A DNA stretch of 64,000 nucleotides from Halobacteroides halobius DSM 5150 (GTDB taxonomy: Bacteria; Bacillota; Halanaerobiia; Halobacteroidales; Halobacteroidaceae): positions 124,001 through 188,000 of the forward strand of contig NC_019978.1 in the NCBI RefSeq assembly GCF_000328625.1, written 5' to 3'. Shown piece after piece: positions 1 through 64,000 of the stretch. The stretch's first letter is position 1. Each line of letters starts with the position of its first letter. Both the position numbers and the translations under genes were made by a program. The notes under the pieces were generated by a model. The model made no database searches. It was not told where the DNA came from and saw nothing but the letters and a program-made list of their open reading frames with translations.

Positions 1-36
1 TATGAAGAACCTGTTAATCCTTGGTGGACTGATTAA
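1..36 (+). CDS. C-terminal end of an upstream gene (partial)
   Basis: Frame 1 opens at the window edge and reads YEEPVNPWWTD before a TAA stop. A downstream ribosome binding site and start follow about 60 bases later, so this fits the tail of a preceding co-directional gene, perhaps of the same sugar-metabolism cluster. Eleven residues are too few for a family call. Confidence 0.4.
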   Translation, partial: YEEPVNPWWTD

Positions 37-97
37 TTCTAAGTCTAAACTTTATACCAATAATCTAATGTTTTTTACAGAATTGGAGGTAATATTT

Positions 98-1111
98 ATG
101 AAAGAACTAAAAGTAGGATTAATTGGAACGGGTCGAATATCTGATACTCATTTAAAGCCAATTACTGCTCTAGAAAATATAGAATTAGTTGCTGTAGCTG
201 ATATAGATGAAAAATTAGTACAAGAAGCTGCTAATAATTATGATTGTGAGGCTTATCTTGATTATAAAAAGATGTTAGATGATAAAGATTTAGATGTAGT
301 CCATATTTGTACTCCTCATAATTTGCATGCTGAAATGACTATTGCTGCTGCTAAAAGAGGAATACATGTTCTAACTGAGAAGCCGATGGCTCTTAGTTTA
401 GAAGATGCTGATAATATGATTCAGACAGCTGAAAGTAATGGAGTTAAGTTAGGAGTTATTTTCCAAAATAGATTTAATAAGGCTTCCCAGGAGATAAAAA
501 AGCTAATTGATAAAGAAGAATTAGGAGAATTAAAAGGTGCACGAGTCTTTGTTAATTGGTACCGTCCTGATAGCTATTATGAAAATATTTATTGGAAAGG
601 AACTTGGGAACAAGAAGGTGGAGGAGTAGTTATTGACCAGGCTATCCATACTTTAGATCTGTTACAGTGGTTTGTAGGAGAAGTTGATTTCTTAGAAGCT
701 AATATTGCTAATAGAGCTCATGAAACATTAGAGGTAGAAGATATGGCTGAAGGATATATTAAGTTTAAAAATGGTTTAAATGCTTCTTTTCATACAACTA
801 ATTTCTATACTTACGATGCAGATGTATTCTTAGAATTGCATGGTACAAAAGGTGTTGTTACAATGGAGAAGGATAAGGTAACAGTTAAACTGGATGAAAA
901 AGAAGAGTATATTGTAGATGAAAGTGATGCCCAGGAAGAAATAGGCAAATCATACTGGGGAATTAGTCATAAACGTCAGATAAATCAGTTTTATGATGCT
1001 ATTATAAATAATAAGCCTTTAGCTGTTGATGGCCAGGAAGGTAAAAAGGTATTAAAGACTGTACTAGCAATTTATGAAGCAGGTAAGAATAATAAAAGGA
1101 TTAATTTCTAG
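98..1111 (+). CDS. Gfo/Idh/MocA family oxidoreductase
   Basis: Likely an NAD(P)-dependent sugar or cyclitol dehydrogenase of 337 residues. The N-terminal Rossmann fold is visible as KVGLIGTGRIS (residues 5-15), followed by the family's EKP motif (about 94-96) and a C-terminal half with the QAIHTLDLLQWF segment that contributes the catalytic His in this family. The ATG at 98 was chosen because GGAGGT lies 7 bases upstream and the Rossmann strand begins four residues in; the longer frame from position 2 would add 32 residues with no ribosome binding site. It sits before a LacI-type regulator and a sugar ABC ATPase, so a role in sugar or inositol breakdown is likely, but the substrate cannot be read from the sequence. 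Confidence 0.88.
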   Translation: MKELKVGLIGTGRISDTHLKPITALENIELVAVADIDEKLVQEAANNYDCEAYLDYKKMLDDKDLDVVHICTPHNLHAEMTIAAAKRGIHVLTEKPMALSLEDADNMIQTAESNGVKLGVIFQNRFNKASQEIKKLIDKEELGELKGARVFVNWYRPDSYYENIYWKGTWEQEGGGVVIDQAIHTLDLLQWFVGEVDFLEANIANRAHETLEVEDMAEGYIKFKNGLNASFHTTNFYTYDADVFLELHGTKGVVTMEKDKVTVKLDEKEEYIVDESDAQEEIGKSYWGISHKRQINQFYDAIINNKPLAVDGQEGKKVLKTVLAIYEAGKNNKRINF

Positions 1112-1170
1112 AGATACTGGTGGGAAGGTAAATCCTTCTCACAGTAATTTCAATAATTAATGAAAAAGGG

Positions 1171-1199
1171 TTGAATTTAATGAAGAATAATGTTATAAT
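1171..1199 (+). promoter_or_regulatory. SigmaA-type promoter of the lacI-type gene
   Basis: TTGAAT (1171-1176) and TATAAT (1194-1199) are separated by exactly 17 bases. Transcription would begin near 1206, leaving an untranslated leader of almost 200 bases before the ATG at 1400. Confidence 0.65.
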
Positions 1200-1240
1200 T
1201 CTTAGTAAGAAAAGTAAAATTTATAATAACTTATAACTAA

Positions 1241-1327
1241 GATAAGTCACAATAAGATAATAAGCTAATAAGATGAGACTTGTTACTCAACGGATTACTA
1301 TACCGAGGGAGTAGTAGGTCTTTTTTT
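1241..1327 (+). promoter_or_regulatory. Leader with terminator and competing upstream pairing
   Basis: AGACTTGTTACTC (1276-1288) pairs with GAGTAGTAGGTCT (1309-1321) over 13 positions counting G-U pairs, and is followed by a T run: an intrinsic terminator. The upstream GATAAGTC (1241-1248) can instead pair with GACTTGTT (1277-1284), which would break the terminator stem. As the terminator lies between a promoter and its gene, this looks like an attenuator. I do not recognise a named riboswitch class. It could also simply end transcripts from the gene upstream. Confidence 0.5.
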
Positions 1328-1342
1328 AATTTACTATTTACT

Positions 1343-1352
1343 CAAGCGCTTG
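1343..1352 (+). promoter_or_regulatory. LacI-family operator-like palindrome
   Basis: CAAGCGCTTG is a perfect 10-base palindrome with the central CG typical of LacI/PurR/CcpA-family operators. Wider dyad symmetry (TTTACTCAA at the left, TTGGGTAAA at the right) frames it. It lies 47 bases before the LacI-type gene, so autoregulation is the simplest reading. Confidence 0.6.
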
Positions 1353-1399
1353 CGTAAGTTGGGTAAATGGCCTTGGGCCAAGCTAAAAAGGAGGAAATT

Positions 1400-2392
1400 A
1401 TGAGTATTACAATGAAAGACATCGCCCAAATAGTTGGTGTTTCAGAATCAACTGTTTCTCGAGCAATTAATAATAAACCGGGAGTAGGCGAAAAAACAAG
1501 AAAAGAAATATTGAAAGTAGCTAATAAATATAATTTTAGTCCTAATCAGTTGGCCCGTAACTTAGCTAAACAAGAAAGTAAAATGATTGGCTTAATTTTA
1601 CCTGATATCTCAAGTTTGTTTTATTCAGAAGTAGCGAGAGCTATTCAAGATTTTGCTTTAAAGAAAGGATATCAAGTTGTAATTTGTAATACAGATGGAG
1701 CTAGAGAACAAGAGAATAATTATATAGAATGGTTACAGAGTAATCAAATAGCTGGTGCTATCTTTTTAGGTGATAGGTTAGTTAGTAATCAAATAATGAA
1801 ATTAGGTTTAAGTGACTATCCAGTCGTACTAGCTAATCGCCTAGTGGAAGGGGTAACATTACCTTCAGTAATCATTGATAATACTAGTGGTGCTTATAAA
1901 GCTATGGAGCATCTGCTGGATAAGAACTATCAAAATATCGCATTAATTAATGGGCCCCAAGATAATTGGCAAGCTCAAAATAGATTACGGGGTTATAAGC
2001 AAGCTCTAAAAGATTTTAATTTAGAATTTAATTCTAATCTAGTATTACATCAAGAGTGGGATAGAGAGAGTGGTTACCAAGGTTTTTTAGAGTTAGTTAA
2101 GTTAGAAGAACCTCCAGAAGCTATATTTGCAGCTAATGATTTGATAGCTGCTGGGGTAGTAGAAGCAATTAAAATGGGAGGTTATTTAGTTCCTCAAGAT
2201 ATAGCAGTAGTAGGATTTGAGGATACAGTAGTAACATCAATTATAGACCCTCCATTAACGACTGTAGCTCAACCAATGTATCAAATGGGAACTCAAGCTG
2301 TTAACAAACTCTTTACTCTAATTGAAGATGATGTTAGAGGAGAAGAGATTGAAATATTAGATTGTGAGTTAATTATTAGAGAATCTACTTAA
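1400..2392 (+). CDS. LacI-family transcriptional regulator
   Basis: A 330-residue DNA-binding regulator. The N-terminal helix-turn-helix is clear (residues 5-24, MKDIAQIVGVSESTVSRAIN), followed by the hinge with NQLARNLA and a periplasmic-binding-protein-like effector domain (about 60-330, with IGLILPDIS and the typical GFED segment). The ATG at 1400 is preceded by AAGGAGGAAA; the frame could be extended to 1367 but that would place extra residues before the HTH. The gene has its own promoter, leader terminator and palindromic operator. The neighbouring oxidoreductase and MsmX-type ATPase suggest it controls carbohydrate use; the effector sugar is unknown. Confidence 0.93.
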   Translation: MSITMKDIAQIVGVSESTVSRAINNKPGVGEKTRKEILKVANKYNFSPNQLARNLAKQESKMIGLILPDISSLFYSEVARAIQDFALKKGYQVVICNTDGAREQENNYIEWLQSNQIAGAIFLGDRLVSNQIMKLGLSDYPVVLANRLVEGVTLPSVIIDNTSGAYKAMEHLLDKNYQNIALINGPQDNWQAQNRLRGYKQALKDFNLEFNSNLVLHQEWDRESGYQGFLELVKLEEPPEAIFAANDLIAAGVVEAIKMGGYLVPQDIAVVGFEDTVVTSIIDPPLTTVAQPMYQMGTQAVNKLFTLIEDDVRGEEIEILDCELIIREST

Positions 2393-2414
2393 AAATTATT
2401 AAGGGGGAGTTAAA

Positions 2415-3539
2415 ATGGCAAAAGTTACTTTAAATGATATTACTAAAGTTTATCGGGGTGGAGATGATGGTCCTGTAGAGGCTGTATCAAAGGCTAATGT
2501 TGATATTAAGGATGAAGAATTTGTTGTATTAGTTGGCCCATCTGGATGTGGAAAGTCTACTACTTTAAGAATGGTAGCTGGACTTGAAGAAATTACTGAA
2601 GGTGAACTTTACATTGGGGAAGATATAGTAAATGATGTAGCTCCTAAAGATAGAGATATTGCAATGGTATTCCAAAATTATGCTTTATATCCACATATGA
2701 ATGTATATGATAATATGGCATTTGGTTTAAAATTACGTAAGATGGATGATGAAGTAATTGATAAACGAGTTAAAGATGCTGCTCGAATCTTAAGTATTGA
2801 ACCATTATTAGATAGAAAGCCGAAAGAATTATCTGGAGGTCAGCGTCAGCGTGTAGCTATGGGGCGAGCTATTGTACGAGAGCCTAAAGTGTTCTTAATG
2901 GATGAGCCATTATCTAACTTAGATGCTAAGTTAAGAGTACAAATGAGAGCTGAATTACAAAGACTACACGAAAGATTACAGACAACTACTGTTTATGTAA
3001 CTCATGATCAGGTAGAGGCAATGACTTTAGCAGATAGAATTGTTGTGCTTAAAGATGGTATCATTCAGCAGGTTGATGATCCAATAACTCTTTATAATGA
3101 TCCGAATAATATGTTTGTAGCAGGATTTATTGGTAGTCCAGCTATGAATTTCTTAGATGCTAAGATTATAGAAAAGGGTGATAGTTTAGCAATTACAGGA
3201 GAAGGTTTTGAGGTGACTATTCCTGCAGATATGTCTCAAGCAATGAAGACTTTACAGACTTATGTCGGTAAAGAAATCGTCTTTGGTATTCGACCTGAAG
3301 ATATTATGGATGTTGATTTAATGGAAGAAGAACCAGAAGGAGATGTAGTTAAGTCAGAAGTAGAAGTAGTTGAGCCAATGGGATCTGAAATTAATGCTCA
3401 CGTTAATGTTGGCGGACAAACAATTATAGCAATTGTAGATTCTGAGAGTGACATTGAAGTTGGAGATACTAAAGAATTATCTTTTGATCTTAGTAAGATG
3501 CATATCTTTGATTCTGAAACTGAAGAAGCAATTATTTAA
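2415..3539 (+). CDS. Carbohydrate ABC transporter ATPase (MsmX/UgpC/MalK type)
   Basis: A 374-residue ATP-binding subunit of CUT1-type sugar importers. Walker A is GPSGCGKST (41-49), the Q-loop lies in FQNYALYPHM, the signature is LSGGQRQR, Walker B is FLMDEPLSNLD and the switch His is in VTHDQVEA. The last ~130 residues form the TOBE/OB regulatory domain characteristic of MalK and MsmX. No permease or binding protein gene adjoins it. In firmicutes such orphan ATPases commonly energise several importers, so a shared multitask role is plausible but inferred. RBS AAGGGGGAG precedes the ATG. A strong hairpin follows the stop. Confidence 0.93.
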   Translation: MAKVTLNDITKVYRGGDDGPVEAVSKANVDIKDEEFVVLVGPSGCGKSTTLRMVAGLEEITEGELYIGEDIVNDVAPKDRDIAMVFQNYALYPHMNVYDNMAFGLKLRKMDDEVIDKRVKDAARILSIEPLLDRKPKELSGGQRQRVAMGRAIVREPKVFLMDEPLSNLDAKLRVQMRAELQRLHERLQTTTVYVTHDQVEAMTLADRIVVLKDGIIQQVDDPITLYNDPNNMFVAGFIGSPAMNFLDAKIIEKGDSLAITGEGFEVTIPADMSQAMKTLQTYVGKEIVFGIRPEDIMDVDLMEEEPEGDVVKSEVEVVEPMGSEINAHVNVGGQTIIAIVDSESDIEVGDTKELSFDLSKMHIFDSETEEAII

Positions 3540-3563
3540 TTTAAGCTTAAAATCTAACTATCT

Positions 3564-3596
3564 AAAGGGAGATCATGATCATGGTCTCCTTTTTTA
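3564..3596 (+). terminator. Intrinsic terminator after the ABC ATPase
   Basis: GGAGATCATG (3568-3577) pairs with CATGGTCTCC (3580-3589), one G-U pair, followed by TTTTTTATTTTTT. It separates the sugar cluster from yabP. Confidence 0.8.
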
Positions 3597-3695
3597 TTTT
3601 TTGTTACTTTCACAGTAATTACTATGAATAGAATTTATTTTAGTAGCATAAAAATTAGTAACTTGATTTAAACAATTAAGCTAGGAGGAGTTAGT

Positions 3696-3953
3696 ATGTC
3701 TAAAGATCAAGAACTAAGTCTATTTAATCGTGAAAAGTTAGAGCTAAATGGAGTGACTGATGTTCAAAGTTATGATGAGCATGAAATTAATCTTGAGACT
3801 AATTTAGGTAGTTTATTAATTATGGGCCAAGAATTACATATTCAGCATTTAGATTTAGAAAATTTAAAGTTAATTGTTGAGGGTCATATTATAGAGCTTA
3901 GGTATGACCAAGGTTCAAAAACTAAAAATTTATTTCAAAAATTATTCAAGTAA
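3696..3953 (+). CDS. yabP: Spore cortex protein YabP
   Basis: An 85-residue protein of the YabP/YqfC family, made in the mother cell and needed with YabQ for proper cortex formation in Bacillus. The sequence shows the short beta-rich YabP pattern (LELNGVTDVQSYDEHEINLET, then LLIMGQELHIQHLDLENLKLIVEG). The next gene is yabQ 17 bases downstream, then divIC, matching the order in B. subtilis. RBS is TAGGAGGAG. No clear SigmaE promoter was recognised upstream. Confidence 0.88.
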   Translation: MSKDQELSLFNREKLELNGVTDVQSYDEHEINLETNLGSLLIMGQELHIQHLDLENLKLIVEGHIIELRYDQGSKTKNLFQKLFK

Positions 3954-3970
3954 ATTTAGGAGGAACTGAA

Positions 3971-4387
3971 ATGGTCTCTTTGCGGTTGCAATTTTTTACT
4001 TTTTTAAATATGATATTAGTAGGTATGGTAATTGGAATAGGATTTGATTTTTATCGGGTCTTAAGATCTAAAGTCAATCCACTTCAGATTTTTACTATTT
4101 TATTTGATATAGTTTTTTCTTTGTTATCAGCAATTATAATATTTATAACATTATTTTATAGCAATGGTGGAGCGGCTAGAGGTTATGTTTTTATAGGTGT
4201 CTTTACAGGAGTGATAATTTATTATCTTACTATTAGTAACTTTATGATTAAGGTGCTTACTAAATTAGCAAATATTATTTATTGGATTTATACTAAAGCT
4301 AAGAAGATAATTATCTGGATTTATAATAAAAGCAAGTTAATTATGATTAAAATAAGAAGGTGGATTAAGCAATGGGGTGAAAAATAA
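3971..4387 (+). CDS. yabQ: Spore cortex membrane protein YabQ
   Basis: A 138-residue membrane protein. Three hydrophobic spans are visible near residues 10-25, 40-60 and 70-90, followed by a Lys/Trp/Ile-rich amphipathic tail. Family role: localises to the forespore outer membrane and is needed for cortex synthesis. It lies directly after yabP, with AGGAGG before its ATG, and ends 3 bases before the divIC-like gene. Confidence 0.82.
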   Translation: MVSLRLQFFTFLNMILVGMVIGIGFDFYRVLRSKVNPLQIFTILFDIVFSLLSAIIIFITLFYSNGGAARGYVFIGVFTGVIIYYLTISNFMIKVLTKLANIIYWIYTKAKKIIIWIYNKSKLIMIKIRRWIKQWGEK

Positions 4388-4390
4388 CAG

Positions 4391-4708
4391 ATGGGAATTA
4401 GGCAACCACAGAAAGAAGAAACCAGATCTAAATTTAAAAAGATAATCAAATTATTGGGAATAATTATTGGTTTAGTAGTACCTATATTGATTTTAATTAA
4501 TTTTTATCAAGGTCATCGAGAACTGCAAAGAATGAACCATAAGATAGCTAAGTTAAAGGAAGAGATTAACGATCTAAAGCAAGAAAAGAAGGAGTTAAGA
4601 AGCAGAATAGACCAAGTTAATTCCAAAAAAATTATTGAGCAAATAGCTCGAGAAAAATTAGGTTTAGTTAAAGAAGGAGAAATATTATATATTCCTGTAG
4701 AAAAATAG
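4391..4708 (+). CDS. divIC: Septum formation initiator DivIC/FtsB family
   Basis: A 105-residue bitopic cell-division protein. A basic cytoplasmic start is followed by one membrane span (about residues 23-42, IIKLLGIIIGLVVPILILI) and a heptad-rich coiled coil (50-80, HKIAKLKEEINDLKQEKKEL), then a short extracellular domain ending EKLGLVKEGEILYIPVEK, typical of the family. DivIC works with DivIB and FtsL at the septum. The position after yabPQ supports the name. Confidence 0.85.
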   Translation: MGIRQPQKEETRSKFKKIIKLLGIIIGLVVPILILINFYQGHRELQRMNHKIAKLKEEINDLKQEKKELRSRIDQVNSKKIIEQIAREKLGLVKEGEILYIPVEK

Positions 4709-4718
4709 GAGGCTGAAG

Positions 4719-6872
4719 ATGAATTTTAATATAGTAAAGCAACTAGCTACTGATCTTAATTTAGCAATTGGACAAGTTAAGAAAACAATTAAGTTACTAG
4801 ATGAAGGGAATACTATACCATTTATAGCTCGTTATCGTAAAGAAGCAACGGGCCGATTGACTGAGGATAAGTTACGTGAATTAGAGGAAAGGCTAGATTA
4901 CTTAAGAAGGTTACAAGCTAAAAAGAAGAAGGTAATTACAGCAATCACAGAACAAGGGAAGTTAACGGTTCAGCTAAAAGAAGAGATCAATGCTGCGACT
5001 AGTCTACAAGATGTAAAAGACTTGTATCGTCCTTATAAACAAAGGCAAAAGACTAGAGCTGCCAAAGCTAAAGAGAAGGGATTAGAGCCTTTAGCTGATT
5101 TGTTTTTAGCTCAAGATATAACCACAGGTTCCGTTGTAGAAAGGTGTCAAGAGTTTATAGATCCTAAACAGGAGTTAGAGGATATAGCTAGTATATTACA
5201 AGGGGTTAAAGATATTATTGCTCAGCATGTAGCTGATCAACCTAAAAGTAGAAAATTGGCCCGAGAGATTACTTTTGATAAGGGGAAATTAGTTGTTAAG
5301 GGTAAAGTTGATGAAATAACAGAGTATCAAACTTATTATGAGTTTGAAGAAGAAATAGGGAAGTTAGCGCCTTATCAAATCTTAGCAATTAATCGTGGGG
5401 AGCATGAAGATATTCTTAAGGTTAAGGTAGTTACTTTAAAAGAGCAGATTATAAATAACTTAAAAGCTGAATTTATTACTGATAAATCTATTTTTAAGGA
5501 AGTATTAGAAGAAGCAATAGATGATGCTTATCATCGCTTATTAGCTCCGGCTATTGCTAGAGAGGTAAGAAGTTATTTAAAAGAGGAAGCAGAAGAACAT
5601 GCAATTGATGTATTTGCTAAAAATTTAAGAAATTTATTAATGCAGCCTCCATTAATTGATAAAAAGGTTTTAGCAATTGACCCCGCCTTTAGAACCGGGT
5701 GTAAGATAGCAGTTTTAGATAAAGCAGGACAATTGTTAAAGACTACTAATATTTATCCTCATGAGCCACAAAATAAATGGCAAGTTGCTAAAGAAAAGTT
5801 AATTGATTTAATAACTGCTTATAATCTGGATGTAGTAGCTATTGGGAATGGGACTGCTTGTCGAGAAACAGAAACTTTAGTTTCAGAAGTGATTGCAGAG
5901 TCACTTCCGAAATTAAGATATGTGATAGTTAATGAAGATGGGGCTTCTGTTTATTCAGCATCCCCTTTAGCCAGGGAGGAATTTCCTAAGTTAGATGTAT
6001 CACTAAGGGGAGCCATTTCCATTGGCAGAAGATTACAGGATCCTTTAGCTGAATTAGTCAAGATTAATCCTAAGCACTTAGGAGTAGGCTTATACCAGCA
6101 TGATTTGAATCAGAGTAATTTAGAAGAGGCCTTAGAGAAGGTAGTAGAATCAGTTGTAAATTATGTAGGTGTTGATTTAAATACAGCTTCTAGTGCTTTA
6201 CTAGAGCATATAGCGGGCATTACTTCTGCAGTAGCAGATAAAATTGTTTCATACAGGCATGATAAAGGGGAGTTTACTACACGTCAAGAATTAAAGAATG
6301 TTTATGGAATTGGCCCTAATAGATTTACTCAAGCTGCTGGTTTCTTGAGAATTAAAGCTGGAGATAATCCGTTAGATCAAACTGCAATTCATCCAGAGTC
6401 TTATCAAGTAGCACAAAAGTTATTAGCTAAAATAGGCTTTAATGCTAGCGATTTGTTTAATCAGGAGCAAAGATTAGAATTGCGGGAAAAGATAAAGCAG
6501 GTTGATTTAAATGATTTTGTTTCACAATTAGAGGTTGGTTTAGCAACTTTACAGGATATTAAAGAAGCTTTATTAAAACCTGGTCGTGACCCTAGAGAAG
6601 AAGTTTCACAGTCTATTTTTAAACGAAGTATTTTAAAGTTAGAAGATTTGGAAATAGGAATGATTTTAACAGGTAAGGTTAGTAATGTAGTCGATTTTGG
6701 AGCATTTGTTGATATTGGTGTTAAGGAAGATGGTTTAGTACATATTTCAGAGCTAAGCTCTGATTTTGTAAAAGACCCGTTAGAAGTAGTAGCAGTTGGT
6801 CAGACTGTTAAAGTTAAGGTATTGGAGATAAACCAGGTTAAAGGACAAATATCTTTAACAATGGTTCTGTAA
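4719..6872 (+). CDS. tex: Tex-type RNA-binding transcription accessory protein
   Basis: A 717-residue Tex/YdcI protein. It has the Tex N-terminal region (GNTIPFIARYRKEATGRL, residues 30-47), a YqgF/RuvX-like nuclease fold (around LAIDPAFRTGCKIAVLD), helix-hairpin-helix repeats (NVYGIGPNRF, about 528) and a C-terminal S1 RNA-binding domain (about 643-715, GMILTGKVSNVVDFGAFVDI). Bacterial Tex binds single-stranded nucleic acid and affects transcription; its exact role here is unknown. It starts 10 bases after divIC and is probably cotranscribed with it. Confidence 0.93.
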   Translation: MNFNIVKQLATDLNLAIGQVKKTIKLLDEGNTIPFIARYRKEATGRLTEDKLRELEERLDYLRRLQAKKKKVITAITEQGKLTVQLKEEINAATSLQDVKDLYRPYKQRQKTRAAKAKEKGLEPLADLFLAQDITTGSVVERCQEFIDPKQELEDIASILQGVKDIIAQHVADQPKSRKLAREITFDKGKLVVKGKVDEITEYQTYYEFEEEIGKLAPYQILAINRGEHEDILKVKVVTLKEQIINNLKAEFITDKSIFKEVLEEAIDDAYHRLLAPAIAREVRSYLKEEAEEHAIDVFAKNLRNLLMQPPLIDKKVLAIDPAFRTGCKIAVLDKAGQLLKTTNIYPHEPQNKWQVAKEKLIDLITAYNLDVVAIGNGTACRETETLVSEVIAESLPKLRYVIVNEDGASVYSASPLAREEFPKLDVSLRGAISIGRRLQDPLAELVKINPKHLGVGLYQHDLNQSNLEEALEKVVESVVNYVGVDLNTASSALLEHIAGITSAVADKIVSYRHDKGEFTTRQELKNVYGIGPNRFTQAAGFLRIKAGDNPLDQTAIHPESYQVAQKLLAKIGFNASDLFNQEQRLELREKIKQVDLNDFVSQLEVGLATLQDIKEALLKPGRDPREEVSQSIFKRSILKLEDLEIGMILTGKVSNVVDFGAFVDIGVKEDGLVHISELSSDFVKDPLEVVAVGQTVKVKVLEINQVKGQISLTMVL

Positions 6873-6877
6873 TTAGG

Positions 6878-6906
6878 TTGACACCCTATAAGGAATATAG
6901 TATAAT
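6878..6906 (+). promoter_or_regulatory. Consensus SigmaA promoter before the S1 protein
   Basis: TTGACA (6878-6883), 17 bases, TATAAT (6901-6906): a perfect match to the consensus, starting 6 bases after the tex stop. Confidence 0.85.
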
Positions 6907-6955
6907 GTAACAAATTGCATTGTAATTTACAAATATGAGGAGGAATTTTTTAGGT

Positions 6956-7330
6956 ATGTCAATTGAGGTTGGGAACGTCATACAAGGAAAAGTAACTGGT
7001 ATTACAAATTTTGGAGCATTTGTTGATTTAGGAAATGGAGAAACTGGTTTAGTTCATATCTCAGAGGTTGCTGATACTTATGTTAAAGATATTAGTAATT
7101 TTTTAGAAGATGGAGAGCGAGTACAAGTAAAAGTAATTTCTATTGATGGAGATGGAAAAATCGGTTTATCTATCAGACAGCTAAGTGATGATAAAAAGAA
7201 GGAGAAGTTTAAAGAGACTACTCCTAAAAAGTCTCTTGATGATTTAATTGATGATTTTATGCAAGAAAGCAGTCAACGACAACAAGATCTAAGAAGTAAT
7301 TTAGAAAATAAAAGTGGTGGTCGTTCTTAA
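6956..7330 (+). CDS. yabR: S1-domain RNA-binding protein (YabR-like)
   Basis: A 124-residue general stress/RNA-binding protein of the YabR/polynucleotide phosphorylase-C-terminus type. One S1 domain occupies residues 1-72 (GNVIQGKVTGITNFGAFVDL), followed by a charged tail. The ATG at 6956 gives the canonical YabR start MSIEVG; the in-frame ATG at 6935 overlaps the ribosome binding site GAGGAGG and would add seven atypical residues. The S1 domain resembles the one ending the Tex gene just upstream, so the two may share RNA targets. Confidence 0.87.
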   Translation: MSIEVGNVIQGKVTGITNFGAFVDLGNGETGLVHISEVADTYVKDISNFLEDGERVQVKVISIDGDGKIGLSIRQLSDDKKKEKFKETTPKKSLDDLIDDFMQESSQRQQDLRSNLENKSGGRS

Positions 7331-7352
7331 AATATAATCTTTTGTTTAGTTT

Positions 7353-7376
7353 AAGCACCCTTAATTAAGGGTGCTT
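7353..7376 (+). terminator. Hairpin after the S1-domain gene
   Basis: AAGCACCCTTAA and TTAAGGGTGCTT form a perfect 24-base palindrome, followed by a modest T-rich run (GTTTATATTT). Confidence 0.65.
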
Positions 7377-7428
7377 GTTTATATTTGAGTGAAGATAAAC
7401 ATACTATATATAAGCTAGGAGGGAAAGA

Positions 7429-7989
7429 ATGAGTTATAATGAAAAAGATATAAGTGTATTAAAAAAACAATTAGGCCGCGAACCGCGAAATGTAGTCACA
7501 GTTAGTAAAAGGTGTTCACATAATTATCCTCAAGTAGTAGTTACTGCTCCTATTTTAGATAAAGGCTCTAATATAGGGATTTTTCCAACAACTTTTTGGT
7601 TAACTTGTCCTGAATTAAATTATCAAATTAGCAAATTAGAAGAAGAGGGATGGATTAAAAAAATTCAGGATAAAATTAATGCTAATCAGCAATTAGCTAC
7701 TGCATTAGGAGCAGCTCATCAAGATTATGCTCGTTATCGTTTGAATTTAATTTCAGAGCAAAAGTTAGATGATTTAGAAAAAAATTATACTGGGCAGTAT
7801 CTAGTTTTAAAAGAATCAGGAGTTGGTGGGATTTTAGAGTTTGATGGAATTAAGTGTTTACATACCCACTATGCTCATTATTTAGCCACTGATAATAATC
7901 CTGTAGGAAGGTTAGTAGATAAATTATTAAAGAATAAATTTGATTCATTAAAAGAGAAAGATTGTACTACTAAATGTGAGGAGGGCTAA
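7429..7989 (+). CDS. DUF501 family protein
   Basis: A 186-residue protein of unknown function that matches the DUF501 pattern: LGREPRN near the start, the conserved VTAPIL and FPTTFWLTCP segments, and CLHTHYAHYLA near residue 144. In firmicutes these proteins typically sit next to a Ppx/GppA phosphatase, as here, where the next gene starts 1 base after its stop. The conserved Cys and His residues suggest metal or nucleotide chemistry, but nothing in the sequence establishes it. Confidence 0.82.
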   Translation: MSYNEKDISVLKKQLGREPRNVVTVSKRCSHNYPQVVVTAPILDKGSNIGIFPTTFWLTCPELNYQISKLEEEGWIKKIQDKINANQQLATALGAAHQDYARYRLNLISEQKLDDLEKNYTGQYLVLKESGVGGILEFDGIKCLHTHYAHYLATDNNPVGRLVDKLLKNKFDSLKEKDCTTKCEEG

Positions 7990-7990
7990 A

Positions 7991-8875
7991 ATGAAAATTG
8001 GGGCAATAGATTTAGGTACTAATTCTGTTAGATTATTAGTTGCTGAACCTAAAGAGGGTCAATTAAATAGATTAGCAACAGAATTAAGGGTACCTAGATT
8101 AGGTGAAGACATTCATCAAACTGGTTTTTTAAAGCAAGAAGCAATTAAAAGAACTACTAAGGTATTGCAAGAATACAAACAAATAATTGATAGATTAGAT
8201 GCTACTCCTTATGTGATAGCTACCAGTGCAGTTAGGGATGCTAGGAATAAAAATGAATTCATAACTGCTGTAAGAAGGGGATTGGGTCTGGATGTTAGGT
8301 CGATTGCTGGAGAAGAAGAAGCAAGATTATCCTATTTAGGGATTACATCTGGTTTAGATAACTTATCCTCTAAAGCTTTGGCTATAGATATTGGTGGAGG
8401 AAGTACGGAATTTATGTGGGGGAAAAAACAAGGAATTGTAGAATATAAAAGCTTAAATTTAGGGGCAGTTAGGTTAACAGATAGTTATGGAGATAATTTA
8501 AAAGAGATAGAAAAGGAAGTAAAAGCTAAATTAGAGTCAAGAATAAATGATACCTATTCACAGTTAGTTGGAGTAGGAGGAACCATTACCACTTTAGCTG
8601 CTATAAATTATTCATTAGAATCCTATGACCGAGAGATAATTCATGAGAGTATTTTATCTCAAGAAGAAATAAGAGAAATTTTAAAGAAATTAAGTAGTTT
8701 AACGTTAGAGAAAAGAAAAGAAGTTAGAGGACTTAGTCCAGATCGAGCTGATATTATTATTCCCGGGATAGTTATATTATTAGAAGTAATGAACAAGAGT
8801 AATATCGCTCAAATTGTAGTTAGTGAAACAGGGATTTTAGAAGGAATGATTTATGATAAAGTTGATAAATTTTGA
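7991..8875 (+). CDS. Ppx/GppA-family phosphatase
   Basis: A 294-residue ASKHA-fold enzyme. The phosphate 1 motif is IDLGTNSVRLLVAE (5-18), followed by ATSAVRDARN and the second phosphate loop IDIGGGSTEF (about 132). Family members hydrolyse inorganic polyphosphate or (p)ppGpp 5'-phosphate. At this length it has only the N-terminal catalytic halves and lacks the long C-terminal HD-like extension of E. coli Ppx. The ATG at 7991, preceded by GAGGAGGGC, was preferred to an upstream start that would overlap DUF501. Confidence 0.88.
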   Translation: MKIGAIDLGTNSVRLLVAEPKEGQLNRLATELRVPRLGEDIHQTGFLKQEAIKRTTKVLQEYKQIIDRLDATPYVIATSAVRDARNKNEFITAVRRGLGLDVRSIAGEEEARLSYLGITSGLDNLSSKALAIDIGGGSTEFMWGKKQGIVEYKSLNLGAVRLTDSYGDNLKEIEKEVKAKLESRINDTYSQLVGVGGTITTLAAINYSLESYDREIIHESILSQEEIREILKKLSSLTLEKRKEVRGLSPDRADIIIPGIVILLEVMNKSNIAQIVVSETGILEGMIYDKVDKF

Positions 8876-8954
8876 ATAATGCTTTTAGAGGGAGTAAAGA
8901 TAAGTATAGATGATTTGATTTACTGTAACAGTTCTTATTGATTCTAATTTATTG

Positions 8955-8983
8955 TTGACTAAATTGAAGATAGATAATATAAT
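8955..8983 (+). promoter_or_regulatory. Promoter of tRNA-Leu
   Basis: TTGACT (8955-8960), 17 bases, TATAAT (8978-8983), followed by AGTAAATGTCGC, the same initial transcript sequence as at both rRNA promoters in this window. Confidence 0.8.
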
Positions 8984-9021
8984 AGTAAATGTCGCATAAG
9001 AGAAAGCGACAAAATTTAATT

Positions 9022-9109
9022 GCCGGAGTGGCGGAACTGGCAGACGCATCGGACTTAAAATCCGGTGGGCCTTGTGCCCGTGTCGGTTCGAATCCGACCT
9101 CCGGCACCA
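9022..9109 (+). tRNA. tRNA-Leu (anticodon TAA)
   Basis: The acceptor strands GCCGGAG and CTCCGGC pair fully, the anticodon loop is CTTAAAA, and a long variable arm (GTGGGCCTTGTGCCCGT) marks a class II tRNA. CCA is encoded. Confidence 0.97.
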
Positions 9110-9126
9110 TTTAATAAAATTAATTC

Positions 9127-9155
9127 TTGACAGAATTGATTTTATTAGTTATAAT
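9127..9155 (+). promoter_or_regulatory. Promoter of the tRNA-fMet/tRNA-Met pair
   Basis: TTGACA (9127-9132), 17 bases, TATAAT (9150-9155), then AGTAATTGCGC. It lies between tRNA-Leu and tRNA-fMet. Confidence 0.8.
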
Positions 9156-9191
9156 AGTAATTGCGCAAGATAAAAAAGTTATTAATAATGT

Positions 9192-9267
<76 letters not shown>

Positions 9268-9271
9268 TCGA

Positions 9272-9348
9272 GGCGGCGTAGCTCAGCTGGCTAGAGCATG
9301 CGGTTCATACCCGCAGAGTCGGGGGTTCGATCCCCTCCGCCGCTACCA
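9272..9348 (+). tRNA. Elongator tRNA-Met (anticodon CAT)
   Basis: GGCGGCG pairs with CGCCGCT-side acceptor bases, the loop is TTCATAC and CCA is encoded. The body matches firmicute elongator tRNA-Met (GTAGCTCAGCTGGCTAGAGC) rather than tRNA-Ile2, although both carry CAT. Confidence 0.88.
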
Positions 9349-9366
9349 AATAGAATAGATCCGAAA

Positions 9367-9403
9367 GAAAAGGATGCCTTTAAAGGCATCCTTTTCTTTT
9401 TTG
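9367..9403 (+). terminator. Terminator of the tRNA cluster
   Basis: GAAAAGGATGCC (9367-9378) pairs perfectly with GGCATCCTTTTC (9385-9396) around a TTTAAA loop, followed by a T run. Confidence 0.9.
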
Positions 9404-9418
9404 AATTTTAAGTTTTAA

Positions 9419-9484
9419 TGTCGGAAAATTTAGAAGGGTGATTGTCTTTTATCGACATAATTCCCCTAGGATAACATGTATAAT
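9419..9484 (+). promoter_or_regulatory. Candidate Spo0A-controlled spoIIE promoter
   Basis: TATAAT (9479-9484) has no good -35 at 17 bases. Instead ATCGACA (9451-9457, reverse complement TGTCGAT) ends 21 bases upstream, and TGTCGGA lies at 9419-9425. Both resemble the 0A box TGTCGAA. In B. subtilis spoIIE and spoIIG have 0A boxes placed similarly with extended spacing, so Spo0A~P activation is likely by analogy. Confidence 0.55.
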
Positions 9485-9525
9485 ATAGTTAGATATTACA
9501 TAATATGTAAAAGGGGGATTATACT

Positions 9526-11901
9526 TTGAGAAGTATTGACTTTCCTATTTATCAACGGCAAAAAGAGAAAACACAGTCAAAAGAAGTAAACCTGTTACAA
9601 AAAGTAAGAAGAAGCTTTCCTGTGGTTAGTTTAAGTCTTATGGTTTTAGGATATGCTATAAGTCAAATTACTATCTTAAATGGATTGATGCCATTTGGGA
9701 TAAGCTATTTCGCTGTAGTATTATATCAAAAGGATAAGAAATTTATTACTCCTGTAAAGTTATTGTTTATTTTATTAGCAGTTAGTATAGGTTATTTTAT
9801 GAAATTAGATTTATTAGCAGTTAAGTATTTAATAGCAGCTTTATTAGTGCTAGTTTTACAAAAATATTTGAAAGATTTAAAGATTTTTTATTACTCGCTG
9901 TTTATAAGTTTTAGTTTTCTTATTTGTCAAATACCTTATTTTGATGCTACTCCAACTAATTATATTTCTTTAGGGGCAGAGGTTATAATTGTATTATTGA
10001 CTACTTTATTGGCTTTAAAGATTATGCCGGAGGTATTAATTTATTTAGAAGATAGAAGTAAGAAATCTAAAAATTTATTGGCTTTAGGAGTTATAATGGG
10101 ACTAGCCAGTGTATTTATAATAGGAGAGCAGATAGGTGGTATTAATTTTTTACGGGTCTTAGCAGTTTATTCTATAATGTTAGTAGCTTTAGTATTTGGG
10201 CCAACCCAAGCTACAGTGGTAGGGGTAATAGTAGGTTTTTTATATAATATGACCCACTTAAATGCTTTTCCTTTAGCTGGAAGTTATGCTTTAGCCGGTT
10301 TAATTGCAGGGAATTTGAAAAAGCAAGATAAATTAGGAGTCAGTTTTGGGTTTGTTATAAGTAGTTTATTGTATATCACTTTTATTAGTGTTTCAGGTTC
10401 TATAATTTCAATAATGAAAGAAGCATTAATTGCAGGTCTGATTTTAATTTTGACCCCTCGTAAATTGCTTTCTGGTTTGGAGGATTTAAGTCAAGAGGAA
10501 GAAAGAAGTACAAAATTTGAGGATGATAAATTAGAGTCATTTGTTACTCAAAGAGTCCGCCAATTTTCTGATATATTTAATGAATTATCTACTGCGTTTT
10601 CTGAAGTTTTACCTAAAGATGATAATGGGACTGAAGATGTAGGAACATTTCTTGATTTGATCACTGATAAAGTATGTGTAGAATGTGAGTTATGTAATTC
10701 ATGTTGGCAGCAGTCTTTTTATACTACTTATCAATCTTTATTTGATTTATTAGCTATTGCAGAAAATAGGGGAGAGGTATTGATTGATGATCTTGAGAGA
10801 GAAATGTCTGTTAATTGTGTACGTAAGGTGAAATTAGCCACAGAGATTAATCAATTTGTTAAAATGTATGAACTAAATCATTATTGGGAATCTAGATTAT
10901 ATAAGAATAAAAAGATTTTATTAGATCAATTATCTGGTATGTCAGAAGTAGTAGATAATTTAGCGGAAGAGTTAAATATTAGTGTTAAACCCGAGGATGA
11001 AGTTGAACAAAAAGTGCATGGTATTTTAGAGCAGAATGGTTTAAGGATAAAAAAAGTATTGGCTACTAATTATAATAATGAAGAATTAGAGCTTACGATT
11101 AGAAAAGAAAGTTGTAATGGTGAACATGAGTGTATCAAAAAAATATTACCCTTACTTAATCATAAACTAGATTATAAATTTGATTTAACTTGGAGTGAGT
11201 GTGGTCATCAGCTAGGAAAGACTAATTGTCTATGCCGATTAACCCCAGGAACTGAATACCAATTAAAAACAGGCGTGGCAACTTCTAGTCAAGCTAATAA
11301 TATATCGGGTGACAATTTTACTTTTTTTAATCAACAAGATGGTAAATTTATTTCAATATTAAGTGATGGAATGGGGGTTGGGGCTAAAGCATCTAGAGAA
11401 AGTGAAAGTGCTGTAAGGTTATTAGAAAAAATGTTGCAAGCTGGATTGAACTATAAATTAGCTTTACAAAGTGTTAACTCTATCTTAGGATTACGCTCTA
11501 AAGAAGATAATTTTACAACTGTAGATTTGTTGGAGTTTAATCAAGTAACTGGTCAAGCTGAGTTTATAAAGGTTGGTTCAGCTTCAAGTTTTATTAAACG
11601 AGGTAATGAAGTTAGTATGATAAAATCTACTACTTTACCTATAGGGATTTTAAATCAAATAGATTTAGAGCCAAGTTCTTTACAACTAAAGGATAAAGAC
11701 TTAATTATAATGATGAGTGATGGTGTAATAGATAGTAAAGAGGGAGTGACTATAAAGGAAGAATGGGTTTTACAATTATTAAAGAATAATTTGATTGATG
11801 ATCCACAATCTTTAGCCCAGTATATCCTTGAAAAAGCCCAAGGCAATAAAAGAATAGAAGATGATATGACAGTGCTTGTAATTAGAGTTGATAGATGTTA
11901 A
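9526..11901 (+). CDS. spoIIE: Stage II sporulation protein E (SpoIIE)
   Basis: A 791-residue membrane serine phosphatase that dephosphorylates SpoIIAA to release SigmaF in the forespore and also interacts with FtsZ. About ten hydrophobic spans fill residues 35-310, a central regulatory domain with a Cys cluster (CVECELCNSC, about 384-393) follows, and the C-terminal PP2C domain shows SDGMGVGAKA (613-622) and MMSDGVIDSKEG. TTG at 9526 follows AAGGGGGAT. Conserved location before tilS-hpt-ftsH matches B. subtilis. Its presence implies a sporulating host. Confidence 0.96.
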   Translation: MRSIDFPIYQRQKEKTQSKEVNLLQKVRRSFPVVSLSLMVLGYAISQITILNGLMPFGISYFAVVLYQKDKKFITPVKLLFILLAVSIGYFMKLDLLAVKYLIAALLVLVLQKYLKDLKIFYYSLFISFSFLICQIPYFDATPTNYISLGAEVIIVLLTTLLALKIMPEVLIYLEDRSKKSKNLLALGVIMGLASVFIIGEQIGGINFLRVLAVYSIMLVALVFGPTQATVVGVIVGFLYNMTHLNAFPLAGSYALAGLIAGNLKKQDKLGVSFGFVISSLLYITFISVSGSIISIMKEALIAGLILILTPRKLLSGLEDLSQEEERSTKFEDDKLESFVTQRVRQFSDIFNELSTAFSEVLPKDDNGTEDVGTFLDLITDKVCVECELCNSCWQQSFYTTYQSLFDLLAIAENRGEVLIDDLEREMSVNCVRKVKLATEINQFVKMYELNHYWESRLYKNKKILLDQLSGMSEVVDNLAEELNISVKPEDEVEQKVHGILEQNGLRIKKVLATNYNNEELELTIRKESCNGEHECIKKILPLLNHKLDYKFDLTWSECGHQLGKTNCLCRLTPGTEYQLKTGVATSSQANNISGDNFTFFNQQDGKFISILSDGMGVGAKASRESESAVRLLEKMLQAGLNYKLALQSVNSILGLRSKEDNFTTVDLLEFNQVTGQAEFIKVGSASSFIKRGNEVSMIKSTTLPIGILNQIDLEPSSLQLKDKDLIIMMSDGVIDSKEGVTIKEEWVLQLLKNNLIDDPQSLAQYILEKAQGNKRIEDDMTVLVIRVDRC

Positions 11902-11944
11902 TATATAATAAACATAAAATATTTTATAAAAGTGGTTGATATAT

Positions 11945-13345
11945 ATGTCTCTAATCGAGAAAGTTAAGACTACAATTGAGAAGTATCAATTATTAACTAC
12001 AGGAGATCAAGTATTGGTTGGAGTTTCTGGTGGTCCAGACTCATTGGCCTTGGCCCATATTTTAAAGCAGTTGCAAAAGGATTATCAGCTCGATTTACAT
12101 ATAGCTCATCTAAATCATCAATTAAGAGGTAAAAGAGCAAAACAGGATGCAGAGTTTGTAAAAAAGATAACTAGCAAATGGCAGTTGCCTGTAACAATAG
12201 AAAGCTATGATGTTAAAAGCTATCAACAAGAACATAGTCTTTCTTTAGAAGATGCTGCTCGTAAAATTAGATATAATTTTTTCTTTAATTTATTAGATAA
12301 GCTTAACTTTGATAAGATAGCTGTAGGACATCATGCTGATGATCAGGCTGAGACGGTTTTAATGAAGTTTTTGCGAGGGGCAGGTCTTAAAGGATTAGGA
12401 GGGATGGCCCCACAAAATGAAAAAATAATCAGACCATTAATTGAGCTATCGAAAAGTCAACTACAAGATTATTGTAGTAAATATGAGCTTAATCCGCGCT
12501 TTGATGAAACTAATGCAGAATCAATTCAGCAACGAAATAAGATTAGATTAGAACTATTACCATTATTAAAAGAAGATTATAATAATAATTTAGTAGCTAC
12601 TCTTAATCGAACTGCCCAAATATGTAGAACAGAAGATGATTTTTTATCCCAACAAGCAGCACAATTATTAGAAAAAATAATTATTAAGCAAAATACAGAA
12701 CAGTTGATTTTGGATGTAGAAGATTTTGTAGAGCTACATGTAGCTCTACAACGTAGATTGATTAGAGAAGCCATTAAAACTCTTCAGAATGATTATAAGA
12801 ATATTTATTACCAACATATTGAAAATATACTTGAATTGGTAGTTGCCCAAAAGACAGGAAAGAAAATTGAATTGCCTGGTGACTTAATAGTTAGATTAAA
12901 TTATAACCAATTAATCTTTTCTCAAAAGCAATTAGTAACTAAAAGAAATGATTTTAGAAAGTTAATTTCTATAGGTCAATTTAAAATTCCTGAGTTAAAG
13001 ATAAAAATTAAGAGTAAAATAGTAGATAGTGACTATCCTTGGCAGAAAGAACTTGATAATCCCCAGTTTGGTTTTTTTGATTATAATAAAATTGGTTCTC
13101 AGTTTTATCTACGAACAAGAAAAGAAGGGGATCGTTTTTACCCTTTAGGAATGCAGGGAAGTAAGAAAGTAAAAGATTTTTTTATTGATCAAAAAATTGC
13201 TTTATGGAAAAGGGATCAAATACCATTGTTTGTTACAGAAAAGGATGATATTTTCTGGGTTGGTGGTCTAAGGATTGATAATCGATTTAAGATAACTAAT
13301 AGTACAACTCAAATTTTAGCAGTCGAGATAAAGGAGGAATTATAG
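11945..13345 (+). CDS. tilS: tRNA(Ile)-lysidine synthetase TilS
   Basis: A 466-residue enzyme that converts the wobble C of tRNA-Ile2(CAT) to lysidine so that AUA is read as Ile. The ATP-pyrophosphatase loop SGGPDS is at 28-33; DQAETVLMKFLRG and the C-terminal TilS domain (RTRKEGDRFYPLGMQGSKKVKDFF) are evident. The ATG at 11945 is used; TTG at 11936 adds three residues. It is 3 bases from hpt, a pairing conserved across firmicutes. Confidence 0.95.
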   Translation: MSLIEKVKTTIEKYQLLTTGDQVLVGVSGGPDSLALAHILKQLQKDYQLDLHIAHLNHQLRGKRAKQDAEFVKKITSKWQLPVTIESYDVKSYQQEHSLSLEDAARKIRYNFFFNLLDKLNFDKIAVGHHADDQAETVLMKFLRGAGLKGLGGMAPQNEKIIRPLIELSKSQLQDYCSKYELNPRFDETNAESIQQRNKIRLELLPLLKEDYNNNLVATLNRTAQICRTEDDFLSQQAAQLLEKIIIKQNTEQLILDVEDFVELHVALQRRLIREAIKTLQNDYKNIYYQHIENILELVVAQKTGKKIELPGDLIVRLNYNQLIFSQKQLVTKRNDFRKLISIGQFKIPELKIKIKSKIVDSDYPWQKELDNPQFGFFDYNKIGSQFYLRTRKEGDRFYPLGMQGSKKVKDFFIDQKIALWKRDQIPLFVTEKDDIFWVGGLRIDNRFKITNSTTQILAVEIKEEL

Positions 13346-13347
13346 TT

Positions 13348-13893
13348 GTGGAAGAAATAGTTGATGAAGTTTTAATCTCAGAAAAAAAGCTACAGGCCAG
13401 GATTAAAGAATTAGGTGAAAAAATAACTACTCATTATAATCAAGATGACGAGATTGTAATGGTTTGTATTTTAAGAGGTGGATTTTTATTTATGGCTGAT
13501 CTAGCCAGAGAAGTTAAGTTGCCAGTAGTACTTGACTTTATGGATGTAACAAGTTATGAAGGTGGTACAACTACTACTGGAGATGTAAGAATCATAAAGG
13601 ATTTAGAAGAAAGTATTGAACATAAACATGTTTTAATTGCCGAAGATATTATTGATACTGGTTTAACCTTAAAGCATATAATTAAGGTGCTAGAAACTCG
13701 TAATCCTAAAAGCATCAATATTTGTACTTTACTTGATAAGCCAGAACGAAGAACTGAAAAGGAAGTCGAAGTAACTTGGAATGGATTTGAGATTCCTAAT
13801 AAATTTGTAGTAGGCTATGGTTTAGATTTTCAAGAGAAGTATAGAAATATTCCGTATATATTTGTACCTAAGCCTGAATTATATAAGAAGTAA
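13348..13893 (+). CDS. hpt: Hypoxanthine phosphoribosyltransferase
   Basis: A 181-residue purine salvage enzyme forming IMP/GMP from PRPP. The PRPP-binding motif is LIAEDIIDTGLTL (about 97-109), the N-terminal flexible loop includes MDVTSYEGGTTTTGD, and ends with the DFQEKYRNIPYIFV block that contacts the base. GTG start, with GGAGGAAT before it; follows tilS by two bases, suggesting cotranscription and probably translational coupling. Confidence 0.95.
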   Translation: MEEIVDEVLISEKKLQARIKELGEKITTHYNQDDEIVMVCILRGGFLFMADLAREVKLPVVLDFMDVTSYEGGTTTTGDVRIIKDLEESIEHKHVLIAEDIIDTGLTLKHIIKVLETRNPKSINICTLLDKPERRTEKEVEVTWNGFEIPNKFVVGYGLDFQEKYRNIPYIFVPKPELYKK

Positions 13894-13914
13894 TAAATCA
13901 CAGTTGGAATTCAT

Positions 13915-13943
13915 TTGCTAAAATTAATAAAGTATGGTATAAT
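13915..13943 (+). promoter_or_regulatory. ftsH promoter
   Basis: TTGCTA (13915-13920), 17 bases, TATAAT (13938-13943), 56 bases before the ftsH TTG start. Confidence 0.65.
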
Positions 13944-13998
13944 CAATAAATGGTAGAATGAACAACTATATTGTTTTTTAGGGAAGGAGGATTGTTAG

Positions 13999-15846
13999 TT
14001 GAAGAAGTTTTCGAAGAGTATTGGATTTTATATAGTCATAATTGCCATTGGAGTTTTAATAGCTCAATATATTATTGCTCCTAATCAACCACAAGAAGAA
14101 GTATCTTATAGTCAGTTTATTAAGCAGGTTAAAACAGGTAAAATTGAAAAAGTTACAATCATAGGTGAAAATTTAATAAGAGGAAACCTAGCAGATGGTA
14201 AAAAGTTTGAAATAAATGTACCCGGAACAATTGAAAAACTAGAGGGACTTTTACGAGCTAATGATGTAAAGATTGAGACTAAGCCTGAGCCTGAACCACC
14301 ATGGTGGACAGGATTATTTGCTTATTTATTACCAACAATTATTTTGATTGCCGCGTGGATCTTTATTATGAATAAAATGCAAGGTGGCGGCAAGAAAATG
14401 ATGTCTTTTGGAAAGAATAAGGCTCAACTACATAAAGAAGGAGATACTAAAGTTACATTTGATGATGTAGCTAACTATGAAGAAGTTAAAGAAGAGTTAC
14501 AGGAAGTTGTTGAATTCTTAAAGCATCCAGATAAGTTCAGTCGTTTGGGGGCTGAAATTCCTAAAGGTGTTTTAATGTTAGGTCCTCCAGGGACAGGTAA
14601 GACTTTAATGGCTAGAGCAGTATCTGGCGAAGCAGGGGTGCCATTTTTCTTCATCAGTGGTTCTGACTTTGTTGAAATGTTTGTTGGAGTTGGAGCTTCT
14701 CGAGTCAGAGATTTATTTGAACAAGGAAAAGAAAATGCTCCTTGTATTGTCTTTATTGATGAATTAGATGCTGTAGGTCGCCAACGTGGTGCTGGTGTTG
14801 GTGGAGGTAATGATGAACGTGAGCAAACTTTAAACCAGTTATTAGTTGAAATGGATGGTTTTGAGCCTAATGAAGGTATTATTGTTATGGGGGCTACTAA
14901 TCGTCCTGATGTACTGGATAAAGCTTTATTAAGACCAGGCCGTTTTGATAGACAGATTCCGGTTGGAAAACCAGATTATAAAGCTAGAAAAGGTATTTTA
15001 GAGATCCATGTTGAAGATAAACCTATAACTGATGATGTAGATTTAGAAGTATTAGCTCGCAGGACTCCTGGTTTCACTGGAGCTGATTTAGAGAATTTAG
15101 CTAATGAAGCTGCTATTTTAGCGGCTCGTCGTGATAAAGAAGAAATTAGTATGCTTGAGTTCGATGACTCTATTGATAGAGTTATTGCCGGGCCAAAGCG
15201 TAAGAGTAGAGTAATTAGTGATAAAGAAAAGGATATTGTTTCTTATCACGAGACAGGTCATGCTTTATTAGGAGAATTATTAGCAGAAGCTGACCCAACT
15301 CATAAGGTAACTATTATTCCTCGTGGTAGAGCTGGTGGTTTTACTATTAATCTACCTGAAGAGGATAAAAGCTTTGTTACTAAAACTGAGTTACAACATA
15401 AAGTCTCTTCTTTATTAGGAGGAAGAGTAGCTGAAGAGATCTTTTTAGATGATATCAGTACCGGAGCGCAAAATGATTTAGAGCGAGCTACTAAAATAGT
15501 TCGTAGAATGGTGACTGATTATGGAATGAGTGAAAAGCTTGGCCCGTTGACTTTAGGACAGAAACAAAATGATCAAGTCTTTTTAGGTAGAGATCTCTCT
15601 AGAAGCCGTAACTATAGTGAAGAAGTTGCAGCTGAGATTGATAAAGAAATTAAAAAATTAGTAGAAAGTTGTTATCAAAAAGCTGAGGAAATTTTAAGTG
15701 AGAATAGTGAAATAGTAGAAGATATGGTAGCTGCTTTAAAGGAAAAAGAAACTTTAGAAAAAGAAGATATTAAAGAGATTATTATTGAATATAAGCCTGG
15801 TTTTTATGATGAAGAAGCTAATGATTTAGAAGAAGATGATCAGTAA
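13999..15846 (+). CDS. ftsH: ATP-dependent zinc metalloprotease FtsH
   Basis: A 615-residue membrane-anchored AAA protease that degrades misfolded membrane and regulatory proteins. Membrane spans lie near 7-27 and 105-125 flanking an extracytoplasmic domain; Walker A is GPPGTGKT (195-202), Walker B is [10 protein letters not shown], the second region of homology contains TNRPDVLD and RPGRFDR, and the zinc site HETGH starts at residue 417. TTG start follows GGAAGGAGGA. The acidic C-terminal tail ([11 protein letters not shown]) is typical for the order but has no assigned function. Confidence 0.97.
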
Positions 15847-15860
15847 TTAATAATCCAATA

Positions 15861-15978
15861 GATGCTTATTATGTGACTGACGGATTAGGATGGGATTAAC
15901 CATCAAGGAGCATAATAAGGAGAATTGCCGACCGTCTGGGCAGATAGTTATAATTGCTATCTGTTCAGGCGGTTTTTT
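15861..15978 (+). promoter_or_regulatory. ZTP (pfl) riboswitch with terminator
   Basis: P1 forms from TTATTATG (15866-15873) and CATAATAA (15911-15918). The core has the conserved GTGACTGACGG and CAAGGAG elements and the pseudoknot/P3 block GCCGACCGTCTGGGC (15927-15941). ACCGTCTGGGCAGATAG (15931-15947) also pairs with CTATCTGTTCAGGCGGT (15957-15973) before a T run, so terminator and ligand-bound P3 compete. ZTP/ZMP signals low 10-formyl-THF, and the gene downstream is fhs, a typical regulon member. Confidence 0.93.
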
Positions 15979-16065
15979 ATATTTAAAGTAAGAATGTTTA
16001 CAGTTTAAAATTGATTGAGTATAATTTTTACTGAAGGGCTTAAACTAAATTTGGGAGGGATTGAG

Positions 16066-17733
16066 ATGAAAAGTGATATTGAAATTGCTCAGACAACAGA
16101 AATGGAACCAATTGATAAGATTGCAAAGAAGTTGGGGTTAGGTGCAAATGATATTGAGAGGTATGGTAAATATAAGGCAAAGATTAAATTAGATACTTAT
16201 AAGCAAGTATTAGAAGAAAATGATCCTGGTAAGTTAATTTTAACTACTGCTATTACACCTACACCGGCTGGGGAAGGAAAATCAACTACAACTGTAGGAT
16301 TAGGTCAGGCTTTAAACAAACTAGGAGAAAATGCAGCAGTTGCTTTACGTGAACCTTCTTTAGGACCTTGTATGGGGATTAAAGGAGGAGCTGCTGGTGG
16401 AGGTTACTCACAGGTTGTGCCAATGGAGGATATAAATCTTCATTTCACGGGAGATATTCATGCTATTGGCATAGCACACAATTTATTAGCAGCCACAATT
16501 GATAATCATATTAAGCAAGGAAATGAACTTAACTTAGATCCGAATCAAATTATTTTCAAGCGGGTTGTAGATATGAATGACCGAGCTTTAAGAGAGATTG
16601 TTGTAGGGTTAGGAGCTAAAAATGGTCAAACGCGTGAGGATGGGTATATGATTACTGTTGCTTCAGAAGTAATGGCGATTTTATGTTTAGCTGAAGATAT
16701 AATTGATTTAAAAAGTAGATTAGGTGAAATAATTATTGGCTATACTTATGAGGGCCAACCAGTAAAAGCTAAAGAATTAGAAGTAGCAGGAGCAATGGCT
16801 GCTTTATTAAAAGATGCTCTTAAACCTAATTTAGTTCAAACATTAGAGAATACTCCTGCTTTTATTCATGGAGGTCCATTTGCTAATATTGCTCATGGTT
16901 GTAATAGTATTATGGCTACTAATTTAGCCTTACATACTGCTGATTATACAGTAACTGAAGCTGGTTTTGGAGCTGACCTAGGAGCAGAGAAGTTCTTTAA
17001 TATTAAGTGTCGGTTTGCTGATTTAAAGCCAGACGCAGTTGTTTTAGTAGCAACAGTTAGAGCTTTAAAGATGCATGGTGGGGCGAATGGAGATAGTTTA
17101 CAGGAAAAGAACTTAGAGGCATTATCTGCTGGATTAGAGAATTTAGAGAAGCATATTGAAAATGTGCAGAAGTTTAATCTTCCTCTGGTAGTAGCTATTA
17201 ATGAGTTTACTAATGATACAGAGGCTGAGATTAAATTAATTAAGAAACGTTGTCAAGAGTTAGGTGTGGAAGTAGCTCTTTCTCAAGTGTGGGAGAAAGG
17301 AGGAGCTGGTGGAGTAGAAGTAGCTAAGAAGGTATTAAATTTAGTTGATCAGCCAAGTGAATTTAAGCCATTATATTCTACTGAAGATTCTATTGAGGAA
17401 AAGATAGAAAGGATAGCTACAGAAGTTTATGGTGCAGCGAAGGTTAACTTTACAGCGCAGGCAAAAAAGAATATTAAGCAATTAGCTGAAAATGGTTTTG
17501 CTAATTTACCAATCTGTATGGCTAAGACTCCAGCTTCATTATCTGATGACCCATCTTTAAAGGGGCGACCAGAAGGTTTTGAATTAACTGTAAGAGAAAT
17601 TAAAGTCTCCGCTGGTGCAGGCTTTTTAGTAGCACTGACTGGTGATGTATTAACAATGCCTGGTTTGCCAAAAGAGCCTTCAGCTGAAGATATTGATATT
17701 AATGCTGAGGGAAAGATTACAGGTTTATTTTAA
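16066..17733 (+). CDS. fhs: Formate-tetrahydrofolate ligase
   Basis: A 555-residue ATP-dependent enzyme that makes 10-formyl-THF for purine and one-carbon metabolism. It shows the ATP loop [20 protein letters not shown], the [21 protein letters not shown] segment, and the strongly conserved [10 protein letters not shown]. The ATG at 16066 follows GGGAGGG; a TTG at 16015 would add 17 residues without a ribosome binding site. The preceding ZTP riboswitch supplies one-carbon feedback. Confidence 0.97.
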
Positions 17734-17735
17734 AT

Positions 17736-17764
17736 TTGCAATTTTAAATTTTAACTAGTATAAT
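17736..17764 (+). promoter_or_regulatory. Promoter of the pantothenate operon
   Basis: TTGCAA (17736-17741), 17 bases, TATAAT (17759-17764), beginning just after the fhs stop. Confidence 0.6.
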
Positions 17765-17774
17765 GAAATGAAAT

Positions 17775-17896
17775 TGAATAATATCCGCTTGGATCTATTA
17801 ATAGACTGAGACGGGGAATAGCTTATGTAGTGGGCCAACTATGCCTATCTATATCTATAGATAACTCCTTTCCTGTCTAGGTTAGGAGTTTTTTCT
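17775..17896 (+). promoter_or_regulatory. Structured leader of panB (probable pan motif) and terminator
   Basis: After the promoter an RNA of ~120 bases folds into local helices, for example CTATT/AATAG around GACTGAGACGGGG and GTAGT/ACTAT around GGGCCA. It ends in AACTCCT (17863-17869) and AGGAGTT (17884-17890) followed by T residues, an intrinsic terminator ahead of panB. Structured leaders called the pan motif are known upstream of panB operons in firmicutes; I assign this by position and general form, not by a verified consensus. Confidence 0.6.
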
Positions 17897-17927
17897 TTGT
17901 GTAAGGAATTTTACTGGAGGTGAAAAG

Positions 17928-18734
17928 ATGAGTGGTCAAGTGACAATTAAAACTCTACAGCAGAAAAAAGATGCTGGGAAGAAAATTACAATGTTAACTG
18001 CTTATGATTATCCAATGGCTAAAGCTATAGATAAAGCTGGGATTGATGTAATTTTAGTTGGGGATTCAGTAGGAATGGTAGTCTTAGGCTATGAAGATAC
18101 ATTAGTAGTGACAGTTGAGGATATGATTCATCATAGTAAAGCAGTAACTAGAGGTGCTAATGATTCTTTAGTAGTTACTGACCTTCCTTTTATGGCTTAT
18201 AAGGTTAATGATATTAGTTATACAGTTAAGAATGCTGGACAGATTATTAAAGAAAGTGGGGCACAGGCGGTAAAGCTAGAAGGTGGTAGTGAGATAGTAG
18301 AGGAGATAGAGGCAATTAATAAAGCTGGGATTCCAGTAATGGGTCATTTAGGTTTGACCCCTCAATCTGTAAATCAATTTGGTGGTTTTAAGGTGCAAGG
18401 AAAGGGGAGTGCTGCTAAAGAATTATTAAAGAATGCTAAAATTTTAGAAGAAGCTGGTGTTTTTGCTTTAGTACTAGAGTGTATTCCGGCAAAATTAGCT
18501 ACCCGAATAACTAATCAATTATCAATTCCTACTATTGGAATTGGAGCAGGTAAAGATTGTAATGGTCAAGTCTTAGTTACTCAAGATATGTTAGGGGTTT
18601 CTACTGACTTTACTCCTAAGTTTGTAAGAGAATATACAGATTTAAGGCAAGAGATTAATCAAGCTTTAAACAAATATAAAGAAGATGTTAAATCCGGAGA
18701 ATTTCCGAATTCAGAAGAGAGTTTTAGTAACTAG
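17928..18734 (+). CDS. panB: Ketopantoate hydroxymethyltransferase PanB
   Basis: A 268-residue TIM-barrel enzyme using 5,10-methylene-THF and ketoisovalerate to make ketopantoate, the first committed step to pantothenate. Conserved blocks [24 protein letters not shown] and [10 protein letters not shown] are present, along with IGIGAG for the substrate pocket. GGAGGTGAAAAG precedes ATG. First of panB-panC-panD; its folate demand links it to the fhs gene just upstream. Confidence 0.97.
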
Positions 18735-18745
18735 GAGGTAATAAA

Positions 18746-19591
18746 GTGGAGATTTATACGACAATTTCCGAAATCAAAGAGTTTATCAAATCCAAAAAGC
18801 TAGTAGGAGAAAAGATAGGTTTTGTTCCTACAATGGGTTACTTACATCAAGGACATTTATCATTGATGAAAGAAGCTAGACAGGACAATGATATAGTAAT
18901 TGCTAGTATTTTTGTCAATCCTACTCAATTTGGCCCTGATGAGGATTATGATGAATATCCGCGCGATTTAGATAGAGATGCAGAGTTAGCAGCTGAAGTA
19001 GGAGTTGATGCAGTCTTTGCTCCTGAGGCTGATGAGATTTATGATTCTGGAGCTGCTACTACAATTCAAGTAGAGGGATTAACTGATAAGTTATGTGGTG
19101 CTTGTCGCCCAGGTCATTTTACAGGGGTCTGTATTATAGTTAGTAAACTATTTAATATCATTGCTCCTGATCATGCTTATTTTGGTCAAAAAGATGCTCA
19201 ACAGGTATTAGTTATTAAGCGAATGGTTAAAGATTTAAATTTTGATCTTGAGATAGTAATAGTACCTATAGTTAGAGAAGAGGACGGATTAGCTATTAGT
19301 TCTCGAAACAAGTATTTAAATCAAGAAGAGCGGACAGCTGCTACAGTACTTTATAATTCTTTAGAGTTGGCCCGAGAATTGATTGAACAGGGGGAAAATA
19401 AGGCTAAAGTTGTTGAGAATAAAATGGTAGAAATGATTAAAGAGGAACCATTAGCCAAGATAGATTATGTAGAAGTAGTTAAACAAGAGACTTTAGAATC
19501 AGTTACAAAGATTAAGGATAAAATTTTAATTGCTCTTGCTGTTTATATTGGAGGTACTAGATTAATAGATAATGTGATGCTGGAGGTGTAA
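18746..19591 (+). CDS. panC: Pantothenate synthetase PanC
   Basis: A 281-residue ligase joining pantoate and beta-alanine with ATP. The nucleotidyl-transferase signature GFVPTMGYLHQGHLSL (25-40) carries the HxGH motif, and the KMSKS-like loop is ISSRNKYL. GTG start after AGGAGGTAATAAA, 11 bases after panB. Ends 3 bases before panD. Confidence 0.97.
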   Translation: MEIYTTISEIKEFIKSKKLVGEKIGFVPTMGYLHQGHLSLMKEARQDNDIVIASIFVNPTQFGPDEDYDEYPRDLDRDAELAAEVGVDAVFAPEADEIYDSGAATTIQVEGLTDKLCGACRPGHFTGVCIIVSKLFNIIAPDHAYFGQKDAQQVLVIKRMVKDLNFDLEIVIVPIVREEDGLAISSRNKYLNQEERTAATVLYNSLELARELIEQGENKAKVVENKMVEMIKEEPLAKIDYVEVVKQETLESVTKIKDKILIALAVYIGGTRLIDNVMLEV

Positions 19592-19594
19592 ATT

Positions 19595-19942
19595 ATGATG
19601 CGTATGATGCATAAGTCAAAAATTCATCAGGCTAAAGTTACTAATGCTAATTTAAATTATGTAGGTAGTATTACTATTGATCAAGAATTAATGGAAGTAG
19701 CAGATATTTATCCTAATGAACGAGTTCAAATAGTTAATAATAATAATGGTCAACGTTTAGAAACTTATGTTATTCCTGGAGAAAGAGGTTCAGGTATCAT
19801 TTGTCTTAATGGGGCAGCAGCTAGAAAGGCTAGACCAGGAGATACAATAATTATTATCTCTTATGCTTTGTTGAGTGAAGAAGAAGCTAAAAGTTTAGAA
19901 CCTAAAGTCGTATTAGTAAATAAAGAGAATAAAATTGAATAA
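19595..19942 (+). CDS. panD: Aspartate 1-decarboxylase PanD
   Basis: A 115-residue pyruvoyl enzyme making beta-alanine. Self-cleavage site G24-S25 in YVGSITID is at exactly the position seen in the family when translation starts at 19595, which supports this ATG among several clustered ATGs. The active-site Tyr and Thr regions ([23 protein letters not shown]) are present. With PanB and PanC it completes pantothenate synthesis. Confidence 0.96.
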
Positions 19943-19961
19943 GATAAAAGGGGGCATAAAA

Positions 19962-20495
19962 ATGAATTTGACGACTAGACAGTTGACAGTGACAGGTATT
20001 TTAAGTGCAATTGCAATTTTACTAAGTGTGACACCTTTAGGGTATATTCCAGTTCCTACTCCAGCTGGTTCAGCCACAATTATGCATATTCCAGTAATTA
20101 TTGCAGCAATTATAGAAGGGCCAATTGTAGGTGGTCTAGTAGGTCTTATTTTTGGAATCACAAGTTTTATTAGAGGAGGGGCATTCTTTGTCGATCCATT
20201 AATAGCCATTGTACCAAGAATATTGATTGGAATTTTGGCTGCTTATAGCGCTAAATTGATCGATTATAAATTATTCTCAGCTATTTTGGCTACTATAGTA
20301 GGTACTTTAACTAATACTGTTGGTGTTTTATCTTTGGCTGTAGTTAGAGGTTATCTAACTTATGAGGTAGCTTTAGGAGTTGGAATAACTCATGGAGTAC
20401 CAGAAGTAGTAGTAGGAGTCTTAATTACAGTAGGTATAGTAAAGGCATTACAACAAAGTAATGTTAAAGCAATAAACACAAATATAACTAATTAA
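19962..20495 (+). CDS. ECF transporter substrate-binding subunit (probably pantothenate)
   Basis: A 177-residue membrane protein with about five or six spans and the S-component pattern (TVTGILSAIAILLSVTPLGYIP, then MHIPVIIAAIIEGPIVGGLVGLIFG). S components capture a vitamin and share a common EcfAA'T energising module, which is not encoded here. Placement as fourth gene of the panBCD operon suggests pantothenate (PanT-like) uptake, an inference from context only. ATG at 19962 follows AAAAGGGGGC; the terminator stem overlaps its stop codon. Confidence 0.8.
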   Translation: MNLTTRQLTVTGILSAIAILLSVTPLGYIPVPTPAGSATIMHIPVIIAAIIEGPIVGGLVGLIFGITSFIRGGAFFVDPLIAIVPRILIGILAAYSAKLIDYKLFSAILATIVGTLTNTVGVLSLAVVRGYLTYEVALGVGITHGVPEVVVGVLITVGIVKALQQSNVKAINTNITN

Positions 20496-20520
20496 TATAA
20501 CCCCCGTAGGGGGTTATATT
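20494..20520 (+). terminator. Terminator of the pan operon
   Basis: AATATAACCCCC (20494-20505) pairs perfectly with GGGGGTTATATT (20509-20520); the stem begins in the stop codon of the S component. The T run after it is weak. Confidence 0.75.
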
Positions 20521-20532
20521 GGTTTTAATCCT

Positions 20533-20561
20533 TTGTATTTTAATAAGGAATGTTATATAAT
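20533..20561 (+). promoter_or_regulatory. birA promoter
   Basis: TTGTAT (20533-20538), 17 bases, TATAAT (20556-20561), 24 bases before the ATG. Confidence 0.7.
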
Positions 20562-20585
20562 GGTGCTAGAAAAAAGGAGGATAAC

Positions 20586-21584
20586 ATGAGACGAAATTTA
20601 AAGCGTAGGACTAAAGTACTTGATTTATTATATCATTATCAAACTGATTATTTATCTGGTGCAGAATTAAGTGATCAGTTGGATGTATCTCGAACTACAA
20701 TTTGGAAGTATATAAATTATTTTAGGGAAGCAGGTTATGAGATTGAGTCATCTTCTAAATTAGGTTATAGATTAGTCGAAACTCCAGATATTTTATTACC
20801 AGAGGAAATCAAACGGAATTTGACTACTAATCAAATAGGTCATCAAATTATCCATTATAATCAGATTGATTCTACTAATAGGGTTGCTAAAGAACAAGCT
20901 AAAAATGGTGTAAAAGAAGGAACTGTAATTATATCTGAAGAACAGACTGGTGGTAAAGGAAGATTAAATCGAAACTTTTCTAGCCCACAAGGAGGTATTT
21001 GGTTATCGTATATTTTATCTCCTGACCTTAAGCCGGTTATGGCGGGAAGAGCTACATATTTATCTGCCTTAGCCTTAGCTAAGACGATTAATCAAATTAC
21101 AAATTTAGATGCTAAGATAAAATGGCCTAATGATGTATTAATTAATGATAAAAAAGTGAGTGGTATTTTAACTGAAATGGGGGCTGAGTTAGATAAAGTT
21201 AATTACTTAGCTATTGGCATGGGGATTAATGCTAATTTTGCGATAAGTAAGTTACCTGTTGAGTTACATAATAAAGTAACAACAATCTTTAATGAGCTAG
21301 GAGAACAGATAGATAGAGTTGCTTTTGTGCAGTCTTTATTACAGGAAATAGAGAAATTATATCCTAAGTTAGACAATTTTGAAGAATTATTAGCTGAATG
21401 GAAGGGATATGCTTATACTCTAGGTCAAGAAGTTAAAATAGCAGATGGCAATCAAGAGTATAGTGGTTTAGCAGTCGATATTGCTGATGATGGCGCTTTA
21501 ATAGTTAAGACTGATAGAGGGCAAGAGAAAGTATACTCTGGTGATGTTTCTTTATCCCATCAGTCATTTAACTCAGGGAATTAA
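20586..21584 (+). CDS. birA: Bifunctional biotin-protein ligase/biotin operon repressor
   Basis: A 332-residue BirA. An N-terminal winged helix (about 5-60, with SGAELSDQLDVSRTTIWKYI) shows it also acts as repressor. The ligase core has the biotinyl-AMP loop GGKGRLNRNFSSPQGGIW, the ATP/biotin lysine region KWPNDVL, and a C-terminal SH3-like domain. The ATG at 20586 follows AAAAGGAGGATAAC; an earlier start at 20550 overlaps the -10 region and is rejected. Its position between pantothenate synthesis and pantothenate kinase matches many clostridia. Confidence 0.95.
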   Translation: MRRNLKRRTKVLDLLYHYQTDYLSGAELSDQLDVSRTTIWKYINYFREAGYEIESSSKLGYRLVETPDILLPEEIKRNLTTNQIGHQIIHYNQIDSTNRVAKEQAKNGVKEGTVIISEEQTGGKGRLNRNFSSPQGGIWLSYILSPDLKPVMAGRATYLSALALAKTINQITNLDAKIKWPNDVLINDKKVSGILTEMGAELDKVNYLAIGMGINANFAISKLPVELHNKVTTIFNELGEQIDRVAFVQSLLQEIEKLYPKLDNFEELLAEWKGYAYTLGQEVKIADGNQEYSGLAVDIADDGALIVKTDRGQEKVYSGDVSLSHQSFNSGN

Positions 21585-21628
21585 AATTAATTCTAATTGT
21601 AAACTAAATCAAATAAAGGGTGAGGATA

Positions 21629-22393
21629 ATGATTTTAGCAATTGATGTGGGAAATACTAATATTGTTTTAGGTTTATATCAAGAAGATGAATTATTGATT
21701 GATTGGAGGATCTCTACTGATCGTAAAAAGATGCCAGATGAATATGGAATGTTATTAGCCAATTTATTTTCTACTGCTAATCAGAGTTTAGAAGATGTAG
21801 AGAGAGTAATTATTTCTTCTGTAGTACCACCAATTATTCATGCTCTAGAGGAAGTGTCTATTAAATACTTGGGGGTTAAACCTTTAGTTGTTGGCCCGGG
21901 AGTTAAAACAGGGATTAATATTAAGACTGACAATCCTAAAGAAGTAGGAGCAGATCGAATCGTAAATGCAGTAGCTGTCAAGCATTTATATAATGGTCCG
22001 GCTATTATTGTTGATTTTGGAACAGCTACTACATTAGATGCATTATCTGCTACAGGAGATTATTTAGGAGGAGCTATTGCTCCTGGAATAGGAATTTCAA
22101 CTGAAGCTTTATTTGATAGAGCAGCTAAGTTACCTAAAATTGAATTAGATTTTCCTAAGCGGGTGATTGGAAAAGACTCTCATGATAGCTTACAAGCGGG
22201 AATCTTATATGGTTTCGTAGGACAAGTTGATGGGTTGGTTAAGCGTATGAAAAAAGAATTTAAGCAAGAACCTAAAGTAATTGCTACGGGTGGTTTAGCT
22301 GATTTAATTACTAGTGAATCTGAAGAAATAGAAATCAACAATCAATTTTTAACATTAGAGGGATTAAAAATTGTTGCTAAACTGAACCTATAA
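21629..22393 (+). CDS. coaX: Type III pantothenate kinase CoaX
   Basis: A 254-residue ASKHA-fold kinase that phosphorylates pantothenate, the first step to CoA. Phosphate 1 motif is IDVGNTN (5-11), the [10 protein letters not shown] pantothenate loop and the [11 protein letters not shown] phosphate 2 motif are present. ATG at 21629 chosen because IDVGNTN normally begins within the first ten residues. With panBCD, the S component and this gene, the window carries pantothenate synthesis, uptake and entry to CoA together. Confidence 0.96.
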
Positions 22394-22411
22394 TGATAGG
22401 AGGGTTAATTA

Positions 22412-23383
22412 GTGAAGATAGCAGATATAGTAATAGAGCCACCAGTTATTTTAGCTCCTATGGCGGGGGTAACAGATTTACCTTATCGTCAAGTAGTTAG
22501 TGAAGTAGGCGGTTGTGGTTTAGTCTGTACTGAAATGGTAAGTGCTAAAGGATTAGTACATGGAAATGAAAGGACAGAAAAATTATTAGAAATTAGTAAT
22601 AATCAACAGCCTGTCTCTTTACAGTTATTTGGTAATGATCCTCAAACTTTGGCCCAAGCAGCAAAAAGGGTAGTAGAAATTAGTAATCCAGAGATTATTG
22701 ATTTAAATGTAGGGTGTCCAACTCCTAAAATAGTAAAAAATGGCTATGGATCTGCTTTGATGAAGGAACCATATTTATTAGGCGAGATTGTTAAAGCTAT
22801 GGATAAGGCAGTTGAAATACCAGTAACTATTAAGATTAGAACTGGATGGGATGGGGAACGAATCAATGCTTGTCAGATAGCTAAAATAGCTCAAGAAAAT
22901 GGAGCAGCAGCTATAGGAGTCCATGGAAGGACTAGAGAACAGTTTTATCAGGGCCAAGCTGATTGGGAAATTATTAAGGAAGTAAAAGAAACAGTTTCTA
23001 TTCCAGTGATTGGAAATGGAGATATTTTTAAGCCTGAAGATGCTATAGAAATGATTGATCAGACAGGATGTGATGCAGTTATGATTGCTAGAGGGGCCCA
23101 AGGTAATCCTTGGATCTTTGCTAGGACTGCTCATTATTTAAAGATTGGAGAGTTATTACCTCCGCCTAGTCCGCAAGAAAAGATAGACAAGACGATCTAC
23201 CACTTAGAGAAATTAGTGGATTATAAAGGGGAGTATGTAGGTATTAGAGAGATGAGAAAACATGCCAGTTGGTATCTAAAGGGATTAAGAAATTGTACTG
23301 CTATTAAAGATAAAATCAATCAAACCCAGAGTAAAGAAGAGATGAAAGAGCTATTAATTAAATATCAAGCTCAATTTAGCTGA
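22412..23383 (+). CDS. dusB: tRNA-dihydrouridine synthase
   Basis: A 323-residue FMN TIM-barrel enzyme that reduces uridines in the tRNA D-loop. Conserved APMAGVTDLPYR at the start, the catalytic Cys in NVGCPTPK, the KIRTGW and HGRTREQ blocks, and GNGDIF phosphate loop are present. GTG start with AGGAGGGTT upstream. Lies in the region equivalent to B. subtilis yacF, near lysS. Confidence 0.95.
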   Translation: MKIADIVIEPPVILAPMAGVTDLPYRQVVSEVGGCGLVCTEMVSAKGLVHGNERTEKLLEISNNQQPVSLQLFGNDPQTLAQAAKRVVEISNPEIIDLNVGCPTPKIVKNGYGSALMKEPYLLGEIVKAMDKAVEIPVTIKIRTGWDGERINACQIAKIAQENGAAAIGVHGRTREQFYQGQADWEIIKEVKETVSIPVIGNGDIFKPEDAIEMIDQTGCDAVMIARGAQGNPWIFARTAHYLKIGELLPPPSPQEKIDKTIYHLEKLVDYKGEYVGIREMRKHASWYLKGLRNCTAIKDKINQTQSKEEMKELLIKYQAQFS

Positions 23384-23406
23384 TACTAAAGGTATCAGTT
23401 TTTTTA
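23380..23406 (+). terminator. Terminator after dusB
   Basis: CTGATAC (23380-23386) and GTATCAG (23392-23398) followed by TTTTTTTATTTTT; the stem begins at the dusB stop codon. Confidence 0.85.
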
Positions 23407-23470
23407 TTTTTGTGTATAATAATTTTAATGGAGTTGTACATATTAGAATAAAGAGTAAGGGGTGGAACTA

Positions 23471-24379
23471 ATGAAGCATGTAGTTAGTATTAGTCTAGGT
23501 TCTTCTGCTCGAGATCATCGTGTTGAATGTCAATTGTTAGGGGAAGATTTTATTTTAGAGCGAATTGGGACAGATGGTAATTTACAAGATGCTATTAAAT
23601 TGTTTAAGCGATTAGATGGGAAGGTAGATGCTTTCGGATTAGGTGGTATTGATCTTAATTTATATGCAGGAAAGAAGAGATACCAGCTTCGGACTGCTAA
23701 AAAGATTATTAATAGTATTGAGAAGACTCCTATTGTAGATGGTAGTGGGCTAAAGAACTCATTAGAGAGAATGGCTATTAAGCAAGTAGCTAATGAATTA
23801 GAGTTAGCAAATCAGAAAGTATTAATAGTTAGTGCTTTAGATAGATTTGGTATGGCTGAATCTTTAGCTAATCAAGGCGCAGATTTAATTATTGGCGATT
23901 TAATCTTTGGCTTAGGAGTGCCTTGGCCTTTAAAATCATTATCTACTTTACATAAGATAGCTAGATTTATAATGCCTTTAATTAGTCAACTTCCCTTTAG
24001 TTTATTGTACCCTACTGGTGATAAGCAGACTAAGATTAAAGATAAATATAGTCGGTATTATCATAGAGCGGATATTATAGCAGGAGATTTTCATTATATT
24101 AGACGTTACTTACCTCAAAATTTAACTGGGACTGTATTAATTACGAATACTTTGACTGCTAAAGATGTTACATTATTGAAAAAAAGAGGGGTTAGCAAAC
24201 TGGTGACAACTACCCCAGGGTTTAAGGGTCGTTCTTTTGGAACTAATGTGATTGAAGCTGCTTTAGTAACCTTAATTGATAAGCCCTTATCAGAAGTTCA
24301 AGTTTCTGATTATTTAAATTTACTACGTCAAATTGATTTAACCCCAAGAATTGAAAATCTGAATCAAGAAGTCTCATAA
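23471..24379 (+). CDS. Conserved protein of firmicutes, commonly auto-named quinate 5-dehydrogenase
   Basis: A 302-residue soluble protein. The sequence starts VVSISLGSSARDHRVE and has conserved GRIGTDG-like (ERIGTDG), AFGLGGIDL, PIVDGSGLKN and SALDRFGMAE segments, then GDLIFGLGVP and IIAGDFHYIRRY, and ends with LVTTTPGFKGRSFGTNV. I recognise this as a family automatically labelled quinate 5-dehydrogenase, but I see no classical Rossmann glycine motif that would support the label, so I assign no reaction. ATG at 23471 follows AAGGGGTGG; a GTG at 23462 lies inside that site. It is adjacent to the AAR-like gene (34 bases apart), probably an operon, which suggests a shared pathway. Confidence 0.7.
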   Translation: MKHVVSISLGSSARDHRVECQLLGEDFILERIGTDGNLQDAIKLFKRLDGKVDAFGLGGIDLNLYAGKKRYQLRTAKKIINSIEKTPIVDGSGLKNSLERMAIKQVANELELANQKVLIVSALDRFGMAESLANQGADLIIGDLIFGLGVPWPLKSLSTLHKIARFIMPLISQLPFSLLYPTGDKQTKIKDKYSRYYHRADIIAGDFHYIRRYLPQNLTGTVLITNTLTAKDVTLLKKRGVSKLVTTTPGFKGRSFGTNVIEAALVTLIDKPLSEVQVSDYLNLLRQIDLTPRIENLNQEVS

Positions 24380-24413
24380 ATATAATTATAGAATATTTAC
24401 AAGGAGGAATTTG

Positions 24414-25484
24414 ATGAATCGATTTGCATTTATTATACATCCACTAAAAATAGCTGATGTAGCACGTAAATTTCCTATTTGTGATAAGCTACCTAAAAGT
24501 TTAGTAAAGAGTATGGTTAAGTTACTACCTCCGTTTAAAGCATCAGATATTACTGGGGTTAGATCTAAACTTGGCCCTAAAGCTGAAGGATGGTTTATTG
24601 CTTGCCCTCTAACTTCACAACAAATGCTAGAATTACCTACTTCAGTGGTCATAGAAAAAATTGTAGATGCTGGTCTTATAGCTCAAGAATTAGGAGCTGA
24701 TATTTTAGGTCTAGGAGCTTTTACTTCAGTAGTAGGCGATAAAGGAGTTACTATTGCTAATCAACTTGATATTCCAGTGACTACAGGAAATAGTTATACT
24801 GTTGCTACAGCTTTAGAAGGAGTTAAATTAGCTAGTGAAATATCTGGAGTTAATATGAAAAATAGCAACATATTAGTTGTAGGAGCGAGTGGTTCGATTG
24901 GTAAGGCTTGTACTAAATTATTAGCTGAGGATAATAACTCGCTTATTTTAGCTGCTAGAAAAAAAGATAAGCTAGAGAGGTTGGCCCAGAGAGTAAAGAA
25001 AGATTATAACGTACAAGTAAAGACCACAACTAATTTAGATAAATATTTACCTCAATCTGATATTATTATTGCAGCTTCTAGTGCTGTAGAAAGTTTGATT
25101 AATATTAACTTACTTAAACCTGGAACAATAGTTTGTGATGTTGCTAGACCTCGTGATGTTGCTAAAGAAGTAAATCAAAGAAGATCAGATGTCTTGATTA
25201 TTGATGGTGGAATTGTAGAAGTGCCTGGAGAAGTTAATTTCAACTTAGATTTTGGTTTTCCAGATAAAACAGCGTATGCTTGTATGGCTGAAACTATGAT
25301 TTTAGCTTTGGAAGAAAAATATGATAATTATAGTTTAGGTTCCGAATTAGAAATAGATAAGGTTTTAGAGATCAATAAATTAGCTAATAAGCATGGTTTT
25401 AAATTAGCAAGCTTGAGAAATTCGGAACGAGAAGTAACTTTAAAGCGAGTAAATAAGGTTCGCCAGCTAATTAGCTCTACTTGA
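24414..25484 (+). CDS. Acyl-ACP reductase (AAR)-like oxidoreductase
   Basis: A 356-residue protein with an NAD(P)-binding motif VVGASGSIGKAC (155-166). Beyond the Rossmann core it shares with cyanobacterial aldehyde-forming acyl-ACP reductase the LGLGAFTSVV segment (98-107), TTGNSYTVA (123-131), DGGIVEVPG (264-272) and a Cys in AYACMAETM (Cys290), the position of the catalytic Cys that forms the acyl-thioester in AAR. Automated pipelines often call such proteins shikimate dehydrogenase-like. A fatty aldehyde or acyl-thioester reaction is therefore plausible but untested. The ATG at 24414 follows AAGGAGGA at the usual distance. Cotranscribed with the preceding gene. Confidence 0.7.
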   Translation: MNRFAFIIHPLKIADVARKFPICDKLPKSLVKSMVKLLPPFKASDITGVRSKLGPKAEGWFIACPLTSQQMLELPTSVVIEKIVDAGLIAQELGADILGLGAFTSVVGDKGVTIANQLDIPVTTGNSYTVATALEGVKLASEISGVNMKNSNILVVGASGSIGKACTKLLAEDNNSLILAARKKDKLERLAQRVKKDYNVQVKTTTNLDKYLPQSDIIIAASSAVESLININLLKPGTIVCDVARPRDVAKEVNQRRSDVLIIDGGIVEVPGEVNFNLDFGFPDKTAYACMAETMILALEEKYDNYSLGSELEIDKVLEINKLANKHGFKLASLRNSEREVTLKRVNKVRQLISST

Positions 25485-25512
25485 CAAAAGAAAGATCCTG
25501 AATTATAATAAT

Positions 25513-25574
25513 TTGCTAAAGCATGCAACATCATGTTATAATTACTTGACACTATTTTTTATTTTTGACATAAT
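25513..25574 (+). promoter_or_regulatory. Tandem promoters of greA
   Basis: P1: TTGCTA (25513-25518), 18 bases, TATAAT (25537-25542). P2: TTGACA (25546-25551), 17 bases, CATAAT (25569-25574). Leaders of about 80 to 110 bases precede the ATG. Confidence 0.65.
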
Positions 25575-25659
25575 AAATATGTTAAATCTTTTACTAAGAT
25601 TAAAGAGCTTCATAGAACATGAAATCTCTTGGATAATATCGGAAAAGGGAGGATTAATT

Positions 25660-26139
25660 ATGAGTAACCAAGATAAACTAATTATTTCAGAAGAAGGTTT
25701 GAATAAATTAAAAGATGAATTAAAGCATTTACGAGGGCCAAAAAGAAAGGAAATAGCACAAAGAATTAAAGAGGCTCGTGAACTTGGGGATATTAGTGAG
25801 AACTCCGAATATGATGATGCTAAGAATGAACAAGCATTTGTAGAAGGTAGAATAAAAAAATTAGAAAATATGATTAAGAATGCTGAAGTTATTAATGAAG
25901 ATGAAATTGATACAACTGAAGTGAATGTTGGAACTACAGTTAGACTATTAGATAAAGAATTTGATGAAGAGGTAGAATATAAAATTGTTAGTTCTGCTGA
26001 AACTAACCCAGATGAAAACAAAATTTCTAATGCATCACCAGTTGGCAAAGGGTTATTAGGCCATAAAGTAGGAGATACTGTAGAAATTGATATTCCAGCT
26101 GGGAGTATAGAATATGAAGTACTAGCAATTAAAAAATAG
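25660..26139 (+). CDS. greA: Transcription elongation factor GreA
   Basis: A 159-residue factor that rescues backtracked RNA polymerase. The N-terminal coiled coil carries the acidic tip in ELGDISENSEYDDAKNEQ (about 40-57), and the C-terminal FKBP-like domain ends GSIEYEVLAIKK. ATG at 25660 follows AAGGGAGG; 49 extra residues in the open frame upstream overlap the promoters and are not coding. Located before lysS as in many clostridia. Confidence 0.96.
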   Translation: MSNQDKLIISEEGLNKLKDELKHLRGPKRKEIAQRIKEARELGDISENSEYDDAKNEQAFVEGRIKKLENMIKNAEVINEDEIDTTEVNVGTTVRLLDKEFDEEVEYKIVSSAETNPDENKISNASPVGKGLLGHKVGDTVEIDIPAGSIEYEVLAIKK

Positions 26140-26157
26140 TACTATGGAGGTATTGCA

Positions 26158-27636
26158 ATGGCAACAAATGATAGTGAACTGAATGAATTAATGCTAAAGA
26201 GAAGAAGAAAATTAGACAATTTGAAAGAAGAAGGAATTAATGCATATGGTAATGATTTTAATCGGTCTCATACTGTAGAAGATGTAGTAGAAGATTATGA
26301 CCAACTGAGAGAAGAAAAAGTTATGGTTAAAGTAGCTGGTAGAATTATGGCTGTTAGGAATCATGGTAAATCGAGCTTTGCTGATTTAAAAGATATGTCA
26401 GGTAAAGTTCAATTGTATGTTAAGGAAGGTAATGTTGGAGAAGAGGGCTATGAGCTTTTCAATGATTTAGATATTGGAGATCAAATTGGAATAGAAGGAT
26501 TATTATTCAAGACACGGCAAGGGGAAGTAACTATTCAGGTAGAAGAATTTAAAGTTCTTGCTAAATCATTACGACCACTACCAGAAAAGTGGCACGGTTT
26601 AACAGATGTAGAGAAAAGGTATCGACAAAGATATGTGGATTTAATTGTAAATGATGATGTACAACAAAACTTTATAATTAGAAGTAAAATTTTACATAAG
26701 ATTAGAGAATATTTAGAAGAAGAAGATTTTTTAGAGGTGCAGACTCCTTTAATGCATTCTGTGGCTGGAGGTGCTGCTGCTAGACCTTTTGTTACTCATC
26801 ATAATGCTTTGGATACAGATTTATATATGAGAATTGCTCCTGAACTTTATTTAAAGAGATTACTAGTAGGTGGTTTTGAAAAAGTATTTGAATTGGGTAA
26901 GAATATGCGTAATGAAGGACTATCAACTAAGCATAATCCAGAGTTTACTTCTTTAGAAGTTTATCAAGCATATGCAGATTATAATGATATGATGGAGTTA
27001 ACAGAAGATTTAATAAAAAATGTAGCTGGAGATGTATTAGACAGTTTAGAAATAGAATATGATGAACAAGAAATAGATTTAAATAATTGGAGAAAGATGA
27101 GTATGGTAGAGGCAATTAAAGAGCATGCTGATGTTGATTTTAGTAATGTTGATGATTTAGAAGAGGCTAAAGCTTTGGCTGATAATAAGGGTATAGATTA
27201 TAATGAGAATACTGCAGTAGGTGAAATTATTAATGAGTTCTTTGAAGAATATGTAGAAGATAATTTAATTCAGCCAACTTTTATTACTCAATATCCAGTT
27301 GAAGTATCTCCGTTAGCAAGAAGGAATCCTAATAACCCAAACTTTACAGATAGATTTGAATTATTTATTGCTGGTAATGAAATTGCTAATGCTTTCTCTG
27401 AATTAAATGATCCGATTGATCAAAAGGAAAGATTTAAAAAACAAATGGAGCAAAGAGAAGCAGGTGATGATGAAGCTCATATGATGGATAATGACTTTAT
27501 TAGAGCTTTAGAGTACGGAATGCCACCAGCTGGTGGGCTAGGAATTGGAATTGACAGATTAATTATGCTACTAACTAACTCTCTATCTATTAGAGAAGTT
27601 ATCTTATTCCCACACTTAAGGCCTGAAAAAGAGTAA
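26158..27636 (+). CDS. lysS: Lysyl-tRNA synthetase, class II
   Basis: A 492-residue class IIb synthetase. The N-terminal OB-fold (about 55-150, VKVAGRIMAVRNHGKSSFADL) binds the anticodon; motif 2 includes RNEGLSTKHNPEFTSLE and motif 3 is GGLGIGIDRLIMLL. The start ATG lies 18 bases after greA with TATGGAGGT upstream. No T-box precedes it. A clear terminator follows. Confidence 0.97.
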   Translation: MATNDSELNELMLKRRRKLDNLKEEGINAYGNDFNRSHTVEDVVEDYDQLREEKVMVKVAGRIMAVRNHGKSSFADLKDMSGKVQLYVKEGNVGEEGYELFNDLDIGDQIGIEGLLFKTRQGEVTIQVEEFKVLAKSLRPLPEKWHGLTDVEKRYRQRYVDLIVNDDVQQNFIIRSKILHKIREYLEEEDFLEVQTPLMHSVAGGAAARPFVTHHNALDTDLYMRIAPELYLKRLLVGGFEKVFELGKNMRNEGLSTKHNPEFTSLEVYQAYADYNDMMELTEDLIKNVAGDVLDSLEIEYDEQEIDLNNWRKMSMVEAIKEHADVDFSNVDDLEEAKALADNKGIDYNENTAVGEIINEFFEEYVEDNLIQPTFITQYPVEVSPLARRNPNNPNFTDRFELFIAGNEIANAFSELNDPIDQKERFKKQMEQREAGDDEAHMMDNDFIRALEYGMPPAGGLGIGIDRLIMLLTNSLSIREVILFPHLRPEKE

Positions 27637-27644
27637 GTATTATA

Positions 27645-27672
27645 AAAAAGGAGGGGCATTCCTCCTTTTTTT
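27645..27672 (+). terminator. Terminator after lysS
   Basis: AAAAAGGAGG (27645-27654) pairs with CCTCCTTTTT (27661-27670) around GGCATT. Confidence 0.88.
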
Positions 27673-27767
27673 GTATTTACTGTAATAAATTATAGGTTAA
27701 AAGTATTTCTAACAGATGTTATAATTATATTTAGCATTATAATTTAATAATTTAAGAGGTGTTAGTA

Positions 27768-28907
27768 GTGAATAATAAATTATTTATTTCTATATTTATT
27801 ATGATATTTATTTTTGGTCATGTAGCTTTAGTTGATGCTAAATTACATATAAAAGGTGATAATTTATTACAGTTTGAGGTACAATATGAAGGCTATCAAA
27901 AGAATAAAGAAAAATACAATTTAGATATTCCAGAATTAATACCTCTATACGTTAAGCATTCTAAAAGAGTTAAAGGGATTTATATAAATAGTCGGGTAGC
28001 TAAAAGTGAACTTAAAATGGATAAATTGATTAAATTAATTAATGAAAGCAATTTAAATGCTGTCGTGATTGATATTAAGAGTATAACCGGAAATACTATT
28101 TTTTCTAAAAGTAATGAAACCAAGGATAAATTAAAAAAGTTAATAACTAAATGTCATAGAAATAGTATTTATGTAATTGGACGCTTGGCTGTTTTTAAAG
28201 ATATTAAGTTGGCTCAACAATCTAAGTATTCATTAAAATACACCTTAGTTACGGATAAAGAGGTTACAATAAATAGTAATCAATGGTCTAATCCATACTC
28301 TAAAGAGGTGTGGGATCATAACTTAAATATTGCACAAAAGGCAGCAAATTTAGGGGTGGATGAAATTCAATTTGATTATATTCGTTTTCCGGTATTAGCT
28401 GAGAATAGTAAATTTGTCATTAAATCTTCATTGAAAGAATCTAAAGCAGATACTATTGTAAATTTTTTAAAGTATGCTCAAGATAAATTAACAGATGAGA
28501 GTGTATTATTATCTGCTGATGTTTTTGGATTAACGACTACTGTTGATGGAGACTTAGGTATTGGACAAGATATCACCCGAATGGTAAACTATGTAGATTA
28601 TATCTCACCAATGATTTATCCTTCACATTATAATAAAGGAATGTATGGTTTAGAAGATCCTAGTTCCCGACCTTATCAACTAATAAGCAGAAGTCTAGAG
28701 GATGCTAAAGAAAAACTAGGAAAAAATAGTTATAAACTAAGACCATGGTTACAAGATTTCTCTTTACAATACACATATAAAGCACGAGAAATTAAGGCTC
28801 AGATTAAAGCTGTGGAAAAGCAAGAAATAAACGGTTGGTTATTATGGAATCCTGCTTCTAATTATACAGTTGAAGCTTTAATTAATAGAAGAAGGAGGAT
28901 AAGATAA
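27768..28907 (+). CDS. Secreted putative glycoside hydrolase (DUF4015 family)
   Basis: A 379-residue exported protein. An N-terminal signal segment (FISIFIMIFIFGHVALVDA, about residues 6-24) is followed by a predicted TIM barrel: KGIYINS, AVVIDIKS, VIGRLAVFKD, VDEIQFDYIRFP, LSADVFGLTT, VDYISPMIYPSHY and WLQDFS are the family's beta-strand blocks. Acidic residues in DEIQFDYIRFP and SADVFG are likely catalytic by analogy with the GHL-type family. Substrate unknown. GTG at 27768 lies 6 bases after AAGAGGTG; a GTG at 27759 overlaps that site. The next gene begins one base after its stop. Confidence 0.8.
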   Translation: MNNKLFISIFIMIFIFGHVALVDAKLHIKGDNLLQFEVQYEGYQKNKEKYNLDIPELIPLYVKHSKRVKGIYINSRVAKSELKMDKLIKLINESNLNAVVIDIKSITGNTIFSKSNETKDKLKKLITKCHRNSIYVIGRLAVFKDIKLAQQSKYSLKYTLVTDKEVTINSNQWSNPYSKEVWDHNLNIAQKAANLGVDEIQFDYIRFPVLAENSKFVIKSSLKESKADTIVNFLKYAQDKLTDESVLLSADVFGLTTTVDGDLGIGQDITRMVNYVDYISPMIYPSHYNKGMYGLEDPSSRPYQLISRSLEDAKEKLGKNSYKLRPWLQDFSLQYTYKAREIKAQIKAVEKQEINGWLLWNPASNYTVEALINRRRRIR

Positions 28908-28908
28908 A

Positions 28909-29514
28909 ATGAAATTAACTGAAGAACGAGTTATTCCTAAGAAAATGAATCCTAATAATGGATTATTAATTGAACATATTGCACGTTATAAATTTGCTAG
29001 CAAATATACTCGAGGTAGAGTTTTAGATTTTGCTTGTGGAGTAGGATATGGTGCAGAAGTTTTATTAGCAATGGGAGAAGGTATAAAAAAGATTATAGGA
29101 ATAGATATTAATAAAGAGTGTATAAAGTATGCTCGACAGCATTATAAATTTCCTTGGACTGAGTTTAGGGTTGGTAGTGCTACTGACCCTGATTTAGCAG
29201 ATGAAGTAGGAAAATTTGATACTATAATTAGTATGGAAACTGTCGAGCATATAAAAAATGATTATAAATTTATTGCTAATTTACAAAAGCTATTAAAAGA
29301 GGATGGCACTTTAATAATTTCTACTCCATTTGGACGTGGTAGGGAATATGAATGTTCAAATCCTTATCATTATCGTCAATATACAGAAGAAGAATTTAAA
29401 GAATTATTGAGTTATTTCTCACAAGTTGAACTTTTTTGTCAACGTGATAATACAATTGAAAGCCCAAAGCCTAAGCAAAAATATTATTTAATGGTTGCTG
29501 TATGTAAACTTTAG
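28909..29514 (+). CDS. SAM-dependent methyltransferase, class I
   Basis: A 201-residue Rossmann-fold methyltransferase. Motif I is VLDFACGVGYGAEVLL (about 40-55), the acidic residue ending strand 2 is in IGIDINKE, and motif post-I/II is FDTIISMETVEHI, close to UbiE/COQ5-like small-molecule methyltransferases. Substrate unknown. Overlap-free coupling to the preceding gene (one base between stop and start) suggests the same mRNA. Confidence 0.85.
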   Translation: MKLTEERVIPKKMNPNNGLLIEHIARYKFASKYTRGRVLDFACGVGYGAEVLLAMGEGIKKIIGIDINKECIKYARQHYKFPWTEFRVGSATDPDLADEVGKFDTIISMETVEHIKNDYKFIANLQKLLKEDGTLIISTPFGRGREYECSNPYHYRQYTEEEFKELLSYFSQVELFCQRDNTIESPKPKQKYYLMVAVCKL

Positions 29515-29645
29515 CCTTCTGTATTTTTGAATATGTCATATTAAACTAATGGAAGTTAATCTTAGGTTTCACTTGACTATAAGTAAAACATGTGTTAAAT
29601 TGATAATTGTGCTGTTGAAAAGAAGCAAATAAAAATAAAAATCTC

Positions 29646-29782
29646 TTGACAACAGACATTAAATTTGTTAATATAGTAAATGTCGCTTGAAAAGAGAAAT
29701 CATTTTCTTGGGACAAGCAAGAAAAAGATAGAAAAAGTCTTGACAGTGATAAACTAATTTGTTAATATAGTAAATGTCGCTT
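29646..29782 (+). promoter_or_regulatory. Tandem rRNA operon promoters
   Basis: P1: TTGACA (29646-29651), 17 bases, TAATAT (29669-29674). P2: TTGACA (29740-29745), 17 bases, TAATAT (29763-29768). A 27-base segment covering the -10 and start region is identical in both (29662-29688 and 29756-29782). The 29515-29645 stretch holds nothing else that I can name. Confidence 0.85.
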
Positions 29783-29800
29783 AAAAAGACAAGAGACATT

Positions 29801-29840
29801 TGGTCTTTGAAAACTAAACAATGTAGAGTTTTGACTATCT
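29801..29840 (+). promoter_or_regulatory. boxA-like element and 5' half of the 16S processing stem
   Basis: TGGTCTTTGAAAACT (29800-29814) resembles the boxA antitermination element of firmicute rRNA leaders. AAAACTAAACAATGTAG (29810-29826) and GACTATCT (29833-29840) are complementary to CTACATTGTTTAGTTTT (31433-31449) and AGATAGTC (31421-31428) after 16S, giving the double-stranded stem expected for RNase III processing. Confidence 0.75.
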
Positions 29841-29863
29841 AAGTCAGTTTCAAACTCTTATCC

Positions 29864-34461
<4,598 letters not shown>

Positions 34462-34502
34462 TAGAATGACTATTGTGCAGTTTTGAAAGTGTAATAAAAT
34501 AT

Positions 34503-34676
34503 TCTGGTGGTGATTGCGGAGGGGTAACACCTGTTCCCGACGAACACGGATGTTCTAGTGTCCTAAGTGGCACAGGATGTGCCGGTTCGAAGGACCATCT
34601 CGAACACAGCAGTTAAGTCCTCCAGCGCCGATGGTACTATAGGGGCAGCCTTATGGGAGAGTAGGTCGCTGCCAGA
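34503..34676 (+). rRNA. rrf: 5S ribosomal RNA with an internal expansion of about 58 bases
   Basis: Helix I is formed by TCTGGTGGTGA and the terminal GCTGCCAGA. The canonical 5S body can be read by joining CACCTGTTCCC (ending 34538) to ATCTCGAACACAGCAGTTAAG (from 34597). Between them lies an insert that folds on itself: CGAAC-A-CGG (34541-34549) pairs with CCG-GTTCG (34582-34589). Total length is 174 bases against the usual ~117; removing the insert gives ~116. Expanded 5S rRNAs are reported in Halanaerobiales and in Halococcus, which supports the host assignment. The junction could shift by a few bases because flanks are similar. Confidence 0.9.
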
Positions 34677-34729
34677 ATCAATTATATAATTGATGATGTA
34701 GAATTGACAATTAAAGAGATTTAAAAATA

Positions 34730-34753
34730 AAACCATAGTTTTTATGGTTTTTA
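34730..34753 (+). terminator. Possible terminator of the rRNA operon
   Basis: AAACCATA (34730-34737) pairs with TATGGTTT (34743-34750); only a short T run follows, so read-through to tRNA-Asn is possible. A perfect 18-base palindrome also lies just after 5S (34677-34694). Confidence 0.5.
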
Positions 34754-34842
34754 GTTATAGATTACTCTTTTTTTATTGTTAATTTATATTTTTTTAGTTT
34801 GAATTCAACTGTAAATTGTACATTGTCAATTAATAATATCGT

Positions 34843-34918
34843 TCCCCGATAGCTCAGTTGGTAGAGCGAGTGGCTGTTAACCACTTTGTCGTAGGTTCAA
34901 GTCCTACTCGGGGAGCCA
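34843..34918 (+). tRNA. tRNA-Asn (anticodon GTT)
   Basis: TCCCCGA pairs with TCGGGGA in the acceptor stem; the anticodon loop is CTGTTAA; CCA is encoded. It lies about 170 bases after 5S. Confidence 0.97.
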
Positions 34919-34931
34919 ATTTATTTTTTTG

Positions 34932-34966
34932 ATGATACCTTTTAAAAGGTATCATTTTTATTTTTT
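34932..34966 (+). terminator. Terminator after tRNA-Asn
   Basis: ATGATACCTTTT and AAAAGGTATCAT form a perfect palindrome (34932-34955) followed by TTTTATTTTTT. Confidence 0.85.
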
Positions 34967-35040
34967 GTATAGGTTATGAACTAATATTAAATAATAAAAT
35001 AAGGATAGTCTTTCTAAATAATAATTAATACTAATAAAGC

Positions 35041-35094
35041 TTGAAAATAGAATAATTTTATAGTAAAATATAGTCAAAGTCAGAGATGGTCAAA
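35041..35094 (+). promoter_or_regulatory. ctsR operon promoter with CtsR operator
   Basis: TTGAAA (35041-35046), 17 bases, TAAAAT (35064-35069). Over the start region lie AGTCAGA (35078-35084), GAT, GGTCAAA (35088-35094), matching the CtsR heptad pair RGTCAAA-NAN-RGTCAAA with one mismatch, plus another AGTCAAA at 35072-35078. Feedback repression of the class III heat-shock operon follows from established CtsR biology. Confidence 0.8.
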
Positions 35095-35114
35095 TATTTA
35101 GAGGAGAGATCTAT

Positions 35115-35576
35115 ATGGCAAGTCTAGCTGATCAGATAGAAAAGTATTTAAAAAGGTTATTAGGTCATAATAACATCATAAAGCTGAAGAGGATTAATCT
35201 ATCTAAAAAATTTGATTGTGCACCTTCACAGATAAATTATGTTTTAAATACTAGGTTTACTAGAGAAAGAGGTTATTTAATTGATAGTCAACGAGGTGGA
35301 GCTGGCTATATAATGGTAACCAAGATTAAGTTGACTTCGAAATGTAAAATACTTAATCAATTATTCGATAATATAAAGGATCAAATTAATCAACGTAAAG
35401 CATTAAATATAATTGAGCGATTATATGAGATAAAGGTAATATCATTAGCAGAAAAGAAGCTGTTTAAAGAGTTAATTGATAAGCAAACTTTAGGATTGGA
35501 ATCATCTAAGTGTGATTTAGTTCGAGCTAGGCTGTTAAAGTCAATATTAAAGTCTTTAGTTAAAAAGGAGGGGTAA
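35115..35576 (+). CDS. ctsR: Class III heat-shock repressor CtsR
   Basis: A 153-residue repressor. The N-terminal winged helix includes KKFDCAPSQINYVLNTRFT (about 34-52) and the RGGAGYI wing with the conserved Gly that senses heat in Bacillus CtsR. First gene of the ctsR-mcsA-mcsB-clpC operon, with its own operator just upstream. The next gene starts one base after its stop. Confidence 0.96.
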   Translation: MASLADQIEKYLKRLLGHNNIIKLKRINLSKKFDCAPSQINYVLNTRFTRERGYLIDSQRGGAGYIMVTKIKLTSKCKILNQLFDNIKDQINQRKALNIIERLYEIKVISLAEKKLFKELIDKQTLGLESSKCDLVRARLLKSILKSLVKKEG

Positions 35577-35577
35577 G

Positions 35578-36096
35578 ATGCTTTGTCAAGAGTGTCAGGA
35601 AAGGCAAGCCAAATTACATGTAACTAAGATTATTAATGGAGAAAAAAAAGAATTATATTTATGTCAAGAATGTGCTCAATCTAATAATGAATTAGATTTT
35701 AGTTTGGATTTTTCATTTGATAATATATTAACTGGATTATTAAATGATAAATTAACTTCTAAAGCTAAAATAGGTTTAAATGAAACTCATCTTGAGTGTG
35801 ATGTGTGTGGTTTAAGTTATGTTGACTTTAGTCGTAATGGGAGATTAGGATGTAGCAATTGTTATACTTCATTTCGAAATAAATTAGGTAAGGTTTTACG
35901 GAGAATTCATAGCAGTACAGATCATACTGGTAAAATTCCTAAGCGAGCAGGAGAAAAAGTTAGGTTAAAAAGGAAGATTAAAGAATTAAGAAGAGAGATG
36001 GATGAAGTTGTAAGGAAGGAAGAATTTGAAAGAGCAGCTGAGATAAGAGATAAAATTAAAGAATTAGATGATAAATTGGAGGCGGAGGAGGGATAA
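35578..36096 (+). CDS. mcsA: Protein-arginine kinase activator McsA
   Basis: A 172-residue protein with two pairs of zinc-binding CXXC motifs (CQECQ and CQECA at residues 3-30, then CDVCG and CSNC near 80-105) and a C-terminal UVR motif (RKEEFERAAEIRDKIKELDDKL). It activates McsB and helps pass substrates to ClpCP. Stop is immediately followed by the mcsB start (1 base). Confidence 0.95.
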   Translation: MLCQECQERQAKLHVTKIINGEKKELYLCQECAQSNNELDFSLDFSFDNILTGLLNDKLTSKAKIGLNETHLECDVCGLSYVDFSRNGRLGCSNCYTSFRNKLGKVLRRIHSSTDHTGKIPKRAGEKVRLKRKIKELRREMDEVVRKEEFERAAEIRDKIKELDDKLEAEEG

Positions 36097-36097
36097 A

Positions 36098-37132
36098 ATG
36101 GATGATGCTTTTGTGAGTCGCTGGATGGAGCAAATAGGTTCAGAATCAGATATAGTAGTTAGCAGTAGAATTAGATTAGCTCGTAATTTGGATAAAGTCC
36201 CCTTTACTATGCAGGCTACAGATAAAGAGTTATCTTTAGTTACAAATAAAGTTAGCAATTTGATTAATAATGATAATAAGTTTGATTTAGATTTAATGTC
36301 TTTAGACACATTATCAGAAACTGAGAGAATGATGCTGGTAGAACGTCATTTGATCAGTCCTGAATATGCTAAGAATGTTCAAAATAGATTATTGGCATTA
36401 TCTAAAGATGAGGTTATTAGTTTAATGGTCAATGAAGAAGATCATCTTAGATTACAAATACTACTGCCAGGTCTGGAATTAGAGGATGGGTGGGATATAG
36501 CTGATGAAGTAGATAATTACTTAGAAAACAATTTGAATATGGCTTTTGATGAAGAATATGGTTACTTAACTGCTTGTCCTACTAATGTAGGGACAGGATT
36601 AAGGGCCTCGGTAATGGTTCATTTGCCTGCTTTAAGTATTTTGGATAGGGTTAATAGCTTGATGGGAGTTATTTCAAAATTAGGTTTAGCTGTTAGAGGT
36701 TTATATGGTGAAGGAACAGATACAATAGGTAATTTATATCAGATTTCTAATCAAGTAACTTTAGGAAATTCTGAAGAAGAAATTATAGAAAACTTACTTG
36801 AAGTAACTCATCAAATTATTAATAAAGAGCGAAATGCTCGTAAAAGTTTATTAAAAGAAGAAGAAATGAATTTAAAGGATATGGTCTCTAGAGCTTATGG
36901 GACATTAAAGCATGCTTATAGTATTTCCATTGAAGAGGCATTAGAATTAATTTCAAATGTAAGATTAGGTGTTGATTTGGGAATACTAGATGAAAACCCT
37001 ACTTTATTAACGCAGTTGATGATTATTACTAGACCTGCTACATTAAAGATGATTAAAGGCAATGAAAATGAAATAAATGATTATAATGTTTACCGAGCAG
37101 AATTGATTAGAAATAAATTAAGGAGGGAATGA
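36098..37132 (+). CDS. mcsB: Protein-arginine kinase McsB
   Basis: A 344-residue guanido-kinase-fold enzyme that phosphorylates arginines, tagging proteins for ClpCP. Phosphagen kinase signatures are seen: [10 protein letters not shown] (about 24-33), [14 protein letters not shown] with the active-site Cys, and RGLYGEG loop. ATG at 36098 follows GGAGGAGGG; the open frame upstream overlaps mcsA. Ends one base before clpC. Confidence 0.96.
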
Positions 37133-37133
37133 T

Positions 37134-39569
37134 ATGCTTTTTGGTAGATTTACTGAGAGGGCCAAGGAAGTAATGTCCTTTTCGCAAAAAGAAGCGCAAA
37201 ATTTAGGACATAATTATGTGGGGACAGAACACTTATTATTAGGTTTGCTAAAAGAAGGAGAAGGAATAGCAGCTAAAGTTTTAAAAAAGAACAAATTACA
37301 ATTAGATGATTTAAGAAATAAAATTAAAGATATGATTGGAGAATCTGAGGGCCAATTAAATGCTAAGACTCTTTCTTTTACTCCAAGAACCAAAAAAGTA
37401 TTAAATCTTTCTTCAGAAGAAGCAAGAAGATTAGGACATAATTATGTAGGAACAGAACATTTATTATTAGGTTTATTAAAAGAAGGCGAAGGAGTAGCAG
37501 CACGAATATTAAAAAAAGAAGGATTAGAGTTTGATAAGATTAAAAAGCAGGTGGTTAATATGTTAGGAGGAGCCAAAAAGAAGAATAATGGATATGGTAA
37601 ATATAAGTCTGGTCGTCATAAGGGGAAATTAGATCAATATAGTCGTGATTTGACGCAACTTGCAGCTGAAGGAAAACTTGATCCAGTTATAGGTAGAAAT
37701 AAGGAAATAAAGCGGGTTATTCAAATTTTAAGTAGACGTAGAAAGAATAATCCAGTTTTAATTGGAGAACCAGGTGTTGGTAAGACTGCCATTGCTGAAG
37801 GACTAGCCCAAAGAATTGCGGAGGAAGAAGTTCCAGAAACATTAGTGAACAAACGAATTTTAGCTTTGGATTTAAGTTCTATGTTAGCAGGTTCAAAATA
37901 TAGAGGGGAATTTGAGAAGCGTTTGAAAGCAATAATGAAAGAAATTTCAGAGTCTGGAGATGTAATTTTATTCATTGATGAATTGCATAATTTAGTAGGA
38001 GCCGGAGGAGCCGAAGGAGCTATAGATGCTGCTAATATTTTAAAACCTGCTTTAGCTAGAGGAGAATTACAGACTATTGGAGCTACAACATTAGATGAGT
38101 ATAGAAAGCATGTAGAAGAAGATGCAGCTTTAGAACGTAGATTTCAATCAATTTTGGTAGAAGAGCCAACTATTGAAGATACAGTGAAAATTTTAAAAGG
38201 ATTACGTGATGTTTATGAAGCTCACCATAGAGTGAAGATTACAGATGATGCTATTATGGCAGCAGCTGAGCTATCCCACCGTTATATCAATGATCGTTTC
38301 TTACCTGATAAAGCAATAGACTTAATTGATGAATCAGGTTCTCAAGCTAGACTACAAGAAAATACCGCCCCAAATGAGTTAAAACAATTAAGTAAAAAAC
38401 TTGAAAGAATAGAACAGGAAAAAGAAGCTGCTATTGAAGCTCAAGAATTTGAAGAAGCAGCAGATTTGCGTGATCAAGAACAACAAATTAAAGATCAGTT
38501 AGAAGAGATTAAGACAGAGTGGAAGAATGAAAAAGGAATGAATGAGACAGTAATTACTAAGGAGAATATTGCAGAAATTGTTTCTGATTGGACTGGAGTT
38601 CCAGTTACTAAGTTGGCCCAAGAAGAATCAGAGCGTTTACTTAATTTAGAAGCTGAATTGCATGAGCGAGTTGTGGGCCAAGATGAAGCAGTTGAATCTG
38701 TAGCTCAAGCTATCAGAAGGGCTAGAGCTGGATTAAAAGATCCCAAACGTCCTATTGGCTCTTTTATTTTCTTAGGGCCAACTGGAGTAGGAAAAACAGA
38801 ATTAGCTAAAACTTTAGCTGAGTCAATGTTTGATGATGAAGATGCTATGATTAGAGTTGATATGTCTGAATATATGGAGAAACATGCTGTTTCTAGATTA
38901 GTAGGTGCTCCTCCAGGATATGTAGGACATGATGAAGGTGGACAGTTAACAGAAGAGGTTAGACGTCGTCCTTATTCAGTAATCTTATTAGATGAGATTG
39001 AAAAAGCCCATCCGGAAGTTTTTAATGTTTTATTACAGCTTTTAGAAGATGGTCAACTTACTGATGCTCAAGGAAGAACGGTTGATTTTAAGAATACTGT
39101 AGTAATTATGACTTCTAATGTAGGAGCTGATTTAATTCAAAATAATACTGGAGGACTTGGATTTAAGTCCCCAGAAAATATTGATACAGAGTATGAAGAT
39201 ATGAAAGAAAAAGTTATGGGAAAAATGAAGGATACTTTCAGACCAGAATTTCTTAATAGATTAGATGAGATAATTGTATTCCATTCTCTAACTGAAGAAG
39301 AGATCAAAGAAATTGTTGACTTTATGTTACAAGATTTAGAAGAGAGAATTATAAATAAAGATCTAAAATTAGATGTTACTGAGCCAGCAAAAGAATTACT
39401 TGCTGAAAAGGGTTATGATAAAGAGTTTGGAGCAAGACCACTCCGTAGAACAATCAGACGCATGATTGAGAATCCTTTATCCGAAAGATTACTAGCTGGT
39501 AAGTTTGAAGAAGGAGACACAATTAAGATTAATGCTCAAGAAGGAGAACTTAAATTTAGTAAATTATAA
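37134..39569 (+). CDS. clpC: ATP-dependent Clp protease ATPase subunit ClpC
   Basis: An 811-residue Hsp100 unfoldase. Two Clp-N repeats (about 1-145; [15 protein letters not shown] and [19 protein letters not shown] twice), Walker A1 GEPGVGKT, a UVR-containing middle domain (about 420-455, [18 protein letters not shown]) for McsB/MecA contact, and Walker A2 GPTGVGKTE with the arginine-finger region. Pairs with ClpP, encoded elsewhere. Regulated through the CtsR operator upstream of the operon. Confidence 0.97.
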
Positions 39570-39579
39570 ATTTAAGTTA

Positions 39580-39608
39580 TAAGCAGAGGGAGTCCTCTGC
39601 TTATTTTA
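39580..39608 (+). terminator. Terminator of the ctsR-clpC operon
   Basis: TAAGCAGAGG (39580-39589) pairs with CCTCTGCTTA (39594-39603), followed by TTTTAATTT. Confidence 0.82.
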
Positions 39609-39632
39609 ATTTAACAAAAAATTTTGATAAAC

Positions 39633-39661
39633 TTGTAAAATTAAATAATAGCTGTTATAAT
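39633..39661 (+). promoter_or_regulatory. radA-disA promoter
   Basis: TTGTAA (39633-39638), 17 bases, TATAAT (39656-39661), 35 bases before the radA ATG. Confidence 0.65.
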
Positions 39662-39696
39662 ATAATTTAACATTTTGTATATAATTAGGTGATTGT

Positions 39697-41067
39697 ATGC
39701 CAAAACAGAAGAAGAGATATATTTGTCAAGAATGTGGTTATCAAGCTTTAAAATGGAGTGGACAATGTCCAGGTTGTGATAGTTGGAATACATTAGTAGA
39801 GGAAATTATTAATCCTAAACAAGAAAAGAAAGAACAACAGGTTACTGCTAATGTAAATCTTGAAACAATTGATAAGATTGAAACTAAGGTAGAAGATAGG
39901 TTAACATCTAATTTCCAAGAATTAGATCGAGTATTAGGGGGAGGTATAGTACCTGGGTCTTTAATTTTAATTGGTGGCGATCCAGGAATAGGGAAGTCTA
40001 CCTTATTATTACAGGCTTCTTATAATATAAGTGAAGAATATGATAAAGTAATGTATGTTACAGGGGAGGAATCAAGGCGTCAAGTTAAACTACGTGCTAA
40101 CAGATTAGAGGCAATTAGTTCTAGTTTATATATATTAGCAGAAACTAATTTATTATCTGTTATTAATAGTATTAAGGAGTTAAACCCTGATTTGGTAGTT
40201 ATTGATTCAATTCAAACTATACATAATCCTAATTTAGATTCAGCACCGGGAAGTGTTAGCCAAGTTAGAGATGCTACTAATCGATTAATGAAATTAGCTA
40301 AGAAAGATGGAATTCCTGTTTTTGTAGTAGGACATGTAACTAAGCAAGGTTCTATTGCAGGGCCAAAGGTCTTAGAACATATGGTTGATACTGTTTTATA
40401 TTTTGAGGGAGACCGACATCGAGATTATAGGATATTAAGAGCAGTTAAAAATAGATTTGGTTCTACAAATGAGGTTGGAATTTTTGAGATGCAGCAATCA
40501 GGATTAGAAGAAGTGTTAAATCCTTCTCAAGCTTTTATAGCTGAAAGACCTGAAGGAGTTTCTGGTTCTGTGATTATTCCTTGTTTAGAGGGAAGTCGCC
40601 CGATCTTAATTGAGCTCCAAGCTTTAGCATCTTCAGCTAATTTTGGTACACCTAGTCGAATGACTACTGGGATAGATCATAAACGAGTATCATTGATCTT
40701 AGCTGTATTAGAGAAAAGGTTGGGTTTGCATTTGCAAAATCAGGATGTCTACATTAATATTGTAGGTGGGTTTCAAGTAGATGAGCCAGCTATTGATTTA
40801 GGAATGGCTATAGCTATTGTATCTAGCTTTAGAGATGTATCTGTTTCAGAGAAATTAGCAGTGATTGGTGAAGTAGGATTATCTGGAGAAGTAAGGGCGA
40901 TTAGTCAGATTGAAAAGCGGGTAAAAGAGGCTAGTAAGTTAGGTTTTAGTCAATTTATTATTCCTAAGAGTAACCTACAAGGACTTTCTTCTGCTTATCA
41001 AGATTTAACTATAAATGGTGTTGCTAATGTTAGAGAAGTTTTAGATCTTATTTTAGGAGGTGAATAG
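39697..41067 (+). CDS. radA: DNA repair protein RadA
   Basis: A 456-residue RecA-like helicase that promotes branch migration in recombination. A four-Cys zinc finger (CQECG...CPGC, residues 10-26), Walker A GDPGIGKST (about 100), the family KNRFG motif (VKNRFGSTNEVGIF) and a C-terminal Lon-like domain are evident. Stop is followed directly by disA. RadA controls DisA output in Bacillus, so this pairing is functional. Confidence 0.96.
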   Translation: MPKQKKRYICQECGYQALKWSGQCPGCDSWNTLVEEIINPKQEKKEQQVTANVNLETIDKIETKVEDRLTSNFQELDRVLGGGIVPGSLILIGGDPGIGKSTLLLQASYNISEEYDKVMYVTGEESRRQVKLRANRLEAISSSLYILAETNLLSVINSIKELNPDLVVIDSIQTIHNPNLDSAPGSVSQVRDATNRLMKLAKKDGIPVFVVGHVTKQGSIAGPKVLEHMVDTVLYFEGDRHRDYRILRAVKNRFGSTNEVGIFEMQQSGLEEVLNPSQAFIAERPEGVSGSVIIPCLEGSRPILIELQALASSANFGTPSRMTTGIDHKRVSLILAVLEKRLGLHLQNQDVYINIVGGFQVDEPAIDLGMAIAIVSSFRDVSVSEKLAVIGEVGLSGEVRAISQIEKRVKEASKLGFSQFIIPKSNLQGLSSAYQDLTINGVANVREVLDLILGGE

Positions 41068-42168
41068 ATGCCTGATTCTAACCACCAAGAATTTGCTGAA
41101 ATATTAAAGTTGATTGCTCCGGGAACTTCTTTTAGAGAAGGATTGGAAAATATATTACGGGCCAAAACAGGTGCTTTAATTGTAGTAGGAGATAGTGAAG
41201 AAGTACTAGGTACTGTTGATGGAGGGTTTAATATTAATGCTGAAATGACCTCCGCGCGTTTATATGAATTGGCCAAAATGGATGGAGCTATTGTATTAAG
41301 TGAAAATGCTGAAAGGATTTTATGTGCTAATACGCAATTAGTTCCTGATCCTTCTATTTCTTCAATGGAGACTGGGACTAGACACCGAACTGCTGAAAGA
41401 ATTGCTAGGCAGACTGGTGAACTGGTGATTTCTATTTCACAGCGGCGTGATGTTATTACTCTATATAAAGATAATAGCAAATATGTATTAGAAGATATTA
41501 GAGTTATTTTAGCTAAGGCAAATCAGGCTACGCAAACTTTAGAAAAGTATCGAAAAGTTTTAGATCAATCTTTAACTAATTTAAGTGCTTTAGAATTCGA
41601 AGATTTAGTTACTATTTCTGATGTAGCTACTGTATTACAAAGAACAGAAATGGTGCTGCGAATCAAGCGTGAAATTGAGCGGTATATTGTTGAATTGGGT
41701 AGTGAAGGACGATTAATTAAGATGCAGTTAGAGGAGTTAGTCTCTAATGTTAAAGAAGAAGGACTATTGATTATTAAAGATTATACAGCTCAAGTTGAAG
41801 CTGAAGAAGAGGAAGAACTAGAACAAATTGGTGACTTAACAGATATTTTTGATAAGATATCGTCTTGTTCTTCAGATGAATTATTAAGTTTATCTACTAT
41901 TAGTAAATATTTAGGCTATGGTGGAAATATGAATGCTTTAGATTTATCTATTTCTCCGCGAGGATATAGATTATTAAGAAAGATTCCAAGATTGCCGATG
42001 CGGGTAATTGAAAATTTAGTTACTTCGTTCGGAAGTTTTCAGGAAATATTAAATGCCTCAATTGAAGAGTTAAATGATGTTGATGGAGTTGGAGAAGTTA
42101 GAGCTCAAGCTATTAAAGAAGGTTTAAAGAGGTTAAGAGACCAGGTTTTATTGGACCGTCACATGTAA
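41068..42168 (+). CDS. disA: DNA integrity scanning diadenylate cyclase DisA
   Basis: A 366-residue c-di-AMP synthase. The DAC domain carries DGA (in AKMDGAIVLS) and RHR (in GTRHRTAERIA) motifs needed for catalysis; a helical spine and a C-terminal helix-hairpin-helix (DVDGVGEVRAQAIKEG) bind branched DNA. c-di-AMP governs potassium and osmotic balance, relevant to a halophile. Follows radA with no gap. Confidence 0.96.
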   Translation: MPDSNHQEFAEILKLIAPGTSFREGLENILRAKTGALIVVGDSEEVLGTVDGGFNINAEMTSARLYELAKMDGAIVLSENAERILCANTQLVPDPSISSMETGTRHRTAERIARQTGELVISISQRRDVITLYKDNSKYVLEDIRVILAKANQATQTLEKYRKVLDQSLTNLSALEFEDLVTISDVATVLQRTEMVLRIKREIERYIVELGSEGRLIKMQLEELVSNVKEEGLLIIKDYTAQVEAEEEEELEQIGDLTDIFDKISSCSSDELLSLSTISKYLGYGGNMNALDLSISPRGYRLLRKIPRLPMRVIENLVTSFGSFQEILNASIEELNDVDGVGEVRAQAIKEGLKRLRDQVLLDRHM

Positions 42169-42171
42169 AGA

Positions 42172-42200
42172 TTGACATTTGATATTTTATCTGGTATAAT
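42172..42200 (+). promoter_or_regulatory. carD promoter
   Basis: TTGACA (42172-42177), 17 bases, TATAAT (42195-42200), starting 3 bases after the disA stop: a full consensus. Confidence 0.83.
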
Positions 42201-42239
42201 TTAGAAGTATAATTATGCATTGAATGGAGGGTTAGATTA

Positions 42240-42737
42240 ATGTTTGAAATTGGAGATGAAATTGTTTATCCAAATCATGGTGCTGGAACCATTATAGATA
42301 TAGAAGAAAAGGAAATTTTAGGTGAAACCAAGAAGTATTATATTATGCAATTACCTATTGGTGAAATGAAAGTGATGATTCCTAAAGATAACATTGAAGA
42401 GGTAGGAATTAGAAATGTAATTGATCAGGAAATTGCTGAAAAGGTTTATTATGTGTTATCTGGAGAGCAAAGCGAAATGTCTCAAAATTGGAATCGGCGT
42501 TATAGAGCTAATTCGGAAAAAATTAAGACAGGTGATATATTTGAAGTAGCAGAAGTAGTTAGAAACTTGACTATCAGAGATATTATCAAAGGTTTATCAA
42601 CTGGCGAGAAGAAGATGTTAAGTAATTCACGTCAGATCTTAATTAGTGAATTAGTATTAGCCGAAGATAGATCTCAAGAAGAAATAGAAGAAAAAATAGA
42701 AGAAATCTTTGCTGAACAAGATTTTGATGAAGAATAA
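42240..42737 (+). CDS. CarD/CdnL-family RNA polymerase-binding regulator
   Basis: A 165-residue protein. The N-terminal RNAP interaction domain (FEIGDEIVYPNHGAGTI, about 2-18, and YYIMQLPIGEMKVMIP) is Tudor-like, and the C-terminal helical bundle (about 70-160) contacts the open promoter complex in this family. CarD stabilises open complexes, particularly at rRNA promoters. It is monocistronic by promoter and terminator, unlike its neighbours. Confidence 0.92.
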   Translation: MFEIGDEIVYPNHGAGTIIDIEEKEILGETKKYYIMQLPIGEMKVMIPKDNIEEVGIRNVIDQEIAEKVYYVLSGEQSEMSQNWNRRYRANSEKIKTGDIFEVAEVVRNLTIRDIIKGLSTGEKKMLSNSRQILISELVLAEDRSQEEIEEKIEEIFAEQDFDEE

Positions 42738-42762
42738 CGTCAGGAATTGACCTGACGTTTTA
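42736..42762 (+). terminator. Terminator after carD
   Basis: AACGTCAGG (42736-42744) pairs with CCTGACGTT (42751-42759), overlapping the stop codon, then TTTAT. Confidence 0.75.
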
Positions 42763-42829
42763 TCTAATCAGGGAGTTTTCATAGAAGTGATCTTTCCTGA
42801 TGCTATAAAATTATAAGGGGGTGAAGTAA

Positions 42830-43939
42830 GTGAATAAAATATCACATCTTATTTTTGTGATTTTAGGCTCTTTATTAGGTTATCAAACAATTTATGAACT
42901 GAATTTAAGAGAGCCATGGAGTTGGGAATTTGGAAATATTGTTACAAATAATAGTGTATTTGGTGTAGTAATTGGTGGATTAATAGGATTTATAATATTC
43001 CCTATTATAGCAGATCAATTAATCAAATGGATTTTAAAATTAAGAGAGGAATTAGAAAGGGTTCCTGGTAAAGATATTTTATCTGGAATAATAGGATTGG
43101 TTATTGGTTTAGGGTTAGGTGTGTTAGTAGTTCTTGCTTTTCCTATATTATCTATTCCTAAGTTTGGTATATTAATTCAAATAATAGTTAATGGTGGTTT
43201 AGGATATTTAGGTTGGAATTTAGGTGTTAAGAAAAGAGAAGAATTTTTTGGGGGACTAATTAAATCTAATAATATAATTAAAGAAGATACTAAAGAAGAG
43301 ACTAATAAAGAAGAGGTAACAGGACAACCTAGTTATAAAATATTAGATACAAGTGTAATTATTGATGGTAGAATAGCTGATATTTGTCAAACTTCATTTA
43401 TAGAAGGTGTACTAGTGGTTCCTGGTTTTGTATTAGAAGAGCTACAGCATATTGCAGATTCTTCTAATATTCTAAAGCGTAATAGGGGAAGAAGAGGATT
43501 AGACATTCTAAAAAAGATGCAAAATGAAATAGATATCGAGGTTCAAATATATGATTATGACTTTGAAGAAATTGAAGAGGTTGATAGTAAGCTAGTTAAG
43601 TTAGCTCAGGTTCTAGAAGGAAAGGTAGTAACAAATGATTATAATTTAAATAAGGTAGCAGAGCTACAAGGGGTCACTGTTTTAAATATTAATGAGTTAG
43701 CTAACGCAGTAAAACCTGTTGTACTACCAGGTGAAGAAATGGAAGTTAAGATTATCAAAGATGGAGAAGAGCCTGGTCAAGGAGTCGGTTATTTAGAAGA
43801 TGGTACAATGGTTGTAGTAGATGAAGGAAAAGACTATATTGGAGATGAAATTGACGTATTAGTTACAAGTGTCTTACAGACAGCTGCTGGTAGAATGATT
43901 TTTGCTAAACCTAAATTTAGTGCTCAACAAGCATTATAA
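42830..43939 (+). CDS. yacL: PIN/TRAM domain membrane protein YacL
   Basis: A 369-residue protein. Four membrane spans occupy residues 1-135; then a PIN nuclease-like domain (about 170-290, starting [17 protein letters not shown] with the first catalytic Asp and VTNDYNLNK with another) and a C-terminal TRAM RNA-binding domain (about 300-365). Likely a membrane-anchored RNase whose substrate is not known. GTG start after GGGGGTGAAG. Usual neighbour of ispD. Confidence 0.92.
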
Positions 43940-43959
43940 TTTTGATGGGGGAATTAGTT

Positions 43960-44652
43960 ATGAAGGTTAGTGTTGTTATTCCAGCTGCGGGCCAAGGAAA
44001 AAGGATGAAGGCTGATAAAAATAAGCAATTTTTATTATTAGATGGGATGCCTATCTTGGCCCATACGATTGATAAATTTGAACAAGTTGATTTAATAGAA
44101 GAAATAATAGTAGTAGCTCAAAAAGATGAAATTGATTATTGTAAAAATAAAATAATTGATGAGTATAATTTTACTAAAGTTAATAAGATAATAACAGGAG
44201 GAGCTACAAGACAAGAATCTGTATATAATGGTTTACAAGCAGTTAGTCAAGATACAGATTATATTTTAACTCATGATGGTGCTCGTCCACTGTTGACAAC
44301 AGAGCTAATTAGGCATATAATTACAAAGGTTAAGCAATATAAAGCAGTATTAACAGCTGTCCCGGTGAAAGATACTATTAAAGTTGTTAATCAAGACGAA
44401 ATGGTAATTAATACCCCAGATCGTTCTAAATTGGTAGCTGTTCAGACCCCTCAAGCCTTTGTTAAGGATTTAATTATTAAAGCTTACCAACAAGCTGCTA
44501 AAAATAATATTGTAGGAACTGATAGTGCTAGTTTAGTAGAAAACTTAGGTAAATCTGTTAAGGTGATAAGAGGTTCTTATGAAAATATAAAGGTTACTAC
44601 TCCAGAAGACTTAGAAGTTGCAGAAAAGATTGTAATAAGGAGGAAAGAATGA
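43960..44652 (+). CDS. ispD: 2-C-methyl-D-erythritol 4-phosphate cytidylyltransferase IspD
   Basis: A 230-residue MEP-pathway enzyme converting MEP and CTP to CDP-ME. The nucleotide loop is PAAGQGKRM (about 8-16) with the following Lys, and HDGARPLL and VKDTIK motifs are conserved. ATG at 43960 follows GGGGGAATT; earlier start MMGEL lacks family support. Overlaps ispF by 4 bases (ATGA), a common ispD-ispF coupling. Confidence 0.95.
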   Translation: MKVSVVIPAAGQGKRMKADKNKQFLLLDGMPILAHTIDKFEQVDLIEEIIVVAQKDEIDYCKNKIIDEYNFTKVNKIITGGATRQESVYNGLQAVSQDTDYILTHDGARPLLTTELIRHIITKVKQYKAVLTAVPVKDTIKVVNQDEMVINTPDRSKLVAVQTPQAFVKDLIIKAYQQAAKNNIVGTDSASLVENLGKSVKVIRGSYENIKVTTPEDLEVAEKIVIRRKE

Positions 44653-45125
44653 GAGTCGGGATTGGGTATGATGTACATGCTTTAAAAAAAGGTGAGGAGT
44701 TAATATTAGGTGGGACTAGAATTGACTATAAATGGGGATTAGAAGGCCACTCTGATGCTGATGTTTTATTACATGCTATTAAAGATGCTTTATTAGGAGC
44801 TGTTGGTGAAGGAGATATTGGACAACATTTTCCTGATGATGATCCCCAGTATAAAGGAATCTCTAGTTTAGCTTTGTTAGAAGAAGTAGCTAAGATAATA
44901 GCTGCTAAGGGGTTTGTGGTTAATAACCTTGATACAGTAATTCAAGCTCAAAAACCGAAATTAGCTCCCTATCTTAATCAGATGAGAAAGAAGATAGCTC
45001 AAACTTTAAAAATTAATGAGACTAGAGTAAATATTAAAGCAACAACTACAGAACATTTAGGTTTTATAGGACGTAAAGAAGGAATTGCTGCTCAAGCAAT
45101 TGTTAGCTTGAATGAGGAGGATTAA
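44649..45125 (+). CDS. ispF: 2-C-methyl-D-erythritol 2,4-cyclodiphosphate synthase IspF
   Basis: A 158-residue MEP-pathway enzyme. The zinc ligands D-x-H lie in GYDVHAL (about 6-12), and conserved GHSDADVLLHAIKDALLGA and the C-terminal TTEHLGFIGRKEGIAAQA block are seen. Start is translationally coupled to ispD through the ATGA overlap. Confidence 0.96.
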   Translation: MRVGIGYDVHALKKGEELILGGTRIDYKWGLEGHSDADVLLHAIKDALLGAVGEGDIGQHFPDDDPQYKGISSLALLEEVAKIIAAKGFVVNNLDTVIQAQKPKLAPYLNQMRKKIAQTLKINETRVNIKATTTEHLGFIGRKEGIAAQAIVSLNEED

Positions 45126-45129
45126 AAAA

Positions 45130-45900
45130 ATGCTAGTAGAAAAAATAATGACTAAACAAGTTGTAACTGTCAATCCTAGTACAACTATTGAAGAAGCAGA
45201 ACGTTTATTGGATGCTAATGATATTGGTAGACTAGTAGTTATTGATGATGAAGAAGTCGTAGGAATTATTACTGATGGAGATTTAGTGCAACATCATGAT
45301 TTAAACAATACAATTAGTAATGTAATGGAGACAGATCTAATTACTATTCGAAATAATAAGAGTATTCAAGAAGCAGCTCAGTTATTATCTGACCATCGTA
45401 TTGGTGGGGTTCCTGTATTAGATAATGTTAAAAAATTAGTAGGGATTGTTACAGCTGAAGATATTGTAGCTGGTTATGTAAGAGAGGAACAGGTAGAAAA
45501 GCTATCTCCTGAAAGTTCTGCCATTTATTTATCTATGACTCGTAGTAGAGAATATGAAGATTATTGGTTAGATAAGATAAAAGGTTATGGTTATCAAGTA
45601 GCTATTACTCAAACAGGGGCCAATGCTGAAAATTTACCAATTAAGTTAAGGGAGAGTACAACAGTTGCAGCTATTGCTCGGGGAGTTATAAAAGAAAATT
45701 TAAGAGAGAAGATGGCTGTATCTAATGCTGTTAAAGATGCTTATACACAACTTGAGTTAGTTAACCCTGGTTTAGGAGGCGGATTTAAGGTAGCTATTGT
45801 AAGAGGAAGAGGTAGATTAGCTGTTTCTGTTTTTGGGAAGTTTGGTCATGCATTAGTTGATGGTCCAGAACAGTTAGCAGTGGGAATGAGTGTTGTATAA
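45130..45900 (+). CDS. CBS-domain pair fused to a HutP-like domain
   Basis: A 256-residue protein of two parts. Residues 1-115 are tandem CBS motifs (EKIMTKQVVTVNPSTTIEEA, VVGIITDGDLV, then VMETDLITIRNN and LVGIVTAEDIV), an adenosyl-ligand sensing module. Residues ~125-256 resemble HutP, the histidine-dependent RNA antiterminator: ARGVIKENLREKMAVSNAVKDAY and FKVAIVRGRGRLAVSVFGKFG align with the HutP core and ending. The His residues I recall as ligand or metal contacts in B. subtilis HutP are replaced here by Met, Asn and Gln. Possibly an RNA-binding regulator controlled by nucleotides. ATG at 45130 follows GAGGAGG; the ATG at 45112 overlaps that site. Confidence 0.7.
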   Translation: MLVEKIMTKQVVTVNPSTTIEEAERLLDANDIGRLVVIDDEEVVGIITDGDLVQHHDLNNTISNVMETDLITIRNNKSIQEAAQLLSDHRIGGVPVLDNVKKLVGIVTAEDIVAGYVREEQVEKLSPESSAIYLSMTRSREYEDYWLDKIKGYGYQVAITQTGANAENLPIKLRESTTVAAIARGVIKENLREKMAVSNAVKDAYTQLELVNPGLGGGFKVAIVRGRGRLAVSVFGKFGHALVDGPEQLAVGMSVV

Positions 45901-45965
45901 TTTGCAATAATTAATCTAGTAGTCTATAATAAATTTTGTTATTATAGGATAGAAAGGAGAATATT

Positions 45966-47420
45966 ATGAGTGATGTTAGAGTAAGATTTGCGCCTAGTCC
46001 AACAGGCCAAATACATATTGGAAATATTAGAACGGCTTTATTTAATTACTTATTTGCTAAAGAAAATGATGGAACTTTTATACTACGAATTGAGGATACT
46101 GATCAAGAACGCTCTACAAGTGAATTTGAAGAGGTAATTCATAAAGAGATGGAATGGCTAGGTTTAGATTGGGATGAAGGAGCTAATGTTGGTGGTGATT
46201 TTGGCCCGTATCGTCAAATGGAAAGATTAGATATCTATGAAGAATATATAGAAGAATTATTGAATAAAGATTTAGCATACCGTTGTTATTGTACTCCAGA
46301 AGAACTTGATCAAATGAGAGAGGAACAAAAAGCAAATGGTCAGCCACCTCGTTATGATGGTAGATGTCGCAACTTAACAGAGGAAGAACGTCAGGAACTA
46401 GAGGCTGAAGGCAGAGAACCTGTAATTAGATTTCAAAGTCCTGTTAAGGAAAGAGAAGTTGTGGTTAACGATTTAGTTTATGGTAACGTATCATTTAGTA
46501 GTGATGTAATTGATGATTTCGTAATTGTTAAGTCTGATGGAATTCCAACTTATAATTTTGCTGTAGTAGTTGATGATCATTTAATGGAGATTAGTCATGT
46601 GATTCGAGGAGAGGATCATTTATCTAACACCCCAAAACAGCAATTATTATATGATGCTTTTGATTGGGAAGCACCAAACTTTGCTCATTTACCAATGATT
46701 TTAGGTTCTGATCGTTCTAAGTTAAGTAAGCGAAGTGGAGAAGCTTATGTTTATGTTAGTGAATATCGAAAGAAAGGTTATTTACCAGAAGCTTTAGTTA
46801 ATTTCCTTTCTTTATTAGGTTGGTCTCCTAAAGATGAAGAAGAAATACTAAGTAAAGAAGAAATTATAGATAGATTTTCTATAGATGGAGTTAATGAAAG
46901 TGCTGCTGTATTTGATGTAGAGAAGCTAAATTGGATGAATGGAGTCTATATTAGAGATACTGAACTAGATAAAATTGTTGATTTAGCTCTACCTTATTTA
47001 GAGGCAGAATATGATCTTAGTGATAAATCTAAAGAGTGGATTAAACTATTAGTATCTACTGCTCAGGAGTCTTTAGATTATATAGCTCAGATTACAGATG
47101 AAGTAGAGGTCTTTTTCAGTGAATTAGAGTATGAAGATAAAGAAGAAGCAATTGAGCTCTTTCAGGAAGAAGATGTTGATTTAGTACTTAAAACTTTAAA
47201 GGAAGAATCTAAAAAACTAAATTCCTTCAAACAACAAGAAGTTAGAGATATGATGAATCGAGTGCGCAAGGAGTTACCTGTTGGTGGTCGGTTATTCTTC
47301 CACCCAACAAGAATTGCTTTATCAGGTAAGACTTCAGGACCTGCTTTATATGATGTTGCTACTTTATTAGGTAAAGAGGAAACTATAAAAAGATTAGAGC
47401 GAGCTTTATCTTTGATTTAA
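45966..47420 (+). CDS. gltX: Glutamyl-tRNA synthetase
   Basis: A 484-residue class Ib synthetase. HIGH-type motif is PSPTGQIHIGNIRTA (9-23), the zinc-like region CYCTPEELDQM...CR is present, and the KMSKS equivalent is [20 protein letters not shown]. Whether it charges only Glu or also tRNA-Gln cannot be read here. Confidence 0.97.
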   Translation: MSDVRVRFAPSPTGQIHIGNIRTALFNYLFAKENDGTFILRIEDTDQERSTSEFEEVIHKEMEWLGLDWDEGANVGGDFGPYRQMERLDIYEEYIEELLNKDLAYRCYCTPEELDQMREEQKANGQPPRYDGRCRNLTEEERQELEAEGREPVIRFQSPVKEREVVVNDLVYGNVSFSSDVIDDFVIVKSDGIPTYNFAVVVDDHLMEISHVIRGEDHLSNTPKQQLLYDAFDWEAPNFAHLPMILGSDRSKLSKRSGEAYVYVSEYRKKGYLPEALVNFLSLLGWSPKDEEEILSKEEIIDRFSIDGVNESAAVFDVEKLNWMNGVYIRDTELDKIVDLALPYLEAEYDLSDKSKEWIKLLVSTAQESLDYIAQITDEVEVFFSELEYEDKEEAIELFQEEDVDLVLKTLKEESKKLNSFKQQEVRDMMNRVRKELPVGGRLFFHPTRIALSGKTSGPALYDVATLLGKEETIKRLERALSLI

Positions 47421-47429
47421 TAAGTATAT

Positions 47430-47669
47430 AGCCAATAGCTAAGATAAGGAGTAGTAAACTAGTTAGCTTTTATGATAGAGAGTAAGGCCACAGGCTGAAA
47501 GCCTTATTAAAAGATGCTAGTTGAATGCCCCTTTAAGCTGAGTAGTTGAAGGAACAGTAGACTATTTCGTTTAACCAGCGTTAATGGTTAAAAGTCGGTT
47601 TTATGTTTAACAAACAGAGTGGAACCGCGGGCCTTTCGTCTCTGTAACAAGAGAGGGAAGGTCTTTTTT
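47430..47669 (+). promoter_or_regulatory. T-box riboswitch of the cysE-cysS group
   Basis: The T-box sequence GTGGAACCGCGG (47619-47630) is clear. GGCCTTTCGTCTCT (47630-47643) pairs with AGAGAGGGAAGGTC (47650-47663) before TTTTTT, giving the terminator; the T-box half forms the antiterminator when uncharged tRNA is bound. Stem I includes AAGGC/GCCTT at its apex and AAAG/CTAG helices. TGC at 47526-47528 lies where the specifier is expected and would read tRNA-Cys, consistent with cysE and cysS downstream; the specifier call is inference. Confidence 0.88.
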
Positions 47670-47699
47670 ATTTAGAATTAATTTATGGAGGTGAAGTTA

Positions 47700-48344
47700 G
47701 TGATTAATATCTTGAGTATGATTAAACAGGATACAAATGTTATTTTTGAACGTGATCCAGCAGCTAATGGCTTATTAGAGGTTTTATTGACTTATTCTGG
47801 TTTGCATGCAATTATATTTTATAGATTGGCCCATCCATTATATAATTTAGGCTTAAGAACAATCCCTAGAATAATCTCTCAAATTGGTCGTTTTCTAACG
47901 GGGATTGAGATTCATCCAGGAGCTAAGATTGGCCCAGGATTTTTTATTGATCACGGGATGGGTGTTGTAATTGGAGAGACAACGGAGATTGGATCTAACG
48001 TAACCTTATATCAAGGGGTAACCTTAGGAGGTACTGGAAAAGAAACAGGAAAGAGACATCCCACTATTGGAGATAATGTGATGATTAGTGCAGGCGCTAA
48101 AGTACTGGGCTCGATTGAAATTGGGGATAATGTGAAAATTGGTGCAGGAGCAGTTGTTTTAGAGGAGGCACCTAATGATTGTACAGTAGTTGGCATTCCT
48201 GGAAGGATTGTAGTTAAAGATGGAGAGAAACTGGAACAAGACTGTGCTGATTTAGAACATGGCGATTTACCAGATCCAGTTCAAGAGATGTTATTATGTA
48301 TGAATACCAGAATAAAGAAGTTAGAAAAACAAAATAATAATTAG
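47700..48344 (+). CDS. cysE: Serine O-acetyltransferase CysE
   Basis: A 214-residue enzyme making O-acetylserine for cysteine synthesis. The C-terminal left-handed beta-helix is visible as hexapeptide repeats ([39 protein letters not shown]). GTG at 47700 is 5 bases after GGAGGTGAA; the ATG at 47685 overlaps that site and is rejected. The protein is shorter than E. coli CysE, as usual in firmicutes. Expression is under the T-box upstream. Confidence 0.95.
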
Positions 48345-48360
48345 AAAGGAAGTGATTAGG

Positions 48361-49791
48361 ATGTCATTGAAGATTTATAATACTTTATCTAGGCAGAAAG
48401 AAGAGTTTAAACCCTTAGAAAAAAATAAAGTAAAAATGTATTCTTGCGGGCCAACTGTTTATGATTACTTTCATATTGGTAACGCTAGAGCTTTTATTGT
48501 ACCAGATATTATTAAACGTTATTTAGAATACCAAGGTTATCAAGTAAAGCACGTTCTTAACTTTACTGATATTGATGATAAAATGATTAAACGGGCTAAT
48601 GAAGAAGGAATTACTGTCAGTGAGTTAGCAAATGAATTTATTGAGGCTTATTATAAAGATACGGCTGCTTTAAATATTAAAGAAGCTGATGTTTACCCTA
48701 GGGCTACAGAGCATATAGACGAGATGATTGAATTGATTAAAGATTTAATAGATAAAGGATATGCCTATGAAAGTAATGGTGATGTTTATTTTAGGGTAGA
48801 TAAATTTTCTGATTATGGTAAATTATCTAATAAAAAGATAGAAGATTTACAAGCTGGAGCTAGAGTAGAAGTTAATAACCGAAAGGAAAGTCCGATAGAT
48901 TTTGTACTTTGGAAAAAAAGTAAAGACGGAGAACCAGCTTGGGATAGTCCTTGGGGAGCTGGAAGACCTGGTTGGCATATTGAATGCTCTGTAATGTCAA
49001 CTAAGTATTTAGGTGCTAAGTTTGATATTCATACTGGTGGGGTTGATCTTACTTTTCCCCATCATGAGAATGAAGTTGCTCAAAGTGAAGCCCACTGTGG
49101 TAATCAGGTTGTTAAGTACTGGTTACATAATGGTTATATTAATATTGATGGAGAAAAAATGTCTAAATCACTAGGTAATTTCTTTACTACTCGAGAGATA
49201 CTAGAGGAATATTCTCCTGCAGTAGTGCGCTTCTTTTTGATTTCTAAGCATTACCGCAGTCCCATTAACTTTAGTGACCAAGCTTTAGAAGAAGCAAAAG
49301 CTGGTTTGGAACGTTTAGAAAATACAGTAGATAAACTAGATCATTTATTGAAGCAAGAGCCTATAGAAGGCGAACTGAATGGATCTCACATAAAAAAAGT
49401 TTGTAAGAGTAAAAAAGAAAAGTTTATTACAGCAATGAATGATGACTTTAACACTGCATTAGCAACTGGGGCTTTATACGAGTTAGCTAGAGAGCTTAAT
49501 CGATTTATAAGTAAGGATGATTTTGAGTTAACAGCAGATGTTAAAGAAAGTTTACAGTTAGCTAAAGATTTGTTTGCTGAATTAGCAACAGATGTATTAG
49601 GAATTTTAACTGAGCGGGAAGTAGCAAATCAAGGGTTAGTTGGCCCGCTAGTTGAACTATTATTGGATTTAAGAGAGGATTTAAGAACTAAACAAGAATA
49701 TCAATTAGCAGATAAGGTAAGAGATGAATTAGCTGAATTAGATATAGAAGTAAAGGATACTCCCCAAGGAACAGAATGGAAAATAAAGTAG
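48361..49791 (+). CDS. cysS: Cysteinyl-tRNA synthetase
   Basis: A 476-residue class Ia enzyme. Zinc Cys in YSCGPTVYD (about 27-35), HIGH motif FHIGNAR, zinc-site GWHIECSVMS and HHENEVAQSEA, and KMSKS in GEKMSKSLGNF are all present. ATG at 48361 follows AAAGGAAGTG. Cotranscribed with cysE, so charging capacity and Cys supply respond together to uncharged tRNA-Cys. Confidence 0.97.
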   Translation: MSLKIYNTLSRQKEEFKPLEKNKVKMYSCGPTVYDYFHIGNARAFIVPDIIKRYLEYQGYQVKHVLNFTDIDDKMIKRANEEGITVSELANEFIEAYYKDTAALNIKEADVYPRATEHIDEMIELIKDLIDKGYAYESNGDVYFRVDKFSDYGKLSNKKIEDLQAGARVEVNNRKESPIDFVLWKKSKDGEPAWDSPWGAGRPGWHIECSVMSTKYLGAKFDIHTGGVDLTFPHHENEVAQSEAHCGNQVVKYWLHNGYINIDGEKMSKSLGNFFTTREILEEYSPAVVRFFLISKHYRSPINFSDQALEEAKAGLERLENTVDKLDHLLKQEPIEGELNGSHIKKVCKSKKEKFITAMNDDFNTALATGALYELARELNRFISKDDFELTADVKESLQLAKDLFAELATDVLGILTEREVANQGLVGPLVELLLDLREDLRTKQEYQLADKVRDELAELDIEVKDTPQGTEWKIK

Positions 49792-49800
49792 GTGAAATTA

Positions 49801-50208
49801 ATGTTTAATAACTTAAATAACTTTCCTAGCCGACCAAGATTATTGTCCCCGTCAAGTTTAGCTTATATAGGTGATAGCGTTTTTGAGGTGTTTATACGTA
49901 CGTTTTTGTTAGAAAAAGGTGGTAAGCCTAATCGATTGCATCAAGAAGCAATTAAGTATGTTAATGCTACAGCACAGGCAAATTTATTAGAGGAATTAAG
50001 ACCAGAGTTAACTAAAGAAGAAGCAGTCATTGTCCGGCGCGGAAGAAATACTAAGACTAATTCTCCAAGTAATGTTGATCAAGCTACTTATCAATATAGT
50101 ACAGCTTTTGAGGCTTTAATAGGCTATTTATATCTAGCTGGAGAAGAAGAGAGATTATTAGAGTTATTTGCTAAGATAAAAGAGCTTCTACATGCGGATA
50201 GGGATTAA
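49801..50208 (+). CDS. mrnC: Mini-ribonuclease 3 MrnC
   Basis: A 135-residue RNase III-fold nuclease lacking the dsRNA-binding domain; in Bacillus it matures 23S rRNA. The catalytic signature is LAYIGDSVFEVFIRTFLL (about 20-37), and ATYQYSTAFEALIGYLYLAG is the second acidic block. ATG at 49801 follows AGGTG. Sits after cysS as in Bacillus. The stems flanking 23S in this window are plausible substrates. Confidence 0.93.
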   Translation: MFNNLNNFPSRPRLLSPSSLAYIGDSVFEVFIRTFLLEKGGKPNRLHQEAIKYVNATAQANLLEELRPELTKEEAVIVRRGRNTKTNSPSNVDQATYQYSTAFEALIGYLYLAGEEERLLELFAKIKELLHADRD

Positions 50209-50291
50209 AATTGAATTATATTGATATTTTCCCAGCAATCTAAAAGTTAAACTATATGTTAATAATAATCGAGTATTCTAGAGGTGAAATT

Positions 50292-50686
50292 ATGCAGATT
50301 ACCAATTTTGAAGCAACTGGATTAGAAAAAGTAACAGCCTGGATTAACAAGAATGGTATTAAAAATTTAAATAAAGATGCTGTTAAAGAGGTTTTAAGGA
50401 CAGTAAATATTTCTTTTATAGCTGAAGAAATAACTAGAGCAGAAAGTACCTTATTATGTGAATTAAAAGATTCTTATGTCCAACAGAGTCAAAGGTATGT
50501 GACGATGGATGAAGAGTCATATTCTTTACCTGATTTAGCGGATGATGATAAAAAAAGGGCCAAAAAATTAGTTAATAAAGCATTTGCTTTATATGATAGG
50601 ATGTCAGAACTTAAAGCAGGTGATTTTAAGGGACGGCCACAAGTTGATAATTATAAGCATGGGATACCAATTGAAGATGCAAGATA
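50292..50686 (+). CDS. thyX: thyX 5' exon (interrupted by a group II intron)
   Basis: First part of a FAD-dependent thymidylate synthase, which makes dTMP from dUMP using methylene-THF and NAD(P)H. It encodes about 131 residues and the first two bases of a Tyr codon. NISFIAEEITRAESTLLCELKD and SQRYVTMDEESY are Thy1-like, and it ends GIPIEDAR, the start of the conserved PIEDARY motif. Unspliced, the frame meets TAG at the first intron base. ATG follows GAGGTGAAAT. Spliced to 53354-54275 it gives 439 codons including the stop, 438 residues, as a double-length ThyX. Confidence 0.85.
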
Positions 50687-53353
50687 GTGTGACTTGTTGC
50701 GATATGAAAAGTATCGCCTAGTTTTGTAGAGTTAATCTGCAATAATTAGAACTAAGAGACTAAACAGTCAAATGATAGAGTAACGTCTTGAAGGGCTGTC
50801 ATTAATGCTCCGAATTGCATTAAGTATATTAAGATACTTAATGTAATAAGCTCGGTGAAGTCAAGGGAAAGTTACCGTAATTATACGAAAGCTACCTCAG
50901 TCAGGTGGTGTAACTGATACCTTGGATGCCTTTAAAATATCTAATGATTAGTATGTACCATGAAGGTACTGACGAACCTCTGAATGTACAGGTCTAGACA
51001 TCTAATAGCTAGAAATAGTTATACCAACAAAGATTGGTATATGTGTGATGAGTAAGATTTGTCGATATGAAAATCGTTATACACTTAAAGGGTGTATATC
51101 CATAATGGAACATATAGGCTTAAAGGAGGAATCTAAGGGTATATATAATAGGTAAGGTCTCTTGGAACAAGGAAAGCTAACAACGCTGAGGGCTTAATCT
51201 CTTTGAAGCGGTGGTATAGAAATGTAATTATAATATACCTTAATGTTAGTGATAGTGTTGGCATGAACCGATAATACTCTAGTAGAATAGAGTTAGGAAT
51301 AGCCAGTAGTCAATAGTTTAAGGTACAAGATATGTCATTTTATCATAAGGTTCTTGTAAGACTAAGAAAGGTGAAGTCTCTGTAAGGAGGTTTTAGCCGA
51401 CTTATGACTGCGTTAGAGAAGAAGCAAGTTGAGAGCAAAAAGAAAAGTAAGTTAAGAAACAACGAATATTATGATACCCAAGAAATTCAGGATATGTTAT
51501 ATGAATATAGTGAGAAGGGTTATAATTTTAAAAGTTTAATGCAACACATTACTTCAAGAAAAAATATACTTTTAGCTTACAGAAATATTAAGAAAAATAC
51601 TGGTAGTAAAACTAGAGGTACTAATAATAAAACCATCAAGGATTTAGAAGAGAAATCTACAGAGGAACTTGTAGAATATGTGAGAAACAGACTTGAGTAT
51701 TATGTACCACAGTCTGTAAGAAGGGTTTATATTCCTAAACCTGATGGTAGGAAAAGACCTTTAGGCATACCCACAATTAAAGATAGACTTATTCAACAAT
51801 GTATTAAACAGGTTTTAGAACCTATCTGTGAAGCTAAATTTCATAACCACAGTTATGGTTTTAGACCTAATAGGTCAACTAAACACGCTATAGCAAGAAT
51901 AATGTATTTGATAAATTTTAGCAAATTACACTATACAGTTGATATAGATATCAAAAGTTTCTTTGATAATGTTGACCATAACAAGTTGAAGAAACAATTG
52001 TGGAGTATGGGAATAAGAGATAAAAAGCTAATCTCTATACTGGGAAATATGCTAGAAGCAAAAATAGAAGGTGAGGGTGTTCCAGAGAAAGGAACACCGC
52101 AAGGTGGAATAATCTCACCTTTGCTTTCTAATATAGTATTAAATGAAATGGATTGGTGGATTTCCAATCAATGGGAAACATTTAAAACAGATTATAAATA
52201 TAATAGAAAAGGCGACAAAATTACAGCCATAAAGAAAACAAATCTAAAAGAAATCTATATTATAAGATATGCAGATGATTTTAAAATAATGTGTAGAGAT
52301 TTTGAAACTGCAAGTAAAATTAAGATAGCTACAATTAAATGGTTAAAAGAAAGATTAAATCTTGAAGTGAGTGAGAAGAAGACGAGTATAACTAATCTTA
52401 AGAAAAATCATACTGAATTTTTGGGGATTAAATTGAAGGTTGTCAAGAAAGGCAATAAATACATTTGCAGGTCAAAAGTAGCCAATGGAGTAAAACCAAA
52501 ATTAATTAATAAATTTAGAAATCAAATACAGCGAATTAGAAGAAAAACTACACCAAAGGAAGTATCTAAGTTAAATTCAATGATATTAGGAATGCAAAAT
52601 TACTACTCTATGGCTACATACGTAAATAAAGATTTCAGTGATATAGCCTTCAAAGTTAACAGAACCTTAAGAAAACGCCTTAGTGAAATATTGAGTGAAA
52701 AAGGTACTGAATCAAAAACTTTCCAGAAATTTTATGGAGAGTATAACTATAAGCCTCATTGTGTAGCTGGAATTAGAATATTTCCAATTGCTGGTGTAAC
52801 ATTTAAAGCTCCAATGAATTTTTCGCAAGAAATATGTGATTACACCAGAATTGGAAGGGAGAAAATACACAAGAAACTTAGAAGTGTATCACCAGTAGTT
52901 TTAAAATATTTAGTTGAAAATCCAGTTAGGGATAAATCAATTAAATATAACGATAACCGAATTGCCAGATATTCTGGACAAAATGGTTGTTGTTTTGTTA
53001 CTGGTATTCCTTTAGGGATTGGAGATATTGAATGTCATCACAAAAGACCTGAAAAAGATGGAGGTAAGGACACTTACAGAAATCTTTGCTTGGTTACTAA
53101 GGATATTCATAAATTGATACACGCTACAAAGAAAAAGACAATAAAACGCTACTATGATAAGGTGAAATGTTACTTTGATGAAAATACCTTAAGTAAGCTC
53201 AACAAACTTCGAACTAAGGCAGGAAATGACTGTATTGAACTATCTTAAACTATGATGGAACGCTCAGTGAGTACGAAAGTCTCATGCTGAGTGTGAAGAG
53301 GGGGAAAAGCTGGAAATAGATAACATTACTATTGAAGGCTTACCTATCTCTAT
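50687..53353 (+). mobile_element. Group II intron inserted in thyX
   Basis: The 5' end is GTGTG, the group II consensus. A complete RT/maturase gene (51404-53248) lies in domain IV. Domain V is seen at 53262-53297 (ACGCTCAG...CTGAGTGT around TACGAAAGT), and domain VI follows, with a candidate branch A at 53346 eight bases from the 3' end. The 3' boundary at 53353 (ending CTAT) was chosen because it restores PIEDARY-ILPLATKTN in frame, which no other nearby site does with an AY end. The ~700 bases before the ORF are domains I-III RNA. All parts look intact, so splicing and mobility are likely. Confidence 0.88.
51404..53248 (+). CDS. ltrA: Group II intron reverse transcriptase/maturase (LtrA-type)
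   Basis: A 614-residue intron-encoded protein. The RT domain (about 60-360) includes RVYIPKPDGRKRPLGIPT, YGFRPNRSTKHA, GTPQGGIISPLLSN and the catalytic YADD (about 289); a maturase X domain follows (380-480). The C-terminal HNH endonuclease has CCFVTG and ECHHKRPEKDGG with NLCLVTKDIHKLIH. All three activities are present without frameshift, so the intron should be capable of retrohoming. RBS GTAAGGAGG lies somewhat far (13 bases) from the ATG. Confidence 0.95.
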   Translation: MTALEKKQVESKKKSKLRNNEYYDTQEIQDMLYEYSEKGYNFKSLMQHITSRKNILLAYRNIKKNTGSKTRGTNNKTIKDLEEKSTEELVEYVRNRLEYYVPQSVRRVYIPKPDGRKRPLGIPTIKDRLIQQCIKQVLEPICEAKFHNHSYGFRPNRSTKHAIARIMYLINFSKLHYTVDIDIKSFFDNVDHNKLKKQLWSMGIRDKKLISILGNMLEAKIEGEGVPEKGTPQGGIISPLLSNIVLNEMDWWISNQWETFKTDYKYNRKGDKITAIKKTNLKEIYIIRYADDFKIMCRDFETASKIKIATIKWLKERLNLEVSEKKTSITNLKKNHTEFLGIKLKVVKKGNKYICRSKVANGVKPKLINKFRNQIQRIRRKTTPKEVSKLNSMILGMQNYYSMATYVNKDFSDIAFKVNRTLRKRLSEILSEKGTESKTFQKFYGEYNYKPHCVAGIRIFPIAGVTFKAPMNFSQEICDYTRIGREKIHKKLRSVSPVVLKYLVENPVRDKSIKYNDNRIARYSGQNGCCFVTGIPLGIGDIECHHKRPEKDGGKDTYRNLCLVTKDIHKLIHATKKKTIKRYYDKVKCYFDENTLSKLNKLRTKAGNDCIELS

Positions 53354-54275
53354 TATTTTACCATTAGCCACAAAGACGAATGTTTCAGTAGCAATGACAG
53401 GAGATAAACTTTATGAGCTATTTTCTTTGCTATACAATAAAGAGTTATCTGACCTGTTTAGTGAATTTAAATTAGAAATTAGAAAGCAATTACCAGATAG
53501 TATAATTAAACTGCTACCAGTTAGTTATAATAATAATGATTTATTAGAAGAGTTATATCAAGCTGAGTTTAAAAAGATAAATGTAAATAATAGAATGGTC
53601 TTATTAGATTCATTTGCTAACTTAGATTTAAAAGTCGGACTGGGAGCTGCTACTAGTACTTCTGCTCAAACTCCTTCACAAAAGCTACAATTATGGGGCC
53701 TAGAAGCTACTAGTAAAGCCCAAGGGTTAGCTAAGAGGGTTTTAGGTTATGGACATGAAAGTATTGCTGAACAAGCTAGAACAACTTTTGGCATGATGTG
53801 TAGTATGGTTACTTATCATCAACAAATTCGTCATAGGCTGTCAGAAAATCACAGAGAGAAGTTAGAGTCTTTGATTTTAGATAGCGATAGAGATGTATGT
53901 TTGCCGCCGACTATTAAAGAATCAATTTTCAAAGAAGACTTCTTAAGTTTAGTTAGGCAGTTTAAAAAGTTTAGAATTTATCTTTATAAAAAATATAATT
54001 TAGATAAGATTTTACCCTTTTTATTAAATTGTGATCAAATCAAATTAATTATAGCGACCAATGCTAGAATAGATATAGAGATGTTAGCTGAAAGGATATG
54101 TAGGAATGCGCAATGGGAAATAAGAGAGTTATCTACTAAAAAATTAAAGCAGTTAAGAGAATTATCAAATATTTTATATGAAAAAGCTCTTCCTTCATGT
54201 GTTTATGGGAAGTGTAAGGAAGGCAAACTTACTTGTGGTAAACAACAGCAAATGCGCAAGGAATGGAGGAGTTAA
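53354..54275 (+). CDS. thyX: thyX 3' exon
   Basis: Second part of the FAD-dependent thymidylate synthase. It starts within the Tyr codon of DARY and continues ILPLATKTNVSVAMTGDKLYEL. A second Thy1-like unit contains GYGHESIAEQARTTFGMM and the ThyX-type RHRLSENHRE (canonical RHRxxS), then NARIDIEMLAERICRNAQWEIREL. The C-terminal CVYGKCKEGKLTCG with three Cys could bind metal. The open frame could be read from 53394 alone, but an independent protein would lack half of the fold. The stop at 54275 is one base before the rlmB start. Confidence 0.85.
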
Positions 54276-54276
54276 A

Positions 54277-55026
54277 ATGGCTCAAGTTGAAGGAAGAAAT
54301 CCGGTTATTGAAGCTTTAAAAGGTGATAGAAAGATAAAAGAGATTTTAATGTTAGAAGGTGCTCATGGAGCTGCAATTGATACTATTTATGATTTAGCTA
54401 AACAAGAAGATGTTGAAATAAAAAAGGTGGATAAGGGCCAACTAAATAATATGGCTAAGTCACATGCTCATCAGGGGGTTATTGCCTTGGCCCAAGATTT
54501 AAAATACTGGCAGTTAGATCATTTGGTACAATATGCTAAAGAAAAATGTATTGCTGCAGATAAAGAGGCTCCATTTTTAGTTTTATTAGATGAAATTAAG
54601 GATCCACACAATTTTGGAGCCATTTTGCGAATTTGTGATGGAGCAGGTGTTGATGGAGTGATAATTCCCAAAAGAAGGGCAGTTGGTTTTACGCCAGCAG
54701 TAGCTAAGGCATCTGCTGGAGCAATTGAACATGTACCAGTAGCTCAAGTGACTAATTTAGCTAGAAGTATAGATCAATTAAAGGATAAAGGTTTTTGGAT
54801 AGCTGGAGCTGATATAAGTGGAGAACAAAACTATTTCACTGCTGATTTAAAAGGCTCTTTAGGGTTAGTAATAGGTAGTGAAGGGACAGGTATGAGAAGG
54901 TTAGTTAAAGAAAAGTGTGACTTTCTAGTTAAGATGCCAATGAATGGTAAAGTAGATTCTTTAAATGCTTCAGTAGCTGCTGGGATCTTAATTTATGATT
55001 CTATCCGGCAAAGAATGGAAGGTTAA
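54277..55026 (+). CDS. rlmB: 23S rRNA (guanosine-2'-O-)-methyltransferase RlmB/TrmH family
   Basis: A 249-residue SPOUT methyltransferase. The N-terminal substrate-binding domain (VEGRNPVIEALKGDRKIKEIL) precedes the knotted domain with LDEIKDPHNFGAILRICDGAGVDGVI, LVIGSEGTGMRRLV and the final KMPMNGKVDSLNASVAAGILIYD motifs 1-3. ATG at 54277 follows AATGGAGGAG. In B. subtilis this is yacO, after mrnC; here thyX and the intron lie between. Confidence 0.94.
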   Translation: MAQVEGRNPVIEALKGDRKIKEILMLEGAHGAAIDTIYDLAKQEDVEIKKVDKGQLNNMAKSHAHQGVIALAQDLKYWQLDHLVQYAKEKCIAADKEAPFLVLLDEIKDPHNFGAILRICDGAGVDGVIIPKRRAVGFTPAVAKASAGAIEHVPVAQVTNLARSIDQLKDKGFWIAGADISGEQNYFTADLKGSLGLVIGSEGTGMRRLVKEKCDFLVKMPMNGKVDSLNASVAAGILIYDSIRQRMEG

Positions 55027-55028
55027 AG

Positions 55029-55832
55029 GTGAAAAAGTTAGTTATAATCAAGATATTATTGATTATTTGTTTAGTAAGTTCAATTGATTCTAGTATGGCA
55101 CTAAATTTGTCAGTGATAGAAAAGATTAAGCAGTATAACTTACATAACATAACTTCTACCTATACTACTTATTTTAATCCTGAAGATAAAAATCGGGTTA
55201 CAAATATAAAAGTAGCAGCCCAAAAAATAAATGGAACAGTAGTATTACCTGGTCAAGTCTTTTCATTTAACAAGGAGGTTGGCCCGCGAACAAAAGAGCG
55301 AGGATTTAAATCAGCTTCAGAGATAGTTAATGGTAAATTGACTCCTGGAATTGGAGGCGGAATTTGTCAACTTTCATCTACATTATACAATGCTATTTTA
55401 TTAGCTGATTTAGAAGTAGTAACTAGATCTAATCATTCTCGTCCAGTAAGTTATGTACCATTAGGTAGAGGAGCTACTGTATATTATAATTTAATAGATT
55501 TTAAGTTTAAAAACAATACATCTACCCCTTTAATGATAATGGCTCAAATGACTAGAGGGCAATTGACAGTGAGTATTCTTGGTAATTACTTGGAAAGAGA
55601 AGTAGAAATAATTACCACTAAACCACAAGTGCTAAAAGCTAAAGTAAAAAAAATAATAGATTATAATTTAGAAGAAGGAACTACAAGGATTTTGAATTCT
55701 GGTAGAAAAGGATTTAAAGTCACAGTTAAAAAGGTAATAACTACAGGAAAAAAAATAATTGAAACAGAAATTATTTCTACAGATATTTATCCTCCGCAGC
55801 CTAAAATTATTAAATATAATCCTAAAGAATAA
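55029..55832 (+). CDS. VanW family protein, exported
   Basis: A 267-residue protein with a signal segment (about 3-24), then the VanW domain (about 45-175): VLPGQVFSFNKEVGPRTKERGFKSA, and GGGICQLSSTLYNAILLADLEVV with a conserved Cys, plus NHSRPVSYVPLGRGATV. The C-terminal ~75 residues are G5-like and beta rich. VanW is of unknown biochemical function, associated with the cell envelope. It takes the place held by yacP between rlmB and sigH in B. subtilis; two bases separate it from rlmB. Confidence 0.88.
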   Translation: MKKLVIIKILLIICLVSSIDSSMALNLSVIEKIKQYNLHNITSTYTTYFNPEDKNRVTNIKVAAQKINGTVVLPGQVFSFNKEVGPRTKERGFKSASEIVNGKLTPGIGGGICQLSSTLYNAILLADLEVVTRSNHSRPVSYVPLGRGATVYYNLIDFKFKNNTSTPLMIMAQMTRGQLTVSILGNYLEREVEIITTKPQVLKAKVKKIIDYNLEEGTTRILNSGRKGFKVTVKKVITTGKKIIETEIISTDIYPPQPKIIKYNPKE

Positions 55833-55863
55833 AATGAAGGAAAAAGTTTCAACTTACCTCTTC

Positions 55864-55893
55864 TTGACTGAGATGGATTATGTAAGTTATAAT
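55864..55893 (+). promoter_or_regulatory. sigH promoter
   Basis: TTGACT (55864-55869), 18 bases, TATAAT (55888-55893), about 80 bases before the ATG. Confidence 0.6.
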
Positions 55894-55974
55894 AATGAAG
55901 AAGCGGTTATAATAATAAGTCAATAAGCTAGATTATAAGATACTGAATTATAATAGATAAGGGTGGAGGAAATT

Positions 55975-56622
55975 ATGGCAAAACCAATCTCACAGCAAGA
56001 GGTGTATGCTAATTATAATAATATGTCAGATGATGAATTGGTGGAATTGGCCCAACAAGGAAATAATTTAGCTATAGAATATTTGATAAAAAAATACAAA
56101 AATTTTGTAAAAGCAAAAGCTAAGTCCTATTTTCTAATAGGAGCTGATCGACAAGATATTATCCAAGAAGGGCTAATTGGTTTATACAAGGCGATTAGGG
56201 ATTATGAGGTTGATAGATTAGCATCTTTTCGTTCCTTTGCTGAATTATGTATTACCAGACAGATCATTACTGCTATTAAAACAGCTACCAGACAAAAACA
56301 TCAACCTCTAAATTCGTATGTTTCCTTAGACAAACCGATTTTTAGTAAGGAATCTGATAGAACTTTATTAGATGTTTTAGAGGGTCATAAAATTCATGAC
56401 CCTGAAAAGATATTTGTTACTAATCAAGCATATGATTATTTAGAAAAAAATATTAAAGAAATGTTAAGTGATTTGGAATTTGCTGTATTAAAAGAATATT
56501 TACGGGATAAAAGTTATGATGAAATTGCTGATACATTGAATAGACATGTCAAGTCGGTAGATAATGCTTTACAGAGAATTAAAAATAAAATCAATGATTT
56601 TTTAGAAGAAAATGATTTCTAA
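55975..56622 (+). CDS. sigH: RNA polymerase sigma factor SigH (sporulation/stationary phase)
   Basis: A 215-residue sigma70-family factor that directs early sporulation genes. Region 2 (about 20-95) has the core-binding LAIEYLIKKYKNFVKAKA and -10 recognition FRSFAELCITRQIITAIKTATRQKH; region 4 helix-turn-helix is SYDEIADTLNRHVKSVDNALQRIKNK. ATG at 55975 follows GGTGGAGGA. Located before the tuf-secE-nusG region, as in Bacillus. Confidence 0.96.
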   Translation: MAKPISQQEVYANYNNMSDDELVELAQQGNNLAIEYLIKKYKNFVKAKAKSYFLIGADRQDIIQEGLIGLYKAIRDYEVDRLASFRSFAELCITRQIITAIKTATRQKHQPLNSYVSLDKPIFSKESDRTLLDVLEGHKIHDPEKIFVTNQAYDYLEKNIKEMLSDLEFAVLKEYLRDKSYDEIADTLNRHVKSVDNALQRIKNKINDFLEENDF

Positions 56623-56704
56623 TTAAAAGTAGAGATAAGAGTATTAAATTGGAGTTAAATGGATTATATGGGATATGATTTAATTCAATCAATTGATTTA
56701 ACTC

Positions 56705-56733
56705 TTGACCTCTTTAAGCAAAGGATATATAAT
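56705..56733 (+). promoter_or_regulatory. tRNA-Thr/tuf promoter
   Basis: TTGACC (56705-56710), 17 bases, TATAAT (56728-56733). No terminator separates tRNA-Thr from tuf. Confidence 0.72.
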
Positions 56734-56788
56734 ATCGTTAATGCTGTGGCTAGCAGTGGTATTATATATCTTGCGCAGAGGTTTATTT

Positions 56789-56864
56789 GCCCACATAGCT
56801 CAGGCGGTAGAGCGCATCCATGGTAAGGATGAGGTCACCGGTTCAAATCCGGTTGTGGGCTCCA
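56789..56864 (+). tRNA. tRNA-Thr (anticodon GGT)
   Basis: GCCCACA pairs with TGTGGGC; the anticodon stem CATCC/GGATG encloses ATGGTAA, so the anticodon is GGT; CCA is encoded. Confidence 0.96.
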
Positions 56865-56959
56865 ATCTAAAACTGAATATCGTTACATAATAAGCTAGGT
56901 AATCATAAAGTTATATTTAATTAATGATAAAATTTAGGAATAATTAGGAGGGAATAAAG

Positions 56960-58144
56960 ATGGCAAAAGAAAAGTTTGAGAGAAGTAAACCCCATGTTAA
57001 TATTGGTACAATTGGACACGTAGACCATGGAAAGACAACAACAACAGCTGCAATTACAAAAGTATTAGCAGCAGGAGAAGAAGGGTCAGTAGAATTTGGT
57101 GAGATTGATAATGCACCAGAGGAACAAGAAAGAGGAATTACAATTGCAACATCTCACGTAGAATATGAAACTGCTAACAGACATTATGCTCACGTTGATT
57201 GCCCAGGTCACGCAGACTATGTAAAGAATATGATTACAGGTGCAGCTCAGATGGATGGAGCAATCTTAATTGTATCTGCAGCGGACGGGCCAATGCCACA
57301 AACAAGAGAGCACTTATTATTAGCTCGTCAGGTAGGGGTACCAGAAATTGTAGTATTCTTAAATAAAGCAGACATGGTAGATGACGAAGAGCTAGTAGAG
57401 TTAGTAGAAATGGAAGTAAGAGAATTACTTAACGAATATGACTTTAATGGAGACGAAGCAGAAATAGTTACAGGATCTGCTTTAAAGGCATTAGAAGAGC
57501 CAACAGGAGAATGGGCAGATGCTATTAATGAATTAATGGATGCAGTAGATGAGCAGATTCCTACTCCAGAAAGAGATACAGATAAAGAATTCTTAATGCC
57601 AATTGAAGATATCTTTACAATCACAGGTCGTGGAACAGTAGCGACAGGACGTGTAGAGAGAGGAAGAGTAGAAGTAGGAGATGAAGCAGAGATAGTAGGA
57701 ATTAAAGAGACAGAAGATACAGTAATCACAGGACTTGAGATGTTTAGAAAAGAAATGGAATTTTCTCAAGCAGGAGATAATGTTGGTGCTTTATTAAGAG
57801 GTATTGATAAAGAGGATGTAGAGCGTGGACAAGTATTAGCCGAGCCAGGTTCTATTACACCACATACTAAATTTAAAGCAGAGGTTTATGTACTAAGTAA
57901 AGATGAAGGTGGACGACATACTCCATTCTTTGATGGATATAAGCCACAATTTTATTTCAGAACAACAGATGTGACAGGAACAATTAACTTACCAGAAGGC
58001 GTAGATATGGTAATGCCTGGAGATAATATTGAGATGGATGCAGAGTTAATTTCTCCGATAGCAATGGAAGAAGGGTTAAGATTTGCGATTCGTGAAGGTG
58101 GAAAGACAGTAGGAGCCGGTGTTGTTACTGAAATTATTGAATAA
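56960..58144 (+). CDS. tuf: Elongation factor Tu
   Basis: A 394-residue GTPase that delivers aminoacyl-tRNA. G1 is GHVDHGKT (19-26), G3 is DCPGHADY, and G4 is NKAD; effector region and domain [16 protein letters not shown] are conserved. The usual GKTTLTAA is GKTTTTAA here. The protein is rich in Glu/Asp ([27 protein letters not shown]), consistent with a salt-adapted host. It is located apart from fusA, next to rpmG, as in many clostridia. Confidence 0.98.
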
Positions 58145-58162
58145 TTGAGTTTTAACCACCTT

Positions 58163-58202
58163 AGAAAAGCAGGTTAAGATCCCTGCTTTTCTATTGTTTT
58201 TT
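58163..58202 (+). terminator. Terminator after tuf
   Basis: AGAAAAGCAGG (58163-58173) pairs perfectly with CCTGCTTTTCT (58182-58192), followed by a T-rich run (ATTGTTTTTT). Confidence 0.87.
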
Positions 58203-58224
58203 ATAGATTCTAAAGGAATAATTG

Positions 58225-58253
58225 TTGACTTTTGGTATATAATATGATAAAGT
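58225..58253 (+). promoter_or_regulatory. Promoter of rpmG-tRNA-Trp-secE-nusG
   Basis: TTGACT (58225-58230) and TAAAGT (58248-58253) are 17 bases apart; TATGAT overlaps at 58243-58248. The start site between these options is uncertain. Confidence 0.45.
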
Positions 58254-58305
58254 GTATCCGGTGTAAGGGTTATAGTTGGTGTGCACTCTGAGGAGGTGGC
58301 AGTTA

Positions 58306-58455
58306 ATGAGGGAAATAATTACTTTAGCTTGCACAGAGTGTAAGAGACGTAATTATAGTACTACTAAGAATCCAAGTAATCAACGTCAAAGAGTGGAGCT
58401 GAAAAAGTACTGTAAATTTTGTAAAGAACACACTCTTCATAAAGAAACTAGATAA
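58306..58455 (+). CDS. rpmG: 50S ribosomal protein L33
   Basis: A 49-residue ribosomal protein reading [17 protein letters not shown], then [17 protein letters not shown]. The two CXXC pairs make this the zinc-binding (C+) form. It is short but the sequence is unambiguous, and it sits at the usual place before secE. RBS GAGGAGGTGG. Confidence 0.96.
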
Positions 58456-58472
58456 TTAAAAATGTTTTATGT

Positions 58473-58549
58473 AGGTTTGTAGCTCAATTGGCTAGAGCGT
58501 CGGACTCCAAATCCGAAGGTTGGGGGTTCAACTCCCTCCAGACCTGCCA
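58473..58549 (+). tRNA. tRNA-Trp (anticodon CCA)
   Basis: AGGTTTG pairs with CAGACCT (one G-U), anticodon stem CGGA/TCCG around CTCCAAA, CCA encoded. tRNA-Trp between rpmG and secE is a common clostridial arrangement. Confidence 0.97.
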
Positions 58550-58587
58550 TTTAGCAAACCAAATCATTCAATGAGGATGTGTGATAA

Positions 58588-58797
58588 ATGGCTAAAAAAG
58601 ATAAAAGTGCTTTAGAGAAGATAAAGAAGTTTTTTCGTGAAGTAAAGGTTGAATTGAAAAAAGTGAATTGGCCGAACCAAACTGAATTAATTTCTTATAC
58701 AGGTGTAGTTATAGCTGTAGTTTTACTTGTTGGATTATTTATTGGTGGTGTTGATGCTGTCTTTTCTCAGCTTATTCGGCCACTTATACTTGACTAG
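58588..58797 (+). CDS. secE: Preprotein translocase subunit SecE
   Basis: A 69-residue single-span membrane protein. The amphipathic helix KIKKFFREVKVELKKVNWPNQTELISYT (conserved WP) precedes the span GVVIAVVLLVGLFIGGVDAVF. SecE clamps SecY in the membrane. Followed by nusG. Confidence 0.96.
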   Translation: MAKKDKSALEKIKKFFREVKVELKKVNWPNQTELISYTGVVIAVVLLVGLFIGGVDAVFSQLIRPLILD

Positions 58798-58832
58798 AGG
58801 GGGTGTGGCTCCTCGACTAGGAGTCCTATTTT

Positions 58833-59363
58833 ATGAGTGAACGCAATTGGTATGCTATTTATACCTATTCTGGTAATGAAGAACGAGTAAAAGTTAATAT
58901 GACCCAAAGGGTTAAAAGTACTGGGATGGAAGATAAAATCTTTGATATTTTGATTCCTACTGAAGATAAAGTAGAAGTAAAAGACGGTAAGGAGACAGTC
59001 AAGAAGGATGAGATTTTCCCAGGATATGTCCTGGTTCAAATGATTATGGATGATGATTCCTGGTATGTTGTTCGCAATACCCCTGGAGTAATTGGTTTTG
59101 CTAGTGCAGGAACAGACCCAGTGCCTGTTTCTGAGGAAGAAATCCAAAGGATTAAGCAAGATATGGGAATGGAAGAATTAGCTAAAGCCAATACAGATTT
59201 AGAAATAGATCAAAAAGTTAAAGTAACTGATGGTGTATTAGAAGATCATGTTGGTGTAATTAAAGAAATTAATTATGAAACTAAAGAAATGATAGTACAA
59301 GTTTCTATGTTTGGCCGTGAAACTCCAGTTGAACTAGAGTTTGGCCAAGTAGAAAAAGTATAA
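58833..59363 (+). CDS. nusG: Transcription termination/antitermination factor NusG
   Basis: A 176-residue factor. The NGN domain shows WYAIYTYSGNEERV, FPGYVLVQM and VRNTPGVIGFA; the KOW domain (about 122-175, VKVTDGVLEDHVGVIKEINYETKEMIVQVSMFGRETPVELEF) ends it. It links RNA polymerase with ribosome and Rho. Normally rplK follows within ~100 bases; here 548 bases intervene. Confidence 0.97.
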   Translation: MSERNWYAIYTYSGNEERVKVNMTQRVKSTGMEDKIFDILIPTEDKVEVKDGKETVKKDEIFPGYVLVQMIMDDDSWYVVRNTPGVIGFASAGTDPVPVSEEEIQRIKQDMGMEELAKANTDLEIDQKVKVTDGVLEDHVGVIKEINYETKEMIVQVSMFGRETPVELEFGQVEKV

Positions 59364-59389
59364 AGAGCTACAAAATAGGTTGTAAATTA

Positions 59390-59852
59390 CTAATTAATAG
59401 TGTTTAAAGTTAGGTAAAACTGTTTCGTTGCTCTCAAGGTTTAGGGAGTGTAAAGGATAGAAATATCTTTAGCACAATGATTTACGTTATTTGGTTAAAG
59501 AGTTTTTATTAAACTCAACAGTGTATCACACTTTGGAATGTATCCATCAGTTCCAAATCGCAGGCAGAGCCTTGCTCTGTAAACTACTCTGTGGCACTAA
59601 GGAAGAAACCTCGTCTAAGTCTAGTTCTTCTGGATATGAAAAGCTAATACCGAAAGTGCATAAGCCCCATTTCAGGGTATTTTTACCCTGGCTATTGACT
59701 AAATCAGGGAGATAGAAGAAGTGGTTATGTTCTCTATCTAACTTTAAGAGCAAGAATCTATATGATTCTGCGACAAAGAAGGGAATTATCCCGCAAGGGA
59801 GATTGGTTTAAGAGAATCACAAATCCTAGTGGTAAATCATATCCACTAGGTA
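59390..59852 (+). other. Unassigned hairpin-rich region between nusG and rplK
   Basis: No convincing gene is present. The strand contains a series of perfect or near-perfect hairpins: GGAA/TTCC (59535-59554), CAGAG/CTCTG (59565-59579), CAGGGTA/TACCCTG (59673-59690), AGATAGA/TCTATCT (59710-59739), AGAAT/ATTCT (59753-59769), TCCC-GCAA-GGGA with a GNRA loop (59789-59800) and CCTAGTGG/CCACTAGG (59825-59850). Base composition is less AT-rich than neighbouring spacers. The 74-codon frame at 59491 has no ribosome binding site or recognisable family. It may be a structured RNA or the remnant of a mobile element (IS200/IS605-type ends also carry hairpins); nothing decides between these. Confidence 0.55.
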
Positions 59853-59911
59853 ACTATAATGATATTTAGTTGGTTTTAGATTAGATAAGTTAAAACAAGG
59901 AGGTATGACCA

Positions 59912-60337
59912 ATGGCAAAGAAAGTCGTCGGTAAGATTAGTTTACAGATTCCTGCTGGTGAAGCTAGTCCAGCTCCTCCCGTTGGTCCTGCATTAGGACA
60001 GCACGGAATTAATATTATGGGATTTTGTAAAGCATTTAATGCTAAAACTGCTGATCAAGCTGGAAATATTATTCCGGTTGAGATTACAGTTTATGCTGAC
60101 CGTTCTTTTGATTTTATTACTAAAACTCCACCTGCAGCGGATTTATTAAAGAAAGCTGCTGGTCTTGAGACAGCTTCTGGAGAACCTAATGTTAATAAAG
60201 TAGGAACTGTTAGTCTAGATGATGTAAAGGAAATTGCAGAGTTAAAGATGGAAGATTTAAATGCTGCATCTTTGGAATCTGCTATGAGTATGATTAAAGG
60301 TACTGCTCGTAGTATGGGACTTGTTGTAGAAGAATAA
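59912..60337 (+). CDS. rplK: 50S ribosomal protein L11
   Basis: A 141-residue GTPase-centre protein. Shows the conserved N-terminal [24 protein letters not shown] (11-34) and the C-terminal RNA-binding domain with [19 protein letters not shown]. An L1-binding site follows. Confidence 0.97.
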
Positions 60338-60350
60338 TTATTATAAATAC

Positions 60351-60377
60351 GTGGGAGGATTTATCCGTTATTACCAC
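60351..60377 (+). promoter_or_regulatory. L1 autoregulatory binding site in the rplK-rplA mRNA
   Basis: GTGGGAGG (60351-60358), then CCGTTATTACCAC (60365-60377), reproduces the L1 target on 23S rRNA (GTGGGAG facing an asymmetric CC...CAC strand). It lies 15 bases before the rplA start, so L1 probably represses its own translation. Confidence 0.8.
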
Positions 60378-60392
60378 ATAGGAGGTATTATA

Positions 60393-61088
60393 ATGTCTAA
60401 AAGATATAATCAAGCAATGGATAAAGTTAATAGAGACAAAGAATATAGTGTTCGTGAAGGTTTAGAATTAGCTAAAGAAACTGCTACTGCTAACTTTGAT
60501 GAAACTATTGAATTATCTGTTAAGTTAGGTATTGATCCTGGTCAAAATGACCAACAGGTTAGAGATACTTATGTATTACCTAATGGGACAGGACAAGAAG
60601 TAACAGTTATTGCTTTTGCACAGGGAGAAAAGGTTAAAGAAGCAGAAGCTGCTGGCGCAGATGTAGTAGGTGGAGAAGAATTAGCTGAAAAAATTCAGAA
60701 TGGTTGGATGGATTTTGATGCGGTAGTTGCTACTCCAGATATGATGAGTGTAGTAGGTAAATTAGGACCTATTTTAGGACCGCAAGGAATGATGCCAAAC
60801 CCTAAATTAGGTACTGTAACTTTTGACTTGGAAGATGCAATTAATGATCTTAAAGCTGGTAAGATTGAGTATAGAGCTGATAAATCTGGAAATGTTCATG
60901 CTCCAATTGGAAAGGCTAGCTTTTCACTTGATGATTTATATGATAATTTTGAAGGTCTAATGCGAGCTATAGTTAAGTCTAGACCTAGTGGAGTTAAAGG
61001 TAGATATTTACTTAATATTTCTGTTGCGTCTACAATGGGACCTGGAGTTAAGTTAGATCCTAATGAAATATTAGATTTAACTACTTAA
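60393..61088 (+). CDS. rplA: 50S ribosomal protein L1
   Basis: A 231-residue L1-stalk protein. Shows the conserved DETIELSVKLGIDP start, VLPNGTGQEVTVIAFAQG, and LGPILGPQGMMPNPKLGTVT signature. ATG at 60393 follows AGGAGGT; the longer frame from 60351 overlaps the regulatory stem. Confidence 0.97.
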   Translation: MSKRYNQAMDKVNRDKEYSVREGLELAKETATANFDETIELSVKLGIDPGQNDQQVRDTYVLPNGTGQEVTVIAFAQGEKVKEAEAAGADVVGGEELAEKIQNGWMDFDAVVATPDMMSVVGKLGPILGPQGMMPNPKLGTVTFDLEDAINDLKAGKIEYRADKSGNVHAPIGKASFSLDDLYDNFEGLMRAIVKSRPSGVKGRYLLNISVASTMGPGVKLDPNEILDLTT

Positions 61089-61101
61089 ATGTATATATGG
61101 G

Positions 61102-61130
61102 TTGACTGATTTAATAAAGTGTGCTATAAT
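61102..61130 (+). promoter_or_regulatory. rplJL promoter
   Basis: TTGACT (61102-61107), 17 bases, TATAAT (61125-61130), 13 bases after the rplA stop. Confidence 0.82.
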
Positions 61131-61154
61131 ATTTTTCGTGATAAAAGAATATAA

Positions 61155-61336
61155 TTCGTAGCCGAAGATAGTAGGTGCTATTAAAGCTTAAATTTATAGC
61201 CTGCCGAGGCCGGTAATAAATCTAAGTTTACGTTTAAGTTTATGGTTTAAGCTAAGCTTAATTTTAGTCTTAAACTTAGTATTTTATTATTACCCCTTGG
61301 TTATTAGAGTCTCCGGCTACGGCGGAGACTCTTTTT
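61155..61336 (+). promoter_or_regulatory. L10 leader with attenuator
   Basis: AGCCGAAGATAGTAGGTGCT (61160-61179) and TAGCCTGCCGAGGC (61197-61210) are the two conserved strands of the L10(L7/L12)4 binding site. A long helix with CTAAGTTTA/TAAACTTAG ends (61222-61279) follows, then the terminator AGAGTCTCCG/CGGAGACTCT (61306-61332) and a T run. Excess L10 complex should favour termination and lower rplJL expression. Confidence 0.88.
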
Positions 61337-61369
61337 AGTTTCTTGTAATTACAAGGAGGTGAGTGATAA

Positions 61370-61888
61370 GTGGCTCGAAGAGAGAAAGAATTAGTTGTTG
61401 AAGAATTAACTGAGAAATTTCAGACTGCTAAATCAGCTGTTTTAACTGATTATCGTGGTTTGGATGTTGAGGAAGTAACGGAATTAAGAGATAAATTAAG
61501 AGATGCTAGTGTAGATTATAAAGTAGTAAAGAATACTCTTGCCTACTTAGCTGCTAAAGAAGCTGGGGTAGAAGAGATTGGAGAATATTTATCTGGGCCA
61601 ACTGCTATTGCTTTTGCTGAAGAAGACCCAGTTGCTCCAGCTCAAGTATTAGCTGATTTTGCTGAAGATCATGATGACTTAGAGATTAAATCAGGAATTG
61701 TAGAGGGAACACTAATTGATACAGCGGGAGTTGAGTCATTAGCTGATATTCCACCACGTGAGGTTTTATTAGGACAGATTGCACGTGGTATGAAAGCGCC
61801 TATTTCTGGTTTAGTTCATGCATTAAATTATCCATTACAAAGTTTAGCTTATGCGCTTAATGCTGTTAAAGAACAAAAAGAAGACTAA
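61370..61888 (+). CDS. rplJ: 50S ribosomal protein L10
   Basis: A 172-residue stalk base protein that carries L7/L12 dimers. SAVLTDYRGLDVEEVTELRDKLR and KVVKNTLAYLA are family blocks; the C-terminal helix binds L12. GTG start after CAAGGAGGTGAGTGAT. Confidence 0.97.
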   Translation: MARREKELVVEELTEKFQTAKSAVLTDYRGLDVEEVTELRDKLRDASVDYKVVKNTLAYLAAKEAGVEEIGEYLSGPTAIAFAEEDPVAPAQVLADFAEDHDDLEIKSGIVEGTLIDTAGVESLADIPPREVLLGQIARGMKAPISGLVHALNYPLQSLAYALNAVKEQKED

Positions 61889-61913
61889 TATAAATTTCAA
61901 GGAGGAGATTTGA

Positions 61914-62285
61914 ATGAATAAAGAAGATATTTTAGAAGCTATTGAGGAAATGACGGTTTTAGAACTTGCAGAATTGGTTGAGGAATTAGAAGAAAAATTT
62001 GATGTGAGTGCTGCTCCAGTTGCTGCTGCCCCTGCTGCTGGTGCTGCTGCTGGTGGTGCTGGTGCTGAAGAGCAAACTGAATTTGATGTTGTTTTAACTG
62101 GTACTGGTGGAAGTAAGATTAAGGTAATCAAAGCTGTAAGAGAAGTTACTGACTTAGGACTTAAGGATGCTAAGGCATTAGTAGATGACGCTCCAAATCC
62201 TGTAAAAGAAGGTTTAGAAAAAGAAGAAGCAGAAGAAATTAAAGAACAATTAGAAGAAGCTGGAGCAGAAATTGAACTTAAGTAA
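61914..62285 (+). CDS. rplL: 50S ribosomal protein L7/L12
   Basis: A 123-residue acidic stalk protein. The N-terminal dimerisation helix ([18 protein letters not shown]), an Ala/Gly-rich hinge (residues 33-52) and C-terminal factor-binding domain ([27 protein letters not shown]) are complete. Followed by a strong terminator. Confidence 0.98.
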
Positions 62286-62317
62286 TTCATACTGTTAATA
62301 GAATAACAATTAGGAAT

Positions 62318-62352
62318 AAAAGCACTCTGTTTGCATAACAGGGTGCTTTTTT
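62318..62352 (+). terminator. Terminator/attenuator after rplL
   Basis: AAAAGCACTCTGTT (62318-62331) pairs with AACAGGGTGCTTTT (62337-62350), one G-U pair, ending in TTTTTT. Partial read-through to rpoB is usual at this position. Confidence 0.87.
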
Positions 62353-62373
62353 ACCTTATTTATTTCAGCTTTC

Positions 62374-62402
62374 TTGACAATAAATTCATAGTATGTTACT
62401 AT
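62374..62402 (+). promoter_or_regulatory. rpoB promoter
   Basis: TTGACA (62374-62379), 17 bases, TACTAT (62397-62402). The ~155-base leader that follows has an AGATTTT/AAAATCT hairpin near 62507-62541 and no other named element. Confidence 0.6.
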
Positions 62403-62557
62403 TAATCATTGTTATAGTGATTTCTAAAAATAATTTAATAGTTTACATTTAGATACATATTTTGTATAAAATGAGTAAATATAAATGGTAGTCAAGGTAT
62501 GGGTCAGATTTTTTATTTCTTTTAATGTTTGATAAAATCTGCGGGGGTGACAATTTT

Positions 62558-64000
62558 ATGGCCAAGCCAGCAAACTCGTTAAAGAGGGAAAGGCGTACTT
62601 TTGCTAAAGTAGAAAGTGAAATGGAAATGCCTTATTTAGTAAAGACACAAACAGAGTCTTATCAATGGATTTTTGATCAAGGACTTATGGAGTTATTTGA
62701 TGAACTTTCTCCAATTCAAGATTTCTCAGATAATTTAGTGTTAGAGTTTATTGATTATTCCATGGATGATCCTAAGTATGATGAAGTTGAAAGTAAGAAT
62801 CGTGATGTCACATATGATGCACCTTTAAATGCTAGGGTAAGATTAATTAATAAAGATACTGGTGAAATTAAAGAACAAGATGTATTTATGGCTAATTTTC
62901 CATTAATGACAGATAGAGGGACTTTTATTATTAATGGAGCTGAAAGAGTAATCGTCAACCAGTTAATTCGTTCTTCTGGGGTTTACTATGATAAGGAAGT
63001 AACTAAAGATGGAAGAATATTATACAATGGAAGTATAATTCCTAATCGTGGTGCTTGGATTGAATTTGAATATGATAAAAAACGAATTATTTCTGTTAGA
63101 GTAGATCGAAATAGAAAAATGCCAAGTACTGTTTTATTTAGAGCATTAGGTTTTGGAACAGATGCTGAATTGATTGACTTGTTAGGAGATCATGAAGTAA
63201 TTCATAAAACAATTGAGAAGGATAATACTGAAACTCAAGAAGAAGCACTGATTGAACTATATAAAAATCAACGTCCTGGGGAACCACCAACTGTTGAGAG
63301 TGCTCAAAATTTAATTGAATCATTATTCTTTGATCCAAAAAGATATGATCTAGCTAAGGTTGGACGGTATAAAATCAATCAAAAGTTAGGAACGGATTAT
63401 GATTTAAATGAAAGAACTTTAAAAGAAGAAGATATTATAAAAACCGTAAAATATATGGTTGGATTAGTTAACGAAGATGATGATGTAAAGATAGATGATA
63501 TTGATCATTTAGGTAATAGACGGTTAAAGACAATAGGGGAGCTATTGCAGAATCAGTTTAGAATTGGTTTATCAAGGATGGAGCGGGTAGTAAGAGAAAG
63601 AATGACTATTCAAGATCTTGATGTAATCACTCCTCAAAACTTAATTAATACTAGACCGATAGCAGCAGCTATTAAAGAGTTTTTTGGTAGTGGACAATTA
63701 TCGCAGTTTATGGATCAGACTAATCCATTATCTGAATTAACACATAAACGAAGAATGAGTGCCTTAGGACCAGGTGGTTTAAGTCGAGAAAGAGCTGGAT
63801 TTGACGTACGTGATGTGCACCATACTCACTATGGTCGAATCTGTCCAATTGAAACACCTGAGGGGCCAAATATCGGTTTGATTGGTTCATTGTGTATTTA
63901 TGGTCAAACAAATGAGTTTGGTTTTATTGAAACACCATATAGAAAAGTAGTCGATGAAGTTGTAACAGATGAGATTGTTTATCTGAATGCTAATGAAGAA
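62558..64000 (+). CDS. rpoB: RNA polymerase beta subunit, 5' part (runs off the window)
   Basis: The first 481 codons of the beta subunit, starting [19 protein letters not shown] after GGGGGTGAC. The rifampicin pocket is seen as [19 protein letters not shown] followed by [15 protein letters not shown] and [17 protein letters not shown]; residues equivalent to E. coli D516, H526 and S531 are unchanged, as in sensitive wild types. The protein is open at the window end, so the C-terminal part is not visible. Confidence 0.98.

What the first reader, a model, noticed from the sequence alone, without database searches (positions are those of the whole stretch)
59364..59911. Unassigned, highly structured 550-base spacer between nusG and rplK
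secE-nusG-rplK is normally compact. Here about 550 bases separate nusG and rplK and at least seven clean hairpins follow each other on the + strand, one with a GNRA loop, ending in an 8-bp perfect stem 60 bases before rplK. No gene is supported. It could be a structured RNA in a ribosomal protein mRNA, a degraded or non-autonomous transposable element (hairpin ends like IS200/IS605 and possible guide-RNA remnants), or an insertion of unknown type. I do not recognise it as L11 leader or any named RNA.
Basis: partly seen in the sequence, partly recalled or inferred. Interest (0 to 1): 0.72.

Follow-up and report, generated by a model that had tools for sequence, protein, structure and literature searches.

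The report
Decayed guide-RNA transposon relic before rplK
The odd 550-base spacer is a worn-out 535-base mobile element that still carries most of a guide RNA of the kind used by IscB (the ancestor of Cas9) but no nuclease gene, and it sits exactly inside the ribosome-binding site of a ribosomal protein gene, a landing place that its whole IscB family, in bacteria and in phages, appears to prefer.

Summary
In detail: a 548-nt non-coding, structured spacer separates nusG and rplK. It is not a conserved leader: 11 Halanaerobiales relatives have only a compact ..TAAGGAGGTGTAAGAG-ATG junction. The spacer is a 535-bp element (59368-59902) inserted in rplK's Shine-Dalgarno (SD) sequence, GGAG^G. Seven copies lie in this genome: three carry intact iscB (RNA-guided RuvC/HNH nuclease, NCBIfam equivalog, E 7e-86 to 1e-94) directly after the same structured RNA; four, including this one, lack iscB and share another right end. 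The RNA is a divergent HEARO/omega RNA: 54 consensus pairs, 26 with compensatory changes; Rfam HEARO matches sister-clade loci full length but below threshold, and not this copy. The window copy has lost 14 nt holding the 3' strand of the nexus stem, so it is probably a dead guide RNA; two other iscB-less copies keep all 54 pairs and could use IscB in trans. All seven genome copies, and most relatives of this IscB clade (20/29 versus 9/67 in other IscBs), sit in the SD of a downstream gene; orthologous empty sites at two bacterial loci and one phage locus support this. No Y1 transposase exists in this genome. I found no description of SD-targeting by IscB in the searchable papers.

The parts
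59368..59902 (+). Whole inserted element: omega RNA part plus right end, no nuclease gene
   Evidence: Dispersed repeat with 6 other copies in the genome; ends fixed by copy comparison, by the empty nusG-rplK junction in 11 relatives and by flank joining
59364..59367 (+). Left part of the split target, AGAG (GGAG in the other copies); also the 5' bases of omega RNA helix 1
   Evidence: GGAG at this place in all 6 other copies; relatives' empty site TATAAGGAGG; pairs with columns 91-95
59364..59818 (+). Degenerate omega RNA (HEARO-like) scaffold
   Evidence: Aligned with the omega RNAs directly upstream of three iscB genes in the same genome and in two related genera; covarying structure
59448..59475 (+). 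Helix 3, GUGUAAAGGAUA-GAAA-UAUCUUUAGCAC, with GNRA loop
   Evidence: 11 pairs, 6 with changes on both sides
59672..59673 (+). Point of the 14-nt deletion that removes GACATTGCCTATAG (3' strand of nexus stem and part of central stem)
   Evidence: Alignment A3; window copy keeps 46/54 pairs, 6 lost to this gap; the site matches the HEARO consensus stem
59673..59777 (+). Optional ~105-nt hairpin module inside the omega RNA, present in 4 of 7 copies
   Evidence: Alignment columns ~388-511; absent from C1603k, C1566k and relatives
59819..59902 (+). Right end type A, shared only by the four iscB-less copies; ends in AAGGAG
   Evidence: Hairpin pattern found at exactly 4 places in the genome
59825..59850 (+). 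8-bp perfect right-end hairpin CCTAGTGG..CCACTAGG
59897..59903 (+). Shine-Dalgarno AAGGAGG for rplK, restored by the element's right end; predicted unpaired
   Evidence: Sequence; fold of 59780-59960
59352..59367 (+). Sequence that would be the 5' guide if the RNA were functional (end of nusG); inferred
   Evidence: The IscB omega RNA guide is 5' of the scaffold (PMC9640706, PMC9755519); not tested

Best explanation
The spacer is a defective, non-autonomous IscB (OMEGA/HEARO) element. It consists of a left end and omega RNA followed directly by a right end, with no iscB gene. It inserted, in this lineage, into the SD sequence of rplK (GTATAAGGAG^G..ATG). SHOWN: dispersed copies, sister copies with intact iscB, conserved RNA structure, empty sites, insertion in the SD, loss of nexus-stem bases in this copy. 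INFERRED: intact elements make an RNA whose 5' guide is the host sequence left of the element, so that IscB cuts the homologous empty site and the element is copied back or retained. The two undamaged iscB-less copies could borrow IscB from the three iscB loci. The window copy can probably no longer do so, because its nexus stem is gone. It is tolerated because the right end puts AAGGAGG back 8 nt before the rplK start codon and because it holds no terminator, so the nusG-rplK operon can still be transcribed and translated.
For: Own-genome DNA search: 7 loci (ends). Three of them carry iscB, NF040563 guided_IscB E 7e-86 to 1e-94, RRXRR + HNH, nearest solved structure HfmIscB 9k2z E 6e-129, with RuvC and HNH catalytic residues invariant. 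RNA homology and covariation. HEARO RF02033 matches positions 1-211 in the same omega RNA family at L040 (E 2.7e-4), L042 and Staphylococcus phages. The nusG-rplK junction is empty in 11 relatives; the rsmE-mtaB orthologous junction equals the joined flanks of a sister copy. Joined flanks of the six other genome copies restore GGAGG 6-9 nt before ATG (the window copy has drifted to AGAGG). Phage JDF86 versus phiSA_BS1 gives a clean filled/empty pair in an SD. SD context 20/29 in the clade versus 9/67 in other IscBs, Fisher p 1.5e-7. Deletion in the window copy. No terminator-like site in the element; SD predicted open.
Against: Rfam HEARO does not match the window copy at E up to 5, nor the intact sister copy C1566k, so the RNA class rests on homology to iscB-adjacent RNAs and on sister clades. 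No transposase that could move the element is known in this genome or beside other loci of the clade (a motif scan only). Right end A differs from the right end of the iscB-bearing copies, so it is not a simple internal deletion of one of them. Expression and activity are untested.
Confidence: 0.88

Rival explanations
1. A cis-regulatory leader for rplK-rplA (structured mRNA element controlling the L11 operon).
For: Structured RNA between ribosomal-protein genes; another leader, L10_leader, lies downstream at 61144-61294.
Against: Absent from the nusG-rplK junction in all 11 relatives with a complete junction; copies sit before pfkA, the HU gene, mtaB, a permease and others; no Rfam leader match.
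Confidence: 0.03
2. The window copy is still a working trans-acting omega RNA: IscB from other loci uses its nusG-tail guide, with the extra hairpin module replacing the lost nexus strand.
For: Three intact IscB genes in the genome; 46 of 54 pairs kept, and sister copies C407k and C1603k keep all 54.
Against: The lost GACATTGCC is present in all the other aligned omega RNAs of the order and, with few substitutions, in those of the wider clade and corresponds to the HEARO nexus strand; the left end is also degenerate.
Confidence: 0.08
3. The RNA is domesticated: after loss of iscB, the iscB-less copies were kept as 5' UTR spacers or processing signals that tune expression of rplK, pfkA and the HU gene.
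For: Three iscB-less copies of 464-574 bp, all in 5' UTRs of housekeeping genes, all restoring an SD.
Against: iscB-bearing copies have the same kind of position, so insertion preference alone explains it; the window copy shows decay, not conservation.
Confidence: 0.06
4. Degraded IS200/IS605 TnpB element or IStron (group I intron) remnant.
For: Hairpin near the end; IS605-like arrangement of target motif and right-end motif.
Against: No group I intron match; sister copies carry iscB, not tnpB; the RNA lies 5' of the nuclease gene as in IscB, whereas TnpB guide RNAs lie 3' (own knowledge).
Confidence: 0.02

Closest known systems
IscB / OMEGA systems (e.g. OgeuIscB, HfmIscB) with omega RNA = HEARO (Rfam RF02033)
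   Same: RNA directly 5' of a RuvC+HNH nuclease in sister copies; nexus, central and terminal hairpins; guide expected at the 5' end
   Different: Window copy has no nuclease gene, has lost the nexus 3' strand, carries a 105-nt extra module, and falls below Rfam detection; insertion is specific for Shine-Dalgarno sequences
Stand-alone omega RNAs / non-autonomous IS derivatives (MITE- or PATE-like; own knowledge)
   Same: Right and left ends with RNA but no gene, several copies, helper genes elsewhere in the genome
   Different: Own right-end type not shared with the helper copies; no Y1 transposase anywhere in the genome
IS200/IS605 superfamily (Y1 transposase)
   Same: A short target motif stays left of the element and a similar motif ends the right side (GGAG or GCAG/CTAG/CCAG), with no larger target duplication
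   Different: No Y1_Tnp in the genome nor found beside other members of the clade; the motif is the SD core

Membership tests
IscB/OMEGA element | iscB nuclease gene directly downstream of the RNA | tested here: not met
   Absent in the window copy; present in three sister copies in the same genome
IscB/OMEGA element | RNA homologous to the omega RNA of an iscB locus, with conserved fold | tested here: met
   46 of 54 consensus pairs kept
IscB/OMEGA element | Intact nexus stem and central stem | tested here: not met
   14-nt deletion removes 6 pairs; site mapped on the HEARO consensus
IscB/OMEGA element | RNA-guided cleavage of target next to a TAM | not testable with these tools
   Needs biochemistry
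HEARO RNA (RF02033) | Match at the Rfam gathering score | tested here: not met
   No match for window or own sister copies; sub-threshold full-length matches in the same clade
IS200/IS605 | Y1 transposase in the element or the genome | tested here: not met
   PF01797 absent from the genome
IS200/IS605 | Short target motif left of the element and a related motif at the right end, no larger target duplication | tested here: met
   Flank joining at 9 sites and orthologous empty sites
Ribosomal protein leader | Conserved in synteny upstream of rplK | tested here: not met
Group I intron / IStron | Match to an intron model | tested here: not met

The most novel reading that the evidence does not exclude
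A whole clade of IscB elements (Halanaerobiales, Bacillus, Lachnospiraceae, Selenomonas, Staphylococcus phages) is specialised for Shine-Dalgarno sequences: the SD core serves as insertion motif and probably as the target-adjacent motif of IscB, and the element ends rebuild an SD so that the host gene keeps being translated. iscB-less omega RNA elements act as satellites that use IscB in trans.
Probability: 0.45. Interest if true: 0.68.

Novelty: new variant of a known kind. Interest (0 to 1): 0.5.

Why it matters
It turns an anonymous spacer in a core ribosomal operon into a fossil of an RNA-guided mobile element, and it shows a simple way in which such elements can land in essential operons without harm: enter the ribosome-binding site and bring a replacement. 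If the SD is also the IscB recognition motif, every gene start in a low-GC genome is a potential home, which predicts a TAM that can be tested directly, and gives a natural set of iscB-less guide RNAs with which to ask whether IscB serves RNAs in trans.

Tried and rejected
L11/ribosomal leader: rejected, no synteny conservation. Group I intron/IStron and TnpB RNA: no model match, wrong nuclease. Gene in the spacer (74-aa and 68-aa ORFs): one is open in a second copy too, but the covarying RNA explains the conservation. Phage or plasmid DNA copies of the window sequence: none at blastn level. Plasmid-borne IscB of this clade: none. A Y1 transposase as mover: none in the genome or beside the clade's iscB genes. 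Papers on SD targeting, phage IscB homing or Halanaerobiales IscB: nothing relevant found in the searchable library; the founding papers (Altae-Tran 2021, Kapitonov 2016) are not held, so statements on stand-alone omega RNAs rest on my own knowledge. The folding-energy z-score was not used as evidence for strand because both strands score alike.

Full report
1. Observation. nusG ends at 59363, rplK begins at 59912. The 548-nt spacer has no supported gene and contains the listed hairpins, among them a GAAA-loop stem (59455-59468) and the 8-bp perfect stem at 59825-59850. Folding is better than shuffles on both strands. No Rfam family matches at the gathering score, and nothing meaningful at E up to 5.

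2. It is a dispersed repeat. A DNA search of the own genome (2.65 Mb, one contig) gives the window locus and six further loci: C64k (64,736 +), C407k (407,290 +), C1566k (1,566,933 -), C1603k (1,603,887 -), C1917k (1,917,421 -) and a 122-bp mini-copy C2504k (2,504,805 +); left ends. Among 60 other genomes, mostly of the same class, only two (same order) have DNA-level relatives; one of them is Fuchsiella alkaliacetigena.

3. Sister copies carry iscB. In C64k, C1566k and C1917k the RNA is followed at once by a 419-435-aa gene, which is NCBIfam 'RNA-guided endonuclease IscB', Pfam RRXRR + HNH, and closest among solved structures to HfmIscB. Catalytic RuvC and HNH residues are invariant. These are the only three iscB genes of the clade in the genome. 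The window copy, C407k, C1603k and C2504k lack iscB and share another right end with the hairpin CCTAGTGG..CCACTAGG, found at exactly these four places.

4. The RNA is a divergent HEARO/omega RNA. Eleven homologues (six from this genome, three from two related genera, one each from Bacillus and Ectobacillus) give a consensus of 54 pairs, 26 with changes on both sides; 97.7% of cells pair, no shuffle of 500 reaches any of the five measures, and slid controls fall to 36-46%. Related omega RNAs match Rfam HEARO over its full length, below threshold: L040 E 2.7e-4 on a 341-nt stretch, L042 and phage loci; one phage record is annotated HEARO by its depositors. Published omega RNA anatomy (guide, guide-adaptor hairpin, nexus stem, central stem, pseudoknot, terminal hairpins) is from PMC9640706; the guide is at the 5' end (PMC9640706, PMC9755519).

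5. The window copy is damaged. It keeps 46 of 54 pairs; its 14-nt deletion at 59672/59673 removes GACATTGCCTATAG, that is the 3' strand of the nexus stem and three pairs of the central stem, a stretch kept in all the other aligned omega RNAs of the order and, with few substitutions, in the wider clade. Its left end is degenerate (AGAGCTACAAAATAGG against GGAGCTATGAAACAGC). C407k, C1603k and C1566k keep all 54 pairs.

6. Exact insertion site. In 11 relatives nusG and rplK are joined by sequences such as GTATAAGGAGGTGTAAGAG-ATG. Here the same SD is split: GTATAA(A)GAG | 535 bp | GTATGACCA-ATG. The other six copies in this genome give, after joining their flanks, GGAG^G followed 6-9 nt later by ATG. 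The rsmE-mtaB site is the best check: joined flanks read gatttaggag^GTTAATT-ATG, and relatives have GACTTAGGAGGATAATT-ATG or GATTTAGGAGGTCAATA-ATG at the same place. In Staphylococcus Twortvirinae phages the same IscB clade occurs; JDF86 has the element where phiSA_BS1 has ATAAAGGAGAAAAGACTATT-ATGG.

7. Generality. Among 29 loci of this IscB clade that could be scored, 20 have an SD plus ATG within 70 nt right of iscB, against 9 of 67 for more distant IscBs from viral contigs (p 1.5e-7). The three iscB copies of this genome count as failures under that rule although their joined flanks are SDs, so the rule is conservative for the clade; related loci are not independent, so the p-value is optimistic. 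Left junctions read GGA or GGAG in nearly all (by eye). Exceptions exist: L051, L061, L066 and L069 are not clear.

8. Mechanism. Shown: repeat nature, iscB in sister copies, RNA structure, empty sites, SD position, damage. From established knowledge: IscB cuts DNA matched to the 5' guide next to a TAM. Inferred: the guide is the host sequence left of the element, cutting of the empty allele favours the element, and IscB could serve the two intact iscB-less copies in trans. The arrangement of a target motif left of the element and a related motif at its right end (GGAG, GCAG, CTAG, CCAG) is that of IS200/IS605 elements, but no Y1 transposase exists in this genome or was seen beside other clade members (the single hit is an IS605 that interrupts an iscB in the relative G011), so the mover is unknown. 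Known TAMs of other IscBs are purine-rich (NNRR in PMC9640706, NTAAA in PMC13180657), which makes an SD-like TAM plausible but untested.

9. Effect on the host. The right end restores AAGGAGG eight nt before the rplK start; it is predicted unpaired and the element has no terminator-like site. The insertion is therefore expected to be nearly neutral.

10. Verdict. The spacer is an iscB-less, damaged omega RNA element: ordinary as a fossil, more interesting for the SD specificity of its clade, which I did not find described in the library available here.

Noticed in passing
window 59673-59777 and the same place in L012, L013, L014: A ~105-nt hairpin module sits inside the omega RNA right after the nexus strand in 4 of 7 copies; two sequence variants are distributed across copies in a way that suggests gene conversion between elements.
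   Followed up: partly
L012, L013, L015, L016 (omega RNA alignment columns 142-179 of A3): A second optional module (CCTTCGTGTCC..GGACACTTCGTAACAAAAGGCG) is present in some omega RNAs and absent in others, including the window copy.
   Followed up: no
L017:3310-3431: A 122-bp mini-element (left end joined to right end, no omega RNA core) in the SD of an amino-acid permease gene.
   Followed up: partly
L023 (relative G011): An iscB of the same family is interrupted by an IS605-like element with its own Y1 transposase and TnpB-like ORF.
   Followed up: no
L060, L061, L062, L146 (Staphylococcus Twortvirinae phages): Large Staphylococcus phages carry IscB of this clade with presence/absence between close relatives; L061 and L146 sit near a resolvase gene start without a clean SD insertion.
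   Followed up: partly
L147:1503-2200 (phage RSM-J51Sa): An element with omega RNA and a truncated iscB, again between AAAAAGGA and AAAAAGGAGGGTAAATAATGG: a parallel case of iscB loss.
   Followed up: partly
L013:3393-4178: The insertion in the rsmE stop region makes the rsmE frame read into the element, giving an altered C-terminus (..GDLGAMKQLINS).
   Followed up: no
window 50747-50936 and 53258-53353: Two group II intron matches (Rfam) within 3 kb.
   Followed up: no
window 15863-15948, 17745-17818, 47432-47646, 61144-61294: ZTP riboswitch, borderline pan motif, T-box leader and L10 leader matches (Rfam).
   Followed up: no
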